DNA from: an uncultured Dongia sp.
GTDB lineage: Bacteria > Pseudomonadota > Alphaproteobacteria > Dongiales > Dongiaceae
Length of the DNA: 64,000 nucleotides
Assembly (NCBI RefSeq): GCF_936916975.1
Contig: NZ_CAKZGO010000004.1
Location: 124,001-188,000, forward strand
Direction of reading: 5' to 3'
In this document: one piece after another, positions 1-64,000 of the stretch
Position numbering within the stretch: the first letter of the stretch is position 1
How the letters are laid out: the number at the start of each line of letters is the position of its first letter
Program-made: the position numbers and the translations under genes
The notes under the pieces: model-generated
What the model saw: only the letters and a program-made list of their open reading frames with translations
Database searches by the model: none
Told to the model about the DNA's origin: nothing

Positions 1-1
1 C

Positions 2-1912
2 CTCTTCGGCTGGCGCGCGTTGCCGGTGCTGCTGGTGCTGGCGCTGGCTGCCCAGTTCATGCTGCAGGGCACGGTCACCGCCGCCCTCCTCGCCGGTGCC
101 GGCGATGTCATCGGTGCAGCAGGGGCGGCCTTCGCGCTCAAGCGCTGGGCACCCATCGATCTGCGGCTGCGCCAGCAGAGCGATCTGTGGCGGCTGGTGC
201 TGGTCGCTGCGGTGATCGTGCCGGCCATTCTCTTCATCGCCGCGCTGTTGATAGGCGTGGGCATGGGAACAATCGTGGCCGGGGAACTGGTGTTGGCCTT
301 CGCCGTGATGCTTGCCGGCAATGCGGTGGCGTTGCTGGCCGCAGGGCCGTTCATGCTGGTCTGGGTGACGCAACTGCAGGGTCGACGCCCCAGCCTTGCC
401 GAATTGCGCTGGCTGGCCGGCATGGGCGTGCTGTTCCTGTGGCTGAACTTCCTGCCGCCAACCGCCATTATCGGTCAGTTGGTATTCCTTTCCATCCTCA
501 GCCTGCCGCTCGCCTTTTATGCGCTGACGCGCTACGGCCGCCGCGGCGCCAGCCTGGCTGCCCTCGCCTTCGCGCTCATCATGGTGGTGGGGGCAAGCCA
601 CGGCGCGACGCTGTTCCACGACGTCGCGGCGGAGCGCGAGCATCCGGCACTCATCCTGTTCGTGCTGGCCTGCGAGCTTGGATTGATGGCCGTCGCCATC
701 GCGCGGGCCGAACACGACCGCCAGCAGGACCGTATCGCCGAGAATGAATCGCGCCTCCGGATCCTCATCGACAACACCAAGGTCTCACCCTATGCCATGC
801 CGGGACCGGAATTCATCACCTACAGCTTCATCAGCGACCGCATCGAGGCCATGACCGGCTATTCGGTCGAAGAATGGCACAAGCCCAAGGCCTGGTTCGG
901 CTTCATGGAGCCGCGCGACCGGCAGCGCATGGAGGGTATCACCGGGCGCGATCTCAGCCTGGAGCAGGATTACGAGTGGGAGTACCGCTTGATCCACCGC
1001 GACGGATCGACCGTGTGGATCCGCGATCTCTTTCGCATCGATCGTAAATCCGATGGCTCGCTGGAACTCCGCGGCATGATGACCGATGTCACGGTCCTAA
1101 AAAGCCGCGAGATCGCTCTGGCCGAGCGCGAGCATGAATTGCAGGAGGCGCGCAAGAATGCCGAGCAGGCCAATCGCGCCAAATCGAGCTTCCTTGCCTC
1201 GATGAGCCATGAATTGCGCACGCCGATGAACTCGATCATTGGTTTTGCCGAGGTGCTGAACGCCGAAGCCTTCGGAGCGCTCACGCCCAAGCAGCGGGAA
1301 TATATCGAGGACATCTCCACCTCCGGCCAGCATCTCCTGACACTCATCAACGACATTCTCGACATGTCGAAGATCGAGGCGGGACGTTTCGAGTTGAACG
1401 AGGAGTTGGGTGAACTGGGATCGCTCATCAATGCCTCGGTCCGCCTCAACGATCGCGAGGCGGCGAAGTATTCCGTCGCCATCGAGGTCGACAACACGGT
1501 GAGCGGGCTTGGCATCCATGCCGACCAGCGCAGCATCCGGCAGATCCTCATCAACCTCATCTCCAACGCCGTCAAATTCAGCAAGCCCGGCGGCGTTGTC
1601 AGCGTGCGCGTGCACCAGCCGGCAGATCCGGAAAAAGGCGGCATCGCCATTTCCGTCACCGATCGCGGCATCGGCATGACGCCGGAGACGTTGGCGCGTA
1701 TCTTCGAACCGTTCTTCCAGGGCTCCGGCGCCGATTTCCGCCACAAGCGCGAAGGCACGGGCCTGGGCCTCGCCATCTCGCAGAAGCTGGCGCAGATGCA
1801 TGGCGGCAGCGTCACCATCGAGAGCACGTTCGGCGCGGGTACCACGGTCACCCTGACCCTGCCCGAAGACCGGCTGCACCCGATCGCCGCAGCGCTGAAA
1901 GTGGCGACGTAA
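2..1912 (+). CDS. Membrane sensor histidine kinase, MASE1-PAS-HisKA-HATPase (5' end outside window)
   Basis: The reading frame is already open at the first bases of the window (LFGWRALPV), so the TTG at 20 is not the true start and the N-terminus is missing. The first 220 visible residues form repeated hydrophobic helices of MASE1 type. A PAS domain with its PAC end follows at about 245-350 (ending RGMMTDVT), then a short coiled linker. The HisKA box [11 protein letters not shown] places the phosphorylated histidine near residue 397 counted from the TTG. The ATPase domain shows the N box (NLISNAVKF), G1 (DRGIGM) and G2 (GTGLGLA). Such proteins autophosphorylate in response to a membrane or PAS-sensed signal. 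No response regulator lies next to it; thrC follows after 161 bp. The ligand is unknown. Confidence 0.9.
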   Translation, partial: LFGWRALPVLLVLALAAQFMLQGTVTAALLAGAGDVIGAAGAAFALKRWAPIDLRLRQQSDLWRLVLVAAVIVPAILFIAALLIGVGMGTIVAGELVLAFAVMLAGNAVALLAAGPFMLVWVTQLQGRRPSLAELRWLAGMGVLFLWLNFLPPTAIIGQLVFLSILSLPLAFYALTRYGRRGASLAALAFALIMVVGASHGATLFHDVAAEREHPALILFVLACELGLMAVAIARAEHDRQQDRIAENESRLRILIDNTKVSPYAMPGPEFITYSFISDRIEAMTGYSVEEWHKPKAWFGFMEPRDRQRMEGITGRDLSLEQDYEWEYRLIHRDGSTVWIRDLFRIDRKSDGSLELRGMMTDVTVLKSREIALAEREHELQEARKNAEQANRAKSSFLASMSHELRTPMNSIIGFAEVLNAEAFGALTPKQREYIEDISTSGQHLLTLINDILDMSKIEAGRFELNEELGELGSLINASVRLNDREAAKYSVAIEVDNTVSGLGIHADQRSIRQILINLISNAVKFSKPGGVVSVRVHQPADPEKGGIAISVTDRGIGMTPETLARIFEPFFQGSGADFRHKREGTGLGLAISQKLAQMHGGSVTIESTFGAGTTVTLTLPEDRLHPIAAALKVAT

Positions 1913-2073
1913 CGGGGGTTGGCGTCCCCGTCAATCTTGCGCCATAGGATTGGGAACCATGACAATTTCGCAATGCCCCTGCCCGGCGGCCGGGTACGGC
2001 TTTGCTTGTCAGGGCCGGGCTTGCCGCCTAATTTGAGGCCCGTATTCCGCTCCCGATCCAGACGAGGTTTCCC

Positions 2074-3489
2074 TTGCGCTATATCAGCACCCGCGGCCAG
2101 GCCCCGAAGCTCAATTTCGAGGCGGCGCTGCTCACCGGCCTCGCCCGCGATGGCGGCCTTTATGTGCCCGAGACCTGGCCGAGCTGGAGCGATGCGCAGT
2201 TCAAGAAACTGGCCGGGCGGCCCTATGCCGAGGTGGCCGGCGCGGTGATGAAGCCGTTCATCGGCAGCAGCCTCAAACCCGCACAGCTCGACCAGGCGAT
2301 CAACGCCGCCTATGGCACGTTCCGCCATCAGGCAGTGGCACCCCTGGTGCAGATCGACGAGAGCCTGTGGCTGATGGAGCTGTTCCATGGACCGACGCTG
2401 GCTTTCAAGGATGTGGCGCTGCAATTGCTGGGTCAGCTCTATGACATCGTGCTGAAGGCGCGCGGCGAACGCATTACGGTGGTGGGTGCGACCTCGGGCG
2501 ATACCGGTTCGGCAGCCCTCGAAGCCTGCAAGAACCGCAGCGCCATCGACATCTTCATCCTGCACCCCAAAGGCCGTGTCTCCGAGGTGCAGCGCCGGCA
2601 GATGACGACGATCCAGGCCGACAACATCCACAACATCGCCATTGACGGCTCGTTCGACGATTGCCAGGACATGGTCAAGGCGATGTTCAACGACCCGAAA
2701 TTCCGCGACCGCGTCAACATGGCGGCGGTGAACTCGATCAACTGGGCGCGCGTGATGGCGCAGATCGTCTATTACGTGACCGGCGCCCTGGCGCTGGGTG
2801 CGCCGGGCCGGGCCGTCAACTTCGCCGTGCCGTCGGGGAATTTCGGTAATGTGTTCGCAGGCTATGCCGCACGCTCGATGGGATTGCCGATCAACGAGCT
2901 GATCGTGGGATCAAATCGCAACGATATCCTGACGCGCTTCTTCCAGTCGGGCGCCATGAAGATGAACAAGGTGACGCCGTCGCTCTCGCCCTCCATGGAC
3001 ATCCAGGTGTCGAGCAATCTTGAACGGCTGCTGTTCGATCTGTTCGACCGCAAGGGTGAGAAGTTGGGTGCCGCGATGACTGCCTTCCGCGAGAGCGGGC
3101 GGTTTGAAGCGCCCAAGAAGGGTTGGGCCAAGACCGCCAAACTGTTCAAGGCGCATCGCCTCGACGACCGCGAGACATTGAGCGCCATGCGCGATATCCA
3201 TAAAAGAACCGGCATGCTGGTCGATCCACATTCGGCGATCGGCATCGCGGCCGCACTGGAACAGCGCAAGGGCCGGAAGGCGGATGGGACACCTACCATC
3301 GCGCTGGCCACCGCCCATCCGGCGAAATTCCCCGATGCGGTCGAGAAGGCCACGGGCATCCGCCCCGCATTGCCGGCGCATCTCTCGGATCTGCTGACCC
3401 GCAAGGAGCGGCTTTCGGAGCTACCCAACGACCTCAAGAAGGTGCAAGACTACGTGCTGGCCAACATCCGGCTTGGCCATAACAGATAA
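2074..3489 (+). CDS. thrC: Threonine synthase
   Basis: PLP enzyme converting O-phosphohomoserine to threonine, the last step of the threonine pathway, in the cytosol. The N-terminus MRYISTRG is characteristic of bacterial threonine synthases and fixes the start at a TTG codon. The PLP lysine is in GPTLAFKDVALQ (K112), followed by the substrate loop GATSGDTGSAA; length 471 aa is normal for the long form. thrB, which makes its substrate, is 8.5 kb away on the other strand (12032-12991), so the pathway genes are split. The M16 peptidase gene follows after 14 bp and is probably cotranscribed. Confidence 0.96.
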   Translation: MRYISTRGQAPKLNFEAALLTGLARDGGLYVPETWPSWSDAQFKKLAGRPYAEVAGAVMKPFIGSSLKPAQLDQAINAAYGTFRHQAVAPLVQIDESLWLMELFHGPTLAFKDVALQLLGQLYDIVLKARGERITVVGATSGDTGSAALEACKNRSAIDIFILHPKGRVSEVQRRQMTTIQADNIHNIAIDGSFDDCQDMVKAMFNDPKFRDRVNMAAVNSINWARVMAQIVYYVTGALALGAPGRAVNFAVPSGNFGNVFAGYAARSMGLPINELIVGSNRNDILTRFFQSGAMKMNKVTPSLSPSMDIQVSSNLERLLFDLFDRKGEKLGAAMTAFRESGRFEAPKKGWAKTAKLFKAHRLDDRETLSAMRDIHKRTGMLVDPHSAIGIAAALEQRKGRKADGTPTIALATAHPAKFPDAVEKATGIRPALPAHLSDLLTRKERLSELPNDLKKVQDYVLANIRLGHNR

Positions 3490-3503
3490 GCAGGTCTGAA
3501 TTC

Positions 3504-4781
3504 GTGGATATCCCTCCCGTTAATAGCGTCGAGATCACGACGCTCGACAATGGTTTTCGCATCGCCACCGATGCCATGGCATCGGTCGAGACCGTCTCGC
3601 TCGGCGTCTGGGTCGGCATCGGCACGCGTCATGAAGAGGCGGCGGAGAACGGCGTTTCGCATCTCCTCGAACACATGGCGTTCAAAGGTACCAAGCGCCG
3701 CTCGGCACGCGACATCGCAGTCGAGATCGAGAATGTGGGCGGTGTCCTCAATGCCTATACCGGGCGCGAGCAGACTGCCTATTACGCCAAGGTTCTCTCG
3801 AACGATCTGCCGCTCGCGGTCGACATCATCGCCGACATCCTGCAGCATTCGACCTATGACGCCACCGAGCTGGAACGCGAGCGCGGCGTCATCCTCCAGG
3901 AGATCGGCCAGGCGGAAGACACGCCGGACGATATCGTGTTCGACTATTTTCAAGAGGCGGCCTTCCCGGGCCAGAGCATGGGCCGCCCGGTGCTCGGCCG
4001 CGCCGAGATCATCGAAGGTCTCCAGGCAGATGCGATCGCGCGTTATCAGACCAGCCGCTATCGGCCCGGCAACATGGTGCTGGCGGCGGCCGGCAGGCTG
4101 GAGCATCGGCACTTGGTTGATCTTGCCGTGAAGGCCTTCGACAGCCTGCCGCGCGGCAACACCGCGACGGTAGAACCGGCGCGCTATCAGGGCGGTGAAT
4201 CGCGTTATGCCCGCGAGCTGGAGCAGGCGCATATCCTGCTCGGCTTCGACGGCATCGGCATCCACGATCCGGACTACTACGCGAGCGCGGTGCTCTCGCA
4301 ATTGTTCGGCGGCGGCATGTCATCGCGCCTGTTCCAGGAAGTGCGCGAGAAGCGCGGCCTGGTCTATGGCATCCACAGCTTTGCCAGCGCCTGGAACGAT
4401 GCCGGTCTCTTTGGCATCTATGCCGGGACCGGTGAGGACGAGGCCAAGGAATTGCTGCCGATCGTCTGCGACGAACTCCTCAAGCTGCCACATGACATCT
4501 CCGAAGAAGAACTGCGCCGCGCGTCGGCACAGCTGAAAGCCGGCATCCTCATGGCGCGCGAGAAGACCTCGGCGCGCTGCGAACATCTGGCGTCGCAATT
4601 GCTGACCCATGACCGCGTGATGACCCCGGCCGAGATCGTGGCGAAGGTCGATGCGGTGACGATTGCGGATCTTGCGCGGGTGGCATCACGGCTGATCAAA
4701 TCCAATCCCACCCTCACCGCCATGGGGCCGGTTGGCCATGTCATGGACCTTGCATCTTTGCGCGGCCGCCTGCAGGCTTGA
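3504..4781 (+). CDS. M16 family zinc peptidase (processing-peptidase-like)
   Basis: A single-copy M16 protein of 425 aa resembling the mitochondrial processing peptidase beta subunit. The inverted zinc motif HLLEH is at residues 53-57, with a downstream acidic helix (ERGVILQEIGQ) that should supply the third zinc ligand. The C-terminal half is the usual second inactive M16 domain. The start is a GTG 14 bp after the thrC stop. A thrC-M16-acetyltransferase order is familiar in alphaproteobacteria, suggesting a conserved transcription unit. The substrate is not known; degradation of short peptides or processing of secreted proteins are both possible. Confidence 0.93.
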   Translation: MDIPPVNSVEITTLDNGFRIATDAMASVETVSLGVWVGIGTRHEEAAENGVSHLLEHMAFKGTKRRSARDIAVEIENVGGVLNAYTGREQTAYYAKVLSNDLPLAVDIIADILQHSTYDATELERERGVILQEIGQAEDTPDDIVFDYFQEAAFPGQSMGRPVLGRAEIIEGLQADAIARYQTSRYRPGNMVLAAAGRLEHRHLVDLAVKAFDSLPRGNTATVEPARYQGGESRYARELEQAHILLGFDGIGIHDPDYYASAVLSQLFGGGMSSRLFQEVREKRGLVYGIHSFASAWNDAGLFGIYAGTGEDEAKELLPIVCDELLKLPHDISEEELRRASAQLKAGILMAREKTSARCEHLASQLLTHDRVMTPAEIVAKVDAVTIADLARVASRLIKSNPTLTAMGPVGHVMDLASLRGRLQA

Positions 4782-4820
4782 GCGGGGTTCTGGCGTCAGT
4801 TCCTGGCGCTGCAACACTTT

Positions 4821-4890
4821 CGATCAAGTAGGGGCGATCAAGTAGGGGCGATCAAGTAGGGGCGATCAAGTAGGGGCGATCAAAGATGGG
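4821..4890. repeat. 14-bp tandem repeat, four perfect copies plus one degenerate
   Basis: The unit CGATCAAGTAGGGG is repeated exactly at 4821-4834, 4835-4848, 4849-4862 and 4863-4876, then as CGATCAAAGATGGG at 4877-4890. It fills most of the gap between the M16 peptidase gene and the acetyltransferase start at 4907. Units are contiguous with no spacers, so it is not a CRISPR. The 14-bp period is not in phase with the DNA helix. Confidence 0.97.
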
Positions 4891-4906
4891 CGGGCGAGGA
4901 TAACGC

Positions 4907-5542
4907 ATGTTCCTGTTTGAGCCGGTCTATCGGCCCAAGCCACCGGTGCTGCTCGGCAAAGACGTCTTCCTGCGGCCGCCCTTGATGGCGGATTATCCTG
5001 CCTGGGCGGCTTTGCGCGAGCATAGCCGCGCGTTTCTGGAGCCCTGGGAGCCGCTCTGGGGCGAGCGAGCGCTGACGCGCGGCACCTTCCGCGCCCGCGT
5101 CAATCGGATCGTGCGGGAGTGGAACACCGACCAGGGTTATTCTTTCCACATCTTTGCCAGCGGCAATGGCGACTTGCCGAAGGACCAGCTGCTGGGCGGC
5201 GTCAACCTCAACAATGTACGCAGACTCTCGGCGCAGTCCTGCACGCTCGGCTATTGGATGGGCGAGCCCTATGCCGGCCGGGGCCTGATGCACGCAGCGC
5301 TTCAGGTGCTGCTGCCCTATGCCTTTGCGTCGGAAGATGGTGTGCCATCGGGTCTCGGCCTCCACCGGATCGACGCCGCCTGCATTCCGGAAAACCTGCC
5401 GAGCAAAGCGCTGCTGCAACGCTGCGGCTTCCAAGAGATCGGCCTGGCGCTCAATTACCTCAATATCTACGGGACCTGGCGCGACCATATCTGCCATCAA
5501 TTGCTGGCGGAGGATTATGAGACTTCATCACGCTCGCTCTAA
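4907..5542 (+). CDS. GNAT acetyltransferase, RimJ/RimL type
   Basis: Cytosolic N-acetyltransferase of the family that modifies N-termini of ribosomal proteins or other proteins using acetyl-CoA. Visible features are the acceptor part (LRPPLMADYPAWAALREHSR), the acetyl-CoA loop region GYWMGEPYAGRGLM, and the late motif LHRIDAACIPENLPSKALL followed by LLQRCGF, typical of RimJ. Length 211 aa is normal. It begins 16 bp after the tandem repeat and ends against yqgE, which is convergent. RimJ/RimL assignment is by family; the actual target is not deducible. Confidence 0.9.
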   Translation: MFLFEPVYRPKPPVLLGKDVFLRPPLMADYPAWAALREHSRAFLEPWEPLWGERALTRGTFRARVNRIVREWNTDQGYSFHIFASGNGDLPKDQLLGGVNLNNVRRLSAQSCTLGYWMGEPYAGRGLMHAALQVLLPYAFASEDGVPSGLGLHRIDAACIPENLPSKALLQRCGFQEIGLALNYLNIYGTWRDHICHQLLAEDYETSSRSL

Positions 5543-5543
5543 T

Positions 5544-5565
5544 CCCTCCCCCTTCAGGGGGAGGG
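5544..5565. terminator. Hairpin between convergent acetyltransferase and yqgE genes
   Basis: CCCTCCCCC (5544-5552), loop TTCA, GGGGGAGGG (5557-5565): a 9-bp perfect stem placed between two convergent stop codons. There is no U-run, so Rho-independent activity is uncertain; it may act as a bidirectional end or an RNA-stabilising hairpin. Confidence 0.55.
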
Positions 5566-5572
5566 GGAAGTC

Positions 5573-6148
5573 CTAGGCGTGGCCGATGTCGCCGGAGAGT
5601 GAGGTGAGGTTCGCGCCGAGCTTGCCGATGCAGCGTTCCCATTTGTCGTTGAGATCGTCATCGAAGATGAGTTCTTCGTCGGCCGGCACGTTGAGCCAGG
5701 CATTGGCCTGCATCTCGGCATCCAGCTGGCCCGGGCCCCAGCCGGCATAACCGAGGGCCAGGACCGAGCGGCGGGGGCCGGCGCCGGCGGCGATGTCACG
5801 CAGGATGTCGAGGGTGGCAGTGAGGCCGATCTCCGAGCCCACTTTCAGCGTCGCATCTTCCAGGTAATCGACCGAATGCAGCACGAAGCCGCGGCCGGTT
5901 TCGACCGGCCCACCGGAACGGATGCGGATATGCTCGGCGTTCTGCACCGAGTCGATGCCGAGCTGGCTCAAGAGGTCGGGAAAGGTCAGCGCGCCAACCA
6001 GCCGGTTGAGCACCAGCCCCATGGCACCGTCGCTGGTATGGGCGCACAGATAGATCACGGTGCGGGTAAACCGGGCATCGCGCATCTGCGGCATCGCGAC
6101 GAGCAGTTGCCCAGTCATAAAGCCCTGATGTAAAAGCCCTTTATTCAT
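5573..6148 (-). CDS. yqgE: YqgE/AlgH family protein (UPF0301)
   Basis: A 191-aa soluble protein with the family signature near the N-terminus (GQLLVAMPQMRDARFTRTV) followed by GAMGLVLNRL and the glycine-rich RSGGPVETGRGFVLH segment. AlgH in Pseudomonas influences alginate regulation, but the biochemical role of the family is unresolved. It is transcribed toward the acetyltransferase and divergently from the DsbD-like gene, with about 110 bp between starts. Confidence 0.94.
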   Translation of the reverse strand: MNKGLLHQGFMTGQLLVAMPQMRDARFTRTVIYLCAHTSDGAMGLVLNRLVGALTFPDLLSQLGIDSVQNAEHIRIRSGGPVETGRGFVLHSVDYLEDATLKVGSEIGLTATLDILRDIAAGAGPRRSVLALGYAGWGPGQLDAEMQANAWLNVPADEELIFDDDLNDKWERCIGKLGANLTSLSGDIGHA

Positions 6149-6256
6149 CGCATCCAGTCCGGTTCAGGCGGCAATATGACGCGTCGGCGATGAAACAAGC
6201 CGACTGCGCCTTTCGTATGCTTCAAGGGTATAATTGCTTAGGAAAGTTGGCAAATA

Positions 6257-8263
6257 GTGAATCCTTTGCGTTACATCACGTTCCGGCGACCGAAACTACA
6301 GCGCAGCTGCCAATTGGGCATGGCAGCGGTGTTGATGCTGTTGTGGATGGCATTGAGTCTGGGCCAAGCGCAGGCGCAGGAGTCAGCGACGACTCCGCAG
6401 ACGGCGGTGAAGCTGGTCTCGGCCGTGACCGCCGTGGGCGACTTGCCGCAAATACCGCTCGGCATCGCGATGACCCTGAAGGCCGGGTGGAAGACCTATT
6501 GGCGCAGCCCGGGCGATGCCGGCTTTGCACCCACTATCGACATCACCGGGTCGACGAATATCGCTGCCGCCACGCTCAGCTTTCCGGTGCCGCATCGGTT
6601 TGAACTCTTTGGTCTGCAGACCTTCGGCTATGGCGAGGAGGTGCTGTTCCCCCTCCGGATCACACCGCAGCAGCCGGGCCAGCCGATCAGCCTGCGCGCA
6701 CGACTGCGCTATCTGGTCTGTGAGCAGATCTGCATTCCCTATGAGCATGATTTGGCGCTCGATCTGCCGGCGGGCATTGCCGCTGTCAGTGCCGATGCCG
6801 CCGAGATCAGCCGCTTCCAGGCCATGGTCCCCGATGCAGGTGCCAAGGCACGCTTCGTTTTGAGCGACGTGCGTGTGGCGGGGAACGATCTCCATATCAC
6901 GCTCCGCTCCGACGGCATGGCCTTCACCAGCCCCGATGCGGTGGTCGAGGGGCCGAGCGGACTTTATTTCAACAAGCCGCGCGTCATCCTGTCCGATGGC
7001 GGCATGCGCGCCGATTTCACGCTGGCGATCGATCGTGATGCGGCAGCACCCGACCCCGCCGCGACGGCGCTCACCCTCACCTTGTTCGACGGCTTGCGGT
7101 CGCTGGAGCAGACGGTCGTACCGGAAATCTTCGCGCAGTCTGCGACCGAAGCGCCCGCTGTTGTTGCGCCTGCCCCAATGCCATCCCAAATGCCGTCCCA
7201 AATGTCATCTCTGTGGCCGATGCTGCTGGTCGCTTTGCTGGGTGGGCTTATTCTCAACGTCATGCCCTGCGTGTTGCCCGTGCTGTTGCTGAAGCTCAGC
7301 AATGTGCTGGAGCATGCCGGGTCCGCACAGCGCACCGTGCGCGCCGGCTTCCTTGCCAGCGCCGGCGGCATCGTCTTTGCGTTCGCTGCCCTGGCGCTGA
7401 TCCTCATCGGCGTGAAGGCTGGCGAGCAGAGCATCGGCTGGGGCATCCAGTTCCAGCAGCCGGTCTTCCTCGCGGCGCTTGCCTTGTTGTGCTTCGCACT
7501 GGCCGCGAATGTCTGGGGCTGGTTCCAGATCCCCGTGCCGGCCTTTGCCGGTGCCGTGGGCACGCTCACCGACGCCCAAGAGGTGCGCCGGCCGCTGCTG
7601 GGCTCGTTCTTTGGCGGCATCCTCGCCACGATCCTCGCCACCCCCTGCTCGGCGCCCTTTGTCGGCACGGCGGTGGGCTTTGCGCTGGCGCGCGGCCCCC
7701 TGGAGATCATGGCCATTTTCCTGGCGCTCGGCATCGGCCTCGCTTTCCCCTATCTCGCCATCGCCGCCTTTCCGCGCGTGGTGACCTTTCTGCCCCGACC
7801 AGGGCAGTGGATGCTGCGGCTGAAGAAGCTCCTCGGCCTGTCGCTGGCCGCCACCGGATTGTGGCTGGGCTTCGTGCTGGCGCAGCAGACAGGCATCGTC
7901 AACCTCGGGCCGCGCAGCGACAGCATCGCCTGGCAGAAATTCGACGCCGCGGCGATTCCCGCACTCGTCAAGGACGGCAAGGTCGTGTTCGTCGATGTCA
8001 CCGCGGAATGGTGCATCACCTGCAAGGCCAATAAGGAATTCGTGCTGACGCGCGAGCCGGTCGCTGCTGCGCTGGGGGGAACCCATGCCATGCTGGCGGA
8101 TTGGACACGGCCGGACCCCGCCATCAGCGCCTATCTCGCCAGCTTCGGCCGATTTGGCATTCCCATGAACGTGGTCTATGGCCCCGGCGCCCCTGACGGC
8201 ATCCTGCTGCCGGAACTGCTGTCCAGTGACGATGTCATGACGGCACTGCAGCAAGCAAAATAG
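6257..8263 (+). CDS. Thiol:disulfide interchange protein, DsbD/ScsB-like
   Basis: A 668-aa inner-membrane reductase that should carry electrons from cytoplasmic thioredoxin to periplasmic thiols. In order: signal peptide (residues 1-40, ending AQA), a periplasmic DsbD-like domain with the cysteine pair CEQIC, about eight membrane helices at 315-530 with redox cysteines in MPCVLPVL and ATPCSAPF, and a C-terminal thioredoxin domain with WCITCK (C586, C589). Start is GTG at 6257. A short repetitive linker (MPSQMPSQM) precedes the membrane part. The peroxiredoxin gene downstream fits a redox theme; ScsB-type DsbDs can reduce periplasmic peroxidases, but that link is inference. Confidence 0.92.
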   Translation: MNPLRYITFRRPKLQRSCQLGMAAVLMLLWMALSLGQAQAQESATTPQTAVKLVSAVTAVGDLPQIPLGIAMTLKAGWKTYWRSPGDAGFAPTIDITGSTNIAAATLSFPVPHRFELFGLQTFGYGEEVLFPLRITPQQPGQPISLRARLRYLVCEQICIPYEHDLALDLPAGIAAVSADAAEISRFQAMVPDAGAKARFVLSDVRVAGNDLHITLRSDGMAFTSPDAVVEGPSGLYFNKPRVILSDGGMRADFTLAIDRDAAAPDPAATALTLTLFDGLRSLEQTVVPEIFAQSATEAPAVVAPAPMPSQMPSQMSSLWPMLLVALLGGLILNVMPCVLPVLLLKLSNVLEHAGSAQRTVRAGFLASAGGIVFAFAALALILIGVKAGEQSIGWGIQFQQPVFLAALALLCFALAANVWGWFQIPVPAFAGAVGTLTDAQEVRRPLLGSFFGGILATILATPCSAPFVGTAVGFALARGPLEIMAIFLALGIGLAFPYLAIAAFPRVVTFLPRPGQWMLRLKKLLGLSLAATGLWLGFVLAQQTGIVNLGPRSDSIAWQKFDAAAIPALVKDGKVVFVDVTAEWCITCKANKEFVLTREPVAAALGGTHAMLADWTRPDPAISAYLASFGRFGIPMNVVYGPGAPDGILLPELLSSDDVMTALQQAK

Positions 8264-8394
8264 CCGCAATTTGGTGAGTGGCTTTGCCCGCTTGGCAAGG
8301 GGGGCAAGGCGGGCCTATATCTAGGCCTCAGCCATTGCCCGCCCCGAGCCTGCCACGTGGGTTTATAGGTCTCGGGGGTTTATAGGCGAAGACA

Positions 8395-8415
8395 GCTCGC
8401 TGCGTCCCAGCGAGC
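8395..8415. other. Stem-loop in the peroxiredoxin leader
   Basis: GCTCGCTG (8395-8402), loop CGTCC, CAGCGAGC (8408-8415) forms a perfect 8-bp stem 27 nt before the peroxiredoxin start. Just upstream the decamer GGTTTATAGG occurs twice, at 8360-8369 and 8377-8386. The function is unknown; it may belong to the 5' untranslated region. Confidence 0.4.
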
Positions 8416-8441
8416 GTCCGAACTCAAGGAAGGATTCAGTC

Positions 8442-8924
8442 ATGACGATCAAAGTTGGCGACAAGATTCCCGCGGTCTCGTTGAAGACCATGGATAAGGA
8501 CGGCATGCAGACCCTCTCCACTGACGACATCTTCAAGGGCAAGAAGGTCGTGCTGTTCGCCCTGCCCGGTGCCTTCACGCCGACCTGCTCCGCCAAGCAC
8601 CTGCCGGGCTTCGTGACCCAGGCAGAGGCCTTGAAGGCCAAGGGCGTCGACACCATTGCCTGCCTCTCTGTCAACGACGCCTTCGTGATGGATGCCTGGG
8701 GCAAGGCGCAGAATACCGGCGACAAGGTACTGATGCTGGCCGACGGCAATGCCGATTTCTCCAAGGCGGTCGGCCTCACCATGGACGGCACGGGCTATGG
8801 CATGGGCACCCGCGCCAGCCGTTACGCCATGGTCGTCGATAACGGCACGGTAAAGGCGCTCAACGTCGAGGCGCCGGGCGCCTTCGAAGTGTCGAGCGCC
8901 GAAGCGGTTCTCAAGGTTCTCTAA
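8442..8924 (+). CDS. Peroxiredoxin (Prx5-type, redoxin domain)
   Basis: Thiol peroxidase of 160 aa reducing hydrogen peroxide or organic peroxides in the cytosol. The peroxidatic cysteine lies in PGAFTPTCSAKH (C49), the diagnostic Prx5/AhpE-like motif. FVMDAWGKAQN and DFSKAVGL further match the atypical 2-Cys/Prx5 group. A clear ribosome-binding site (AAGGAAGG) precedes the ATG. The gene is followed by a strong terminator at 8946-8982, so it is probably monocistronic. The reductant could be glutathione/glutaredoxin, as in related bacterial Prx5; this is inferred. Confidence 0.95.
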   Translation: MTIKVGDKIPAVSLKTMDKDGMQTLSTDDIFKGKKVVLFALPGAFTPTCSAKHLPGFVTQAEALKAKGVDTIACLSVNDAFVMDAWGKAQNTGDKVLMLADGNADFSKAVGLTMDGTGYGMGTRASRYAMVVDNGTVKALNVEAPGAFEVSSAEAVLKVL

Positions 8925-8945
8925 GCTTAAAGCTTGTGGAATGCG

Positions 8946-8991
8946 GGGCGGTAACCCAGGATTCGCTCCTGGGGTGCCGCCCTCTTTCTTT
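8946..8991 (+). terminator. Rho-independent terminator after the peroxiredoxin gene
   Basis: GGGCGG (8946-8951) pairs with CCGCCC (8977-8982). An inner stem ACCCAGG/CCTGGGGT has one bulged G. The hairpin is followed by TCTTTCTTT, giving a U-rich tail. It ends 18 nt before the recQ start. Confidence 0.8.
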
Positions 8992-9008
8992 GTCTCGATG
9001 GGATCTTC

Positions 9009-10856
9009 ATGACGGCCGATTCGCCGCTCCTTTCCGAACCGCCGGCTCTGGAGATCCTGCGCCGCGTCTATGGCCATGAGGCCTTCCGGGGCCAGCAGGC
9101 GGCCATCATCGACCATGTGGTGTCAGGCGGCGACGCGCTGGTGTTGATGCCGACGGGTGGTGGTAAATCCGTCTGCTACCAGATTCCCGCCATGCTGCGC
9201 GACGGTGTCGGCATCGTGGTGTCGCCCTTGATCGCCCTGATGCAGGACCAGGTGGCGGCGCTGCAGCAGATGGGTGTCGCGGCCGATGTGCTCAATTCCA
9301 GCCAGACGCTCGACGACATGCGTGCGGTCGAGGCGCAGCTGCGCAAGGGTACCTTGCAGCTCCTCTACGTCGCGCCGGAACGATTGCTCACGCCGCGCTT
9401 CCTGGAACTGCTGCATACGCTGAAGGTGTCGCTGTTCGCCATCGACGAGGCGCATTGCGTGTCGCAATGGGGCCACGACTTCCGCCCGGAATACATCCAG
9501 CTTTCGGTCCTGCACCAGCAGTTCCCCAATGTGCCGCGCATTGCGCTCACCGCCACGGCGGATAAGGAGACGCAAGCCGAAATACGCACACGCCTCGCCC
9601 TGGATGACGCCGAGATCTATCTCAATTCCTTCGACCGGCCGAACATCCGCTACCGCGTGGTGGAGCGCACCGATGCCAAGCGGCAATTGCTGGCGATCCT
9701 GGAGCGGGACCATGTGGGATCGGCCGGCATCGTCTATTGCCAGTCCAGGAAGAAGGTCGACGAGACGGCGGCCTGGCTGCGCGATCGGAAGATCAACGCG
9801 CTGCCCTATCACGCCGGCATGGATGCCGATGCGCGCCGCAAGAACCAGCAGCGTTTCCTGCGCGAGGAGTCGGTGGTGATGGTGGCGACCGTTGCCTTCG
9901 GCATGGGGATCGACAAGCCCGATGTGCGGTTCGTGGCGCATCTCGATCTGCCCTCCACCATCGAGGCCTATTACCAGGAGACCGGCCGCGCCGGCCGCGA
10001 TGGCGCGCCGGCCGATGCATGGCTGGCTTTCGGTTTGTCTGACGTCGTGTTGCTGCGCCGACGGATCGAGGAATCGGAACTCTCCGACGCGCGCAAGATC
10101 GTCAGCCGCCGCAAGCTCGATGCGCTGCTGGGCTTCTGCGAGGCGACGTCCTGCCGCCGCATGGCGCTCCTCGCCTATCTCGGCGAGCAATCGCAACCTT
10201 GCGGCAATTGCGATATCTGCCTCGATCCCGGAGAAAGCTGGGATGCGAGTATCGCTGCGCAAAAGATGCTGTCGGTCTGCTGGCGCACGGGACAGCGTTT
10301 CGGCGTCGGTCATTTGATCGACGTGCTGCGTGGTGATGCGACCGAGAAAGTCACCCGCTTTGGCCATGCGCAGCTGCCGGTATTCGGCATCGGCCGCGAT
10401 ATCGATGCCAATGCCTGGAAATCGCTGGCGCGGCAGCTGGTCTCGCTGGGCTACCTCGTCGTGCAGAGCGATCAGTTCAACACCCTGGCGGTGAGCGAGA
10501 CAGCGCGGCCGATCCTGAAGGGCGAAGAAAAGCTCAACCTGCGCCGTGCCACGGTCAATATGGGCAGCGGCAAGAAAGCCCGCCGCAACGGCACTTCGGA
10601 AGCGACCACGGCCGCCGCCTTGGCACGGGCCGATGTGGCGCCGGACCTGTGGGATGCGTTGCGTGCGCGTCGGCGTGATCTGGCAGCGGCGCAGAACCTG
10701 CCGCCTTATGTCATTTTCCACGACGCAACGTTGCTGGAGATCGCGCACCGGATGCCGGCGACGCTGGCCGATTTCCTCGCCATCCCCGGTATCGGCGAAC
10801 GCAAGATGAAGCGCTATGGCGCGGATTTCCTTGAGGTGCTGGCGGCGTATAGGTAG
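9009..10856 (+). CDS. recQ: ATP-dependent DNA helicase RecQ
   Basis: A 3'-5' DNA helicase of 615 aa acting in recombination and fork repair. The superfamily 2 motifs are clear: Walker A in MPTGGGKSVCYQIPA, the DEAH box in IDEAHCVSQWGHDFRPEY, motif III SALTATAD-like (ALTATAD), and motif VI QETGRAGRDG. The RecQ zinc domain (CRRMALLAYLGE with CGNCDIC) follows, then a winged helix, and a C-terminal HRDC domain from about residue 535 (LARADVAPDLWDALRARR to IPGIGERKMKRYG). It starts just after the peroxiredoxin terminator and is convergent with the isochorismatase-like gene. Confidence 0.97.
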   Translation: MTADSPLLSEPPALEILRRVYGHEAFRGQQAAIIDHVVSGGDALVLMPTGGGKSVCYQIPAMLRDGVGIVVSPLIALMQDQVAALQQMGVAADVLNSSQTLDDMRAVEAQLRKGTLQLLYVAPERLLTPRFLELLHTLKVSLFAIDEAHCVSQWGHDFRPEYIQLSVLHQQFPNVPRIALTATADKETQAEIRTRLALDDAEIYLNSFDRPNIRYRVVERTDAKRQLLAILERDHVGSAGIVYCQSRKKVDETAAWLRDRKINALPYHAGMDADARRKNQQRFLREESVVMVATVAFGMGIDKPDVRFVAHLDLPSTIEAYYQETGRAGRDGAPADAWLAFGLSDVVLLRRRIEESELSDARKIVSRRKLDALLGFCEATSCRRMALLAYLGEQSQPCGNCDICLDPGESWDASIAAQKMLSVCWRTGQRFGVGHLIDVLRGDATEKVTRFGHAQLPVFGIGRDIDANAWKSLARQLVSLGYLVVQSDQFNTLAVSETARPILKGEEKLNLRRATVNMGSGKKARRNGTSEATTAAALARADVAPDLWDALRARRRDLAAAQNLPPYVIFHDATLLEIAHRMPATLADFLAIPGIGERKMKRYGADFLEVLAAYR

Positions 10857-10868
10857 CGGGCCGAAGAG

Positions 10869-10993
10869 CCCCCTCTCCCTAACCCTCCCCCACGTTGGGG
10901 GGAGGGAACTCGACCGAGTCTAGCCGCAGTATCGAGAACACCCTCGCTGGAATCCCCTCCCCCAACGTGGGGGAGGGTTACGGGAGAGGGGGG
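10869..10993. repeat. Imperfect inverted-repeat pair between convergent genes
   Basis: The left arm at 10869-10906 and right arm at 10954-10993 are near-complementary over about 38 bp with single-base indels. Each contains TAACCCTCCCCCACGTTGGG or its reverse complement with one inserted base. Each arm is also partly self-complementary. The layout (two palindromic units head to head, between the stops of recQ and the hydrolase) resembles dispersed REP-like elements and could also end transcription from both sides. Confidence 0.85.
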
Positions 10994-10994
10994 T

Positions 10995-11552
10995 CTAGAA
11001 CGTGACTTCAGCCGATTTCTTCACCGACACCGCCCGCTTCCCCGCATCGAAACCATCCAGCAGCATATTGTGATGCGCGATGATCTGGTCGTAGGTGAGA
11101 GCGCCGCGGTCGCCGGTCATGTGGCCGTCGCCGAGCAGAGTCACGTCATAGCCCATGGTAACCGCGCGGCGCGTGGTCGTGTCGACACAGTATTGCGTCA
11201 TGCAGCCGCCGATCACGAGATGGGTGATGCCCTTGGCCTGCAGATGTGCTTCCAGATCGGTCTCATAGAAGGAATCGCAGGCGGTCTTATGCACCAGCTT
11301 TTCGCCCACCAAAGGGGCGATCTCAGGGCGCAGTTCCCAGCCGGGCTGGCCCTTGGCCAGACGATGATCGCCCTGGTCGTTGTGCTGCACGACAATGACT
11401 GGCACGGCGGCCTTTCGTGCGCGCTCCTGCACGGCCTGCAGGCGCGCCACAACCTCGTCGAGCGCCTTATCAAGGACCGGCTGACGTGCCGGTGTGCCGG
11501 CACCAGCCAGGATGGCGTTCTGGACGTCAATGATGAGCAAGGCAGTCGTCAT
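10995..11552 (-). CDS. Isochorismatase-family cysteine hydrolase
   Basis: A 185-aa cytosolic hydrolase with the Asp-Lys-Cys triad of the family: D9 in LLIIDVQNA, K89 in LVHKTACDSF, and the nucleophile C122 in GGCMTQYCVDTT with its preceding glycine pair. Family members act on isochorismate, nicotinamide, N-carbamoylsarcosine or related amides. The sequence does not identify the substrate. It lies 33 bp downstream of rnhA on the same strand and probably ends the ispH-thrB-rnhA transcript. Confidence 0.92.
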   Translation of the reverse strand: MTTALLIIDVQNAILAGAGTPARQPVLDKALDEVVARLQAVQERARKAAVPVIVVQHNDQGDHRLAKGQPGWELRPEIAPLVGEKLVHKTACDSFYETDLEAHLQAKGITHLVIGGCMTQYCVDTTTRRAVTMGYDVTLLGDGHMTGDRGALTYDQIIAHHNMLLDGFDAGKRAVSVKKSAEVTF

Positions 11553-11585
11553 TTGTCCTCTCCTTGATATCAGCGCCCGGGGAGA

Positions 11586-12035
11586 TCAGCGCCCCGGGAT
11601 GGCGGCCCTGGCCAGTGCGTCGGCGCGTTCGTTTTCGACATGGCCGGCATGGCCCTTGACCCAGATCCACTCGATTTTGTGGTTCTTGAGCGCGGCGTCA
11701 AGGCGTTGCCACAGATCGACATTCTTGACCGGCTTCTTGTCGGATGTCTTCCAGCCTGTGCGCTTCCAGTTGTGGATCCAGGTGGTGATGCCGTTCTTCA
11801 CATACTGGCTGTCGGTGTGGAGGCGCACATGGGTGGTGGTCTTCATGGCCTCGATCGCCGCAATCGCCGCCATCAATTCCATGCGGTTGTTGGTGGTGGC
11901 GGCCTCCCCGCCGGACAGTTCCTTTTCCACCGCGCCATAGCGCAACAAAGCGCCCCAGCCGCCGGGGCCGGGATTGCCGCTGCAGGCGCCGTCGGTGAAG
12001 ACATCGACCGTCTTGATATCTGTTGCGGCGGTCAT
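11586..12035 (-). CDS. rnhA: Ribonuclease HI
   Basis: Cleaves the RNA strand of RNA-DNA hybrids, for example R-loops and primers. The start is the ATG at 12035, which overlaps the thrB stop as ATGA; upstream in-frame codons belong to thrB sequence in another frame. All four acidic catalytic positions are visible: [32 protein letters not shown] and NERADALA. At 149 aa it has the usual length of type I RNase H. The tight overlap with thrB implies translational coupling, an arrangement common in alphaproteobacteria. Confidence 0.97.
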
Positions 12036-12991
12036 AGGCCGTAGGCCGCGATGGTTTTTGCCTGCTGGTGGAAGCGCAATTTCTTGAGATACTCCAACGG
12101 ATCCTTGGGGCTTACGAAGGCACCGGGCGGATGGTTGAGCCAATCGTAAAGCCGCGTCAGCAGGAAACGCAGCGCACCGCCGCGGGCCAGGATCGGCAGG
12201 ACGGCCAGCTCCTTGTCCGACAGCGCGCGCAGTTTCGCGTAAGCGTCGATCATCGATTTCGCCTTGGTGATGTTGAACTCCCCCTTCACCTCGAAGCACC
12301 AGGCGTTGAGGCAGATGGCAAGGTCGTAGGTCAGGAAATCAGTGCAGGCGAAATAGAAATCGATGAGGCCCGACAGGCGGTCGCCGAGAAAGAAGACATT
12401 GTCCGGGAAGAGATCGGCATGGATGACACCCACTTCCAGATCCTGCGGCCAATGCTGCTCAAGGAAGGCAAGCTCGTCCTGGATTACTTTCGAGAGACCT
12501 GGTGAAACCTCGTCAGCGCGGTCCTTGGTGTTCTCAACCAGCGTGTGCCAGCCGGACAGCGAGAGGTTGTTCGGGCGCTTCAGCGCAAAATCGCGCCCCT
12601 TGATATGAAATTCCGCCATGGCGGTGCCGAGCAATTGGCAATGCCGTTCCGTGGGCCGGCGCGGCCACATGCCTTCGAGGAAGCTGATGATCGCCGCCGG
12701 ACGCCCGCACAGCTCCCGCAGGGATTGGCCATCTTGCGCCTTGATCGGCGTCGGGCAACTCAATCCCTTGGCGGCGAGATGTTCCATCAGCCCCAGGAAG
12801 AACGGCAGGTCTTCGCGGTGCACGCGCTTTTCATAAAGGGTCAGGATATAGCTGCCCTTGGTCGTGTGCATGAGGAAGTTGGAATTCTCAACGCCCTCGG
12901 CGATGCCCTTGCACGACACCACCTCGCCGATGTCATAGGCCTGCACGAAGGCAGCGAGGTCGCCATCCGGTACTTCGGTATAGACAGCCAT
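12032..12991 (-). CDS. thrB: Homoserine kinase, ThrB type II (APH fold)
   Basis: Phosphorylates homoserine to O-phosphohomoserine, the substrate of ThrC encoded at 2074-3489. Length 319 aa and the N-terminus [20 protein letters not shown] are typical of the alphaproteobacterial form, which has an aminoglycoside-phosphotransferase fold, not the GHMP fold of E. coli. The catalytic loop [13 protein letters not shown] and the metal-binding LIDFYFAC are present. It sits one base after the ispH stop and overlaps rnhA by ATGA, so ispH-thrB-rnhA reads as one operon. Confidence 0.96.
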
Positions 12992-12992
12992 G

Positions 12993-13937
12993 TTACGCCG
13001 TCAGCGCGCGGGGCAGTTTGAAATGCGTGGTTTCGGTGGTGACCGAGACTTCGTCGGTGATGATATCAAAGCGGTCGCGGACCGCGCCGATCACTTCCTG
13101 CACCAGTATCTCCGGGGCCGAGGCGCCGGCGGTGATGCCGACGGTCTTGATGCCATCGAACCAGGCCCAGTCGATCTCGGCCGCTTTCTGCACCAGATAG
13201 GCATTGGCACAGCCGGCGACGAGGGCCACTTCAACGAGGCGCCGCGAGTTCGAGGAATTCGGCGCCCCGATCACCAGCATGAGATCGCATTTCTCGGCGA
13301 TCGCCTTCACCGCCTGCTGGCGATTGGTGGTGGCGTAGCAGATGTCTTCCTTGCGCGGGCCGTGAATGGAAGGGAAGCGGCGCTTCAGCACCGAGATGAT
13401 GCCGATGGTGTCGTCGATCGAGAGCGTGGTTTGGGTGATGTAGGCCAGCGCCAGAGGATTCTTGACGACGATCTTCTCGGCGTCCTCGGCCGTCTCAACC
13501 AGCGAGACGGCGCCTTCCGGCAGCTGGCCGATCGTGCCGATCACTTCCGGGTGGCCGGCATGGCCGATAAGGATGATGTGCTGGCCGGCGGCGTTATGCC
13601 CTTCCGCCTCGCGGTGCACCTTGGAGACCAGGGGGCAGGTGGCGTCGAGATACATGAGTTCGCGCCGCTCGGCCTCGGCCGGGATCGCCTTGGGGACACC
13701 ATGGGCGGAGAAGACCACCGGGAACTGGCCGGGAATCTCGTCCAGCTCTTCAACGAAGACAGCGCCCTTCTTTTCCAGGGCTTCAACCACATGGCGATTG
13801 TGGACGATCTCGTGCCGCACATAAACTGGGGCGCCGTAGCGCTCCAGCGCCCGCTCGACGATCTGGATGGCGCGGTCGACACCGGCGCAAAAACCGCGCG
13901 GGGCGGCCAGATAGACGGTCAGCTTGCTCTTGCTCAT
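12993..13937 (-). CDS. ispH: 4-hydroxy-3-methylbut-2-enyl diphosphate reductase
   Basis: Last enzyme of the MEP isoprenoid pathway, an iron-sulfur protein reducing HMBPP to IPP and DMAPP. I take the ATG at 13937 ([20 protein letters not shown]); the longer upstream in-frame extension has no family match. The first cluster cysteine is in [12 protein letters not shown], the second in [11 protein letters not shown], and the third is probably C203 or nearby in the [11 protein letters not shown][10 protein letters not shown] segment. APRGFCAGV and VFSAHGVPK are hallmark motifs. It is the first gene of the ispH-thrB-rnhA operon. Confidence 0.97.
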
Positions 13938-14085
13938 GGGGCCCGGTCTTGAGGTCAACTGCAATGGCCTGGAATATAGGGTTTTCAGGGTGGGAGGCAA
14001 TGCCAAACGGGTCATATTGCCATCGAATTCCCGCAGGTTAGAGGTCGCCGGGCCGCTTGTGGAAGCGCTGGCGCTCTACTAAAGT

Positions 14086-14103
14086 CGCGTTAGCGTTAAC
14101 GCG
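14086..14103. promoter_or_regulatory. Palindrome between divergent ispH and CDGSH genes
   Basis: CGCGTTA (14086-14092), GCGT, TAACGCG (14097-14103) is an 18-bp perfect inverted repeat in the divergent promoter region. It could be an operator for a dimeric regulator. GTTAAC-type half sites also recall CtrA boxes, but the TTAA-N7-TTAA pattern is absent. Confidence 0.35.
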
Positions 14104-14164
14104 GTGCGGATTCGGCGGCAGCTTTTGGCCGGCCGGATCGGCCGTCCGGGGGCCATAGGTAGCC

Positions 14165-14404
14165 ATGACAAATCCGCAGATCGCGCAAAAGGCGCCGTTC
14201 AAGGTCGATGTCGAGGCCGGCAAATCATATTTCTGGTGTGCCTGCGGTCAAAGCAAGAAACAACCCTTCTGCGACGGGTCACACAAGGGTACCGGCTTCA
14301 GTCCGGTGAAGTTCGACGCCACTGAAGCCAAGGCCGTGTTCTTCTGCGGCTGCAAACATTCCCATAAATCGCCGCTCTGCGACGGTTCGCATTCGAAACT
14401 TTGA
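14165..14404 (+). CDS. CDGSH iron-sulfur protein with two motifs
   Basis: A 79-aa protein made of two tandem mitoNEET-type 2Fe-2S motifs. The first is C25-A-C27 with FCDGSH at C36/H40; the second is C61-G-C63 with LCDGSH at C72/H76. Each C-x-C-x(n)-C-x3-H set should hold one redox-active and pH-labile 2Fe-2S cluster. Bacterial double-CDGSH proteins of this size are soluble and lack the membrane anchor of the animal proteins. The partner is unknown. The gene is divergent from ispH, itself an Fe-S enzyme, and adjoins a lipoprotein gene. Confidence 0.96.
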   Translation: MTNPQIAQKAPFKVDVEAGKSYFWCACGQSKKQPFCDGSHKGTGFSPVKFDATEAKAVFFCGCKHSHKSPLCDGSHSKL

Positions 14405-14433
14405 GTGCGGCCAAGGCGCGCGCGGAAAGGATC

Positions 14434-15003
14434 ATGATGATCACGATGACCAAATTCGGCCGGAACCTTTTGTGTGCGGTGGCCAGCCTCACCGGGGCGG
14501 CCCTTCTGCTCACGGGATGCGCCGACCCGCTGCCGCAACAATCGCGTCCCTGCCCGGCTGTGAAGGTGGTGCAGGACGCCGCCTATCTCACCCGCTTTGC
14601 CGGCGAGAGCGAAGATCTGGCGGAGACCTCGTTCGAGGCGCGCATCGCCCGGTCGAAATCGATGTGCGTCTATCTCATCGATACCGAGACCGGCGAAACC
14701 AAGATCCGCACCGAGCTCAGCATCGAATTCGCAGCCTCGCGTGGCCCCAAGAATCCGGACAGCACGGCCAAGTTCAACTACTGGGTCCGCGTCACCGGCC
14801 CGGGCACGAGCCAGCTTTCCAGCCAGACCCTGGATGTCGAGATCCCCTTCACCGCCGCCAAGGTGCAGAACGCGTTGCAGGACCAGATCGACGTGTTCGT
14901 GCCGCTGAAGAAAAACGAGACCGGCGATTTCTACCGGATCTATGTCGGCATCGCGGTTTCGGAAAAAGAACTGGCCTATAACCGGCGCAACCCGCAATTC
15001 TGA
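14434..15003 (+). CDS. Hypothetical outer-membrane-type lipoprotein
   Basis: The start at 14434 (MMITMTKFGRN) is chosen for the purine-rich site GGAAAGG a few bases upstream; an upstream TTG at 14401 would overlap the CDGSH stop. The signal sequence ends in the lipobox LLLTGC, so the mature protein is a lipoprotein with N-terminal cysteine. The remaining 160 aa look like a beta-rich globular domain (TKIRTELSIEFAASRG, FNYWVRVTGPGTSQLS) with few charged clusters. I recognise no named domain. It ends just before the glycine riboswitch, so it is probably not cotranscribed with gcvT. Confidence 0.8.
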   Translation: MMITMTKFGRNLLCAVASLTGAALLLTGCADPLPQQSRPCPAVKVVQDAAYLTRFAGESEDLAETSFEARIARSKSMCVYLIDTETGETKIRTELSIEFAASRGPKNPDSTAKFNYWVRVTGPGTSQLSSQTLDVEIPFTAAKVQNALQDQIDVFVPLKKNETGDFYRIYVGIAVSEKELAYNRRNPQF

Positions 15004-15104
15004 GTCGCGCAGCCAGACTCTTGTGGACTGACATGCCGCATACCCGCTCAAAAATGCCGCTTGACGGATAGTCGCCGGGCGGCCCATCTTGCCCGCGGCA
15101 AAAC

Positions 15105-15358
15105 CCGTGTTGGGAGAGACCTCACCCCCTAGCCAGAGTGACTAGGGGCAGGCGCCGAAGGAGCAACCGCCCCCGGAAACTCTCAGGCAAAAGGACCGAC
15201 ACGGGGAAAAACTCTGGAAAGCGGATGGCCCTCCCACTTGAATAATGGTGGGCTGGGTTTCATCCCACCGAAGGAGTAAACCGCCAGCCTAGTTTGGCAC
15301 GCGACTCGCGCGTGCCGGGGCCGACGGCCAATCTCTCAGGTCCCGAAGACAGAGGGGG
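15105..15358 (+). promoter_or_regulatory. Tandem glycine riboswitch upstream of gcvT
   Basis: Two consecutive glycine aptamers are visible. Aptamer 1 has GGGAGAGACC (15112-15121), CCGAAGGAGCAACC near 15155-15168 and ACTCTCAGGCAAAAGGACCG from 15179. Aptamer 2 has ACTCTGGAAAG (15211-15221), CACCGAAGGAGTAAACCGCC near 15266-15285 and TCTCAGGTCCCGAAGACAGA from about 15333. These match the known tandem gcvT-motif consensus. Glycine binding normally turns the downstream glycine cleavage genes on. About 65 nt separate the second aptamer from the gcvT start. The rest of the 15004-15423 gap holds no gene. Confidence 0.96.
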
Positions 15359-15423
15359 GTCGCGCGGGTTTTCCCATTGAGGAATTCCCGGTCGCGGTCG
15401 CCATGCGTCGGAGGGTATCTTTC

Positions 15424-16581
15424 GTGAGTTCAGCCACCCCTACTTCAAGTCCGGGGGCCGATGCGCCCCTTCTCGTCACCCAATTGCATGACCTGCATGT
15501 TGAGCTCGGTGCCAAGATGGTGCCGTTCGCCGGCTATGACATGCCCGTGCAATATCCCAGCGGCATCTTGACCGAACACCTGCATACGCGCGAAAGCGCC
15601 GGCCTGTTCGACGTTTCGCATATGGGGCAGATCCGCCTCAGTGGCGAGACCTTTGCTGCGGTCGCTACGGCGCTGGAAACCCTGTGCCCGGCGGATTTTC
15701 AAGCCCTGCAGCCGGGCCAGCAGCGCTACAGCTTCTTCACTGACAGTTCGGCCGGCATCCTCGACGACCTGATGGTCACACGCATGGGGCCTGGCGATGG
15801 CTCGGATCATATTTTCATGGTGGTCAATGCCGGCTGCAAGGATGCCGACATCGCGCATCTGCGGGCCAATTTGAGTAATCGTTGCAAGATCGAGGTGCTG
15901 GCCGACCGTGCGCTGGTGGCCTTACAGGGCCCCAAGGCCGCGGCCGTGTTCGCACGCCTGGTGCCGGAGAGCGGCAAGCTCAAATTCATGAGCGGCAAGA
16001 GCCTGAACGCCGCCGGTTTCGACGTGATCGCGACCCGCTCCGGCTATACCGGCGAGGACGGGTTCGAGATTTCCGTCGCCAACAAGGATGCCGTCGCCTT
16101 CGTCAAAAAGCTGCTGGCCGACCCCGACGTGAAGCCCGTGGGCCTCGGCGCCCGCGATTCGCTGCGGCTGGAGGCTGGACTCTGCCTCCATGGCAATGAC
16201 ATCACCGAGAAGACCAATCCGGTCGAAGCCAATTTGGTCTGGGCGATGCAGAAGCGTCGCCGCGAGCAAGGTGGCTTTCCAGGTGCCGGCATCGTGCAGC
16301 AGCAACTGGCCGATGGCCCGTCGCGGAAGCGTGTCGGCATCCTGCCCGAAGGCAAGGCACCGGCGCGGGCCCATACGGAGATCACCGATTTCGGCGGTCG
16401 TGTGATCGGCGAGATCACGTCGGGCGGCTTTGGCCCCAGCCTCGGGATGCCGATCGCCATGGGCTATGTCGAGACGGCCCATGCCGCCATCGGCACCGAG
16501 ATCAATCTCATGGTGCGCGGCAAGGCATTGCCGGCCAAGATTGCCGCCATGCCTTTCGTGCCCCATCGTTATCAGCGCTGA
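15424..16581 (+). CDS. gcvT: Glycine cleavage system T protein (aminomethyltransferase)
   Basis: Transfers the methylene group from the aminomethyl-lipoyl arm of GcvH to tetrahydrofolate, releasing ammonia. The GTG at 15424 is preferred over the in-frame ATG at 15403 because GGAGGG at 15410-15415 is 8 nt upstream of it. The protein (385 aa) starts its folded part at LLVTQLHDLHVELGAKMVPFAGYDMPVQY and keeps GLFDVSHMGQ, SGYTGEDGFEI, RDSLRLEAGLCLHGND and the C-terminal barrel. It is the first gene of gcvT-gcvH-gcvPA-gcvPB under the glycine riboswitch. Confidence 0.97.
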   Translation: MSSATPTSSPGADAPLLVTQLHDLHVELGAKMVPFAGYDMPVQYPSGILTEHLHTRESAGLFDVSHMGQIRLSGETFAAVATALETLCPADFQALQPGQQRYSFFTDSSAGILDDLMVTRMGPGDGSDHIFMVVNAGCKDADIAHLRANLSNRCKIEVLADRALVALQGPKAAAVFARLVPESGKLKFMSGKSLNAAGFDVIATRSGYTGEDGFEISVANKDAVAFVKKLLADPDVKPVGLGARDSLRLEAGLCLHGNDITEKTNPVEANLVWAMQKRRREQGGFPGAGIVQQQLADGPSRKRVGILPEGKAPARAHTEITDFGGRVIGEITSGGFGPSLGMPIAMGYVETAHAAIGTEINLMVRGKALPAKIAAMPFVPHRYQR

Positions 16582-16659
16582 CCGGAAATGGTCAGCTTCA
16601 CCGGAGAAAGGCGCGATGATCCATCGAAGCGCCGCAAACAGACAGAGGAGACTATTCCA

Positions 16660-17037
16660 ATGAGCGGCATCCGCTTCAGCAAAGATCATGAATGGGTCAA
16701 GGTCGATGGTGATATCGCCACGGTCGGCATCAGCCCCTATGCCCAGGATCAGTTGGGCGATGTCGTCTTCGTCGATCTGCCGGCGATCGGCAAGAAGATC
16801 GAGAAGGGCAAGGAATTGGCGGTGGTCGAATCGGTGAAGGCGGCGAGCGAAGTCTATGCGCCGGTGAGCGGTGAAGTGGTTGAGGTCAACGCGGCGCTCG
16901 GCGACGCGCCCGGCACGGTCAATGAGGACGCGCTCGGCAAGGGCTGGTTTGCCAAGGTGAAGATCGCCAACAAAGCTGAGCTCGACGGCCTGATGGACGA
17001 GGCCGCCTATAAAACCTTTTGCGAGGGGCTGCACTGA
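16660..17037 (+). CDS. gcvH: Glycine cleavage system H protein
   Basis: The lipoyl carrier that shuttles the aminomethyl group between P, T and L proteins. The start at 16660 ([13 protein letters not shown]) has AGAGGAG at 16644-16650 just upstream; the longer in-frame extension is leader sequence. The lipoylated lysine is K60 in [14 protein letters not shown]. Length 125 aa is standard. It lies 78 bp after gcvT and one base before gcvPA. Confidence 0.98.
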
Positions 17038-17038
17038 C

Positions 17039-18385
17039 ATGCGTTTTCTGCCGCTGACCGAGCCCGACCGCAAGGCCATGCTGGCCAAGGTCGGGGCACC
17101 GTCGGTCGAAAGCCTGTATGCCGATGTGCCGAATGGCGCACTGCTGACGGCACCCATCACCGGGCTTTCAAATCATATGCCGGAGATGGAGGTCGAGCGT
17201 TTCATCGGCGCCATGGCGCAAAAGAACATCGGCACCAATGCGGCGCCGAGCTTCCTCGGTGCCGGGGCCTATCGCCATCACATTCCGGCAGCGGTCGATC
17301 ACCTCATCCAGCGCGGCGAGTTCCTCACCTCCTACACGCCCTATCAGCCGGAAGTGGCGCAAGGGACACTGCAATACCTGTTCGAGTTCCAGACCCAGGT
17401 CGCCTTGCTGACCGGCATGGATGTGGCCAACGCCTCGATGTATGACGGTGCCACCGCGACCACCGAAGCCGTCGCCATGGCCAACCGCATCACGCGGCGG
17501 AAGAAGGCCGTCATCTCCGGCGGCCTGCATCCGCATTACCGCGAAGTTGTGGAAACCCATGGACGGCATACCGGTTTCGAAACCGTCTCGGCACCGCTCG
17601 ATGCCGCGGGCAAGGAAGACCTCGCCAAGCATCTTGGTCCCGATGTCTCCTGCGTCGTCGTGCAGAATCCAAGTTTCTTCGGCCATATCCACGATTTCAC
17701 CAAGCTGGCCGAGGCGGTGCATGCTGCCGGTGCCCTGCTGATCGTGGCGGTGACAGAAGTGGTCTCTCTCGGCCTCCTCACGCCGCCGGGCGAAATGGGT
17801 GCCGATATCGTGGTGGCGGAGGGCCAGTCGATCGGCAATCCGCTGGGCTTCGGCGGTCCCTATGTCGGCCTGTTCGCTGTGCGCGAAAAATTCGTGCGCC
17901 AGATGCCGGGACGCGTTACCGGACAGACCACCGATGTCGATGGGCGGCGCGGCTGGGTGCTGACACTCTCCACACGCGAGCAGCATATCCGGCGCGAGAA
18001 GGCCACCAGCAACATCTGCACCAATTCCGGCCTCTGTGCGCTGGCCTTCACCATTCATATGACCTTGCTGGGTGAAGCTGGTTTGAACCAGCTGGCGGCG
18101 CTCAATCACGCGACTGCCAGCAATCTTGCCGACCGTCTCGCCACGGTCCCCGGCGTGAAGCTGCTCAATGAGAGCTTCTTCAACGAGTTCACCTTGGAGC
18201 TGTCGAAACCGGCAATCGGCGTGGTCGAGGCATTGGCGAAGAAACGCATCCTCGGCGGCGTGCCGGTTGCCCGCCTAGTCCCGGGCAAGGAAGCCGAGAA
18301 GCTGCTGCTCATCGCCGCCACGGAACTCACCACCGAGGCCGAAATGGCTGCCCTTGTGGCCGGCCTCAAAGAGGTGCTTGCATGA
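17039..18385 (+). CDS. gcvPA: Glycine dehydrogenase (decarboxylating) subunit 1
   Basis: N-terminal half of the split P protein (448 aa). With GcvPB it forms the PLP-dependent glycine decarboxylase that loads GcvH. Visible family features include [48 protein letters not shown] and [16 protein letters not shown]. This half lacks the PLP lysine, as expected. It begins one base after gcvH and overlaps gcvPB by four bases (ATGA), so the two halves should be made in equal amounts. The split form is usual outside enterics and plants. Confidence 0.97.
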
Positions 18386-19908
18386 CCACATCCAATCCCC
18401 CGATCAACACCAGCGCCGGAACGATTTCCGGCAATCGCGGCCTGCAGCTTGAAGAGCCGTTGATCTTCGAAATGGATGTGCCGGGCAGATCCGGCGTCGA
18501 TTTGCCGGACGTGCCGAAGCACAAGGAACGCCTTGCCGGCATGAAGCGGAAGGGTGCCGTGGGCCTGCCGGGCCTGGCTGAAAGCCAAGTGGTGCGGCAT
18601 TACACGAAGCTCAGCCAGAAGAACTATGCGATCGACATGTCGGTTTATCCGCTGGGATCGTGCACCATGAAGCACAATCCGCGCATCAACGAGAAGATCG
18701 CGCGGCTGCCGGGTATTGCGGATCTCCACCCCATGCAGCCGGTATCGACCGTGCAAGGTGCGTTGGAGCTTATCGATACGCTGGCGCATTGGCTCAAGAC
18801 CTTGACCGGCATGCCGGCCGTTGCCATGTCGCCGGCCGCCGGTGCCCATGGCGAGCTTTGCGGCATGCTGACGATCCGTGCCGCACAACTTGCCAAGGGC
18901 GATGCAAGGAAGCGCATCCTGGTGCCGGAATCGGCCCATGGCACGAACCCTGCGACGGCGGCCTCGATCGGTTATGAGGTTGATCCGGTGCCGGCCGACG
19001 AACGCGGCCGCGTCGATCTCGCGGCCTTCAAGGCGAAGCTGGGGCCGGATGTCGCCGGCACGATGATCACCAACCCCAATACCTGCGGGCTGTTCGAGAA
19101 CGATATCATCGACATCGCCGATGCGGTGCATGGTGCCGGCGGTTACTTCTATTGCGACGGCGCCAATTTCAACGCCATCGTCGGCCGCGTGCGACCGGGC
19201 GATCTTGGCGTCGATGCGATGCATATCAATCTTCACAAGACCTTCTCGACGCCTCATGGCGGCGGTGGGCCAGGTTCAGGGCCGGTCGTCCTGTCGGAAG
19301 CCTTGGCGCCTTATGCGCCGCTGCCCTATGTGGTGCATGGCGCCAACGGTTTCGACCTGGTCGAACATGACGGGGGCAAATCGTTCGGTCGTCTTAAAGG
19401 CTTTCATGGCCAGATGGGGATGTTCAGCCGCGCCCTTTCCTACATCCTCAGCCACGGCGCCGATGGCTTGCGCCAGGTTTCGGGCGATGCGGTGCTGAAT
19501 GCCAATTACCTGCAGGCTTCGCTGCGGAGCGATCTCTCCGTCGCCTTCCCCGGCACCTGCATGCATGAAGCGCTGTTCAACGACGACTTCCTGGAAGGCA
19601 CCGGTGTCACCACGCTCGATTTCGCAAAAGCGATGATCGACGAGGGTTACCATCCGATGACCATGTACTTCCCGCTGGTGGTTCACGGCGCTTTGCTGAT
19701 GGAACCGACCGAGACGGAGAGCAAGGACGGCCTCGATCGCTATATCGAGGTCGTGCAGGGCCTGGCGCGCCGCGCCAAGGCAGGTGACGCCGCCTATTTC
19801 CACGGTGCTCCCTATCACACCCCGCGCCGGCGCCTGGATGAAACGCTGGCTGCCCGCCAGCCGATCCTGCGCTGGAAGCCGGAAGAAACAAAGAAGGCGG
19901 CGGAGTAG
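18382..19908 (+). CDS. gcvPB: Glycine dehydrogenase (decarboxylating) subunit 2
   Basis: C-terminal, PLP-bearing half of the split P protein (508 aa). The Schiff-base lysine is K286 in [17 protein letters not shown]. Other family blocks are [29 protein letters not shown] and FMHEALF-like [11 protein letters not shown]. Start ATG is within the gcvPA stop. It closes the gcv operon; a lipoamide dehydrogenase (L protein) is not encoded here and must come from elsewhere. A REP-like palindrome pair lies after it. Confidence 0.97.
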
Positions 19909-19964
19909 GAAGCCTCCAGCGTTGTTCAGCCTTTCACAGAAGCACCAGGCTTTGGCAACTAAGC

Positions 19965-20039
19965 TGTCATTCCCGCGTACGCGGGAATCCATGGTCCGAG
20001 CGACTGGATGAATGGATTCCCGCTCTCGCGGGAATGACA
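19965..20039. repeat. REP-like palindrome pair after gcvPB
   Basis: Two 28-bp arms, 19965-19992 and 20012-20039, are inverted copies of one another with two mismatches at the centre. Each arm is itself palindromic; ATTCCCGCG-TACGCGGGAAT at 19969-19988 is a perfect 20-bp palindrome. The 19-bp spacer separates them. This is the CATTCCCGC/GCGGGAATG type of dispersed repeat seen in many proteobacteria. It sits between convergent gcvPB and the AraC gene. Confidence 0.9.
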
Positions 20040-20071
20040 ATCTATGATTCGGCCTCTATCTGAAAACACCC

Positions 20072-21016
20072 TCACTTCCCCCGCCGGTACTCCCTTGGCG
20101 AGACGCCGAACGCGTCGCGGAAGGCGCGGCTGAAATGGGCGGCGTCGCTGAAGCCGCGGTCGAAGGCGATTTCCGAGATGCGCGCCTGTGGCCGCGAGAG
20201 CAGATCGTCGCGGCAGCGCTGCAGGCGCTGGCGCCATATCCAGCGATCGACGGTGAGGCCGTTATCGTGGAACAGGCGATGCAATTGCCGCGCCGAGATA
20301 CCCATGCCGCTCGCGATTTGATCGGGATCGAGATCGGGGTCGTCGAGATTCCGCAGGATGAAATCCTGAGTACGCGCGCGCAAGGCGCGATGATAAGAAC
20401 TGTCGCTATCCACCTCCAGCGGGGCGATGGCGGCTGTCAGGAGATCAAGCGTCGCACGCAGCACGGGTGTCGCGCGTGACGGGATGAGATCGTTGCCTTC
20501 ACGCGCCAATGCGCGGAGATGGGTGGCAAAGAGGGCACCCGGCCCACGCTGGCCGCTGATCGGGCGCATGACCAGATCCGGCGCCATCGGCAGCATCTCC
20601 GCGACGAGGTCCTGCGGCAGCAGCAGCGTGATCTTTTCGAGATCCTGCGGCAGGCCGAACTCGATCGGCCGCGTGCTGTCCCAGAGGGTGAAGGAGCCTT
20701 GCTCCAGCACGGTCTCGCGCCCCGCCTGTTTGAGGCTTTCGCGCCCCCGCAGGATATAGAGGATGCCATAGACCGGATTCTGCAACTGCGCGATCTCAGC
20801 CTTGCCACGGCGGCCTTCGCATGGATCGCACGCACAGTGAATGATCTGCGAAACGCCCAGCGCCTGCTGGCGAACGCGAGCGCGGTAGCTCCCTTCGCTG
20901 CGGCGCGGCAAATCCCAAGGAAGATGGGTCTCGCTCACCGCTTCGCGCCACCAATCATACTGGTGCGGCCCCGGCAGATGGGCGCTCGAATGGGTGGGGG
21001 CTGTATTGACCTGCAT
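20072..21016 (-). CDS. AraC-family transcriptional regulator
   Basis: A 314-aa activator-type regulator. The N-terminal two thirds are an AraC-binding-2-type effector domain (LWDSTRPIEFGLPQDLEKITLLLPQ split across residues 120-160). The C-terminal part holds two helix-turn-helix units: ASGMGISARQLHRLFHDNG and the signature EIAFDRGFSDAAHFSRAFRDAFG ending SPREYRR. The ATG at 21016 is the likely start; a few upstream codons are in frame. It is divergent from the cupin/E1/lipoyl/ligase operon with about 150 bp between starts, so it probably controls that operon. The inducer is unknown. Confidence 0.93.
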   Translation of the reverse strand: MQVNTAPTHSSAHLPGPHQYDWWREAVSETHLPWDLPRRSEGSYRARVRQQALGVSQIIHCACDPCEGRRGKAEIAQLQNPVYGILYILRGRESLKQAGRETVLEQGSFTLWDSTRPIEFGLPQDLEKITLLLPQDLVAEMLPMAPDLVMRPISGQRGPGALFATHLRALAREGNDLIPSRATPVLRATLDLLTAAIAPLEVDSDSSYHRALRARTQDFILRNLDDPDLDPDQIASGMGISARQLHRLFHDNGLTVDRWIWRQRLQRCRDDLLSRPQARISEIAFDRGFSDAAHFSRAFRDAFGVSPREYRRGK

Positions 21017-21162
21017 CGCTGGCACTCGTCTTGTTGGCACGCTGGAGCAAGTTCTTGGACAGTGTCGGGCAAGACCCCAACGCCACCAACCTGCATAATT
21101 TCCCTCAGAATCCGGGACCAGTCAATTCAACGAGTCCCCGGGCAACCTGGAAGGAAACGACA

Positions 21163-21609
21163 ATGGCCGACAGCCAAACCGGCGCGCTTGCGCCTGCAGA
21201 TAGCAATCCCGCCGATATCATGTGCCAGACCGAACAGATGGCCTGGATACCCTTCACCGATGCGATTTCCTACAAAGTGCTGCGTGTCAGCGCCGAAACC
21301 GGCACCTGGACCGTACTGTTCAAATGCGACAAGGGCTCATCCTTCGCGCCGCATTTCCACTATGGCGCCGGCGAATATCTGATGATCAAGGGCATCATGG
21401 ATTACCGGGCCGGGATCGCCCGCGCCGGTGACTACGGCTATGAGCCCCTGGGCGTCTATCATGAGCGCACTGAATTCGTCGAAGACACCGTGCTGTGGTT
21501 CTCCAATCATGGGCCGGTCGCTTTCGTCAATCCGGACAAGTCGATCTTGATGATGCTGGATTGGAAATTCTTCGCGGATGCCCAAGCCAAGCAGGCCCAA
21601 GCTGCCTGA
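21163..21609 (+). CDS. Single-domain cupin, dioxygenase-like (Dke1/DHAP dioxygenase type)
   Basis: A 148-aa cupin. The start ATG at 21163 follows GGAAGGAAA. Both cupin motifs are intact: motif 1 as PHFHYGAGEYLMIKG (two His and a Glu) and motif 2 as GDYGYEPLGVYHERT (third His). The length and single-barrel form match acetylacetone dioxygenase and 2,4'-dihydroxyacetophenone dioxygenase relatives, non-haem metal enzymes that cleave C-C bonds next to carbonyls. A ChrR-type sensor cupin is the main alternative. It is the first gene of the operon with E1 alpha, E1 beta, lipoyl carrier and ligase, suggesting its product feeds the TPP enzyme. That pathway link is inference. Confidence 0.72.
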   Translation: MADSQTGALAPADSNPADIMCQTEQMAWIPFTDAISYKVLRVSAETGTWTVLFKCDKGSSFAPHFHYGAGEYLMIKGIMDYRAGIARAGDYGYEPLGVYHERTEFVEDTVLWFSNHGPVAFVNPDKSILMMLDWKFFADAQAKQAQAA

Positions 21610-21676
21610 TTTCGGGGCCGCTTAAGACCACATCATTCTGGCAGCAACGCGTGGTCTCCCGCGCGGGAGGATCGTC

Positions 21677-22663
21677 ATGACACCGACACCACAACAATAT
21701 CTGTGGATGTATGAAAATATGGTCAAGAGCCGCGCTTTCGAAGAGCGCATTGCGACCGCCTATTTCGAAGGCAAATCGCCGGTCTTCAACATGGCCAATG
21801 GACCGATCCCGGGCGAGATGCATCTTTCCAACGGGCAGGAGCCCTGCGCCGTCGGCGTCTGCGCGCATCTCGACGCCGCCGATTTCGTGACCGCGACGCA
21901 TCGGCCGCATCATATCGCCATCGCCAAGGGCGTCGATCTCGACGGAATGGCCGCGGAGATCTTCGGCAAGAAGACCGGCCTGTCCGGTGGCCGTGGCGGG
22001 CATATGCACCTCTTCGACGCTGCCGTGAATTTTTCCTGTTCGGGCATCATCGCGCAAGGGATGGGCCCGGCGGTGGGGGCTGCCACCGCTTTCAAGCTGC
22101 GCGGCGAAAAACGCGTTGCCGTCGCGTTCATCGGTGAGGGTGCGGCCAACCAGGGCGCCTTCCATGAATCGCTCAACCTCGCCGCGGTATGGCAGGCACC
22201 GGTAGTGTTCGTGATCGAGGACAATGCCTGGGGCATTTCGGTCTCCAAGGCGCAATCGACCGCCGTCCCGCATAATGACAGCCGCGCCGCCGCCTACGGC
22301 ATGCCGGGGCACCGGGTCACCGGCAATGATCCCGCCGCCATCTTCGCAGTGGCCGGCGAAGCGATCGCCCGCGCCCGTGCCGGCGGTGGCCCCAGCCTCA
22401 TTGAGATCGAAACCTCGCGCCTCGCCGGGCATTTCATCGGCGATGCCGAGGGCTATCGTCCCGCCGGCGAAAAGGATGCGCTCTTTGCCCGCGACCCTAT
22501 TCCAACGCTGCGCGGCAAATTGCTGGCTGAGAAAGTGATGACCGAGACCGATGACCTCGCCATCGTGAAACGCGCCGAGAGTGCCGTCGAGCAGGCTATC
22601 GCCAAGGCGCGCGCAGCCCCCTTCCCCGCCGCCGCAGAAGCCTATCAACATGTCTTCGCCTGA
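21677..22663 (+). CDS. TPP-dependent 2-oxoacid/acetoin dehydrogenase E1 alpha subunit
   Basis: A 328-aa E1 alpha subunit closest in pattern to AcoA of acetoin dehydrogenase. The thiamine diphosphate motif runs from GEGAANQGAFHESLN to EDNAWGISVS. The regulatory loop GMPGHRVTGND corresponds to the phosphorylation-loop region of E1 alphas. HLSNGQEPCAVG and SGGRGGHMHLFD are typical. It pairs with the E1 beta gene 15 bp downstream. Being followed by a lipoyl-only protein and not a full E2 is unusual. The substrate (a 2-oxo acid, acetoin, diacetyl or another dicarbonyl) cannot be fixed from sequence. Confidence 0.9.
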   Translation: MTPTPQQYLWMYENMVKSRAFEERIATAYFEGKSPVFNMANGPIPGEMHLSNGQEPCAVGVCAHLDAADFVTATHRPHHIAIAKGVDLDGMAAEIFGKKTGLSGGRGGHMHLFDAAVNFSCSGIIAQGMGPAVGAATAFKLRGEKRVAVAFIGEGAANQGAFHESLNLAAVWQAPVVFVIEDNAWGISVSKAQSTAVPHNDSRAAAYGMPGHRVTGNDPAAIFAVAGEAIARARAGGGPSLIEIETSRLAGHFIGDAEGYRPAGEKDALFARDPIPTLRGKLLAEKVMTETDDLAIVKRAESAVEQAIAKARAAPFPAAAEAYQHVFA

Positions 22664-22678
22664 TCCGGAGAGCAACAG

Positions 22679-23722
22679 ATGACCGCGACAGCTACTGCCT
22701 TGCCCAACCGTGCCAAGCGCAACCTCACCATCGCCAAGGCGATGGCGGAGGCGCTCGCTCAGGAGATGCGCCGCGATCCATCCGTGCTGGTGATGGGCGA
22801 GGATATCGCTGCTTTGGGCGGTGTCTTCGGCAATACGCGCGGGCTGCTGGAGGAGTTCGGTCCGGCCCGCATCCGCGACACGCCGATTTCGGAGACGGCC
22901 TTCATCGGGGCTGCCGTCGGCATGGCGGCGGTCGGTATGCGGCCGGTGGTCGAGCTGATGTTCGTCGACTTCTTCGGCGTGTGCATGGATGCGATCTACA
23001 ACATGGCCGCCAAGAACTGCTATTTCTCCGGTGGCCAGGCCGGGGTCCCCATGGTGCTGATGACGTCGGTCGGCGGCGGCTATGGCGATGCGGGACAGCA
23101 CAGCCAATGCCTCTATGGCACCTTTGCCCATCTACCCGGCATGAAGGTCGTGGTGCCCAGCAACGCTTATGACGCCAAGGGCTTGATGGTAAGCGCCATC
23201 CGCGACAACAACCCAGTCATCTTCATGTTTCACAAGGCGCTGCAGGGCATGGGCTGGCTGGGCACGGTGCAGGGCAGCATCAACGATGTGCCGGAAGATG
23301 CCTATACCGTGCCGTTCGGCCAGGCGACGATCGCGCGCACCGGCAAGGATGTCACCATCGTCGGCCTCGGCGCCACGGTGCATCTGGCGCTTGACGCCGC
23401 GCAGGAGCTGATCGCGGCCGGCATCGATGCGGAGGTGGTCGATCTTCGCTCGCTGGTGCCGCTTGACCGAGCCACGGTCAACGCATCGGTCAAAAAGACC
23501 GGGCGGCTGCTGGTGGTCGATGAGGATTACATGAGCTATGGCGTTTCCGGCGAGATCATCGCGTCGGTGGTGGAAGCCGGCACCGTTCTGAAGGCGCCGC
23601 CCAAGCGCATCGCCTTTCCGGACATTCCCATTCCGTTCAGCCCGACGCTCGAGCGCCCGGCCCTGCCCAGCGCTGAGAAGATTGTGGCTACCGTGACCGC
23701 CATGGCGCGAGGCGGTCGATGA
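22679..23722 (+). CDS. TPP-dependent 2-oxoacid/acetoin dehydrogenase E1 beta subunit
   Basis: A 347-aa transketolase-like beta subunit. Family blocks include VMGEDIAALGGVFGNTRGLL, RIRDTPISETAFIGAAVGMA and a central GGGYGDAGQHSQCLYGTFAHLPG. The C-terminal domain contains VVDLRSLVPLD and VVDEDYMSYGVSGEI. It completes the E1 heterotetramer with the preceding gene and overlaps the lipoyl-domain gene by four bases (ATGA), indicating coupled expression of E1 beta and the carrier. Confidence 0.93.
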   Translation: MTATATALPNRAKRNLTIAKAMAEALAQEMRRDPSVLVMGEDIAALGGVFGNTRGLLEEFGPARIRDTPISETAFIGAAVGMAAVGMRPVVELMFVDFFGVCMDAIYNMAAKNCYFSGGQAGVPMVLMTSVGGGYGDAGQHSQCLYGTFAHLPGMKVVVPSNAYDAKGLMVSAIRDNNPVIFMFHKALQGMGWLGTVQGSINDVPEDAYTVPFGQATIARTGKDVTIVGLGATVHLALDAAQELIAAGIDAEVVDLRSLVPLDRATVNASVKKTGRLLVVDEDYMSYGVSGEIIASVVEAGTVLKAPPKRIAFPDIPIPFSPTLERPALPSAEKIVATVTAMARGGR

Positions 23723-23949
23723 TCCCGGTGGTGATTCCGCCCGATCTTTGGGAAGGCGATGTGGAAGGTGCCGTCTCCGCCTGGCTGTTCGCCGAGGGGG
23801 ATGCGGTACGGGAAGGCGACCTCATCGCGGAGGTGATGGTCGAAAAAACCAGCTATGACGTGACAGCCCCTGCTGATGGTATGCTGCAGATCCGCATACC
23901 GGCGGAAACACCGTTCAAGCGCGGCACCATCATCGCCGCGATCGGCTAA
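23719..23949 (+). CDS. Stand-alone lipoyl-domain carrier protein
   Basis: Only 76 aa, a single lipoyl/biotinyl barrel. The modified lysine should be K43 in AEVMVEKTSYDV; EKTS at the hairpin turn marks a lipoyl rather than biotinyl domain. The N-terminal (VIPPDLWEGDVEGAVSAWL) and C-terminal strands are complete and the stop is immediate. There is therefore no peripheral-subunit-binding domain and no acyltransferase core. It probably carries the acyl group produced by the adjacent E1, like GcvH does for glycine cleavage. A separate E2 core or another acceptor would be needed. Confidence 0.9.
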   Translation: MIPVVIPPDLWEGDVEGAVSAWLFAEGDAVREGDLIAEVMVEKTSYDVTAPADGMLQIRIPAETPFKRGTIIAAIG

Positions 23950-23960
23950 GGACTGCACTT

Positions 23961-24674
23961 ATCTGGCACATCGAGACGGAATCCAGCGGTGATCTAGAGG
24001 GGGATGCGAGGCTGCTCGAGCAGGTCAGTGCGGGCGCATTTGCTTGCGCGCGCTTGTGGCGGACGGCAGCGTGCCTGGCCGTGCCGTCGCGGATCTCCTC
24101 CCTGCCCGGCTTTGCGGAAGCTGCCGCCCGGTCCGAGGCGCGGCGCTGGCCGGTCATTGTCCGGGCGACCGGCGGCGCGCCGGTGCCGCAATTTCCCGAC
24201 ATGCTCAATTTGGCGCTGGCCTATCGCCTGGATGCTGAGCAGCCCTGGTCACTGGACGATGGCTATCGGCATCTTGCGCAGATTCTCATTGATGCGCTGG
24301 GGCAGCTGGATCTCAAGGCAACCATCGGCGAGATCGCCGACGCCTTTTGCCCCGGCCGCTATGACCTCAGTCTGGGGGGCCGCAAGATCGCCGGCCTTGC
24401 TCAACGCCGCCGCCGCGCCATGGATGGCGGCCAGGCGATCCTTGCCCATGCCTGCCTGCTGGTCGGTGGCGATATCGCAGCACCCTTCATTGCGCTGGCC
24501 GAATTCGAGGACTCGTTCATGCCGCCACGGAAATGGCGGATCGAGGCAGCCACGACGCTGTCTGCGCATCTAACGTCAGATGATGCCATGGCGGATGTGA
24601 TCGGTGCGATCTCCGATACCTTGCGCCACAACGATTCCCCCGGTTACATCGCTGCAGCAGAAACAAAGCGATGA
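23961..24674 (+). CDS. Lipoate-protein ligase A family protein, probable ATC start
   Basis: The BPL/LplA fold is recognisable from WPVIVRATGGAPVPQFPDML through FCPGRYDLSLGGRKIAGLAQRRRR to AILAHACLLV, including the ligase lysine in GGRKIAG. Family-like sequence begins earlier than the first standard start (TTG at 24054): in frame upstream I read WHIETESSGDLEGDARLLEQ and so on. That segment has no ATG, GTG or TTG back to a stop at 23874. An AAGGA at 23948-23952 lies 8 nt before ATC at 23961, giving a 237-aa product of normal family length. It presumably lipoylates the adjacent carrier. A disrupted ATG (mutation or sequencing error) is the alternative. Confidence 0.78.
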   Translation: MWHIETESSGDLEGDARLLEQVSAGAFACARLWRTAACLAVPSRISSLPGFAEAAARSEARRWPVIVRATGGAPVPQFPDMLNLALAYRLDAEQPWSLDDGYRHLAQILIDALGQLDLKATIGEIADAFCPGRYDLSLGGRKIAGLAQRRRRAMDGGQAILAHACLLVGGDIAAPFIALAEFEDSFMPPRKWRIEAATTLSAHLTSDDAMADVIGAISDTLRHNDSPGYIAAAETKR

Positions 24675-24683
24675 GCTGCATCC

Positions 24684-25046
24684 ATGTCCGCGACACCCGA
24701 ACCGATCGGCGCCGAAATCTCCTATGACGATTTTCGCAAGGTGGATGTGCGGGTCGGTACCATTGTCGCTGCCGAGCCCTACCCGGAAGCCCGGCGGCCG
24801 GCCTATAAGCTCACCGTCGATTTCGGCCCGGAGATTGGCGAGAAACGGTCCTCGGCGCAGATTACAGCGCGCTACCAGCTGGACGAGCTGGTCGGCCGGC
24901 AGGTGGCGGCGGTGGTGAATTTCCCCAGGAAGCAGATCGGCAAGTTCATGTCCGAGGTCCTGGTGCTGGGTTTTCCGGACGAGAACGGCGAGGTGGTCCT
25001 CATTTCGCCGTCGCTCAGCATCCCCAATGGCGGCCGGCTCTATTAA
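24684..25046 (+). CDS. csaA: tRNA-binding domain protein, CsaA-type
   Basis: A 120-aa OB-fold protein related to the tRNA-binding domain of methionyl-tRNA synthetase. The family motifs DFRKVDVRVGTIVAAE, KLTVDFG, SSAQIT and VNFPRKQIGKFMSEVLVLG are all present. CsaA in Bacillus has chaperone-like activity for secreted proteins and forms a dimer. The gene lies 9 bp after the ligase stop, so it may belong to the same transcript, though no functional link is evident. Confidence 0.92.
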   Translation: MSATPEPIGAEISYDDFRKVDVRVGTIVAAEPYPEARRPAYKLTVDFGPEIGEKRSSAQITARYQLDELVGRQVAAVVNFPRKQIGKFMSEVLVLGFPDENGEVVLISPSLSIPNGGRLY

Positions 25047-25112
25047 CTTTAACAAGTATTTACTTTTCTAATATCCGGCGCGATCCTGTCTGCCTTACCG
25101 AGGGAGATAGGC

Positions 25113-26690
25113 ATGGCCTGGTTCGATGTCGCGGCCGCAACTGAACTTGCCGGCCAAGGCAAGCTGGTCGTCCGTCATGAAGGGCGGCAGATCCTGCTGC
25201 TGCAGACGCCAGCTGGCATGTTCGCCTGCGTCAACCGCTGCCCGCATGAGGGCTATCCCCTGCGCGAGGGAACACTCAGCGGTGGTGGCCAGGACTGCAT
25301 CCTCACCTGCAATTGGCACAATTGGAAATTCGACCTTACCAGCGGCGAGACGCTGGTGGGTGGCGACAAGCTGCGGCGCTTCCCCATCCGCCGCCAGGGT
25401 GAGCGCATCGAGATCGAGATCGTGCCGGACAAGGCAGCAGAGCGGCGCGCGGGCATCCTCATGGGTCTGGCACGCGCCCTTCATGATGATGACCGGCAAC
25501 GCCAGGTGCGCGAGACGGCGCGGCTGATGCAATCGGGTATCGATCCCCTGGACGGTATCCGCCACGCTATTGTCTGGGCGCATGACAGGCTGGAGTTCGG
25601 CAGCACCCATGCCATCGGCGCAGCCCCCGACTGGCTTTCTCTTGCGCGCAATGCCGGGACCGAGAACGCGCTCATCGCCTATGGCGAGATTCTCGGCCAT
25701 CTCGGCGACGATGCGCGCGATCGCAGCCGCTATCCGTTTGCCGAAGGTGTTTCCGACTGGAACGCCGCCAGCTTCGCCGCCGCCATCGAGGCGCAGGATG
25801 AGTCGGCCGCGATCAGGCTGATGCGCGGTGGACTGGCGGCGCCCTTGTCCAACGATGCCTGGCGGCAGATCCTGGCGCGGGTGGCACTGGCGCATTATGC
25901 CGATTTCGGCCATGCGCTGATCTACAGCATGAAGACGGTCGACCTTATGGCGACGCTGGGCATGAGCGTCGCGGAACCGTTGCTGGCCATGCTGGTGCGT
26001 GCGCTGTGTTTCGCGTCGCGCGAGGACCTGCTGCCGGAATTCCGCAGCTATGCCGCCCATCTCGATGCCTGGGGCAAGCCGGATGCGCCGGCCGATCTCT
26101 TCACCGCGGTCGCCTTCCGGCGGACCTCGGCCAAATCGGCAATGGCGACAGTGCGCGGCTGGTCGGCGCTGGCCGGCTGCCAGGTCGTCTGGCCGATCCT
26201 CATCGAGGTCGCGGCCTGGCAGCTGCTGCACATGGATGAGGCGAAGTTCCGCCGGGTCGATCTGTCGCTGGCCGACAATGCCGACCGACTCGAGTTCACG
26301 CACGCCCTCACCTTCGCCCAGGCGGGTGTCGAGGCCGCCGCCGTCTCGCCTGAACTGTGGCCCGCCATCCAGCTGCAGCTTGCCTGCTTCATCGGCCGCA
26401 ATTCGAAGCATGTCGATGCGGACCAGGATGTGACGGCCTTCACAGTTTCGGAGCCGGCGGCTTTCTGGGCAGATGAGCAGGCCCGCCTGTTGGACCATGG
26501 CTGCGGCCAGTTCATCATCTCCTCGCACCTCGTCAAGACCACCTACGCCGCGGAAAGCCTTGCGCACAAGCACCCGGCGCTGGCGCCGCTGCTGGCCAGC
26601 GCCACCAACCGCATGCTGCGGGAGCCGTTCAAGGAGCGGCATCTCCGCCGGACAGCGCGGCAGATGCTGGGTCTTGTCGCCCAGGAATAG
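25113..26690 (+). CDS. Rieske 2Fe-2S domain fused to a long helical domain
   Basis: Residues 1-105 form a Rieske domain: CPHEGYPL supplies the first Cys-His pair and CNWHNWKFD the second. The remaining 420 aa are helix-rich with scattered His and Asp (for example ARVALAHYADFGHALIY and LCFASREDLLPEFRSYAAHL) and I do not recognise a named domain with certainty. The region is not the mononuclear-iron domain of ring hydroxylases. Rieske plus helical domain suggests a redox partner for an oxidase activity, but function is unknown. An AT-rich segment just upstream (25047-25075, containing TAATAT) could hold its promoter. Confidence 0.85.
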   Translation: MAWFDVAAATELAGQGKLVVRHEGRQILLLQTPAGMFACVNRCPHEGYPLREGTLSGGGQDCILTCNWHNWKFDLTSGETLVGGDKLRRFPIRRQGERIEIEIVPDKAAERRAGILMGLARALHDDDRQRQVRETARLMQSGIDPLDGIRHAIVWAHDRLEFGSTHAIGAAPDWLSLARNAGTENALIAYGEILGHLGDDARDRSRYPFAEGVSDWNAASFAAAIEAQDESAAIRLMRGGLAAPLSNDAWRQILARVALAHYADFGHALIYSMKTVDLMATLGMSVAEPLLAMLVRALCFASREDLLPEFRSYAAHLDAWGKPDAPADLFTAVAFRRTSAKSAMATVRGWSALAGCQVVWPILIEVAAWQLLHMDEAKFRRVDLSLADNADRLEFTHALTFAQAGVEAAAVSPELWPAIQLQLACFIGRNSKHVDADQDVTAFTVSEPAAFWADEQARLLDHGCGQFIISSHLVKTTYAAESLAHKHPALAPLLASATNRMLREPFKERHLRRTARQMLGLVAQE

Positions 26691-26854
26691 AATGCCGGGC
26701 GTGAAGTGTGGTGCCCATCACACCCATCACCGGCACCCAGGCGCCAATGTGGAAAAGGTTCACGCCTTAGGTGCTGCTACGTGATGGTGCGCACTCGCCG
26801 GTGATGGAGCAGGGCCTATCTGTTGAGGGACAACAAACTCATGGTCCTTCATTC

Positions 26855-27616
26855 ATGTCACTCGATCCCGTCATCCTCCTGCCCTTGTCACCGGCCCGCG
26901 CGCCGCTCCTGGTGGCGCTGCGACAGACGTTGCCAAAACTGCGCGCTGCGCCTGATCTTGATTCGCTGGTAGCAGTGTTGCTGACAGCCTTGCGCGACGA
27001 TTTCCATTTTCCTCACGTCACGTTGCTGACGGCAGCGCAGTTGGAAACCGAGATTTCGTTGCCTGGTTTGTCCGATAGCGGCAGCAAGATCGCCGTGCCC
27101 ATCCTGGACGGTTCAATCCTGCTCGGCACCATCTACGCCGAAAGCGGGGAAGCAGGCCGCTTCGGCGACGATGAAGAAGATGCGCTGATGATCCTGGCGG
27201 CGGAAGTGGCAGCAGCGATGCGCCAATTGCCCGGCGAAACCGAGCACGGTGCCAATCCCAGCAGCGAAAATGTCGCCGTTGAATGCGACACGCCGCTCCT
27301 GGTGCGTCACTACCCGGTCGATGACAGCATCTTCATCGACGACGAATATGTCATCAAGGGTGTGGCCGGAGCCATCCTGTGGTTCCTGCTCAGCGAGCAT
27401 GCACGCAACGGACGTGTCGAATTCAGCAACAAGGAACTGCGTCTGGCACCGCAGATTCGCCTGCCCGCGTTCTCCGAGAATCTCGAGGCCCGTCTTATCC
27501 TGCTGCGTCGCCGCCTTGCCGAGCGCAGCAACTATCTGGCGCTCGACAAGGCAGGACGTGGTCGCTTCCGACTCAATCTCAGCCGTCCCGTGCGATTGAT
27601 CGAGCCGGTCAGCTAG
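26855..27616 (+). CDS. GAF-domain protein with C-terminal winged-helix-like region
   Basis: The start at 26855 (MSLDPVILLPL) is tentative; an in-frame GTG at 26771 would add 28 residues. Residues 20-125 look like a small GAF domain (DLDSLVAVLLTALRDDFHF ... SKIAVPILDGSILLGTIYAE). The C-terminal 110 residues include IDDEYVIKGVAGAILWFLL and FSNKELRLAPQIRLP followed by a basic helix RLILLRRRLAERSN, which suggests a winged-helix DNA-binding module. It is convergent with the EnvZ-like kinase. A ligand-responsive regulator is the best guess. Confidence 0.7.
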   Translation: MSLDPVILLPLSPARAPLLVALRQTLPKLRAAPDLDSLVAVLLTALRDDFHFPHVTLLTAAQLETEISLPGLSDSGSKIAVPILDGSILLGTIYAESGEAGRFGDDEEDALMILAAEVAAAMRQLPGETEHGANPSSENVAVECDTPLLVRHYPVDDSIFIDDEYVIKGVAGAILWFLLSEHARNGRVEFSNKELRLAPQIRLPAFSENLEARLILLRRRLAERSNYLALDKAGRGRFRLNLSRPVRLIEPVS

Positions 27617-27649
27617 TGGAACCATGCCGACACGACGCCCGAGTCACAC

Positions 27650-27687
27650 GCTAATTTCCCGCTAATGGATTGCTAAGTTTTCGCTAA
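27650..27687. repeat. Four GCTAA direct repeats at an exact 11-bp period
   Basis: GCTAA occurs at 27650-27654, 27661-27665, 27672-27676 and 27683-27687, each separated by six different bases. One copy per helical turn is the arrangement used by OmpR/PhoB-type and other cooperative DNA-binding proteins. The array lies between the convergent ends of the GAF-protein gene (27616) and the EnvZ-like kinase gene (27710), not in an obvious promoter. Confidence 0.9.
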
Positions 27688-27709
27688 GACCAGCTCAGAA
27701 AGGCCCAGA

Positions 27710-29065
27710 TCAGAGCGGCAATCTCAGCACCGCGCGCAGGCCACCGCCCGGTGCATCCGACAGCACCAGGTCGCCGCCATGGCCGCGGATGATATCGCGG
27801 GCGATGGTGAGGCCGAGGCCCGTGCCACCGGTTTCCTGGTTGCGCGATTGCTCAAGACGGAAGAACGGCTTGAACACGTCTTCGCGCGCTTCCGGCGGGA
27901 TGCCCGGACCATCATCATCGACCATCACTTCGACATGACGCGGCCGCAGCGCCATGGTGACGCCGATCGTGCCGGCATAGCGATGGGCATTGCCGATGAC
28001 GTTGTCGAGCGCACGACGGAACGCATCGCGCCGCAAAGGGACGACGACGCTGCGCTCCGGCAAAATCAGGTCTATCTGGGCGCCCTGGCGCCTGGCGTCG
28101 CCGGTGACATCAGCCACCACTTCGGCAAGATCCGTAGGTGCCGGCTGCTCCATACCCTCGCCGCGGGCAAAAGCGAGATAGGCGCCGATCATACGTTCCA
28201 TATCGGCGACGTCCTTCTTGAGGTCGCCGATATCCCCGCCATCGCCCATCATGGCGAGCTGCAACTTCATGCGCGTGAGCGGGGTTCTGAGATCATGGCT
28301 GACGCCGGCCAGCATTTCCGTGCGCTGACCGATCTGGCGGCGGATGCGGTTGCGCATCTGGTTGAAGGCCTGGCCCGCCAGTGCCACTTCGGTAGCACCC
28401 TCGATGCGGAAATCCTCGACCTCGCGACCCTTGCCGAAATCGTCGGCGGCCTGGGCCAGACGCTTGATCGGCTTCACCTGGTTGCGCATGAACAAGGTCG
28501 CCACGGCCAGCAAGGCCAAGGACGTGCCCACCATCCAGAGCAGGAAGACATAGGTGGTGGAACTGAACAGCCGCCGCCGCAGCACGACGACATGCAGGAC
28601 GCCATCGGCCAGCTGCACATGAATCTCGATGTATTTTTCCAGGCTGCGGCTGTCGATGATGAAGGGCCGCTGCACGCGGTCTTCGAGCGCGCGGGCCAAC
28701 TGCCGATCGACCAAATTCTGGCGCATGATGGTGGGATCGTTGGGCAGGATCTCCCCCGGCTTGAAATCGAGCGAGAGTTCCAGATCGTTGCGCGCCGTTT
28801 CGAACAACGTGTTGATCGCCACTTCGCTGTCAGACGGGGCGGTCCCTGCCCGCGGCATCAGCCTCGTGACCGCGCCGATTTCACCTGCCACCGATTGCGC
28901 CAGGCGCTTGGTGACCGTGTTCCAATGGCTATCATAGAACACCCAGGCCGAAATCACCTGCAGCAGCACGATCGGGGTCACGATGATGAGGATCGACCGG
29001 CCGAGAAGTGAACGCGGCAGCATGCGCTCGATCGCCATCAACCATTCCTGCATCAAGGCGTTCAT
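27710..29065 (-). CDS. EnvZ-like sensor histidine kinase
   Basis: A 451-aa inner-membrane kinase. A first membrane helix at about 22-44, a periplasmic domain of about 130 aa, a second helix at 172-192, HAMP, then HisKA with MLAGVSHDLRTPLTRMK (H257), and an ATPase domain with N box NVIGNAHRY, DDGPGIP and GTGLGL. This layout and the linker KPIKRLAQAADDFGKG match EnvZ/RstB. It follows the OmpR-type regulator by 17 bp on the same strand and is its likely partner. Confidence 0.94.
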   Translation of the reverse strand: MNALMQEWLMAIERMLPRSLLGRSILIIVTPIVLLQVISAWVFYDSHWNTVTKRLAQSVAGEIGAVTRLMPRAGTAPSDSEVAINTLFETARNDLELSLDFKPGEILPNDPTIMRQNLVDRQLARALEDRVQRPFIIDSRSLEKYIEIHVQLADGVLHVVVLRRRLFSSTTYVFLLWMVGTSLALLAVATLFMRNQVKPIKRLAQAADDFGKGREVEDFRIEGATEVALAGQAFNQMRNRIRRQIGQRTEMLAGVSHDLRTPLTRMKLQLAMMGDGGDIGDLKKDVADMERMIGAYLAFARGEGMEQPAPTDLAEVVADVTGDARRQGAQIDLILPERSVVVPLRRDAFRRALDNVIGNAHRYAGTIGVTMALRPRHVEVMVDDDGPGIPPEAREDVFKPFFRLEQSRNQETGGTGLGLTIARDIIRGHGGDLVLSDAPGGGLRAVLRLPL

Positions 29066-29082
29066 GAATTAGTGGGCCATGT

Positions 29083-29826
29083 TCAATCTGGCCGCAGCAC
29101 GTAGCCGATGCCACGCACGGTCTGCAGATAGCGCGGGAAACGCGGATCGTCCTCGATCTTGCGGCGCAAGCGGGTCATTTGCACGTCGATGAGGCGGGAT
29201 GCACCGACCTCGATCACATTGCCATCGGACTCGCCGGCTGCATCATCGCCATCGGCCACGATGCCGGCGCGCGACGACAATTCATCGCGGCTGACCGCCT
29301 GACCAGCGCGGCGTGCCAGCAGCAACAGCAGATCCCCCTCCGCCTCGGTAAGATGCACGATCTCACCACCTTTGTAGAGGCGTCGCCGCTCGATCTCGAA
29401 AGCGAAGGCGCCGAACCGCACGGTTCCGGTAGCCGGCGTCGGCGCCACCGCGCGTGGCCGAGCGCGTTTCAGGATCGCGTTGATGCGCAGCACCAGCTCC
29501 TTGGGTTCGAACGGCTTGCCGAGATAATCGTCGGCCCCGGTCTCCAGCCCGTTGATGCGGTCCTGTACCTCTCCCATCGCGGTGAGGAGTAGGATGGGCA
29601 CGGCGCTGTCGGTGCGCAGCGAGCGGGTGAGGTCAAGACCGCTCTCGCCCGGCATCATGATGTCCAGCACCAGAAGATCGAAGGCGATGCTTTTCAGCTT
29701 CGCCCGCGCTTCGGCTGCATCGGTGGCGACAGTCACGCGGAAACCCTGTTCACCGAGATAGCGCGCGATGAGGTCGCGCAGGCGCTTATCGTCATCGACG
29801 ACCAGGATATGGGCGTGCTCAGTCAT
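29083..29826 (-). CDS. OmpR-family response regulator
   Basis: A receiver domain (acidic pocket DDD at 11-13, phosphoacceptor D55 in LLVLDIMMPG, T82, K104) is joined to a winged-helix DNA-binding domain ending in RGIGYVLRPD. The 247-aa length and the insert after DELSSRAGIVADGDDAAGES are typical of alphaproteobacterial OmpR/ChvI relatives. It lies between the MarR gene (3 bp upstream) and the EnvZ-like kinase, making a marR-ompR-envZ operon. Confidence 0.95.
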   Translation of the reverse strand: MTEHAHILVVDDDKRLRDLIARYLGEQGFRVTVATDAAEARAKLKSIAFDLLVLDIMMPGESGLDLTRSLRTDSAVPILLLTAMGEVQDRINGLETGADDYLGKPFEPKELVLRINAILKRARPRAVAPTPATGTVRFGAFAFEIERRRLYKGGEIVHLTEAEGDLLLLLARRAGQAVSRDELSSRAGIVADGDDAAGESDGNVIEVGASRLIDVQMTRLRRKIEDDPRFPRYLQTVRGIGYVLRPD

Positions 29827-29829
29827 GGG

Positions 29830-30387
29830 CTAGCGTGACCCGGTACCGCCAGAATTGCCGCCAGTGTTGCCTGGCATCGTCGGTGTCGACCCTGGCCCCG
29901 CCGGGTTCTGAGTTCGGAACCGCACCCGGTCTTCTTCGTTGATCAGCCCGAGCAGCACCTTTTTGAAGCCCTCGACGGCATCGGCGCCGGCGGCCTTATA
30001 AGCGCGGGCGACGAGCGCGCGCTGGTCTTCGGTCAAGCGCCGTTCCAGCTCCGCACCCTTGTCGGTCAGGCTGAGCAGGCGCTGGCGGCGGTCGGTGGTC
30101 CCCGGCCGCTGGACGATGAAGCCTTCGCGCACCAGCTGCGAGAGTACCCGCGACAGGCTCTGCTTGGTGATCTTCAGGATGTCGAGGAGGTCGGAGACCG
30201 TCATGCCGGGATTGCGGCCGACGAAATAGATGACGCGGTGATGCGCCCGGCCAAAATCATAGGCAGCCAGGGTCTGGTCAGCCCGCGCTGTAAAGTCGCG
30301 GTAGCCGAAGAACAGCAGCTCGATTCCTTGCCGCAGTTCATCGTCCCGCAGGAACAAAGGGTTAGGCGTGGATTTCAAATCCGACAT
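29830..30387 (-). CDS. MarR-family transcriptional regulator
   Basis: A 185-aa winged-helix regulator: LLDILKITKQSLSRVLSQLV is the recognition region and GTTDRRQRLLSLTDKG the wing, both diagnostic for MarR. The C-terminal tail after the dimerisation helix is Gly/Pro/Thr-rich and probably disordered. It is the first gene of the marR-ompR-envZ unit and is divergent from ilvE. A palindrome overlapping its start codon suggests autoregulation. Confidence 0.95.
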   Translation of the reverse strand: MSDLKSTPNPLFLRDDELRQGIELLFFGYRDFTARADQTLAAYDFGRAHHRVIYFVGRNPGMTVSDLLDILKITKQSLSRVLSQLVREGFIVQRPGTTDRRQRLLSLTDKGAELERRLTEDQRALVARAYKAAGADAVEGFKKVLLGLINEEDRVRFRTQNPAGPGSTPTMPGNTGGNSGGTGSR

Positions 30388-30410
30388 GATTTTATGTCAG
30401 CCATGTTGAC
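30383..30410. promoter_or_regulatory. Candidate MarR operator
   Basis: GACAT-N6-ATGTC at 30383-30398 overlaps the marR start codon. A second overlapping element, GTCA-N7-TGAC at 30396-30410, runs into the -35 box of the ilvE promoter. Two adjacent inverted repeats in a divergent marR intergenic region fit autorepression, with possible control of ilvE. Confidence 0.5.
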
Positions 30411-30434
30411 TTATTTATCCGAATATTTTAAAAC
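30406..30434 (+). promoter_or_regulatory. Sigma-70-type promoter for ilvE
   Basis: TTGACT (30406-30411), a 17-bp spacer, and TAAAAC (30429-30434) form a good vegetative promoter in a locally AT-rich stretch, about 50 bp before the ilvE start. Confidence 0.6.
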
Positions 30435-30487
30435 GACGTCATTCCGGGTTCCTTTATAACCCGACAAGAAGCCAAATGGAGGAATTC

Positions 30488-31360
30488 ATGAGTTTGGTGC
30501 CTTTCGACGATCGTGATGGCGATATCTGGATGGACGGCAAGTTCGTGCCCTGGCGCTCGGCCAACCTGCATGTCCTCAGCCACGGCCTCCATTATGCCTC
30601 AGCCGTGTTCGAAGGCGAACGGTCCTATAACGGCAAGGTGTTCAAATCCCGCGCCCATACCGAACGCCTCCACAGATCGGCCGAGATCGTCGGTTATACC
30701 ATCCCCTTCTCGGTCGATGCGATCGAGGCGGCTAAGACCGAGCTGGTGAAGCGCACGGGCTTCCAGAACTGCTATGTCCGCGCCATCGCCTGGCGCGGCA
30801 GCGAGATGATGGGCGTCTCTGCACAGAAGAACACGATCCACCTCGCCATTGCCGCCTGGGAATGGCCTTCCTATTTCTCGCCGGAGCTGCTGGCCAAAGG
30901 CATCCGCCTGAAATGGGCCAAATACCGGCGCCCGGCCCCGGATACGGCGCCCGTCGCCGCCAAGGCCTCCGGCCTCTATCAGATCTGCACCATCTCGAAG
31001 CACGAGGCTGAGCGTGAAGGCTATCAGGATGCGATGATGCTGGATTACCGCGGACTGCTCGCCGAGGCGACCGGCGCCAACGTGTTCCTGGTCCAGAATG
31101 GTGAGCTTCACACGCCCAAACCCGATTGCTTCCTCAATGGCCTCACCCGCCAGACCGTGATTGAGCTCGCGCAGCGCCGCCAGATCAAGGTGGTCGAGCG
31201 CGCGATCCAGCCGGAAGAACTGGCCAAGACCGATGAGGTTTTCCTGGTCGGCTCCGCCGCCGAAGTGACACCTGTGGGCGAGATCGGCGAGTACAAATTC
31301 AAGGTCGGCCCACTGACCCGCCAGATGCGCGAAGACTATCTGAAGGAAGTCGGGGCGTAG
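30488..31360 (+). CDS. ilvE: Branched-chain amino acid aminotransferase
   Basis: PLP fold-type IV transaminase (290 aa) interconverting Leu, Ile, Val and their 2-oxo acids. The ATG at 30488 (MSLVPFDDRDGDIWM) is preferred because GGAGG lies just before it; an ATG at 30476 is also in frame. Key blocks are HGLHYASAVFEGER, the PLP-lysine region KASGLYQICTISKHEA, and LLAEATGANVFLV with FLNGLTRQTVIELA. The upstream promoter overlaps a candidate MarR site. It appears monocistronic. Confidence 0.95.
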   Translation: MSLVPFDDRDGDIWMDGKFVPWRSANLHVLSHGLHYASAVFEGERSYNGKVFKSRAHTERLHRSAEIVGYTIPFSVDAIEAAKTELVKRTGFQNCYVRAIAWRGSEMMGVSAQKNTIHLAIAAWEWPSYFSPELLAKGIRLKWAKYRRPAPDTAPVAAKASGLYQICTISKHEAEREGYQDAMMLDYRGLLAEATGANVFLVQNGELHTPKPDCFLNGLTRQTVIELAQRRQIKVVERAIQPEELAKTDEVFLVGSAAEVTPVGEIGEYKFKVGPLTRQMREDYLKEVGA

Positions 31361-31428
31361 TTCTTCTGGGATGCTATTGGTCGCGTGAGATTTTCCGCAG
31401 CCTCACGCGCCAATGGCGTTCCGCCAAT

Positions 31429-32628
31429 CTATGGGGCGGTGTCTGACGTCGCGGGCGCCATCATCTCCTTGAGAGCCCATGAGGGAATATCGCCTGAGTT
31501 GGTTGGCGTGTTCTGCCACGGGTTGCTCTTTGCCCCGAGGGCTCGCCCCGCGTCAAAAGCTGCGCGCATCTGAACCGGGTCGAAGGCGAGAACATCGTTG
31601 CCGACATCTATGTGGTCGGGAATTCCAACGATGTTGAACGCATAGCCCAGCACCCTTGTTCCGAAATATGACCTCGTCACAGCTGTTTGCATGGACTGTT
31701 CCATCATCACGCTGATCGTTGTCGCCGCGATCTTGCCAAGAGCCCGGACCAAGGCCTGTGGCGGTGCAGTTATCTTGCCGTTGTCAATCAGATACAGATT
31801 GCCGGGGCCGTGCAGTGGAGGATTGGGTTTGTGCTGTCCGCCCATCCCTGGGATCACCAGATTCGAACGGGCGGCCCCATCGACGAACAAATGGCCATCT
31901 ATTTCTACCGGCGGAAAGACGATAGGGAACGAGGCTGAGGCCAGCAATACATCGTGATAGAGTTCTAAATCTCCCGCCTTTGCGATCATCGTCATATTCC
32001 AGACCCAGGTCTGGCCATAGTCAATGTTGGTTGTCCCCACAAACAACATACGATTGTCATCATATGCCGCAGCCACGCGCTCCAAAGTCTCTGCTGTCAC
32101 ATATTTGACAAGCATTTCACGCAAGGGTGCGGTGTCCCTGAGCGAGTCAGCGGAGAGAAGGCCGAAGAGTGATCTGTCTGTGTAAATATTGTCACTGCTG
32201 ACTTGCGTGTACATCTCTTCCAACGTCGCATCGTCGGCGGGGCTGCCGAGAAAGGCGTGGGTGGCCAGCAACGCACCGGTGCTGACACCGCCGACAAGAT
32301 CGAATTGCGGCCGCCGTCCGCTCTCGCGCCAACCATTGAGAAAGCCAGCGCCAAAGGCGCCGTTCTGGCCACCACCGGAGAGGGAAAGGAGGTTCAAGGC
32401 ATGCCCGCGCTTGCGTTCGAGGTGGCGTATGAGATTGTCGCCAGGAACGGCCGTTACTGCGGCATAGATGCTTGAAGGTTGGGTCGGATTCAGCGGTTCG
32501 GACCCATTCGGGAGCGTTGCATATAACGGTGCATGCAAAGAGAGGGTTCGCTCAGGAGGCGATCCACAGGCCGCCAGAAGCAACAATGCCAGACAACCTT
32601 GAAAATTACGTAACCTCTGAAGTCCCAT
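31429..32628 (-). CDS. Patatin-like phospholipase lipoprotein
   Basis: A 399-aa protein with a lipoprotein signal ending LLLLAAC, so it is probably attached to the outer or inner membrane. The patatin features are the oxyanion loop SGGGQNGAFGAGFLNGW, the nucleophile in GGVSTGAL, and the catalytic DGAA (FVDGAARSNL). It should be an acyl hydrolase of lipids. Base composition and codon choice are visibly less GC-rich than in flanking genes, and both sides are non-coding, suggesting later acquisition. Substrate and role (envelope turnover or secreted effector) are unknown. Confidence 0.9.
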   Translation of the reverse strand: MGLQRLRNFQGCLALLLLAACGSPPERTLSLHAPLYATLPNGSEPLNPTQPSSIYAAVTAVPGDNLIRHLERKRGHALNLLSLSGGGQNGAFGAGFLNGWRESGRRPQFDLVGGVSTGALLATHAFLGSPADDATLEEMYTQVSSDNIYTDRSLFGLLSADSLRDTAPLREMLVKYVTAETLERVAAAYDDNRMLFVGTTNIDYGQTWVWNMTMIAKAGDLELYHDVLLASASFPIVFPPVEIDGHLFVDGAARSNLVIPGMGGQHKPNPPLHGPGNLYLIDNGKITAPPQALVRALGKIAATTISVMMEQSMQTAVTRSYFGTRVLGYAFNIVGIPDHIDVGNDVLAFDPVQMRAAFDAGRALGAKSNPWQNTPTNSGDIPSWALKEMMAPATSDTAP

Positions 32629-32785
32629 GCGTTCCCCCGGTCTGCAAGAAACTCTGCAAGATGGCAGAAAGCCAAACCATCTATCTGTCTGGCCGTCTGC
32701 CGAACTGCATTTGGTGCTTTATCTTGTCGCAGTTCGTCACCTTCCGCAATCCCACCTCACGGCCAGATTGGCCACCAATATGGCT

Positions 32786-33148
32786 TCACCACCGCCCGTG
32801 ACGCCGGTTCCATGCAAACAGCTGATCGGCAAAACGGTCATAGAGCCAGCGCGACACCGGCCGCATGCCCTCCCACATCATCACCCGGCCAAGCCATTTC
32901 TGGCCCGGCGTATCCAGCATTAGTTTGGCGATTGCGTCGGCGCCGATGAAGACCTCACCCATTTCGTCGCGCACATGAAGGCTGTGCCGTACTTTGTTGA
33001 GATCGGCGCCGATTTCGCAGACAAGGTTTTCATCCTGGGCGATGTCTTTCCAGGCCGAATCATTGCCTTTCATACGCTGACGCTGGTTGTTGATGCCGGC
33101 GGCGCAAACTGGGCAGGCGCTGTTGTAGTAGACCTCGAGCTTGGCCAC
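32786..33148 (-). CDS. DCC-family thiol-disulfide oxidoreductase (DUF393)
   Basis: A small (120 aa) thioredoxin-like protein. The GTG at 33148 is chosen because AGGAAGA lies about 7 nt upstream; an in-frame extension to 33193 lacks family match. The N-terminal strand EVYYNSACPVCAAGI carries the redox cysteine pair (CPVC). LHVRDEMGEVFIGADAI and WLYDRFADQLFAWNRR are typical DUF393 segments. Proteins of this family are probable disulfide oxidoreductases; the partner is unknown. Confidence 0.88.
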   Translation of the reverse strand: MAKLEVYYNSACPVCAAGINNQRQRMKGNDSAWKDIAQDENLVCEIGADLNKVRHSLHVRDEMGEVFIGADAIAKLMLDTPGQKWLGRVMMWEGMRPVSRWLYDRFADQLFAWNRRHGRW

Positions 33149-33217
33149 GCAGGCTCTTCCTGTAGATCGCGACAGCCCCAACCTAGCACCCACCCCTGAA
33201 ACAGACTGGCAAAAAAA

Positions 33218-33244
33218 CAGGGTGCTACAGCATGTAGCACCCTG
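33218..33244 (-). terminator. Rho-independent terminator downstream of degP
   Basis: An 11-bp perfect stem (33218-33228 with 33234-33244, containing GGGTGCTAC/GTAGCACCC) has a 5-nt loop. On the minus strand it is followed directly by seven T residues (33211-33217 on the plus strand are A). It would end the degP transcript. Confidence 0.88.
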
Positions 33245-33291
33245 AGACAGTTGGAGGGAACGACAGGAAAACAGGGAGGCAAAATAGGGGG

Positions 33292-33332
33292 TGGCCGACG
33301 TTGATGGGGGGATGGGTTATCAACGTCGGCCA
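33292..33332. other. Long stem-loop in the degP 3' region
   Basis: TGGCCGACGTTGAT (33292-33305) and ATCAACGTCGGCCA (33319-33332) form a perfect 14-bp stem with a 13-nt loop. It lies between the degP stop and the terminator. There is no U-run; it may protect the 3' end or be part of a 3'-derived RNA. The gap between the DCC gene and degP contains nothing else. Confidence 0.7.
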
Positions 33333-33421
33333 GACCGGATGCCGCTGCAGGAGGCAAATTCCTGCGGGGGACAGGGGGCGGTGCAGCACCCGGCCTTTGA
33401 AGTGTTAGCGGGCTTGTGGCA

Positions 33422-34984
33422 TCAGGCCTGCTTCAGATTGACGGCGATGAAGTGATCGCGGCCATCGCGGCTGACCTGCATTACCAGCACCGGCCTGTCG
33501 CTCTTCTGCGCTGCTTCGGCGAGACGCGTAATCTCGGCCGGATCGGTCACGTTGCTGTTGCCGACACGCTCGATCACGTCACCCGGCTTCAGACCCTGAT
33601 CGATCAGCGGTGAGTCGTCCTTCAAATCCACGATGACCACGCCCTTGGCATTGTCATCGAGGTTGAAGGCTTGGCGCGCTTCCGGCGTCAAGGCGGCGAG
33701 GCGCGCGCCGAGCACAGCACTTTCTGAACCGTCGCCGGCATCGCCGTCGCTTTGGCCGTTGTCGTTGCTGGCGACCGCTTCGGGTTTCAGCTTGCCGATC
33801 TCGACCGTGATCTCCTTCTCGTGACCCTCGCGCAGGACATCAAGGGTCGCCTTCGACCCCGGATCGGCGCTGGCCACCAGACGCGGCAGGTCGCGCATCT
33901 CCATCACCTTGGTGCCGTTGAAGGCGAGCACGACGTCACCGGATTTGAGATCGGCCTTGGCCGCCGGGCTGGTTGGGTCGATATTGGCGATGAGCGCGCC
34001 CTTCGGTTCATCAAGGCCGAGGCCCTTGGCTAGGTCTGGCGTCACCTGCTGGATTTCGACACCGAGCCAGCCGCGTTCGATCGAGCCCTTGTCACGCAGT
34101 TCAGCCACCACGGTCTTGGCAAGATTGCTGGGGATCGCAAAGCCGATGCCGACCGAGCCGCCGGACGGCGAGACGATTGCCGTGTTGATGCCGACCACAT
34201 TGCCGTTCATGTCGAAGGTCGGGCCGCCGGAATTGCCCTGGTTGATCGCAGCGTCGATCTGCAGGAAGTCGTCGAACGGGCCTTCATGGATGTCGCGGCT
34301 GCGCGCCGAGACGATGCCGGTCGTGACCGATCCACCGAGGCCGAACGGATTGCCGACTGCCATCACCCAATCGCCGACGCGGGCCTTGTCCGAATCACCC
34401 CAGGGAACCGAGGGCAACGGCTTCTTGGCCTCGACTTTGAGCAAGGCGAGGTCGGTCTTGGGATCCGTGCCGATCAGCTTTGCCGGATATTCGGTACCGT
34501 CGGCCAAGGTCACGGTGATATCGGTCGATTCTTCGATCACATGGTTGTTGGTGACGACATAGCCGGTGGGATCGATCACAAAGCCCGAGCCGAGTGACAT
34601 CGCCTTGTGCATCGGCTTGCGGCCGTTGCCCTGGCGCTGCTGCTCCTCAAACTGCTTGAAGAAATCCTCGAAAGGCGAGCCCTTGGGGAATTGCGGCATC
34701 TCCTGTCCATCGCTCTCGGCTACTTTGCGCGAGGACGAAATATTGACCACCGCCGGCGAGACCTTGGCAGCAAGATCGGCGAAACTGACGGGCCGGGCCT
34801 GGTCGGTTAATTGGTTCCCGGCTGGCTGATCGGCCTTGGCTTCGACGACATGGGCGAGGCTCAGCGCCGATGGGACGATCGCCAGGGCGCCCATGAACAA
34901 GGCGGCGCGGCCAACGGTGGCGAACAACCGGCTGCGGCTAGGCTCCGGCGATTTGGGTGCGTTTGCGGGCAGGATCTGGGTCAT
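33422..34984 (-). CDS. degP: Do-family periplasmic serine protease DegP/HtrA
   Basis: Periplasmic protease-chaperone that handles misfolded envelope proteins (520 aa). The ATG at 34984 is favoured since GGAG sits just upstream; another ATG at 34996 is in frame. A signal anchor covers about residues 18-44. The triad is visible as H148 (TNNHVIEES), D178 (TDLALLKV) and S252 (GNSGGPT). Two PDZ domains follow (about 290-385 and 415-515, the first with GWLGVEIQQVTPDLAKGLGL). A disordered acidic linker joins them. It is divergent from a two-component system across a long inverted repeat, which suggests envelope-stress control. Confidence 0.96.
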   Translation of the reverse strand: MTQILPANAPKSPEPSRSRLFATVGRAALFMGALAIVPSALSLAHVVEAKADQPAGNQLTDQARPVSFADLAAKVSPAVVNISSSRKVAESDGQEMPQFPKGSPFEDFFKQFEEQQRQGNGRKPMHKAMSLGSGFVIDPTGYVVTNNHVIEESTDITVTLADGTEYPAKLIGTDPKTDLALLKVEAKKPLPSVPWGDSDKARVGDWVMAVGNPFGLGGSVTTGIVSARSRDIHEGPFDDFLQIDAAINQGNSGGPTFDMNGNVVGINTAIVSPSGGSVGIGFAIPSNLAKTVVAELRDKGSIERGWLGVEIQQVTPDLAKGLGLDEPKGALIANIDPTSPAAKADLKSGDVVLAFNGTKVMEMRDLPRLVASADPGSKATLDVLREGHEKEITVEIGKLKPEAVASNDNGQSDGDAGDGSESAVLGARLAALTPEARQAFNLDDNAKGVVIVDLKDDSPLIDQGLKPGDVIERVGNSNVTDPAEITRLAEAAQKSDRPVLVMQVSRDGRDHFIAVNLKQA

Positions 34985-35072
34985 CTCTATCTCCATCTGC
35001 GGCCGCCCTGACGGCGCCGCGTTGGAGAGGATATTGTTCCACCCCTGTCACAGCGCCATGTCCGCCTGCATG

Positions 35073-35129
35073 CTATTTGGCAACGAATTGCGACAGGCCG
35101 GCACCCTGTTACAATTCGTTACCAAATAG
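35073..35129. promoter_or_regulatory. Inverted repeat between degP and the two-component operon
   Basis: Two 25-bp arms (35073-35097 and 35105-35129) are inverted copies with three mismatches and a 7-bp centre. Read on the minus strand, the right arm contains GTAAC-GAATT-GTAAC. The left arm on the plus strand has the weaker copy GCAAC-GAATT-GCGAC. A pentamer repeated after five bases resembles sites of OmpR-family regulators such as CpxR. It lies midway, 88 bp from the degP start and 63 bp from the regulator start. Confidence 0.75.
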
Positions 35130-35192
35130 CCGGACAACCGCGCTAAGAAGCCGGACAGAATGGCCGCGCCTTGAAGATTTGATGTTCGTGGA

Positions 35193-35939
35193 ATGATGAC
35201 CGAAAAATCGCCCCATATCCTGATCGTCGATGACGACCGTGAGATTCGCGACCTGCTGTCGCGTTTCCTGGAGAAGCATGGCTTCCGCTGCAGCCAGGCA
35301 GCGGAGGGGCGGGAGATGCGCCGCCAACTGGCCGATGCCAAGATCGACCTCATGGTCCTCGACGTCATGATGCCGGGGGAAACCGGCCTGCAGCTTTGCG
35401 CCCAGCTGCGTGCCGAGAAGAACAGCCAGGTCGCGCGGCTGCCGATCATCATGCTGACCGCCGCCGGCGAGGAGACCGACCGCATCGTCGGACTGGAGAT
35501 GGGCGCCGACGACTACCTGCCCAAGCCCTTCAGCCCGCGCGAATTGCTGGCCCGTATCCGCGCCGTCCTGCGCCGCGGCGGCCAGGATCTGGGCCCGGTC
35601 GGCGAGCCTGTGCCGCTATTGGTGTTCGAGGATTGGCGCATCGACCTATCCGGCAGGCGCGTGAGCGGCCCGGAAGGCGAGGTGGAGCTGTCGACCGGCG
35701 AATTCGATCTCCTGGTGGCGCTGGCTGAACGGCCACAGCGGGTGCTCTCCCGCGACCAATTGCTCGACCTCACCAAAGGGCGGACGGCGCAACCGTTCGA
35801 CCGCAGCATCGATGTGCAGATCGGCCGCCTGCGCCGCAAGATTGAGCGCGATCCGGCGCAGCCCAAATTCATCACCACCGTGCGCGGCGGCGGCTACATG
35901 TTCACCGCCAAGGTGGCGCGGGAAACCGGCACCGCATGA
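35193..35939 (+). CDS. OmpR-family response regulator
   Basis: A 248-aa regulator with two consecutive ATG codons at the start. Receiver: DDD at 13-15, phosphoacceptor D57 in DLMVLDVMMPGE, T-x-x in MLTAAGEE and K in YLPKPFSPREL. The winged-helix domain ends IDVQIGRLRRKIERDPAQP then VRGGGYMFT. It overlaps the kinase gene by ATGA. The inverted repeat upstream with GTAAC-N5-GTAAC is a natural candidate for its own binding site, controlling itself and degP; that is inference. Confidence 0.95.
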   Translation: MMTEKSPHILIVDDDREIRDLLSRFLEKHGFRCSQAAEGREMRRQLADAKIDLMVLDVMMPGETGLQLCAQLRAEKNSQVARLPIIMLTAAGEETDRIVGLEMGADDYLPKPFSPRELLARIRAVLRRGGQDLGPVGEPVPLLVFEDWRIDLSGRRVSGPEGEVELSTGEFDLLVALAERPQRVLSRDQLLDLTKGRTAQPFDRSIDVQIGRLRRKIERDPAQPKFITTVRGGGYMFTAKVARETGTA

Positions 35940-37279
35940 GAAACCGCTTCTTTCCGGACAGCATACTTGCCTGGCTGCTGCTCATCCTGGTGACGGGCGT
36001 GCTGGCAAGCCAGGCGGTTACCGTGCTGTTTCACAACATCAACCGCAACGAGGTGCTGCTGCGCCTCGAGGACCAGCGCGCGGCGGAACGCATCGCTGCC
36101 TTGGCCGTGTTCCTCGATCATACCGCACCGGTTCTCCGGCGTGGCGTCGCCGATGCCATGAGCGGCCCCTCCTTGAATGCCCGCGTCTCGGACCGGCCGC
36201 TGGTCGCTACCACCCAGGCACCGCGCGAATTGGCGCCGCTCGCTGCTGGCATCGCCGACCGCCTGAAAGCCATCAATTGGAAAGAGATCCGCGTCGGCAC
36301 GGGCCAGCCGAGCGAGAAGGAGAAGGCCGCAGACCTGGTGCCGATCCGCGTCGCTGTCGGTCTTTTCGACGGCAGCTGGTTGAATTTCGAATTTCCGATG
36401 GTGGCGAGCCTGCCCTGGGCCTCGGCGGAGCTACTGGGTCTCACCGTGGGTTCAGTGATCGCCGTACTGGGGCTCTGTCTCTATGCGCTGTTGCGGTTGA
36501 TGCGGCCGTTGGAACGCCTGACCCTGGCCGCGGAATCACTGGGCCGTTCCGGCGCCGTCCAGCAATTGCCGGAAACCGGCGTCGGCGAAGTGCGCCGCGC
36601 CGCCAGTGCCTTCAACAAGATGCAGGCGCGCATCGGCCGGCTGATCGAAGACCGGCTGCAGATGATCGCCGCCATCTCGCATGACCTCAAGACGCCCATT
36701 ACGCGCCTGCGCCTGCGCGCGGAGCTCATGGAAGATGACGAGACGCGGCGCAAGCTGCTCAAGGATCTCGACGAGATGGAGGCGATGATCGGCTCGACGC
36801 TGGCCTTCGCCCGCGAGGAAGGCAATCCGGAGCCGCGGCAGTCGCTCGATCTACGTGCCCTTGTCAAAGAAGCCGGCGAACATCAGCCGGGCATGCGCCT
36901 CAGCATCGCCGGCACCGGTCCCTGGGAGATCGTGGCGCAGCCCCTGGCACTGAAGCGCGCCGTCGCCAACCTCATCGACAATGCGGTCAATTACGGCGAT
37001 GAGGCGGTCGTCACCGTGTCGCGGAACCAAGAGCGTTTCGAGATCCGCGTCGATGATCGCGGCCCCGGTATTCCGGAGAAGGAACTGGAACGCGTGTTCC
37101 GGCCGTTCTATCGGCTGGAGGCGTCGCGTAATCGCGATTCCGGCGGTACGGGCCTCGGCCTTGCCATCGCGCGCAGCGCCATCCTCGCGCAGGGCGGCGA
37201 GATCGAGATATACAATCGTATAAATAACGGCGGCGATTCCGTCATCGGTCTTACCGCCCGCGTGCAGTTGCCAGTTTGA
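35936..37279 (+). CDS. Sensor histidine kinase, EnvZ/CpxA-like layout
   Basis: A 447-aa inner-membrane kinase: membrane helix at 11-33, periplasmic sensor of about 130 aa (ending near PMVASLPWASAEL), second helix 166-187, HAMP, HisKA with MIAAISHDLKTPITRLR (H249), N box NLIDNAVNYG, DDRGPGIP and GTGLGLAIARS. It is cotranscribed with its response regulator through an ATGA overlap. With degP on the other side of the shared intergenic region, an envelope-stress signal is plausible. Confidence 0.94.
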   Translation: MRNRFFPDSILAWLLLILVTGVLASQAVTVLFHNINRNEVLLRLEDQRAAERIAALAVFLDHTAPVLRRGVADAMSGPSLNARVSDRPLVATTQAPRELAPLAAGIADRLKAINWKEIRVGTGQPSEKEKAADLVPIRVAVGLFDGSWLNFEFPMVASLPWASAELLGLTVGSVIAVLGLCLYALLRLMRPLERLTLAAESLGRSGAVQQLPETGVGEVRRAASAFNKMQARIGRLIEDRLQMIAAISHDLKTPITRLRLRAELMEDDETRRKLLKDLDEMEAMIGSTLAFAREEGNPEPRQSLDLRALVKEAGEHQPGMRLSIAGTGPWEIVAQPLALKRAVANLIDNAVNYGDEAVVTVSRNQERFEIRVDDRGPGIPEKELERVFRPFYRLEASRNRDSGGTGLGLAIARSAILAQGGEIEIYNRINNGGDSVIGLTARVQLPV

Positions 37280-37470
37280 GCGCAATGACGAACGTTAACG
37301 TCACAAGCACAGCATTTACGATTTATTCACCATTCACCGCCCTTGTTGATTGCGGCCGCATGCTTTAGTCAGTTCTGCAACCAGAGAATGGCAAGGCTGC
37401 ATTGGGTCCGGCACGGAGCGCCGAACCCCGCGCCGTCGAAGCTGTCGACTAAGCAAGAACCGTCCGACCG

Positions 37471-38829
37471 GTGCAAAATCCCCACAAGTGGGATCGCCGG
37501 AAACGGGCGCAACTGGGGCGGCTAAAAATGGCGTCTAGCACCGAGCTGATCGAGCTGATGGCGGAGCGCAGGCAGGAAGATGCGCTCAAGGATGCCGAGC
37601 AGCATATCCTGCGCGCCATCGTCGAGGCGCGCCCGCTTGCCGAAATTCTCGACCTTGCCTGCCGCGCGCTGGAAAACGTTTTGCCGGGCGCCTTGTGCTC
37701 GGTGCTGCTGCTGTCAGCAGACGGCAAGCATCTGATCCATGGCGCGGCACCTTCACTGCCCAAGGCTTATTGCGCCGCAATCGACGGTGTTGCCATTGGC
37801 GTTGCCGTCGGCTCCTGCGGAACGGCGGCTTATACCGGCGAACTGGTGATGGTCGAGGATATCGAGACCGACCCCCTCTGGGCCAACTATAAGGGCCTGG
37901 CCGCTGCCCATGGCTTGCGCGCCTGCTGGTCGATTCCGCTGCGCTCGAAGGGCGGCACCATCCTTGGGACCTTTGCCACTTATCACCGCGCCCCCTATCG
38001 ACCGAACCAGCGCGACCTCGATATCGCCTGGCGCCTGGCTGCCTCAGCGGCGATCGCCATACAGCGGAAGCTGCTCGACGAAGCGCTCATCGCCGAGAAG
38101 GAAAAAGCGGAGGCCGCGAGCCGCGCCAAATCCGAATTCCTCGCCAATATGAGCCATGAGCTGCGCACGCCCTTGAACGCCATCCTCGGGTTTTCGGAGG
38201 CGATCGAACATCAGCTGCTGGATACCGGCAAGACGCGCGAATATTCGCAATACATCCATCGCAGCGGACGGCAGTTGCTGGACCTGATCAACGACATCCT
38301 TGATGTGGCCCGGATCGAATCCGGGACGGCGAAGCTGAAGCACCAGCGCTTCAATCTGCATACCGGCATCAGCGAGCAGGTCGAACTGGTGCGCCATGCT
38401 TTTCCGGACGCAGCAGCGATCACCGTCAAGGTCGATCCCGCCTGTCCCGACATCCTGGTGGACATCCGCGCCTTTCGCCAGGTCATCCTCAACATCGTCG
38501 GCAATGCGGCGAAATTCACGCCCCAGACTGGCAGCATCACTGTCGCGGTGGATTGCACCGCGCCGGGCCTGCGCGTCACAGTGAGCGACACGGGGCCCGG
38601 TATTCCGCCGGAGATCATGCGCGATCTCGGCCAGCCGTTCCGTTCCGGGGAAGCTGCCTATAGCCGCAAATATGGCGGCACCGGCCTCGGCCTCTATATC
38701 AGCCGGCAATTGATCACAGGCCATAACGGGAAGCTCGAGGTCGCCAGCGAAATGGGCCAGGGCACCACCATTACCATCGCTCTGCCGGAAGAAGCAGCAC
38801 TCCGCGCCGGCCAGCACGGGCCGGGCTAA
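37471..38829 (+). CDS. Soluble GAF-domain sensor histidine kinase (orphan)
   Basis: GTG at 37471 gives 452 aa; ATG at 37528 ([11 protein letters not shown]) is an equally possible start. A GAF domain at about 50-190 ([22 protein letters not shown] to [19 protein letters not shown] and LRACWSIPL) is followed by a coiled linker, HisKA ([20 protein letters not shown]229 from the GTG) and an ATPase domain with [18 protein letters not shown] and [12 protein letters not shown]. No membrane helices and no adjacent regulator. It is 190 bp downstream of the envelope-type kinase; whether they interact is unknown. Confidence 0.9.
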
Positions 38830-38852
38830 CAGCCGATTACTCAGCAGCCCCT

Positions 38853-40100
38853 CTACTCAGCAGCTTGGCCGTTATCCCAGGCGATCTGCGCCTTTGGTCT
38901 CGCCGCTTCGGCACGTTCCCAATCGAACATGTAGTCGCGCGTCATCGGCACAGCGTCGATGCCGCGGCTGAGCTGCATCTGGAACACCATGTTGATGTCA
39001 TGGCGGAACGACAGCTCGCTGCCGACCAGGTAGAACTCCCACATGCGGCAGAAGCGCTCGTCATAGAGCTTGGCGATGGCGTCGCGATTGCGAGTGAAAT
39101 TGGCGCGCCAATGCCGGATCGTCTCGGCGTAATGAAGACGCAGGATCTCGATATCGGTGACCCACAAACCTGTCTTCTCGACCACCGGCAATACCTCGGA
39201 GAGGGCCGGCGAATAGCCGCCTGGGAAGATATACTTTCTCAACCACGGATTGGTATGGCCCGGCCCATCACGCCGGCCGATCGCATGCAGCAAGGCCACG
39301 CCACCGGGTACGAGCAACTCCTCGACCTTGGCGAAGAATTCCGGGAAGTGCTTGAGGCCAACATGCTCGAACATGCCGACAGACACGATGCGGTCGAAGC
39401 GACCGGGTTCCAGGCGGTAATCCTGCAGCTTGAACTCGACCTGGCCTTCGAGCCCGGCGGCCTTCACGCGCGCCACCGCAATTTCATGCTGCTCTTTGGA
39501 GAGCGTGACACCGGTGACCTTCACGCCGGCCGTCTTTGCGAGGTAGATGCCAAGGCCACCCCAGCCACAGCCGATATCCAGCACACGCTGGCCCGGTTGC
39601 AGCAGCAGCTTCGAGGCGATGTGGCGCATCTTGGCCTGCTGCGCCTCGGCCAGGGTCGCGCCAGCGTGGGGGAAATAGGCGCAGGAATACTGCATGCTCT
39701 CATCAAGAAAGAGTTCGAACAGCTTGCGGCTGAGATCGTAGTGATGCGCGACATGCCGCTGCGCCGTCCCAATCGGGTTATGCTGATGCAGCCAGCGCAG
39801 CGTGTAGTTCAGCACATCAAACAGCTTCTGTGTTTTGGCACCGAGCAGTGACTCGGTGTTCTTCATCGCAATGTCGATGAAGTCGTAAAGCGTGCCGTCC
39901 TCGATGGTGAGCGTCCCGTCCATAAAGGATTCGCCGACCTTCAGCCACGGATTGAGGCCGAGCTGCCATTTCAGCAGCGGGTCATGCATGCGCAATGTGA
40001 CGGAAGGTGCACCGCTGCCGAAATCCTGGCGGCGGCCCTGATGATCAATGAGCGCGATATGGCCGGTCTTGATCCCGGCGCGCAAGAGACTGGCAAACAT
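38853..40100 (-). CDS. cfa: Cyclopropane-fatty-acyl-phospholipid synthase
   Basis: A 415-aa SAM-dependent methyltransferase that adds a methylene bridge to unsaturated lipid acyl chains in the membrane. The N-terminal lipid-binding half is followed by the SAM site VLDIGCGWGGLGIYLAK. FDRIVSVGMFEHVGLKHF and LLHAIGRRDGPGHTNPWLRKYIFPGG are strong CFA-synthase blocks, as is the C-terminal EFYLVGSELSFRH. It is the only gene between the GAF kinase and the queuosine block; a 190-bp gap follows its start with no visible gene. Confidence 0.95.
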   Translation of the reverse strand: MFASLLRAGIKTGHIALIDHQGRRQDFGSGAPSVTLRMHDPLLKWQLGLNPWLKVGESFMDGTLTIEDGTLYDFIDIAMKNTESLLGAKTQKLFDVLNYTLRWLHQHNPIGTAQRHVAHHYDLSRKLFELFLDESMQYSCAYFPHAGATLAEAQQAKMRHIASKLLLQPGQRVLDIGCGWGGLGIYLAKTAGVKVTGVTLSKEQHEIAVARVKAAGLEGQVEFKLQDYRLEPGRFDRIVSVGMFEHVGLKHFPEFFAKVEELLVPGGVALLHAIGRRDGPGHTNPWLRKYIFPGGYSPALSEVLPVVEKTGLWVTDIEILRLHYAETIRHWRANFTRNRDAIAKLYDERFCRMWEFYLVGSELSFRHDINMVFQMQLSRGIDAVPMTRDYMFDWERAEAARPKAQIAWDNGQAAE

Positions 40101-40290
40101 CGCCCACTCCCTATTCCGTGTCGAAATCCATCCCGGTCCGACACTGTCATCTTGGTTAAGAATAGGTAAGGAGACTTTCCGACGTCAATTGCCGAGACGG
40201 CTTGCAGCCCTGCAAAATCGGCACGGCTGGTATCGAATGGTTGCGTCGCAACAATAAGATCGCCGCTAGATTGGAAAGACTATAAATCTC

Positions 40291-41454
40291 TCAAAGCATT
40301 GGTGTGACAGCCCATTCGGCCAACACGGCGGGATCCTTCTCGCCTTCCAGGGCGCCGCCGCGCCGGGCCTGCGCCGTCGCAGGTGCGAGACGAGAAAGTG
40401 CCCAAACGGCGGTGCCACGCACGACAGGTGCGGCGTCGTATAACAAACCCTCGACGACCTCTAAAAGTTCCACCTGCCCGCTATTGCCGATGGCGATGAG
40501 AACGTTGCGGATGAAGCGATCGCGGCCGAGGCGTTTCACCGGGGAGCCGGAGAAGAGCGCGCGAAACGCGGCATCGTCGAGCTTAGCCAGATCAGCCAGG
40601 CGCGGCGCCGTGAGATCGGCGCGCGCCATCAAGGATGCATGTGGCGTTACTTGCGCGAATTTGTTCCAGGGGCAGACGCTGAGGCAATCGTCGCAGCCAT
40701 AGATGCGGTTGCCGATCAACGGCCGCAGCTCGCGCGGGATGGGCCCCGCATGCTCGATGGTGAGATAGGAGATGCAGCGCCGCGCATCGAGTTGATATGG
40801 CGCCGGAAAGGCAGCGGTCGGGCAGACATCCAGGCAGCGCTGGCACTGGCCGCAATGATCTTCCTCGGCCGCATCCGGCGGCAGCGGGAGAGCCACGAAG
40901 ATCTCGCCCAGGAACAGCCAGGAGCCAAGCTCGCGCGAGACCAAATTGGTGTGCTTCCCTTGCCAACCGATGCCGGCGCGCGCGGCCAGCGGCTTTTCCA
41001 TCACCGGCGCCGTGTCGACGAAGACCTTGATGTCGATCTGATAGGTCTCGGCGATCCAGCGGCCCAGTTCCTTCAGCCGCTTCTTCACTATGTCATGATA
41101 ATCGCGGTGGCGCGCATAGACCGAGATGCCGCCGCGGTCCGGCTGGTCGAGCACGGCGAGCGGGTCGCCATCGGGGCCGTAATTCTGGCCGAGCACGATG
41201 ACGCTTTCGGCACCTGGCCACAATGTCTTGGGGTCACCGCGACGATCGACCTTCTCCAGCATCCAGCCCATATCGCCGTGGCGACCTTGTTCCAGAAAGG
41301 TCTGCAGATGCTCCCGCGCCTCTGGGGCAAGACTCGCCGGGGCAAAGCCGATTGCGTCGAAGCCGATGCCCATTGCGCGCACGCGAATGGCCGCCTTGAT
41401 GGCGGCCGGGTCGCGGTCCGGCTCAGGCCGTGCTTTGGGTCGTTGGGATGTCAC
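40291..41454 (-). CDS. queG: Epoxyqueuosine reductase
   Basis: Last step of queuosine synthesis: reduces the epoxide of oQ in tRNA using cobalamin and two 4Fe-4S clusters. I take GTG at 41454, which lies inside the last codons of tgt. The protein (387 aa) has [16 protein letters not shown] near the start, the ferredoxin-like sets [12 protein letters not shown] and [13 protein letters not shown], and a C-terminal HEAT-like region ([15 protein letters not shown]). Overlap with tgt and ATGA coupling of tgt to queA make queA-tgt-queG one operon. The enzyme needs B12, as the riboswitch at 60705 also senses. Confidence 0.96.
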
Positions 41455-42559
41455 CCAGCTGTTGCTCCCGTTCGAAATCGGCGACGAAGGCGGCGAAGCG
41501 ACCCTGCTCGATGGCATTGCGCATGCCTTGCATCAGTTCCTGATAGTAATGGAGATTATGCCAGGTGAGCAGCATCGCGCCCAGGATCTCCTTGGTCTTC
41601 ATCAGATGATGGATGTAACCGCGCACATAGGAGGTGCAGGCGGGGCATGTGCACAAGGGATCGATCGGCCGGTCGTCGATCGCATGGCGCGCGTTGCGCA
41701 TGTTGAGATCACCATAGCGCGTATGTGCCAATCCCGTGCGGCCGGAGCGGGTCGGCATCACGCAATCGAACATGTCGATGCCGCGCGCCACCGCCCCCAC
41801 CAGATCGCCGGGGCGGCCGACGCCCATGAGATAGCGGGGCTTATCGGCGGGCAGGAAATCCGGCGTGTAGTCAAGCACGGAGAACATCTGCTGCTGGCCT
41901 TCACCGATGGCAAGGCCCCCGATGGCGTAGCCATCGAAACCGATCGCCGTCAGAGCTTTGGCGGATTCCTCGCGCAGATGCGGATAGATGCCACCCTGCA
42001 CGATGCCGAAGAGGAGATAGCCGTCGCGGTCGCGGAACGCGATACGGCAGCGTTCCGCCCAGCGCATCGAGCGGCGCATGGAACCCGCCGCTTCATCGGG
42101 CGTCGCCGGAAAGGCGGTGCATTCATCGAGCACCATGGTGATGTTGGAATCGAGGAGGTCCTGGATTTCGATGGAGCGCTCGGGTGTGAGCATGTGCTTG
42201 GAGCCGTCGATATGCGAGCGGAACTCGACACCGTTCTCATTGATCTTCCTGAGGTCGGAGAGGCTCATTGCCTGGAAGCCGCCGCTATCGGTGAGGATCG
42301 GGCCTGGCCAGTTCATGAACTTGTGAAGTCCGCCGAACGAGGCGACGCGCTCCGCACCGGGACGCAGCATCAGATGATAGGTGTTGCCGAGCACGATTTC
42401 GGCCCCCGTCGCCTTCACCGATTCCGGCAGCATGGCCTTCACCGTGCCGGCGGTACCCACCGGCATGAAGGCCGGCGTATTGACGATGCCATGCGCCGTG
42501 TGGATGCGCCCACGCCGGGCCTTGCCGTCGGTGGTGATAAGATCGAACTTGCCGCTCAT
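41423..42559 (-). CDS. tgt: Queuine/preQ1 tRNA-ribosyltransferase
   Basis: Exchanges guanine 34 for preQ1 in tRNAs for Tyr, His, Asn and Asp (378 aa, a zinc TIM barrel). Catalytic and binding blocks are [44 protein letters not shown] and [18 protein letters not shown]. The zinc site is [17 protein letters not shown]. The ATG overlaps the queA stop (ATGA), and the 3' end overlaps the queG start by about 30 bp. Confidence 0.97.
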
Positions 42560-43596
42560 GCGCCACGCTCCAGCAGGCTCGCATCGCCATAGGAGAAGAA
42601 GCGGTACCCGTCGGCGATGGCGTGATCATAGGCGGCGCGCATGCGTGCCTTGCCGGCGAAGGCAGAGACCAGCATGAACAGGGTCGATTTCGGTAGATGG
42701 AAATTGGTCATGAGGAGATCGGCAATCTGAAATTTGAACCCGGGTGTGATGAAGATATCGGTGGCAGCGGCAAAGGGCAAAAGCCGGCCATTCTGCGCGG
42801 CGCTCTCCAGCAGCCGCAAGGAGGTCGTGCCCACAGCGACGATACGGCGGCCTTCATCCTTGGCGCGGTTGATGGCAACAGCCGTCGCATCGGCGATCTC
42901 GCCATATTCGGCATGCATCTTGTGCTGAGAAACGTCATCCACCTTCACCGGCAGGAAGGTGCCGGCACCGACATGAAGCGTCACGCGGTGGCTCTCGACG
43001 CCCATGGCCGTAAGTGCCGTAAGCAGCTCGGCCGTGAAATGGAGCCCCGCGGTCGGCGCTGCCACCGCACCTTCGCGGCGCGCGAAGATGGTCTGATAGT
43101 CCTGATCGTCGCGCCGTTCGACAGCGCGGATCTTGCGGATATAGGGCGGCAGCGGCATCCAGCCATATCGTGCGAGGCGTTCGGTGAAAGCTGCCACGCC
43201 CGGCCCGAAGTCGAGCAGCACCTGACCATCCTCGGCCTTGGTCACCACCTCGGCCGCAAAATCGGGACCAAAATCGACCTGGTCGCCAAGCTTCAGCTTT
43301 TTTCCAGGCCGGGCAAAAGCCCACCAACGGACGGTATCTGCCTCATTTTCGGCGGTCAGCAAGGTGACCTCGATCCTGGCATCCTTGCGCCGGCCTTCGA
43401 GCTGGGCCGGGATCACCTTGGTGTCGTTGGAGACCAGAACATCGCCAGGCCGCAGGATCTGCGGCAGATCGCGCACGATCCTGTCGGAAAGCCCGTCTTG
43501 CCGGACATGAAGCAACCTTGCGGCATCGCGCGGCTCCATGGGGTGGAGGGCGATCCGGTCAGGTGGCAGGTCGAAGTCGAAGTCTGAGAGACGCAT
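42556..43596 (-). CDS. queA: S-adenosylmethionine:tRNA ribosyltransferase-isomerase
   Basis: Transfers and rearranges the ribosyl group of SAM onto preQ1-modified tRNA to give epoxyqueuosine. The start at 43596 ([19 protein letters not shown]) is the family N-terminus; the 38-codon in-frame extension upstream has no match and would run into the divergent promoter region. Blocks [40 protein letters not shown] and [16 protein letters not shown] are diagnostic. Length 346 aa is normal. First gene of queA-tgt-queG. Confidence 0.97.
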
Positions 43597-43733
43597 GGCG
43601 CCGGTTTTAGCCAGCGGGACCCGCCGGTGCCAGCCTTTTCGCCGCAGGACGGCGGGCCAAATCGTCGCTTGGCGAGGGCCGGACGGGAGGCTATAACCCC
43701 GGAAATTCACCCATTTTCTGCTAGAGTTCTGTC

Positions 43734-44435
43734 ATGACCGGATCCGCCCAGATCGAGACATCCAACCGCCACTCCACCCTGTTCGTGATGGTGGTGGCGC
43801 TGTTCGTCACCAACCTGCTCATCTCGAACGTGATCGCCAACAAGGCCATCGAGCTGTTCGGCTATCCGCTGCAGGCAGCAGACCTCATCTTCCCGATCTC
43901 CTATATCCTGGGCGATGTGCTGACCGAGGTCTATGGCTTCAAGCGCGCGCGCCGCGTCATCTGGATCGGCTTTGGCTGCAGCTTCTTCGCCATGGCCGCC
44001 ATTCAGTTGGGCATGCATCTGCCGGCCCATCCCGAGTGGCCCGATCAGGGCGCCTATGAAGCGATTCTCGGCAATCAGCCGCGCATCCTCGCCGCCTCGT
44101 TCTGCGCCTATCTGGTGGGCGAGTTCGTGAACTCCGCGGTGCTGGCGAAGATGAAGGTCTGGATGGCGGGCCGGCATCTGTGGATGCGCACGATTGGTTC
44201 GACGGTACTGGGCCAGGGCTGCGACACGGTGATCTTCCTCACCATCGCTTTCTACGGTATCTGGCCCAACGAATTGCTGTTTGCGGTCATGTACAGCCAG
44301 TGGCTGTTCAAGATCTGCTACGAGGCGCTGGCGACACCGCTCACCTATCTCATCGTGAACAAGCTGAAGCGCGCCGAGGGGATCGATGTCTACGACACCA
44401 ACACGCGCTTCACGCCCTTTGCCGTGCGCGACTGA
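43734..44435 (+). CDS. yhhQ: Queuosine precursor transporter, YhhQ family
   Basis: A 233-aa membrane protein with six predicted hydrophobic helices; blocks NLLISNVIANKAIELFG, DLIFPISYILGDVLTEVYGF and LGQGCDTVIFLTIAFYG are typical of VUT/YhhQ transporters, which import preQ0/preQ1. It is divergent from queA-tgt-queG across 137 bp. No queCDEF genes are visible in the window, so salvage through this transporter could supply preQ1 to Tgt. De novo genes may exist elsewhere. Confidence 0.93.
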   Translation: MTGSAQIETSNRHSTLFVMVVALFVTNLLISNVIANKAIELFGYPLQAADLIFPISYILGDVLTEVYGFKRARRVIWIGFGCSFFAMAAIQLGMHLPAHPEWPDQGAYEAILGNQPRILAASFCAYLVGEFVNSAVLAKMKVWMAGRHLWMRTIGSTVLGQGCDTVIFLTIAFYGIWPNELLFAVMYSQWLFKICYEALATPLTYLIVNKLKRAEGIDVYDTNTRFTPFAVRD

Positions 44436-44452
44436 TCTTCAGGACAAGTTCC

Positions 44453-45382
44453 TCAGGGCGCGTACTCGATGTTGATGAGCGCGTCGAGCTCGCTCAGCAG
44501 GCCAACCTGGCCGAGATCGGTGCCCTGCAAGGTCACACTGCTGCCCGGGAAGCTGATGACGACGAAGCCGTCCTGATTGGTGTGGACCAGTGCGTTCTGC
44601 CAATCGTCGGGACCGCTCACACCCGTCAAGCGCAGGATGTCTTCTGCCGGGTTGAAATCGGTAATGATGTCGAGGCCGTCGAGGGTGTCGCCGTTAAACA
44701 CGAAGGTGTCCGCGCCGGCACCGCCGCTCATCTCGTCGAACCCGGCGCCGCCAATGATGAGGTCGGCACCGTCATTGCCAAAGACCCTGTCATCGCCGGC
44801 ACCGCCTGAGAGCGTGTCATCGCCGCTGCCGCCGCGCAACGTGTCGTCGCCTTCGCCACCCCAGAGCGTGTCATTGCCGGCGTCGCCCTGGAGCGTGTCC
44901 TCGCCGGCGCCGCCATCGAGATAATCGTCGCCGCCGCGGCCATAGACGACGTCATAGCCAGCACCAGCCTGGATGTAATTGCCGAGCGCGTCCCCCATCA
45001 GCCAATCGTGATGGGCGGAGCCGACGATGTTCTCAACTTCCCAGATAGTGTCGCCTTCGGCTTCGCCGCCGGAGCCGGTATGCCAATGCAGATCGATAGT
45101 GACGGCCTCATCTGAACCCGCATAGACGATGGTATCGCTGCCAGTTCCACCGTTCAGGATGTCGGCGCCCTCGCCACCGATCAGCGTGTCATTGCCGCCA
45201 TTGCCGGTGATGCCATCGTCGCCGGCGCCGCCATAGAGCCAGTCATTGGCATAGTTGGAACCGACCAGCAGATCGTCATCGGGATCGCCCAGCTCGATGA
45301 CACCCGCGGCGAAGGTCGTCGTGGCGCCAAGATCGAGGTCGTACATTAGTTGTTTGAGCAACTTCCGATTGCCTGTCGCCAT
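44453..45382 (-). CDS. RTX (hemolysin-type) calcium-binding repeat protein
   Basis: The start at 45382 (MATGNRKLLKQLMYDLDLG) follows AGGAGGCG; an in-frame extension to 45499 is discarded. The 309-aa protein has about nine GGxGxDxLx nonapeptides in two blocks (about residues 50-85 and 125-220), for example GGAGDDGITGNGGNDTLIGG and GGSGDDTLSGGAGDDRVFG, which bind calcium as parallel beta rolls. A non-repetitive acidic C-terminus (about 80 aa) is where type I secretion signals lie. No secretion ATPase is adjacent. Probably an exported structural or adhesive protein. Confidence 0.88.
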   Translation of the reverse strand: MATGNRKLLKQLMYDLDLGATTTFAAGVIELGDPDDDLLVGSNYANDWLYGGAGDDGITGNGGNDTLIGGEGADILNGGTGSDTIVYAGSDEAVTIDLHWHTGSGGEAEGDTIWEVENIVGSAHHDWLMGDALGNYIQAGAGYDVVYGRGGDDYLDGGAGEDTLQGDAGNDTLWGGEGDDTLRGGSGDDTLSGGAGDDRVFGNDGADLIIGGAGFDEMSGGAGADTFVFNGDTLDGLDIITDFNPAEDILRLTGVSGPDDWQNALVHTNQDGFVVISFPGSSVTLQGTDLGQVGLLSELDALINIEYAP

Positions 45383-45535
45383 GATCGCCTCCTGCAGGCC
45401 AGGAACACATCGCGGCGCCCGCTTGGCGCGTTGCGGCGGCCTGGCTGGAATTGCATCCGAAGATGCCTGTTCCTCTGTCGTGCCATGGGGCGCCGGCAAT
45501 CGTGACGACCGTCACAATCGGGCTCGTGCTGCTTG

Positions 45536-46543
45536 TCAGGGCACGATGCTGTCGGCCACCTGCAGAAGATCCACCCCCGCCAGGTGATAGTCGGCGCACC
45601 AGCGGGTATGCGGTTCGGTTCGGGCCGCCGTGAAAGCAATGCGGGCGGCCACAGCGTCGCCCCGGCCAAGCGCCTGCAGGCCGGCATAGCGATCGAAGAT
45701 GGCGAGATTTTCGGCGCGTTGGGTCGACACCTGGTTGGCAAGATGCTGGACGAGGTCATCGCGTGTGCCGGCGCCATCCAGAATTTGCCAGGCACGAGTC
45801 GCCCAGTGATCCGGCTCAGCGGCGAAGGCGGCGGCGATATCCGGCCGCAGCTCGCTGCGGCCGAAGTGATGGTCGAGCACGGCGAGCCACAGCGCCAGTT
45901 CCGCATCCAACCCGTTCGTCCGCGCAGTTTCTGCCGCTAGTTCGAGATCGGTGAGCGACGCCCCACGATTGCCGGCGAGGCGTTGCAGGTCGGCCCGCAG
46001 CAAGGCGAGGCGGCAGCGATACTCAGCCTGCGCGCCAGCATGGGCAGGCGCCGGCTCGGCTGTGCGCAAGGCGGCCTTCAGACCGTGCCTGGCAAGGTCC
46101 ATGATGGCCAGCGCCTGGGTGGCGAAGGCCACATCCTCGCCACTGTCCCGCGCAGCCGCCATGGCCTCCCGGGCGACTGCATAGTCACCCAGCGCCGCAT
46201 GGGCAAAGCCGAGCCGGCGCCAGCCCTCATATGTGTAGCGGCAGCCCGCCGCCAGGGCGGCCTGGAATTCGGTGACGGCCGCCGCCGCATCGCCCTGTTC
46301 GAACAGGATGCCGCCCAGCAGCAGCTGGAAATCGGCGCGCTCGGTCGAGGGCGGGCACTGCCGGATCGCGGCGCGATAGAGCCCGATGCCGCCAGCGACG
46401 TCACCGCCCGCCAGAATATCGTCAGCCTCGGCGATGGCCATGACCGCGGAGACGAAGCTGATCTGGGCGGCGCGGTCCGATCTGCCGACAATGCTGCCGG
46501 CGTGATCACCATCCCCATTGTTGTTCGCCGGTCGCTGCGCCAT
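45536..46543 (-). CDS. Tetratricopeptide-like repeat protein
   Basis: Start at 46543 (MAQRPANNNGDG) is preferred because GGAGT lies upstream; an in-frame ATG at 46582 is possible. The 335-aa protein has no signal peptide and is rich in Ala-helix pairs with TPR spacing (for example ILAGGDVAGGIGLYRAAIRQ, ILFEQGDAAAAVTEFQAAL, LGFAHAALGDYAVAREAMAA). TPRs mediate protein-protein contacts. It adjoins the RTX gene on the same strand (about 150 bp apart) and may assist or regulate it; no direct evidence. Confidence 0.75.
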   Translation of the reverse strand: MAQRPANNNGDGDHAGSIVGRSDRAAQISFVSAVMAIAEADDILAGGDVAGGIGLYRAAIRQCPPSTERADFQLLLGGILFEQGDAAAAVTEFQAALAAGCRYTYEGWRRLGFAHAALGDYAVAREAMAAARDSGEDVAFATQALAIMDLARHGLKAALRTAEPAPAHAGAQAEYRCRLALLRADLQRLAGNRGASLTDLELAAETARTNGLDAELALWLAVLDHHFGRSELRPDIAAAFAAEPDHWATRAWQILDGAGTRDDLVQHLANQVSTQRAENLAIFDRYAGLQALGRGDAVAARIAFTAARTEPHTRWCADYHLAGVDLLQVADSIVP

Positions 46544-46643
46544 GAAAGTAACTCCGCTAGTTCTTGATATGTTCCAGAACATGCGGAAGTTTCTAATAGT
46601 TGTAAAGTGATATTTTCACTATCTCAATAAATTATCCCCGCCT

Positions 46644-47207
46644 TCAAGGCGCTTTGAGCGTCGCGACCTCGGCCATGGTCAGGGCCAGCGCGGGATCCGC
46701 CCGATCGCAGACGGCCAGCGCCTTGTCGAAGAGCTGGCGGGCAAAGCGCTGCTCGCCATCCGCGAGCGCGAAAGCACCGGCATAAAATGACAGTTCGCAG
46801 ATATGCTGCTGCTTCACCAGCATGGTATCGCCGGAGCGGCGGACCTCGTCCGCCACCTGCTGCAGGCTGCGCTCACCCAGCAGATAGGTGATGATCGGCC
46901 GCGGCCAGGCGGTGCTTTCATGGGCACCGATGGCAGCCCCCAACAGGCTGCGCCCGTCGCCGCCCATGCGGGTCGCGATCAAGCCCTGCAGCAGCGCCAG
47001 CCGGTTGAACTCCTCATTGTCGGCAAGGCCGATGGCAGCACGGATCTTTTCATCTGCAGCGCCGTATTGGCCGGCGACAAAATCGGCCACGGCCTGGCGT
47101 TCGAGGCCGGCGACGGTGAGCGGATCTTCCGCCCCTGCCGGCGCAGCGACGGCCAGCAGCAGAACGAGCGTCGTCGCGGCTTGCGCCAAGCTTCCCCTGA
47201 TGCTCAC
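46644..47207 (-). CDS. Secreted hypothetical protein with TPR-like helices
   Basis: A 187-aa protein with a clear signal peptide (LVLLLAVAAPAGA, cleavage near residue 26). The mature part is helical, with YGAADEKIRAAIGLADNEEFNRL and FALADGEQRFARQLFDKAL giving tetratricopeptide-like helix pairs. I recognise no named family. It lies about 100 bp upstream of the TPR gene and 27 bp downstream of the DMT-transporter gene on the same strand, so all may be cotranscribed. Confidence 0.65.
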   Translation of the reverse strand: MSIRGSLAQAATTLVLLLAVAAPAGAEDPLTVAGLERQAVADFVAGQYGAADEKIRAAIGLADNEEFNRLALLQGLIATRMGGDGRSLLGAAIGAHESTAWPRPIITYLLGERSLQQVADEVRRSGDTMLVKQQHICELSFYAGAFALADGEQRFARQLFDKALAVCDRADPALALTMAEVATLKAP

Positions 47208-47234
47208 GATACGAGTCCCCTATGGCGGGCGACG

Positions 47235-48203
47235 TCAACTAAGCCGGTTCGCCTGCGACCGTTCCCGGGCCTGGCGGCTGCTGACCCAGCCAAGGCCGGC
47301 AATGGCCACCAGGATAAGCCCCATCCCTACCCCTTCGACAAGCCCCGGCCGCTCACCCAGTTGTAGGGTGGAGAGGAGAAGGCCGAGGAGCGGGGTCAAG
47401 AGGATGCCAAGCGAGGCGAGGCCCGCATCGAGGCGGTTGAGAAGCGTGAACCAGATGACATAGGCCAGCGGCGTCGCCGGGCCGATATTGTAAAGGAGTG
47501 CTGTGATGAAGGCCGGCGTCCAGTTGATCGGCGCCTCCGGCACAAGCAGCGCCACGATGCACAGCATGATGGCGCCGGCCAGCATCTGCCACGCCGTCAG
47601 TGCAAGATTGTCCATGGCGCCGTCGCGGGTTGCCCGCTTGGTGACGACGACACCGAGGCCCCAGGTGAGGCCGGCACCCAGCGCCAGCATCACGGCCGGC
47701 AGCGAGCCGGATTTGCCGCCATCGACCGAGATCAGCACGATGCCGATGAGCGCCAGGCCCGCCGCCCACCATTGCGCGCCTGGGACCCGCTCCTTCAGTA
47801 ACAAGACCGAGAACACCAGCACCCAAAGCGGCATGGTGTAGTTGAGGACGGCGCTGCGCCCGGCTGTCCCGGTCGAGAGCGCCCAGGTGACGAGGCCGAA
47901 ACAGAGTGCCGTCTGCAGCGCGCCAATGAGTACCACGACGCGCCAGCGCGGGAGGAGTGCGCGAAAATGCAAGGATCGGCCCATCAGCTTGAAAGTCAGC
48001 ATGAGGACGATGGCGCCGCCTAAGAAGCGGATCGCCGCAAAAGCGAACGGCGGTGAATAGGTCACCGCCGTCTTCATCATGACCCAATTATAGCCCCAGA
48101 TCAGCGACAGGCTCGCGATGAGGGCCAGCGCCTGCCACGGCTTCAGGCGATCGGGTTTCAGACGCGCAGGCTTAAAGCTGGCCGGCGGAAGTTGTGCGTT
48201 CAT
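47235..48203 (-). CDS. EamA/DMT-superfamily permease
   Basis: A 322-aa inner-membrane protein with ten hydrophobic helices arranged as two EamA repeats (SLIWGYNWVMMKTAVTYSPP in the first, LGAGLTWGLGVVVTKRATRDG in the second). RhaT/YdcZ-like members export metabolites such as amino acids or purine derivatives. The substrate is not evident. It lies between the flavoprotein gene (about 24 bp upstream) and the secreted protein gene and may be part of a longer transcript. Confidence 0.93.
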   Translation of the reverse strand: MNAQLPPASFKPARLKPDRLKPWQALALIASLSLIWGYNWVMMKTAVTYSPPFAFAAIRFLGGAIVLMLTFKLMGRSLHFRALLPRWRVVVLIGALQTALCFGLVTWALSTGTAGRSAVLNYTMPLWVLVFSVLLLKERVPGAQWWAAGLALIGIVLISVDGGKSGSLPAVMLALGAGLTWGLGVVVTKRATRDGAMDNLALTAWQMLAGAIMLCIVALLVPEAPINWTPAFITALLYNIGPATPLAYVIWFTLLNRLDAGLASLGILLTPLLGLLLSTLQLGERPGLVEGVGMGLILVAIAGLGWVSSRQARERSQANRLS

Positions 48204-48227
48204 GACATCCGCCCGCGGAAGGAAATT

Positions 48228-49628
48228 CTAGTCGCCGGTCACCAAGCGCTCGACCAGCTGCTTCACCGTGGGGACAAAGCCGTTCGAATAGAACGGATCA
48301 TCGGAGAAGCGATAGGCCTTGTTGCCGGCGAACATCAATTGGTCTTCGATCTTCTCGGAATGGCTGATTTCCTGAAGCGTCTTCTGGATGCAGAAGCTAC
48401 GCGGATCGGCCTTGTGACCGGTGGTGCCGGCTTCGTTCTGCGCCCAGTTCGAGAAGGCGCAGGCGGAGAGACAACCCATGCAATCGATCTGGTCCTTGAG
48501 GATCTCGTCGGCCTTTTCACGGGTAACGAAGATGAGAGTCGATTCCGGCGTACGGAGCGTCTCGGTGAAACCCTGCGAGACCCATTGTTCGGCACGCAAT
48601 TTGTCGGCGGCAGTCAAATAGACGAGACGGCCGCGGGCGCCGACCGCGAACTGCCATTCATGCTCACCGACCTTATGCTGCGAATAAGCGACCTGATGTT
48701 CGGAGCGCTGACGCAGTTCACGGATGAAGTCGTTGTTCACCGCCGATGAATAGAAGCCGGTCGGACTGAAGCGGTTGAGGAACACATCGCCTTCCCTCAA
48801 CGTCACCAGACGTCGCTTCCACGCGTCGGAGATGGGGCTTTCCTGGGTCAGCAGCGGGCGCGTGCCGAACTGAAAGGCGATCGGCCCCAATTCCGGGTTG
48901 CCAATCCAGTTTTCCCATTCGCGCAGATACCAGACGCCGCCCGCCATGACGATCGGCGTGTCGACGAGGCCGCATTCGTCGCGCATGGTGTTGCGCAGTT
49001 CGCGCACGCGGTCATAGGGTGCCTGCGGCTCATTGGGATCTTCGCTGTTGGAGAGACCGTTATGGCCGCCGGCCAGCCACGGATCTTCATAGACGACACC
49101 GCCCAGCAGATCCTGGAATTTGTGATAGGCGCGCTTCCACAGCGCGCGAAAGGCGCGGGCCGAAGAGACGATCGGGTAATAATGGATGCCATACTGCGCG
49201 CAGATTTCGGCGATGCGATAGGGCATGCCGGCGCCGCAGGTGACGCCGTGGATGAGGCCCTTGGCACCTTCGAGTACGCCGTGCAGCACGCGCTCGGCAC
49301 CCGCCATTTCCCACAGCACGTTCATGTGCAGACGGCCGTTGCCACCCATGCAGTCATGGGCGATGCGCGCCTGGGCGATGCCGCCTTTGATCGCGTAGTT
49401 CAGCAATTCCTCATGGCGGTCACGACGCGTCTTGCCATGATAGAGTTGCGGAATCGGCTTGCCGTTCTCGTCATAGGAATCGGCATTCACGCCCGAGAAA
49501 GTGCCAACGCCCCCGGCCAGCGCCCAGGCACCCGAGGATTGCCCGTTCGAGACAGAAATGCCCTTGCCGCCCTCAATGAGTGGCAGGACTTCGCGTCCTG
49601 AAATGATCAACGGCTGCAATGATTTCAC
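48228..49628 (-). CDS. Nitronate-monooxygenase-like FMN protein with Fe-S-type cysteines
   Basis: GTG at 49628 (MKSLQPLIISGREVLPLIEGG) is chosen: GGGAGG precedes it and earlier in-frame codons overlap the divergent GDPD-side sequence. The 466-aa TIM barrel has FMN-type features: GGKGISVSNGQSSGAWALAG, GLIHGVTCGAGMPYRIAE, VYEDPWLAGGHNGLSN and VMAGGVWYLREW. Near the C-terminus CMGCLSAC (C383, C386, C390) and C413 give C-x2-C-x3-C-x22-C, a spacing start like that of the 4Fe-4S cluster in old-yellow-enzyme relatives. Family members oxidise nitronates or reduce enoyl substrates. The function here is open. Confidence 0.82.
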   Translation of the reverse strand: MKSLQPLIISGREVLPLIEGGKGISVSNGQSSGAWALAGGVGTFSGVNADSYDENGKPIPQLYHGKTRRDRHEELLNYAIKGGIAQARIAHDCMGGNGRLHMNVLWEMAGAERVLHGVLEGAKGLIHGVTCGAGMPYRIAEICAQYGIHYYPIVSSARAFRALWKRAYHKFQDLLGGVVYEDPWLAGGHNGLSNSEDPNEPQAPYDRVRELRNTMRDECGLVDTPIVMAGGVWYLREWENWIGNPELGPIAFQFGTRPLLTQESPISDAWKRRLVTLREGDVFLNRFSPTGFYSSAVNNDFIRELRQRSEHQVAYSQHKVGEHEWQFAVGARGRLVYLTAADKLRAEQWVSQGFTETLRTPESTLIFVTREKADEILKDQIDCMGCLSACAFSNWAQNEAGTTGHKADPRSFCIQKTLQEISHSEKIEDQLMFAGNKAYRFSDDPFYSNGFVPTVKQLVERLVTGD

Positions 49629-49698
49629 CCGAGCCTCCCGCTCGCTGCGCCCGATCCCAATGAGTCTTTGGGGCGCAGCATCTTGGTTTATATAGTTA

Positions 49699-50445
49699 TT
49701 ATGCGACGGCAGCCAAGATGCGTGCCGGCGCATCGGTAAACACGCCGTCAACGCCCCAGCTGATCAGCTGCTTGGCGCGGGCGGCATCGTTAACGGTATA
49801 GACCAGAAGGCCGTAACCTTCAGCCTTGATTTCTGCGACCCATTCGGCGGTCGCATCCCGGTCCCAGATATTGACCGTGGCGACTTTCAGGTTCCGGGCG
49901 AGATCCAGCCAATTGGCCGGGTGCTCTTCCAGCAGCAGGCCGCGGGGAAAGTCGGGCGCCTGGTCGCGGGCAATTTCGAGGCATTCCAGCACAAAACTTG
50001 ACACCAACGGCTTCGGCTTGGTCGCCGGCCACAGATGCTTCAACTCGTCAAGGATGACGGTGGCCGTGTCTCGGGCGCGGCCCGGGCAGGGCTTCAGTTC
50101 CAGGTTGAACTGGAGATCTTCCTGCGCAAAGAGCTTCAGCGCTTCGGCCAGCAGCGGCATCTTCTCGCCGGCAAAGGCGGTGGCCTTCCAACTGCCGGAA
50201 TCGAGCAGGCGCAATTCGTCATAGGTCAGCGCGCGGGCCGGACCCTTGGCATTGCTGGTGCGGTCGAGATTGTCGTCATGAAGCAAGAAGGCGCGGTTGT
50301 CGGCCGACAGTTTTGCGTCGAACTCGACCCAGGTCGCCCCCTGGCGCTTGGCCTCGCGGAAACTGGCCAGCGTGTTTTCCGGGGCTGCTTCAGCAGCACC
50401 CCGATGGCCGATCACCCGTGGCAGGGACAGCGAAGGTATTGGCAT
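49699..50445 (-). CDS. Glycerophosphodiester phosphodiesterase
   Basis: Hydrolyses glycerophosphodiesters from lipid turnover to glycerol 3-phosphate and an alcohol. The 248-aa cytosolic form has the GDPD blocks VIGHRGAAEAAPENTLASF, WVEFDAKLSADNRAFLLHDD and QFNLELKPCPGR-like EDLQFNLELK; catalytic histidines and metal acids are in HRG and ENT/E-D. There is no signal peptide, so it is UgpQ-like. Its 3' end lies upstream of the flavoprotein start; the two are on the same strand and may be cotranscribed. Confidence 0.95.
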   Translation of the reverse strand: MPIPSLSLPRVIGHRGAAEAAPENTLASFREAKRQGATWVEFDAKLSADNRAFLLHDDNLDRTSNAKGPARALTYDELRLLDSGSWKATAFAGEKMPLLAEALKLFAQEDLQFNLELKPCPGRARDTATVILDELKHLWPATKPKPLVSSFVLECLEIARDQAPDFPRGLLLEEHPANWLDLARNLKVATVNIWDRDATAEWVAEIKAEGYGLLVYTVNDAARAKQLISWGVDGVFTDAPARILAAVA

Positions 50446-50471
50446 CGGGCTATTATATCAGAATCGAAAGT

Positions 50472-50500
50472 GGGGATGACGGCTTTTGGCCATCATCCCC
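50472..50500 (-). terminator. Hairpin after pnp
   Basis: GGGGATGA-C-GGC (50472-50483) pairs with GCC-A-TCATCCCC (50489-50500). On the minus strand the single C-A position becomes a G-U pair, giving a 12-bp stem. Only a weak U-rich tail (ACTTTCG) follows. It lies just after the pnp stop and probably ends that transcript. Confidence 0.65.
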
Positions 50501-50508
50501 AAACCTTC

Positions 50509-52671
50509 TTATTCCGCGCGTTCGGCACCGCGCGACGCGCGACGCTCGGCATCGGCCTTGGCCATCTCTTCCGAGAGGTCGGCGCCGGTCTTCTGGTCGA
50601 CGACGCGCATCGAGAGCTTCACCTTGCCGCGATCGTCCATACCCAGCACCTTGACCTTCACGGCCTGGCCGACTTCGACCACGTCCGAGGTCTGCTTGAC
50701 GCGCTGCGGGGCGAGTTCGCTGATATGGACGAGGCCATCCTTCGAACCCAAGAAGTTCACGAAGGCGCCGAAATCCATCAGCTTCACGACCTTGCCGTCA
50801 TAGATGACGCCGGCTTCCGGTTCCGCGACGATGCCACGGATCCAGTTGATGGCCGCTTCGCCGGCCTTGGCATCGACTGCCGCAACCTTGATGGTGCCGT
50901 CGTCTTCGATGTCGATCTTGGCGCCGGTGACTTCGCAGATTTCGCGAATGACCTTGCCGCCCTGACCGATCACTTCACGGATCTTGTCCTTCGGGATGTT
51001 GATCACGGTGATGCGCGGGGCGTTCTGGTTGACGCCGTCACGAGCGCCGGTCATGGCTTTCGCCATTTCGCCGAGGATGTGCAAACGGCCATCCTTGGCC
51101 TGGCCCAAAGCGATCTGCATGATCTCAGCGGTGATCGAGGTGATCTTGATATCCATCTGCAGGGCAGTGATGCCCTGGTCGGTACCGGCCACCTTGAAAT
51201 CCATGTCGCCGAGATGATCTTCGTCGCCGAGGATGTCGGAGAGAACGGCAAAGCCGTCCTTTTCCTTAATGAGGCCCATGGCGATACCAGCCACCGGGCG
51301 CTTCAACGGCACACCGGCATCCATCATCGCGAGCGACGAACCGCAGACCGAGGCCATCGACGAGGAGCCGTTGGATTCGGTGATCTCGGAAACGACGCGG
51401 ATGGTGTAGGGGAAGGCTTCCTTGCCCGGCATCATCGGATGCACGGCGCGCCATGCCAGCTTGCCATGGCCGATTTCGCGGCGGCCCGGCGAGCCCATAC
51501 GGCCGGCTTCACCGGTCGAATAGGGCGGGAAGTTGTAATGCAGCATGAAGGTCTCGCGGAATTCACCTTCCAGCGCGTCGATGATCTGTTCGTCATCGCC
51601 GGTGCCCAGCGTGGTGACGACCAGCGCCTGGGTTTCGCCGCGGGTGAACAGTGCCGAACCATGGGCGCGCGGCAGGATGCCGACTTCGGCCGTGATCGGG
51701 CGGACGGTCTTGGTGTCGCGGCCGTCGATACGCAGGCCGGTCTTCAGGATGTTGCCGCGGACGATGTTCTTCTCGAGCTCCTTGAACTGCTTGCCAACCA
51801 GCTCGGCCTTCTTGTCGTCGGTGCCGATCGTCTTCTTGGCTTCGTCCTTCACGGCCGCGACCTTGTCGGTACGCGCCTGTTTGGCGGTTTCCTGATAGGC
51901 GGTCGTGAGCTTCGCGGAGAACTGGGCCTGCAAGGCGTCGTACACTTCGGCGGCAGCGGCGTCCGGCGGGGTGAGATCGCGCGGGTCCTTGGCGCATTGC
52001 TCGGCCAGTTCGATGATCGCGTTGATCACCGGCTGGAAGCTCTGGAAGCCGAAATTGACGGCGCCCAGCATGACTTCCTCGGACAGTTCCTGCGCTTCCG
52101 ATTCAACCATCAGCACGCCTTCCGACGTACCGGCCAGCACGAGGTCGAGCTTCGATTCCGCGAGGTCGCTGCGCTTCGGGTTGATGACGTATTCGCCGTT
52201 GATGTAGCCGACGCGCGCCGCGCCGATCGGCCCCAAGAACGGGATGCCGGAGATGGTGAGGGCGGCCGAGGCGCCGATGAGGGCGACGATATCCGGATCG
52301 TTTTCGAGATCATGGCTCAAGGTCGTGCAGACGACCTGGGTCTCGTTGCGATAGGTGGAATGGAACAGCGGGCGGATCGGGCGATCGATCAGGCGGCTGG
52401 TCAGCACTTCCTTTTCGGTCGGACGGCCTTCGCGCTTGAAGAAGCCACCGGGGATCTTGCCCGCGGCGAAGGTCTTTTCCTGGTAGTTGACGGTGAGCGG
52501 GAAGAAGTCGATGCCGACCTTCGGCTGCTTGGCGCCGACGGCGGTGCACAGCACGACGGTTTCGCCATAGGTGGCGAGCACGGCGCCGTCAGCCTGGCGC
52601 GCAATGCGGCCGGTTTCGAGCGTCAGCTTGCGCCCGCCCCACATCAGTTCCTTGCGATAGATCTTAAACAT
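50509..52671 (-). CDS. pnp: Polyribonucleotide nucleotidyltransferase
   Basis: PNPase, the 3'-5' phosphorolytic exonuclease of the RNA degradosome (720 aa). Two RNase PH domains flank a helical insert: the first starts [26 protein letters not shown], the second contains [20 protein letters not shown] and [22 protein letters not shown] domain ([20 protein letters not shown]) and an S1 domain ([26 protein letters not shown]) follow. It comes after rpsO with a 32-bp palindrome in between, the usual place for RNase III and autoregulatory control. Confidence 0.98.
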
Positions 52672-52889
52672 GTAGTGGTCCTTTCAAGGCTCCACCCGCC
52701 AATTGGGGTGATAGCCAGTCATCTCGACCGGATGAATGCCGGACCCGCGAAAGCAACGCATGGGATTTGGGGTGCGTTGCTTGCGTCGGCCCGGCTCTTT
52801 GCGGCTTAGGCGCGGCGGTCGATGAACCGCGCCGGCCGGTTTGGGAAGGGACGCGTATTGGAAAGAATCGCAATTCCCCCAATACGACA

Positions 52890-52921
52890 ATCCCGCCCAT
52901 GACAGCTGTCTTGGGCGGGAT
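52890..52921 (-). promoter_or_regulatory. rpsO-pnp intergenic palindrome
   Basis: ATCCCGCCCA (52890-52899) and TGGGCGGGAT (52912-52921) enclose T-GACAG-CTGTC-T, so the whole 32 bp is one near-perfect palindrome. It lies just past the rpsO stop. In other bacteria the hairpin here is cut by RNase III and controls pnp expression; the same is likely. The rest of the 261-bp gap has no gene. Confidence 0.7.
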
Positions 52922-52932
52922 CCCCGATGGGT

Positions 52933-53202
52933 TTAGCGGCGCAGGCCCAGACGAGCCAGGATTTCCTGGTAACGCTGGTTGCTGGTCTTCTTCAAGTAGT
53001 CGAGCAAGCGGCGACGCTGCCCGACCATGACCAGCAGACCGCGACGGGAATGGAAATCCTTGTCGTGGCTCTGCAGATGCTCGGTCAGATTCTTGATCCG
53101 CTCGGTGAGGAGCGCGATCTGCACTTCAGGCGAGCCGGTATCGTTGGCGGCCTTGGCAAATTCCTTGAGAACTTCTTGCTTACGTTCGGCAGTGATCGAC
53201 AT
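52933..53202 (-). CDS. rpsO: 30S ribosomal protein S15
   Basis: An 89-aa small-subunit protein that binds 16S rRNA. Start at 53202 ([15 protein letters not shown]); the longer in-frame extension is truB sequence in another frame. The family block [27 protein letters not shown] is intact. It lies 19 bp after truB and ahead of pnp in the conserved truB-rpsO-pnp order. S15 is known to repress its own translation; the leader here was not examined for a pseudoknot. Confidence 0.98.
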
Positions 53203-53221
53203 CGACCTACTCCTTCTGGTC

Positions 53222-54148
53222 CTAATGGTTGATGACGCGCACCGGGACGAGCTCGCCGCCCTCGTAACGGGTGAGGGCCACGATTTTGCCTTCCGACATG
53301 GCGCAAACCATGCCGCCGGGAATGAATTCCCGAAGTCGATCGCGGTCTTGGCGGTGGAGTAATCCAACCGGTTGCCCGGACCGAAGGCGTATCGCCTCGG
53401 TGGCCGATAAGGCCAGTGCCGGGATGTCGTCCAGCGCGGTCTCTATCGGCAACAAATGCTCAAAAGCGGCCGGAATATGCCCCAATGACTTGAGAGCGTC
53501 CAGCGAAATCGCCCTTGTCTCCGTGAAAGCCCCAACAGATAGTCGCCGCAGGGCTGAAATATGCCCGACAGACCCAACATGTAGAGCCAGATCCCGCGCG
53601 AGGCTCCGCATATAGGCGCCTTTGCCTGATTTGACCTCGAACACGGCCTCATCGGCATTCTGGAACTCGACCAGCCGGAAGTCGTCGACCCGGATCTTGC
53701 GGGACGCCAGATCGACCGTCTCGCCGTCGCGGGCGAGATCATAGGCACGTTCGCCATCGACCTTGATGGCGGAGAATTGCGGGGGCACCTGGTCGATGAG
53801 GCCGATGAAGGCCGGCAGGGCGGCCGCAATCGCGGCGGCATCCGGCCGCACATCGGAGCGGGCCATCACCTCGCCTTCGGCGTCATCGGTCGTGCGCTGC
53901 TCGCCGAATTTCAGGGTAAAGCGATAGGTCTTGGTGCCATCCATGACGTAGGGCACGGTCTTGGTGGCCTCGCCCAGCGCGATCGGCAGGATACCGGTCG
54001 CCAAGGGATCGAGGGTCCCTCCATGGCCCGCCTTCAGCGCATCGAAAATGCGCCGTACGGCAGCGACGGCTTGCGTGGAGGTGATACCCAGCGGCTTGTC
54101 GAGGATCAGCCAACCATCGACCTTCTGGCCCTTCTTGCGCCGGCTCAT
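53222..54148 (-). CDS. truB: tRNA pseudouridine-55 synthase
   Basis: Makes pseudouridine 55 in the T-loop of tRNAs (308 aa). The catalytic aspartate is in [21 protein letters not shown] (split at the D after L), preceded by [15 protein letters not shown]. The C-terminal PUA-like part includes [15 protein letters not shown]. Its start overlaps the rbfA stop (ATGA). Confidence 0.97.
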
Positions 54149-54630
54149 TCTTTAGAATCGTCGCCCGGAACAACGACCTTGGGCTCAGCGTCCTTCAGCT
54201 TGGCAGCCTTGGCTTCTTCTTTCGCCTTGGCGAGGTCGGCCCGCACGACGGGATCGTGCAGCAAGGCTTCGATCCGGCTCGCCTCTTCGAAGCTGTCATC
54301 GATCTTGAAGCGCAGTTGGGGCGAGACGCGCATCTCGACCTGGCGCGCGAGTTCACCGCGGAAATAGCCTGCGGCACGGTTGAGTGCGCGCACAACCTTT
54401 TCCGCATCGCCCGGCTCCTGCACGCCACCGAACGGCGCCATGAAGATGGTGGCATTGCGCAGATCGGGGCTGATCTTTACCACCGTCACCGTGACCATAC
54501 GGCCGGCAAGATCGGGATCAGCGAGATTGTTGTCGGCAATGATCCCCGCCAGCACATGGCGGATTTCTTCCGCAATGCGCAGCTGCCGTTGTCCGGCCTG
54601 AGGGGTGACGTTCTTTTTCTTCTTTTGCAT
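54145..54630 (-). CDS. rbfA: Ribosome-binding factor A
   Basis: A 161-aa KH-fold protein that helps mature the 16S rRNA 5' end of the 30S subunit. Family blocks are RQLRIAEEIRHVLAGIIAD, VTVVKISPDLRNATIFMAP and SPQLRFKIDDSFEEASRI. The C-terminus is a charged tail. It follows infB after about 120 bp containing a strong stem-loop, and overlaps truB by ATGA. Confidence 0.97.
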   Translation of the reverse strand: MQKKKKNVTPQAGQRQLRIAEEIRHVLAGIIADNNLADPDLAGRMVTVTVVKISPDLRNATIFMAPFGGVQEPGDAEKVVRALNRAAGYFRGELARQVEMRVSPQLRFKIDDSFEEASRIEALLHDPVVRADLAKAKEEAKAAKLKDAEPKVVVPGDDSKE

Positions 54631-54667
54631 CTTGGATCGCTTTCGTTTGCCGGCGCCTCAAATGACG

Positions 54668-54694
54668 CTCGCCGCCCCAAACCGGGGCGGCGAG
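54668..54694. other. Stem-loop between infB and rbfA
   Basis: CTCGCCGCCCC (54668-54678) and GGGGCGGCGAG (54684-54694) form a perfect 11-bp GC-rich stem with a 5-nt loop. No U-run follows on either strand, so partial termination or an mRNA processing barrier is more likely than full termination. Confidence 0.6.
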
Positions 54695-54750
54695 ATCATG
54701 ACGCTGGCATTCGCAACAGGTCGTTCAGGCGTGAACCGCCGCGTCTCGGC

Positions 54751-57348
54751 TCAGGCGAGTTCGCGCGCGACTTCTTCCATCTCGAAGCATTCGATGATGT
54801 CGCCCTTCAGGATGTTGTCGTAATTCTCGAAGGCCATACCGCATTCGAAGCCTTCCTTGACTTCGCGGACTTCGTCCTTGAAGCGGCGGAGGGTCTTGAG
54901 CGTGCCTTCGTGGATGACGACGTTGTCGCGCAGCAGGCGGACCTTGCCACCGCGCTTGACCATGCCTTCGGTGACCATGCAACCGGCGACCTTGCCGGTC
55001 TTGGTGACGTTGAACACTTCGCGGATTTCGGCATTGCCGAGGAACTTTTCGCGGAGCGTCGGGGCCAGCATGCCGGACATCGCTGCTTTGATGTCATCCA
55101 CGACGTTGTAGATGATCGAGTAGTAGCGGATGTCGACATGGTCGCGTCGGGCCATTTCACGAGCCTGCGGATTGGCACGCACGTTGAAGCCGATGATCAT
55201 GCCGCCAGACGCGCGGGCCAGCGTGATGTCGCTTTCGTTGATGCCACCCACCGCCGCGTGAAGGATACGCGCCTTCACTTCCTCGGTGCCGAGCTGGCGC
55301 AAGCTGCCCGAGATGGCTTCCACGGAACCCTGCACGTCGGCCTTGATGACCACGGGGACTTCCTTGGCTTCGCCAGCCTGAATGCGCGAGAACATCTGTT
55401 CCAGCGTCGAGCGGCCGGCAGTGAGCGCCAGCTGTTCGCGCTGACGATGCAGGCGGAACTCGGTGATTTCGCGAGCACGGGCTTCGGTATCGACGACCAC
55501 GAAGACATCACCGGCAAGCGGTGTGCCCTGCAGACCCAGCACTTCGACCGGGGTTGCGGGACCAGCGCTGTCGATGGTGCGGCCGCGATCGTCCTGAAGC
55601 GCACGGACACGGCCCCATTCGGCGCCGGCCACGAAGATGTCGCCCACTTTGAGTGTGCCCTTCTGCACCAGCAGCGTCGCCACCGTGCCGCGGCCACGCT
55701 CGACCTTGGCTTCGACAACGGCACCCATCGCCTGGCGTTCCGGGTTCGACTTGAGATCGAGGATTTCCGCCTGCAGCAGCAGGGTTTCCTCGAGCTTGTC
55801 GAGATTCATCTTCGACTTCGCCGACACTTCGACGCTGAGCACGTCGCCGCCCATGTCTTCGGTGACGAGTTCGTGGTTCAAGAGTTCGCGACGCACGCGC
55901 GTCGCATCGGCGCCCGGCTTGTCCATCTTGTTGATGGCGACGATGATCGGCACCTTCGCCGCCTTCGCGTGATGGATGGCTTCGATCGTCTGCGGCATGA
56001 TGCCGTCATCGGCCGCCACGACCAGGACGACGATGTCGGTCACATTGGCGCCGCGGGCGCGCATTTCGGTGAAGGCCGCATGGCCCGGCGTATCGATGAA
56101 GGTGATCTTCTTGCCCGTGGGCAAGGTCACCTGATAGGCGCCGATATGCTGGGTGATGCCGCCGGCTTCATGGGCCGCGACGTCGGTCTGGCGCAACGCG
56201 TCAAGCAGCGACGTCTTGCCGTGATCGACATGGCCCATGATGGTGACGACCGGGGGACGCGAGACCAGCGTTTCCGCCGCATCGACATCACCGTCGAGGC
56301 CAACCTCGACATCAGCCGCGGAAACGCGCCGCGCGGTGTGCCCAAATTCGCTGATGATGAGTTCAGCCGTGTCGGCATCGATCGTCTGGTTGATAGTGGC
56401 CATAACACCCATTTTCATCAGCGCCTTGATCACGTCGGCGCCACGTTCAGCCATACGGCCGGCCAGTTCTTGAACCGTAATCGCCTCAGGCAGCACAACT
56501 TCGCGCAACACCTTCTGCTGCTGCTGGTTGGCCAACATCAGGGCGCGCTTTTCTTTTTCGGTGCGACGGCGGAAGGCCGCCAGCGACCGCTGACGCTCGC
56601 CACCTTCGGAATCCAGTGCCTGCGTCACCGAAAGCTTGCCCGCGCGCCGCGCCGGCTGGTCCTTGCCGCGGCCGGCAACCGGCTTGGCGGCAGGCGCGCG
56701 ATGCCCGGTGGTGCGGCGGCGCGCTTCTTCGTTTTCTTCCTCGCCCTGCTTGGCGACGGCCTTGGCAAGATGCATGCGCCCGACATGGGGGACAGCACCC
56801 GGCACCGCGGCATCGGGCTCAGGTGTGACAACGGCGTTCGCCTTGGGCGCTTCGACCACGGTGTCGCGCGCCTTGCGGGCGGCGTCCTCGGCGGCCTTGC
56901 GCTCTTCTTCCTCGCGGCGGCGGCGATCCAGCTCGGCGCGCTCGCGGTCGGTGCGCTCGGTGACCTTACGCGCTTCCTCGACTTCGGAGACCTTGCGGAC
57001 GTCTTCGTCCTTCTTGGCCTGCTCGAGCACCTTCAAGCGGTTCTGGCGTTCCTGGTTGGTCAGCGTGTGATGCGGCCGCGTATCGACCTCGACCACCGGC
57101 GCTGCCGGGGCCGGCGTTGGGGCCTTCACTTCGACTTCCGGCGCGGGCTCAGCAACCTTGCCAGTCACCGCAGCAGCGCCTGTCGCATAGGTGCGCTTCT
57201 TCTTCACCTCGACCGCAACCGTCTTCGTGCGGCCATGCGGGAAGCTCTGGCGCACCTGACCGCCATCCACCGTCTTCTTCAACTCGAGCGTGCCCGAGGA
57301 AGAGAGCTTCAGCGGCTTGCGGGTTGGCGTATCGGTATCACTGGACAT
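54751..57348 (-). CDS. infB: Translation initiation factor IF-2
   Basis: A GTPase that places initiator tRNA on the ribosome (865 aa from ATG 57348, [15 protein letters not shown]). The N-terminal 330 residues are charged and low-complexity ([19 protein letters not shown] region), as is common in alphaproteobacteria, and include an IF2-N domain. The G domain starts [19 protein letters not shown], with [10 protein letters not shown] and [11 protein letters not shown]. Domains II-IV complete it. The order ylxR-infB-rbfA is standard. Confidence 0.97.
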
Positions 57349-57427
57349 TCTGAGCGTATTTCCGTTCGTAAAGTACGTCGTTAGGTAGACATCAGGTTGC
57401 GCCACAATGGGGCGTCGTCAAATCTCA

Positions 57428-58147
57428 TTAAAGTGTCCCGGGCACAGCGGTTCCTCCCGTGGAACCCACAGCCGCGGAATCCGCAGCCGGCATAAAGCCA
57501 GCATGGCGCCGCAACGTGACACTCAATCGGTCGGCCATACCGCCCGGCTTAACCGCCACATGCACGGCGTGCAGCCGACCAAGGGCCGGCGCCAGTGCTT
57601 CGGACGGCAGGGGCGCCCATATCTCTACCCCAGGACCGGCCAGTCGCGCCAGCTTGCCACGACCTTCAGCCGCGCCATCGCTGGCTTCCAGGAGCAATTT
57701 GACCTGTCGCGCACGCAAGGCAGCTTCGACCTTGTCGAAACCAGCGACCAGATGGCCTGACTTTTTTGCCAGTCCCAGCTGGTCGACAACCTGTCGCGTC
57801 AGCAACTGTGCCACTCGTTCCGGCAAACCGGCATCGGCCTTGGCCTGGCCCTTGGTAACCTTGGTAAAGATGTGCTTGCGCACAGCTTCTTCCAAGGTCT
57901 TGGCATTCGCTGTGACCCAGAAGCCACGGCCCGGCAGATCGCCCTTCAGGTCGGGCACAATATCACCAGACGGCCCCGCCACGAAACGGATCATCTGGCT
58001 CTTGTCCAGGACCGTGCGCGTGACGATGCAGGTGCGCTCGGGACCGGTCATCTCGGGAACGGACTCGTCCATATCCACCGCCGCCGGGTCGATTTCGTCC
58101 GGTTGCGGGGTCATGACGGCCAGGTCCTGGTGATGGCTGCGATCCAT
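57428..58147 (-). CDS. ylxR: YlxR-type nucleic-acid-binding protein with L7Ae-like domain
   Basis: A 239-aa fusion: an N-terminal YlxR/DUF448 domain (GPERTCIVTRTVLDKSQMIRF, PGRGFWVTANAKTLEEAVRK) and a C-terminal ribosomal-L7Ae/YlxQ-like domain (QLGLAKKSGHLVAGFDKVEAALR). YlxR proteins bind RNA or RNase P and act in ribosome-related processes. Other in-frame starts nearer the YlxR domain exist (for example 58114). Located between nusA and infB, as in most bacteria. Confidence 0.93.
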   Translation of the reverse strand: MDRSHHQDLAVMTPQPDEIDPAAVDMDESVPEMTGPERTCIVTRTVLDKSQMIRFVAGPSGDIVPDLKGDLPGRGFWVTANAKTLEEAVRKHIFTKVTKGQAKADAGLPERVAQLLTRQVVDQLGLAKKSGHLVAGFDKVEAALRARQVKLLLEASDGAAEGRGKLARLAGPGVEIWAPLPSEALAPALGRLHAVHVAVKPGGMADRLSVTLRRHAGFMPAADSAAVGSTGGTAVPGTL

Positions 58148-58165
58148 TGCGCCTCGTTTTCCGCC

Positions 58166-59692
58166 TTACTTCTTCTCGTCTTCAAACCAATGTGCGCGCG
58201 CCGCCATGATGATGGCGTTGGCGTCGTCCGCGGTGAGGTCGAATTCCTTGAGGATACCGTCCTTGGCATCGACCAGTTCGTCGGCCGCGAGGTCGGCGAG
58301 GTCGTCCAGGGTCTTCACACCCTTTTCGCCCAAAGCCACCAGCATCGGCGGGGTCAGCTTGTCGATGGCGGCAACGTCGTCGCTGACACCCAGTTCCTTG
58401 CGTTTCACCGTCGAGCGCTCCGATTCAGCTTCAATCCAGGCCTGGGCACGGGCCTTCAACTCGCCCGCCACGTCGGTATCGAAGCCTTCGATGCCGGCGA
58501 GATCTTCGGTCGGCACAAAGGCCACTTCCTCGACCGAGGCGAAACCTTCCGTCACCAGCAGGTGGGCGATGACGTCGTCGACATCGAGCGCATCCATGAA
58601 GGTCTGCGAGCGCGACTTGAACTCTTCCTGTCGGCGCTCGGATTCCTGGGCGTCGGTGAGGATGTCGATGTCGAAACCGGTGAGCTGCGACGCCAAGCGC
58701 ACATTCTGGCCGCGACGGCCGATGGCGAGGCTCAGCTGGTCATCCGGTACGACCACTTCAATGCGGCCGGTATCTTCGTCGATGACGACTTTGGAAACTT
58801 CGGCCGGTGCAAGCGCGTTGACGACGAAGGTCGCCTGGTCCTGGCTCCACGGAATGATGTCGATCTTTTCGCCCTGCAGTTCCTGGACGACCGCCTGGAC
58901 GCGGCTGCCGCGCATACCGACGCAGGCGCCGACGGGATCAATGCCGCTGTCGTTCGACATGACGGCGATCTTGGCGCGGCTGCCGGGGTCGCGGGCGACC
59001 GACTTGATCTCGATGATGCCGTCATAGACTTCCGGAACTTCCTGGGCGAACAGCTTCGCCATGAAGTCGGGATGGGTACGGCTGAGGAAAATCTGCGGCC
59101 CACGCTGCTCTTCGCGCACATCGAAGATGATGGCGCGAACACGGTCGCCGGTGCGGAAAGTTTCGCGCGGCAGCAATTCGTCACGGCGCAGCATCGCTTC
59201 GCCACGGCCGAGATCAACGGTGATGTTGCCGAACTCGACGCGCTTGACCAGGCCGTTGATGACTTCGCTCTTACGGTCCTTGAACTCGTCGAACTGGCGC
59301 TTGCGCTCGGATTCGCGCACCTTCTGCACGATCACCTGCTTGGCGGTCTGGGCGGCGATGCGGCCGAAATCGATCGGCGGCAATTCATCGATCAGGAAGT
59401 CGCCGGCCTTGGCGTCCGGCTTGCGGCGGAGCGCCGACTTGACCGGGATCTGCGTCACTTCGTTCTCGACCAGATCGACCACTTCCTGAACGCGGATCAG
59501 TTTGATCTCGCCGGTCTTGCGATCGATCTGCGCGCGGATATCGTGCTCATGGCCGTATTTTGACCGGCCGGCCTTTTGGATCGCTTGCTCCATGGCGGTC
59601 AGCACATCGTCGCGGTCGATGCCCTTCTCGCGTGCGACCGCGTCAGCGACCTGCAGAAGCTCCATACGGGGAATGGCGATGCTCGTTTCCAT
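58166..59692 (-). CDS. nusA: Transcription termination/antitermination protein NusA
   Basis: RNA-polymerase-binding elongation factor (508 aa). The ATG at 59692 (METSIAIPRMELLQVADAV) has GAGGT upstream. Domains in order: N-terminal RNAP-binding, S1 (about 135-200), two KH domains (KIAVMSNDSGIDPVGACVGMRG and LSLAIGRRGQNVRLASQL), and C-terminal helix-hairpin-helix repeats (EDLAGIEGFD, ALGEKGVKTLDDLADLAADEL). It follows rimP with a slight overlap. NusA regulates its own operon in other bacteria, relevant to the hairpin upstream of rimP. Confidence 0.98.
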   Translation of the reverse strand: METSIAIPRMELLQVADAVAREKGIDRDDVLTAMEQAIQKAGRSKYGHEHDIRAQIDRKTGEIKLIRVQEVVDLVENEVTQIPVKSALRRKPDAKAGDFLIDELPPIDFGRIAAQTAKQVIVQKVRESERKRQFDEFKDRKSEVINGLVKRVEFGNITVDLGRGEAMLRRDELLPRETFRTGDRVRAIIFDVREEQRGPQIFLSRTHPDFMAKLFAQEVPEVYDGIIEIKSVARDPGSRAKIAVMSNDSGIDPVGACVGMRGSRVQAVVQELQGEKIDIIPWSQDQATFVVNALAPAEVSKVVIDEDTGRIEVVVPDDQLSLAIGRRGQNVRLASQLTGFDIDILTDAQESERRQEEFKSRSQTFMDALDVDDVIAHLLVTEGFASVEEVAFVPTEDLAGIEGFDTDVAGELKARAQAWIEAESERSTVKRKELGVSDDVAAIDKLTPPMLVALGEKGVKTLDDLADLAADELVDAKDGILKEFDLTADDANAIIMAARAHWFEDEKK

Positions 59693-59709
59693 AATGACCT
59701 CGGTTGGCG

Positions 59710-60210
59710 TCAATTCAATTCGGCGTCTGAGGCTGCTTCGTGTGCTGCAATGAGCGCATCGGTCAGCACCAGTTTCGCCTTGGCGATTTGGTTGAGCGGC
59801 AGGGCCACTTCGGCCCCTTCGCTGTCGATCTTCACATTCTCGTCGGCGACACCCTTGAGGATGCCCTTGAAACGCTTACGGCCATCGATCGGCTCATGGG
59901 TCTCGATCTTGGCCTCGTGACCGGCATAGCGGTCGAAATCCTTGGGCCGCGTCAGCGGCCGGTCGATGCCGGGGGACGACACTTCCAGCGAATAGGCGCT
60001 GGTGATCGGGTCCTCGACATCCAGAATGGCGGAAACGGCGCGGCTGACCCGGGCGCAATCCTCGACCGCCATCACGCGCCCGTCTTTGGGCTCCGCCATG
60101 ATCTGCAACACCTTCCTGGTGTTGCCGGCAAGCGTCACCCGCACAACCTCGTAGCCGAGGGCGTCGATGCTGGGCGAGATCAGGTCAGCGATGTGATCGG
60201 TCAAAGACAT
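59710..60210 (-). CDS. rimP: Ribosome maturation factor RimP
   Basis: A 166-aa assembly factor for the 30S subunit. The ATG at 60210 (MSLTDHIADLISPSIDALGYEVV) is chosen over an in-frame start at 60321. Family blocks are GRVMAVEDCARVSRAVSAILDVEDPI and YSLEVSSPGIDRPLTRPKDF. First gene of the operon rimP-nusA-ylxR-infB-rbfA-truB-rpsO-pnp; its leader contains a terminator-like hairpin (60297-60322). Confidence 0.96.
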   Translation of the reverse strand: MSLTDHIADLISPSIDALGYEVVRVTLAGNTRKVLQIMAEPKDGRVMAVEDCARVSRAVSAILDVEDPITSAYSLEVSSPGIDRPLTRPKDFDRYAGHEAKIETHEPIDGRKRFKGILKGVADENVKIDSEGAEVALPLNQIAKAKLVLTDALIAAHEAASDAELN

Positions 60211-60296
60211 GCAGTCTGGCAAAAATCCGGGTCGTGAAAAGATTTCAATCCCAGGAAAAGGCGTCAAAAAGGACGCTGTGCCAAAAGCTGCCCAAC

Positions 60297-60322
60297 AAAA
60301 AAGGCGGGCCGTTGGGCCCACC
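60297..60322 (-). terminator. Intrinsic-terminator-like hairpin in the rimP leader (candidate attenuator)
   Basis: On the minus strand GGTGGGCC, loop CAAC, GGCCCGCC (60322 down to 60303) forms an 8-bp stem with one G-U pair, followed by six T residues (60302-60297). It lies about 87 nt upstream of the rimP start. No minus-strand gene lies upstream for it to terminate. GTTGGGC just after the U-run could pair with GCCCAAC inside the hairpin, an alternative fold. Confidence 0.75.
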
Positions 60323-60704
60323 CTCTAGCTGGATCTCATCGGACCCTGGGATTTGCCGGGAATATAGGCATTTCAAGGCGGGATGCAAGGAGATTGTGGC
60401 AAAGGCCAGACACCCCTCACCTGAGGCGATTTGTATTTAACATATTGAAATGAAACACATTATTTGAGAACAATCACCCCCGCTCGCCACCTTGGAGCAG
60501 CCGGCAGGGTACCAGATAAGCCGTTTCCCGCAGCGCGCCGCGCACTTCAGGGAGAAATGACGTCTGGGTGAAATTTCCGAGGCCGGGATGCAACACCGTC
60601 AAAATTTGATCGCTTCCGTCGAAAATGAGCGCCTCCCTGGCCTGATTGCGACATGCAAGGTCGCCCCCAAACGCGGCGGCGGGCACCTCCGCCACTTATC
60701 TTTC

Positions 60705-60892
60705 ATCCCGAGGTGCGGCGCTATTTTCTGGGAGAGTGGCGTCGATAATTGGGAAGCCGGTTGAAACCCGGCGCTGCCCCCGCAACGGTCAAGGCGGATA
60801 TGGGCGCAGCTAAAAGCCACTGGGCATTAGGCCTGGGAAGGCGCTGCGTCCGGCTCGAATGAGCCGCTGCCTGAGCCCGGAAACCAGCCTCA
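60705..60892 (+). promoter_or_regulatory. Cobalamin (adenosylcobalamin-type) riboswitch
   Basis: The conserved core is present in order: GGGAAGCCGGTTGAAACCCG (60751-60770), GCTGCCCCCGCAACGGT, the B12-box-like AGCCACTGGGC (60815-60825), CTGGGAAGGC and the closing GAGCCCGGAAACCAGCC (60873-60889). This matches the known B12 riboswitch consensus on the plus strand. The next gene is gbcA at 61048. The upstream part of this gap, 60323-60704, has an AT-rich stretch (60430-60475) that probably holds promoters, and no gene. Confidence 0.95.
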
Positions 60893-60974
60893 AGGATTTG
60901 GTCCGTGATCGCGGTGGGCGATTGGGCGAGGATGCTTGCGGCTGCTTGGCCGGACGTATCATCGACCAGCTACC

Positions 60975-61040
60975 CCTCAGCAATCACCCGTCATCAACTT
61001 GCCCCACCGGGAGCGCTCACCCGGTGCGCTATCGCTGAGG
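60975..61040 (+). promoter_or_regulatory. Nested hairpins covering the gbcA ribosome-binding site
   Basis: CCTCAGC (60975-60981) is complementary to GCTGAGG (61034-61040), whose GAGG is the likely Shine-Dalgarno site 7 nt before the gbcA ATG. Inside it CACCGGG (61005-61011) pairs with CCCGGTG (61020-61026). This is a plausible expression platform: when it forms, ribosome access to gbcA is blocked. Confidence 0.55.
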
Positions 61041-61047
61041 TGCTTTC

Positions 61048-62292
61048 ATGGTGTCGCGTTCCACCCAGATGCTGGTCGAACTCCTGGGCCGTCAGCCCAA
61101 TTTCAGCCTGCCGCAGAAATTCTATACCGATGCGGATTTCTTTGAAGCAGACCTGGAGAACATCTTCTATCGCGAATGGCTGTTCGTCGGGCATTCCTGC
61201 GAGATCATGAAGGCCGGCGAGTTCATGACCGTGAAGATCGGCGCCTATCCGATCATCATCACCCGCGGCAATGACCGTGTCATCCGCGCCTTTCACAATG
61301 TCTGCCGCCATCGCGGCCAGCAGCTCTGCACCAAGGACAAGGGTTCTGGCGCGCGGCTGGTGTGCCCCTATCATCAATGGTCCTATGACCTCGAGGGTCG
61401 CCTGGTCTATGCGCGCGACATGATGAAGGAGATCGACGCCAAGCAGTTCGGCCTGAAGCCCATCCACTGCGAGGAAATGGCTGGCTACATCTTCATCTCG
61501 CTGGCTGATCAGCCCTCATCTTTCGCCGAGTTCCGTGCCCAGGCGGAAGGCTATATGACCCCGCACAATCTCGAAAATGCCAAGGTCGCCTTCGAATCGA
61601 CCATCGTCGAAGAAGGCAATTGGAAGCTGGTGATCGAGAACAACCGCGAGTGTTATCACTGCGCCGGCAGCCATCCGGAACTGTGCCGCGTCTATTCCGA
61701 CAGCCCGACCCTGACCGGGGTCGATCATGTCGGCGAAGACAATCTCATCGCCGCCCACGCCGCAAGCTGCGAGGCGATGGGCCTCCCCAGCCAGTTCCGC
61801 ATGTCGGCAAACGGCCAGTACCGCACGGCGCGCATCCCCTTCAACAGCGATGCGGTTTCCATGACCATGAGTGGCGCACCAGCAGTCGCCCGCAACACCG
61901 GCGATTATCCATCCAATAATCTCGGTTCCATGCTGCTGTTCCATTTCCCCAACACCTGGAACCATCTGCTGGCCGATCATAGCTTGAGCTTCCGTATCCT
62001 GCCCTTGAGCGCGACGCAGACCCAGGTCACCACCAAATGGCTGGTACACAAGGATGCCGTCGAGGGTGTCGATTATGATGTGAAGACATTGACCGAAATG
62101 TGGCTGGCCACCAACGATCAAGACCGCCGCATCGTCGAGGACAATCAGAAAGGCATTCTCTCGCCCGCCTATGAGCCTGGTCCCTATTCACTCGCCCATG
62201 AAGGCGGCGTCATCCAGTTCATCAAATGGTATGTCGACCTCATCACGCCGCGCCTGAAGCAGGTGACCGCCGCCAACCGCTACGTCGCGTGA
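61048..62292 (+). CDS. gbcA: Glycine betaine monooxygenase oxygenase subunit (Rieske)
   Basis: A 414-aa Rieske oxygenase that removes one methyl of glycine betaine to give dimethylglycine and formaldehyde. The Rieske ligands are C86-R-H88 and C106-P-Y-H109; the mononuclear iron site is in NNRECYHCAGSHPEL (H204, H209, with a later Asp). The overall pattern (REWLFVGHSCEIMKAGEFM start, YVDLITPRLKQ end) follows GbcA. Stachydrine- or carnitine-type Rieske demethylases are alternatives. It is followed by its reductase gbcB and preceded by a B12 riboswitch. Confidence 0.87.
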   Translation: MVSRSTQMLVELLGRQPNFSLPQKFYTDADFFEADLENIFYREWLFVGHSCEIMKAGEFMTVKIGAYPIIITRGNDRVIRAFHNVCRHRGQQLCTKDKGSGARLVCPYHQWSYDLEGRLVYARDMMKEIDAKQFGLKPIHCEEMAGYIFISLADQPSSFAEFRAQAEGYMTPHNLENAKVAFESTIVEEGNWKLVIENNRECYHCAGSHPELCRVYSDSPTLTGVDHVGEDNLIAAHAASCEAMGLPSQFRMSANGQYRTARIPFNSDAVSMTMSGAPAVARNTGDYPSNNLGSMLLFHFPNTWNHLLADHSLSFRILPLSATQTQVTTKWLVHKDAVEGVDYDVKTLTEMWLATNDQDRRIVEDNQKGILSPAYEPGPYSLAHEGGVIQFIKWYVDLITPRLKQVTAANRYVA

Positions 62293-62297
62293 TCGCG

Positions 62298-63365
62298 ATG
62301 GACACGCCGATCAACAACGACAGCTTGCGCTTCTGGGATGCAACGACGACGCCCTTGCGCTGCGTCGACATCATCGCGGAAGCACCCAGCGTGAAGACCT
62401 TCCGCTTCGCGGCAAGCGATGGCAGCTGGTTCCGCTATCGCCCCGGCCAGTTCATCACCGTCGAGTTGCCGGTGCCGGCGGGCACGGTCTATCGTACCTA
62501 CACGCTTTCCTCCTCGCCGACGCGGCCGCAGCTCTGCAGCATCACGGTGAAGGCCCAGGGGAACAGCATCGGCTCGCGCTGGCTGCTGGAAAGCTTCAAG
62601 GTGGGCGGTACACTGAAGGCGTTTGGTCCAGCCGGCGATTTCACCCTGCAGGACGCGCCCACGAAGCTGCTGCTGGTCTCGGGCGGCAGCGGTATCACAC
62701 CGATGCTCTCGATGACGCGCCACCTTTTCGATACGGCAGCCAAGGTCGATATCCGCTTCCTGCATTTCGGCCGCACGCCTTCGGATCTTCTCTGCCGGGG
62801 TGAGTTGGAAAGCATGGCAGCCTCCTGGCCGGCGCTGAAACTGCGCTGGGTGGTGGAAGACGACAGTAGCCAGCCCTGGTCCGGCGCCGCCGGCCGCATC
62901 GACCGGGCGATGCTGTCGCTTCTGTGCCCCGACGTCGCATCGCGCGACGTGTTCTGCTGCGGGCCGGAACCCTTCATGAAGGCGACGCGTGAGGCCGTCA
63001 CGGCCATCGCCGGCTCGCTCAAACGCTATCAGGAGGAAAGCTTCCAACCGGCAGCACCCGCTCCAGCGCCCGCCGCCGCCGCCGCCGCACCGGCAGTGGC
63101 GGAATGCGAGGTGAGCTTCACGAAAAGCCAGCGGTCGGCGAAGATCGGTGGCAATGCGACCGTCCTCTCCGCGGCACAGGCCGCCGGCCTTGCCATCCCC
63201 TACGCCTGCCAGATGGGCCTGTGCGGATCTTGCCGCGTCATGAAAGTCGCTGGCGACGTCACCATGGTCCATGACGGCGGCATCTCCGACGACGAAATCG
63301 CCGAAGGCTATATCCTGGCCTGCTGTTCCAAGCCGGCCAGTGCGGCAATCGAGCTGGATCTATAG
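62298..63365 (+). CDS. gbcB: Glycine betaine monooxygenase reductase subunit
   Basis: A 355-aa NAD(P)H reductase supplying electrons to GbcA. ATG 62298 (MDTPINNDSLRFWD) is 5 bp after the gbcA stop. An FAD domain with RTYTLSSSP, an NAD-binding domain (LLLVSGGSGITPMLSM, CCGPEPFM) and a C-terminal plant-type 2Fe-2S ferredoxin (CQMGLCGSCRV and a later C in ILACC) follow in that order. An Ala/Pro-rich linker (about residues 250-270) precedes the ferredoxin. The domain order matches GbcB. Confidence 0.92.
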   Translation: MDTPINNDSLRFWDATTTPLRCVDIIAEAPSVKTFRFAASDGSWFRYRPGQFITVELPVPAGTVYRTYTLSSSPTRPQLCSITVKAQGNSIGSRWLLESFKVGGTLKAFGPAGDFTLQDAPTKLLLVSGGSGITPMLSMTRHLFDTAAKVDIRFLHFGRTPSDLLCRGELESMAASWPALKLRWVVEDDSSQPWSGAAGRIDRAMLSLLCPDVASRDVFCCGPEPFMKATREAVTAIAGSLKRYQEESFQPAAPAPAPAAAAAAPAVAECEVSFTKSQRSAKIGGNATVLSAAQAAGLAIPYACQMGLCGSCRVMKVAGDVTMVHDGGISDDEIAEGYILACCSKPASAAIELDL

Positions 63366-63485
63366 CCGGCGCGGTTACCGGCAATCCACCTGCTTTAGTT
63401 CAAATGCAAGCCATCGGTGACATCGCCGGGACTAACGGCAGGAAACGCCTCCGGCAGTGAACCGCTGCTCCCAGGCGGACGACTT

Positions 63486-63514
63486 CTCTCCAAGGACGAC
63501 ATCTTCCTGGAGAG
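63486..63514 (+). promoter_or_regulatory. Hairpin overlapping the ribosome-binding site of the RTX gene
   Basis: CTCTCCA-A-GGA (63486-63496) pairs with TCC-TGGAGAG (63505-63514), 10 bp with one bulged A. The right arm contains GGAGAG, which begins the likely ribosome-binding site of the RTX gene at 63526. Translation could be controlled by this fold; no known family is matched. Confidence 0.45.
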
Positions 63515-63525
63515 GAGACACCATC

Positions 63526-64000
63526 ATGGCGACACGTTCAACCGAGGCCGATCTGGTCGAGACCAAGCGCCTCAAGGATATTGGCGGCAACGTCGAGATC
63601 ATCGCGCGACAGGAACCCAGCGAGACGAAGATCCTCGCTGTACCGGAACAGGATGCCGCCCTGTTCTTTCCCCATCAATTCGCCGTGGCGGATCATGACC
63701 CGCCGGCAAAAGGGGGCGGCGACTTCCATCAGATTCCCGATCCGGTGTTCGGCGTCGGCGGCAACCCCTTCCCGATCGAAGGCACCGAGAATGACGATGA
63801 ACTCCACGGCAGCGAATATGACGACATCATCAATGCCTATGGCGGCAACGACGACGTCTTTGGTGGCGACGACCATGACACGATCGACCTTGGCGAAGGC
63901 GACGATTACGCGCTGGGTGAAGGCGGCAACGACTGGATCCAGGGCGGCAGCGGCAACGATGCCATCCTTGGTGATTTCGCCGATGCCGACGGAACACCCC
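63526..64000 (+). CDS. RTX calcium-binding repeat protein, cut by the window end
   Basis: ATG at 63526 (MATRSTEADLVETKRL) follows GAGAGGAG. The frame is open to the last base of the window (158 codons), so the 3' end is missing. The first 85 residues are non-repetitive. From about residue 88 glycine/aspartate repeats begin (GTENDDELHGSEYDD, GGNDDVFGGDDHD, GGNDWIQGGSGND), the RTX calcium-binding pattern. It is a second RTX gene besides 44453-45382, and is unlike it outside the repeats. Probably secreted by a type I system; size unknown. Confidence 0.85.
   Translation, partial: MATRSTEADLVETKRLKDIGGNVEIIARQEPSETKILAVPEQDAALFFPHQFAVADHDPPAKGGGDFHQIPDPVFGVGGNPFPIEGTENDDELHGSEYDDIINAYGGNDDVFGGDDHDTIDLGEGDDYALGEGGNDWIQGGSGNDAILGDFADADGTP

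Follow-up and report, generated by a model that had tools for sequence, protein, structure and literature searches.

In the window (the whole stretch of 64,000 nucleotides analyzed here), a complete cobalamin riboswitch aptamer directly precedes genes resembling gbcA and gbcB, an arrangement conserved among homologous loci. Since a true riboswitch lies directly before gbcAB and the link is conserved, B12 control of the demethylase is credible. We think it probable, on balance, that riboswitch, gbcA and gbcB form a B12-repressed operon for B12-independent, O2-dependent betaine demethylation, a stand-in for a corrinoid system; the ligand, the sign of the control, the substrate and the replacement of one enzyme by the other are predicted parts of this model. 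GbcAB would remove one methyl group from its betaine substrate; for glycine betaine, the likeliest one, the products would be dimethylglycine and formaldehyde. With ample B12, the aptamer would bind cobalamin, the C-rich loop would kiss the loop of the hairpin at 60907-60923, gbcA expression would fall, and a corrinoid methyltransferase system (MtgB/MttB with MtgC) would carry out betaine demethylation. When B12 is short, the corrinoid system would fail, the leader would open and GbcAB would take over.

The first-pass annotation had placed a riboswitch at 60705-60892, and the covariance-model search it called for (Rfam cmscan) confirms it as the core of an RF00174 match at 60694-60906 on the + strand (102.8 bits, E 1.3e-24, gathering cut-off 31.5). 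The match passes the curated cut-off across the full model (1-189), and a whole-genome riboswitch search again gave the window aptamer 102.8 bits. The B12 box and the C-rich loop were both located, and the covarying hairpin downstream is available as a kissing partner; pairing between the C-rich loop and this hairpin loop is predicted. We take the C-rich loop to be L5 and the hairpin to be P13/L13. The sequence GCTGCCCCCGC occurs in 26 of 32 riboswitch leaders (regular-expression search). As first described, gbcA and gbcB follow the riboswitch with nothing between: aptamer and gbcA are separated by 141 nt on the same strand, with no gene from 60906 to 61048. The window riboswitch is part of a regulon that includes corrin-synthesis genes. 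The best cobalamin riboswitch of the genome lies elsewhere, on the minus strand, and is directed away from serC of serC-serA.

Table 1. Features of the riboswitch-gbcA-gbcB region (window coordinates)
Feature	Position	Strand	Remark
Cobalamin riboswitch aptamer RF00174, complete	60694-60906	+	cmscan, model 1-189
C-rich aptamer loop GCTGCCCCCGCAAC	60773-60786	+	exact position; potential kissing side for loop at 60907-60923
B12 box AGCCCGGAAACCAGC	60874-60888	+	exact position; within RF00174 match
Post-aptamer hairpin GATCGC-GGTGG-GCGATT	60907-60923	+	conserved in 32 homologous leaders; probable kissing-loop partner
Possible ribosome-site sequestering stem	arms 60975-60981 and 61034-61040	+	one MFE model
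Nested hairpin inside 60975-61040 stem	61005-61011 / 61020-61026	+	exact position
gbcA-like Rieske oxygenase subunit, GbcA/Stc2 clade, group Vb	61048-62292	+	414 aa ORF
gbcB-like FAD/NAD/2Fe-2S reductase subunit	62298-63365	+	ATG at 62298, stop at 63365; 355 aa

The hairpin that follows the aptamer covaries. Across 32 leaders (25 distinct segments), 96% of its cells are paired versus 88.9 in shuffles, a percentage favored by our choice of the best stem in each leader (by hand for L135 and L147). Four of its six pairs have changed on both sides, and its covariation score of 0.369 versus 0.232 was reached in 0 of 500 shuffles. A structure-free alignment places the hairpin segments in register. 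Farther downstream, nested hairpins had been proposed to hide the gbcA ribosome-binding site. Their arms exist as named (CCTCAGC at 60975 against GCTGAGG at 61034, and CACCGGG at 61005 against CCCGGTG at 61020), but the window leader folds no better than its shuffles (z 0.37), and pairing of the ribosome site in the 32 leaders averages 0.56 versus 0.60 when shuffled (14/32 above; Wilcoxon p 0.90). These two tests give the 60975-61040 stem neither energetic nor comparative support; it is a possible means of hiding the site in the window, and we do not take such sequestration to be a conserved mechanism. Upstream, the gene at ORF 59710-60321 (minus strand) is divergent from the leader, which thus needs its own promoter; a weak match resembling a sigma-70 promoter is present at 60445-60474 (1 found, 0.3 expected). 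The sole terminator-like site, at 60678-60693, is upstream of the aptamer (1 found, 0.7 expected). An intervening terminator with a separate gbcA promoter had been named as grounds for rejecting the link, and consensus scans found neither between aptamer and gbcA, though such scans miss alphaproteobacterial promoters.

The gbcA-like protein carries Rieske and Ring_hydroxyl_A domains, and its best NCBIfam match is GbcA (NF058607) at 527 bits. This is under the 670-bit cut-off, so we do not assign it as a GbcA equivalog; with the same model, the Sinorhizobium meliloti paralogue scores 516 bits and the homologue in genome G225 scores 638. The gbcB-like protein likewise best matches GbcB (NF058606) at 331 bits, under the cut-off of 500. 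Criteria for the group Vb quaternary-amine demethylases (GbcA/Stc2) are set out in the available text of PMC10952381 and PMC7948474. Around the motif NNRECYHC at residue 198, the window protein has Asn in place of CntA Tyr203, the bridging Glu and Cys-x-x-Cys before the iron His, with correspondence assigned by eye. Six further Rieske proteins in the same genome show 29-37% identity across part of the query. We consider 'glycine betaine demethylase' a likely name for the enzyme, with glycine or proline betaine as its predicted substrate.

Conserved riboswitches upstream of gbcAB homologues had been suggested as a check, and they are indeed present, in the same place and direction before gbcA, at 32 of the 86 homologue loci in our tree set (the window plus 7, 5, 7 and 12 from successive locus sets). 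Conservation at 32 loci rules out a chance or isolated association. The carriers span seven coded families and S. meliloti pSymB, and those that can be named are Alphaproteobacteria. Next to gbcA, downstream on the same strand, 30 of the 32 loci have a gbcB homologue; L011 and L141 do not. Absence was called by the gathering threshold at L015, L016, L018, L019, L035-L045, L008 and L009, and by a B12-box regular expression only at L148-L151. A locus search of genome contigs found three Roseibium loci only, all without a riboswitch. One genome (G469, counted as positive) has one gbcA with a riboswitch and one without, and the second copy in G478 (L117) also lacks it. G392 has a second riboswitch, in front of nrdA-nrdB and divergent from the gbcA one, and G457 looks alike.

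Genomes with the riboswitch-gbcA arrangement also encode corrinoid methyltransferases. The MttB/MtgB family (PF06253) is present in 28/28 such genomes tested (8 + 12 + 8), in 12/17 riboswitch-less genomes of the same clade and in 1/13 genomes of other classes with over-cut-off GbcA, counts that leave out four plasmid loci (L118-L121). The class background is 16/56 sampled genomes, a figure lowered by the many that are small or incomplete. Ignoring kinship, 28/28 versus 13/30 gives a Fisher p of 7e-7 (p 0.007 within the clade). With phylogenetically independent pairs, few events are independent, and the association has the right direction without reaching significance (3-4 pairs agree, 0 disagree, 4-5 are the same; sign test median p 0.25). 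In family f177, six genomes have both riboswitch and PF06253, and three others (G710, G574, G516), all from a single genus, have neither. Short corrinoid-protein frames (PF02607) occur in 8/8 riboswitch genomes among the 25 genomes scanned. In the window's own genome, an MttB adjoins a DMGDH-like protein (DAO and GCV_T domains) near ORFs that by eye resemble sarcosine oxidase, and an MtgC-like protein has 'glycine betaine-specific corrinoid protein MtgC' as its best NCBIfam match (199 bits, cut-off 370). PF06253 spans several substrates, and its presence alone names no glycine betaine activity.

Because all 28 riboswitch genomes also encode corrinoid methyltransferases of a betaine-demethylating family, gbcAB appears, from its genomic company, to be a B12-independent substitute for the corrinoid route of betaine demethylation, similar to metE and nrdAB. 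The target had seemed to lie outside the usual categories of cobalamin riboswitch; the co-occurrence better fits an ordinary one, the B12-independent isozyme. In each case, the same aptamer family precedes a B12-free enzyme, with the B12-dependent one in the genome; the targets there are methionine synthase and ribonucleotide reductase, whereas here the target is a two-component Rieske betaine demethylase. The nrdAB genes encode a cobalamin-riboswitch-controlled B12-independent isozyme. The category 'isozymes of B12-dependent enzymes' appears in the accessible portion of PMC3766115, and that of PMC2211319 places metE under a cobalamin riboswitch. The available text of Mausz et al. 2025 (PMC12478193) describes MtgBCD(E), which carries out the same first betaine reaction B12-dependently, with MtgC and MtgD required for betaine demethylation in Ruegeria pomeroyi. 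MtgBCD(E) belongs to a protein family unrelated to GbcAB, and homologues of MtgB and MtgC are present in the window's genome. That text assigns the gbcAB route to other bacteria, and the word 'riboswitch' occurs there in the reference list only.

GbcAB of Pseudomonas and Chromohalobacter is a homologous oxygenase and reductase pair, but over-cut-off GbcA loci of other classes differ in context: 13/13 lack the riboswitch (5 + 8; B12-box regular expression 13/13), 12/13 of their genomes lack PF06253, and of seven loci examined, all seven have a divergent gbcB and five have glyA, sox or StcD-like genes nearby. These genomes are probably gamma, one carrying the Pseudomonas RNA CrcZ. Betaine-catabolism markers occur in 0/32 riboswitch neighborhoods versus 10/25 examined without riboswitch (5/18 within the clade); the latter are 25 of 54 such neighborhoods, some with short fetched spans, and marker proteins were chosen by eye. 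Four of these proteins have confirmed SHMT, serine dehydratase, flavin oxidoreductase and DAO domains.

Isozyme logic could also hold for another substrate, with the Rieske enzyme demethylating proline betaine (stachydrine) or some other betaine in place of an MtpB-like corrinoid methyltransferase. We consider this unlikely, though several observations are in its favor. The stachydrine demethylase Stc2 (3vca, 4qup) shares the group Vb signature and falls in the same 49-row clade of the tree as the window protein, which scores under the GbcA cut-off, and an MttB in the window's genome adjoins an old-yellow-enzyme-type protein that by eye resembles StcD. By alignment, the S. meliloti pSymB riboswitch paralogue is a different protein from 3vca. 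StcD-type genes, however, adjoin riboswitch-less loci only (G056, three Roseibium and two genomes of other classes), and the riboswitch members G225, G314 and G271 cluster in the tree with over-cut-off GbcA, G225 approaching the cut-off itself.

A different logic had been offered by the first-pass annotation, in which low B12 switches on betaine demethylation to supply methyl groups and also the glycine from which 5-aminolevulinate, and then the corrin ring, is made. Betaine feeding boosts B12 production in fermentations, according to the available part of PMC8123684, and the shared regulon with corrin-synthesis genes also fits. Yet precursor supply leaves unexplained both the corrinoid methyltransferases in every riboswitch genome tested and the three same-family genomes without these enzymes and without the riboswitch, and the methyl group removed by GbcAB ends up in formaldehyde instead of in a methyl donor (PMC12478193, available text). 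The co-occurrence favors the isozyme reading, and we regard precursor supply as quite improbable. It is more doubtful still, and in our view very improbable, that the riboswitch is real without controlling gbcA, as a relic or a neighbor effect. The absence of gbcA from six genomes of the same genus would suit this explanation, as would the failure of the folding and 32-leader pairing tests to reveal an expression platform. Against it, order and strand are kept and distance is similar at the 32 loci in several families, and the downstream hairpin covaries. Moreover, at three loci of family f16 the riboswitch is missing while the upstream sequence, read by eye, is retained, which argues that the riboswitch is not passively carried along.

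Among the matches listed in our literature search, no paper connected gbcA, betaine demethylation or any ring-hydroxylating oxygenase with a cobalamin riboswitch. In 2003, Rodionov et al. (J. Biol. Chem.) reportedly noted, under alphaproteobacterial B12 elements, a dioxygenase/reductase pair named 'ardX-frdX'; if so, the riboswitch association was noticed then, without a betaine function. The kind of control is thus already known, and the target, as interpreted here, appears to be new. If the isozyme model is true, gbcAB with its corrinoid counterpart would form a third B12-dependent/B12-independent pair beside metE/metH and nrdAB/nrdJ, extending a rule whose main examples so far are methionine synthase and ribonucleotide reductase. 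The model would tie B12 supply to how soil, marine and plant-associated bacteria degrade an abundant osmolyte, lend indirect genomic support to corrinoid betaine demethylation as a real B12 demand in aerobes, and suggest a reason for both systems occurring in some Alphaproteobacteria. With a little less assurance, we lean toward a general form of this model, in which B12 status would pick the betaine demethylase in aerobic Alphaproteobacteria: MtgBCD, which shares subunits with methionine synthesis in Ruegeria, under ample supply, and GbcAB, released by its riboswitch, under shortage, rewiring osmolyte breakdown and one-carbon yield. A direct test is possible in the safe genetic model S. meliloti, which has riboswitch-gbcAB on pSymB and for which mtgBCDE is reported in the available text of PMC12478193. 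Eight further plasmid loci lie outside the 86, and a B12 box is present in three of them, one from a second S. meliloti strain.

A complete cobalamin riboswitch stands ahead of the gbcAB genes of the window, where the first-pass annotation had placed one, and its Rfam match is far over the cut-off (table). Since the gene upstream of the riboswitch diverges, we assign the leader to the oxygenase/reductase pair. The pairing of riboswitch and gbcAB is real, conserved and coherent, and the most likely role of gbcAB is as a fallback, independent of B12, for betaine demethylation by corrinoid enzymes. Among the papers listed in our literature searches, none was seen to link a cobalamin riboswitch to gbcA or betaine demethylation; a 2003 listing by Rodionov et al. 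reportedly includes the gene pair under another name, ardX-frdX, with B12 elements. Past gbcB, on the same strand, an RTX-type calcium-binding repeat protein begins, with no link to the riboswitch seen.

Features of the window and related loci (window coordinates unless a locus or genome is named)
Feature	Position	Strand	Detail
Cobalamin riboswitch RF00174, complete	60694-60906	+	102.8 bits, cut-off 31.5 (Rfam)
Post-aptamer hairpin, window copy	60907-60923		G-rich loop
gbcA-like Rieske oxygenase gene	61048-62292	+	starts 141 nt past riboswitch
gbcB-like reductase gene	62298-63365	+	directly downstream of gbcA-like gene
RTX-type repeat protein, start	63526-63999	+	Pfam HemolysinCabind; 160 nt past gbcB
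Glycine riboswitch aptamer RF00504	15101-15208		65.6 bits
Best-scoring cobalamin riboswitch of own genome	G000:C7:185812-186025	-	132.5 bits; loci L001, L074
Second cobalamin riboswitch, L098 (G404)	3710-3922	as gbcA riboswitch	upstream of gbcA riboswitch
gbcA riboswitch loci, first set	window, L011, L026, L027, L030, L032, L033, L034	as gbcA	Rfam
gbcA riboswitch loci, second set	L097-L101	as gbcA	Rfam
gbcA riboswitch loci, third set	L102, L106, L109, L110, L112, L115, L116	as gbcA	Rfam
gbcA riboswitch loci, fourth set	L118-L121, L135, L137, L139-L143, L147	as gbcA	Rfam

The GbcA-like protein has Rieske and catalytic domains and scores 527 on the NCBIfam GbcA model, under the cut-off of 670. 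Its motif NNRECYHC puts Asn at the position of CntA Tyr203, which a passage of PMC7948474 gives as the marker of group Vb, the glycine betaine and proline betaine demethylases. In a homologue tree built by a quick method (90 rows: 86 homologues, two outgroups and two PDB entries), the protein and the proline betaine demethylase Stc2 share a 49-row clade (SH-aLRT 99); a neighbouring 17-row clade contains all 13 over-cut-off GbcA proteins. Given the domains, motif and tree placement, assignment as a GbcA-like betaine demethylase is well founded, and glycine betaine is the likely substrate.

Scanning the homologue loci with Rfam, we found a same-direction riboswitch directly 5' of gbcA in 32 of the 86 homologue rows, window included, so that the pairing proposed earlier from one locus recurs. 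Twenty-nine of these loci belong to the 49-row clade (29/47 non-PDB rows) and three to the 17-row clade, with none among 22 more distant rows outside both. No cobalamin riboswitch was detected at 16 loci and 12 further loci even at E up to 0.5. Mapping the trait onto the tree takes 11 changes, of which supported branches force at least 8, versus 26.6 in shuffles; the trait is therefore clustered, with several losses or gains. Carriers include S. meliloti pSymB and plasmids of Cereibacter azotoformans, Gemmobacter fulvus and Phaeobacter gallaeciensis. Within one family, f16, three loci without the riboswitch (L111, L113, L114) share upstream sequence with riboswitch-bearing relatives (L109, L110, L112), a natural deletion series for the whole riboswitch. 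At L098, a second cobalamin riboswitch lies upstream of the first.

A hairpin capped by a G-rich loop, common to the leaders, lies immediately 3' of the aptamer; such stems were recovered from 32/32 leaders, versus an average of 15.6 in shuffles. Across 25 distinct sequences 96% of cells are paired, a percentage favoured by the choice of the best stem per leader (two by hand), and 4/6 pairs vary on both sides. None of the 500 shuffles and no slid register reaches the covariation score, and plain alignment of the leaders brings the segments into register. A kissing interaction between the C-rich aptamer loop and a downstream hairpin loop is known in this riboswitch class; the hairpin loop, as read from sequence, is nearly complementary to the C-rich loop, as would be expected for such an interaction. 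The hairpins suggested to hide the gbcA ribosome-binding site exist as arms in the sequence, but hiding is unsupported: the window leader folds like its own shuffles (z 0.37), and pairing of the site across the 32 leaders is not higher than in shuffles. A scan of the window leader found no intrinsic terminator between aptamer and gbcA. Elsewhere the window carries a glycine riboswitch aptamer.

GbcAB catalyses the same first betaine step as the corrinoid-dependent system MtgBCD without needing B12. Carriers of a riboswitch that marks a B12-independent isozyme would be expected to own the B12-dependent counterpart. PF06253, the MtgB/MttB corrinoid methyltransferase family, was present in 28/28 riboswitch-gbcA genomes tested (8, 12 and 8 in three batches), in 12/17 same-clade genomes without the riboswitch, and in 1/13 genomes of other classes with an over-cut-off GbcA; the background in a class sample was 16/56, many of those genomes being small or incomplete. 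Short corrinoid-protein frames accompany PF06253 in 8/8 riboswitch genomes among 25 scanned. The clearest contrast is family f177, where six genomes carry both the riboswitch and PF06253 and three others, all from one genus, have neither, a double absence that may be a single event. Fisher tests of these counts ignore kinship; tree-based independent pairs differing in both traits number 3-4, all in the expected direction and 0 against, which is not significant alone. Mausz et al. 2025 (PMC12478193) describe demethylation of glycine betaine by the cobalamin-type MtgBCD in Ruegeria pomeroyi, a second role of its MtgC and MtgD in methionine synthesis, and Mtg genes in S. meliloti.

A whole-genome search of the window's own genome found six cobalamin riboswitches, that of gbcAB included. 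Four of the other five stand before genes for a periplasmic binding protein (PF01497), cobG, cbtA and a cobU/cobP-type protein, so gbcAB belongs to a B12 regulon of largely normal composition. The best-scoring riboswitch sits between divergent genes, oriented toward a 103-aa ORF that matches no Pfam family; serC-serA (over NCBIfam cut-offs) begins on the opposite strand. The genome also has an MttB gene adjoining a DMGDH-like gene, an MtgC-like gene on a different contig and a full-length MetH.

Riboswitch gbcA is separate from betaine catabolism genes. StcD-, DMGDH-, sarcosine oxidase-, glyA- or sdaA-like genes were near it in 0/32 neighbourhoods and near riboswitch-less gbcA in 10/25 examined (5/18 within the clade), some of the spans being short; substrate clusters among the riboswitch-less members include StcD-like genes in Roseibium and genome G056 and sdaA-glyA-sox in G367. 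A gbcB homologue lies 3' of gbcA at 30/32 riboswitch loci, with no recognisable gbcB neighbour at L011 (G012) and L141 (G722). Genome G392 (L049/L030) and the related G457 (L106) carry back-to-back cobalamin riboswitches, one facing gbcAB; in G392 the other stands before nrdA and nrdB (domains confirmed), a textbook case of a B12-independent isozyme, and the G457 locus begins in a similar way. Genome G163 has a homocysteine methyltransferase (MtgE-like) gene close to gbcA. On Cereibacter azotoformans plasmid pORIO2 (L119), typed as conjugative, riboswitch-gbcAB adjoins annotated metH, homocysteine S-methyltransferase and cobalt transporter cbiQ genes, possibly a movable B12 and methyl cluster.
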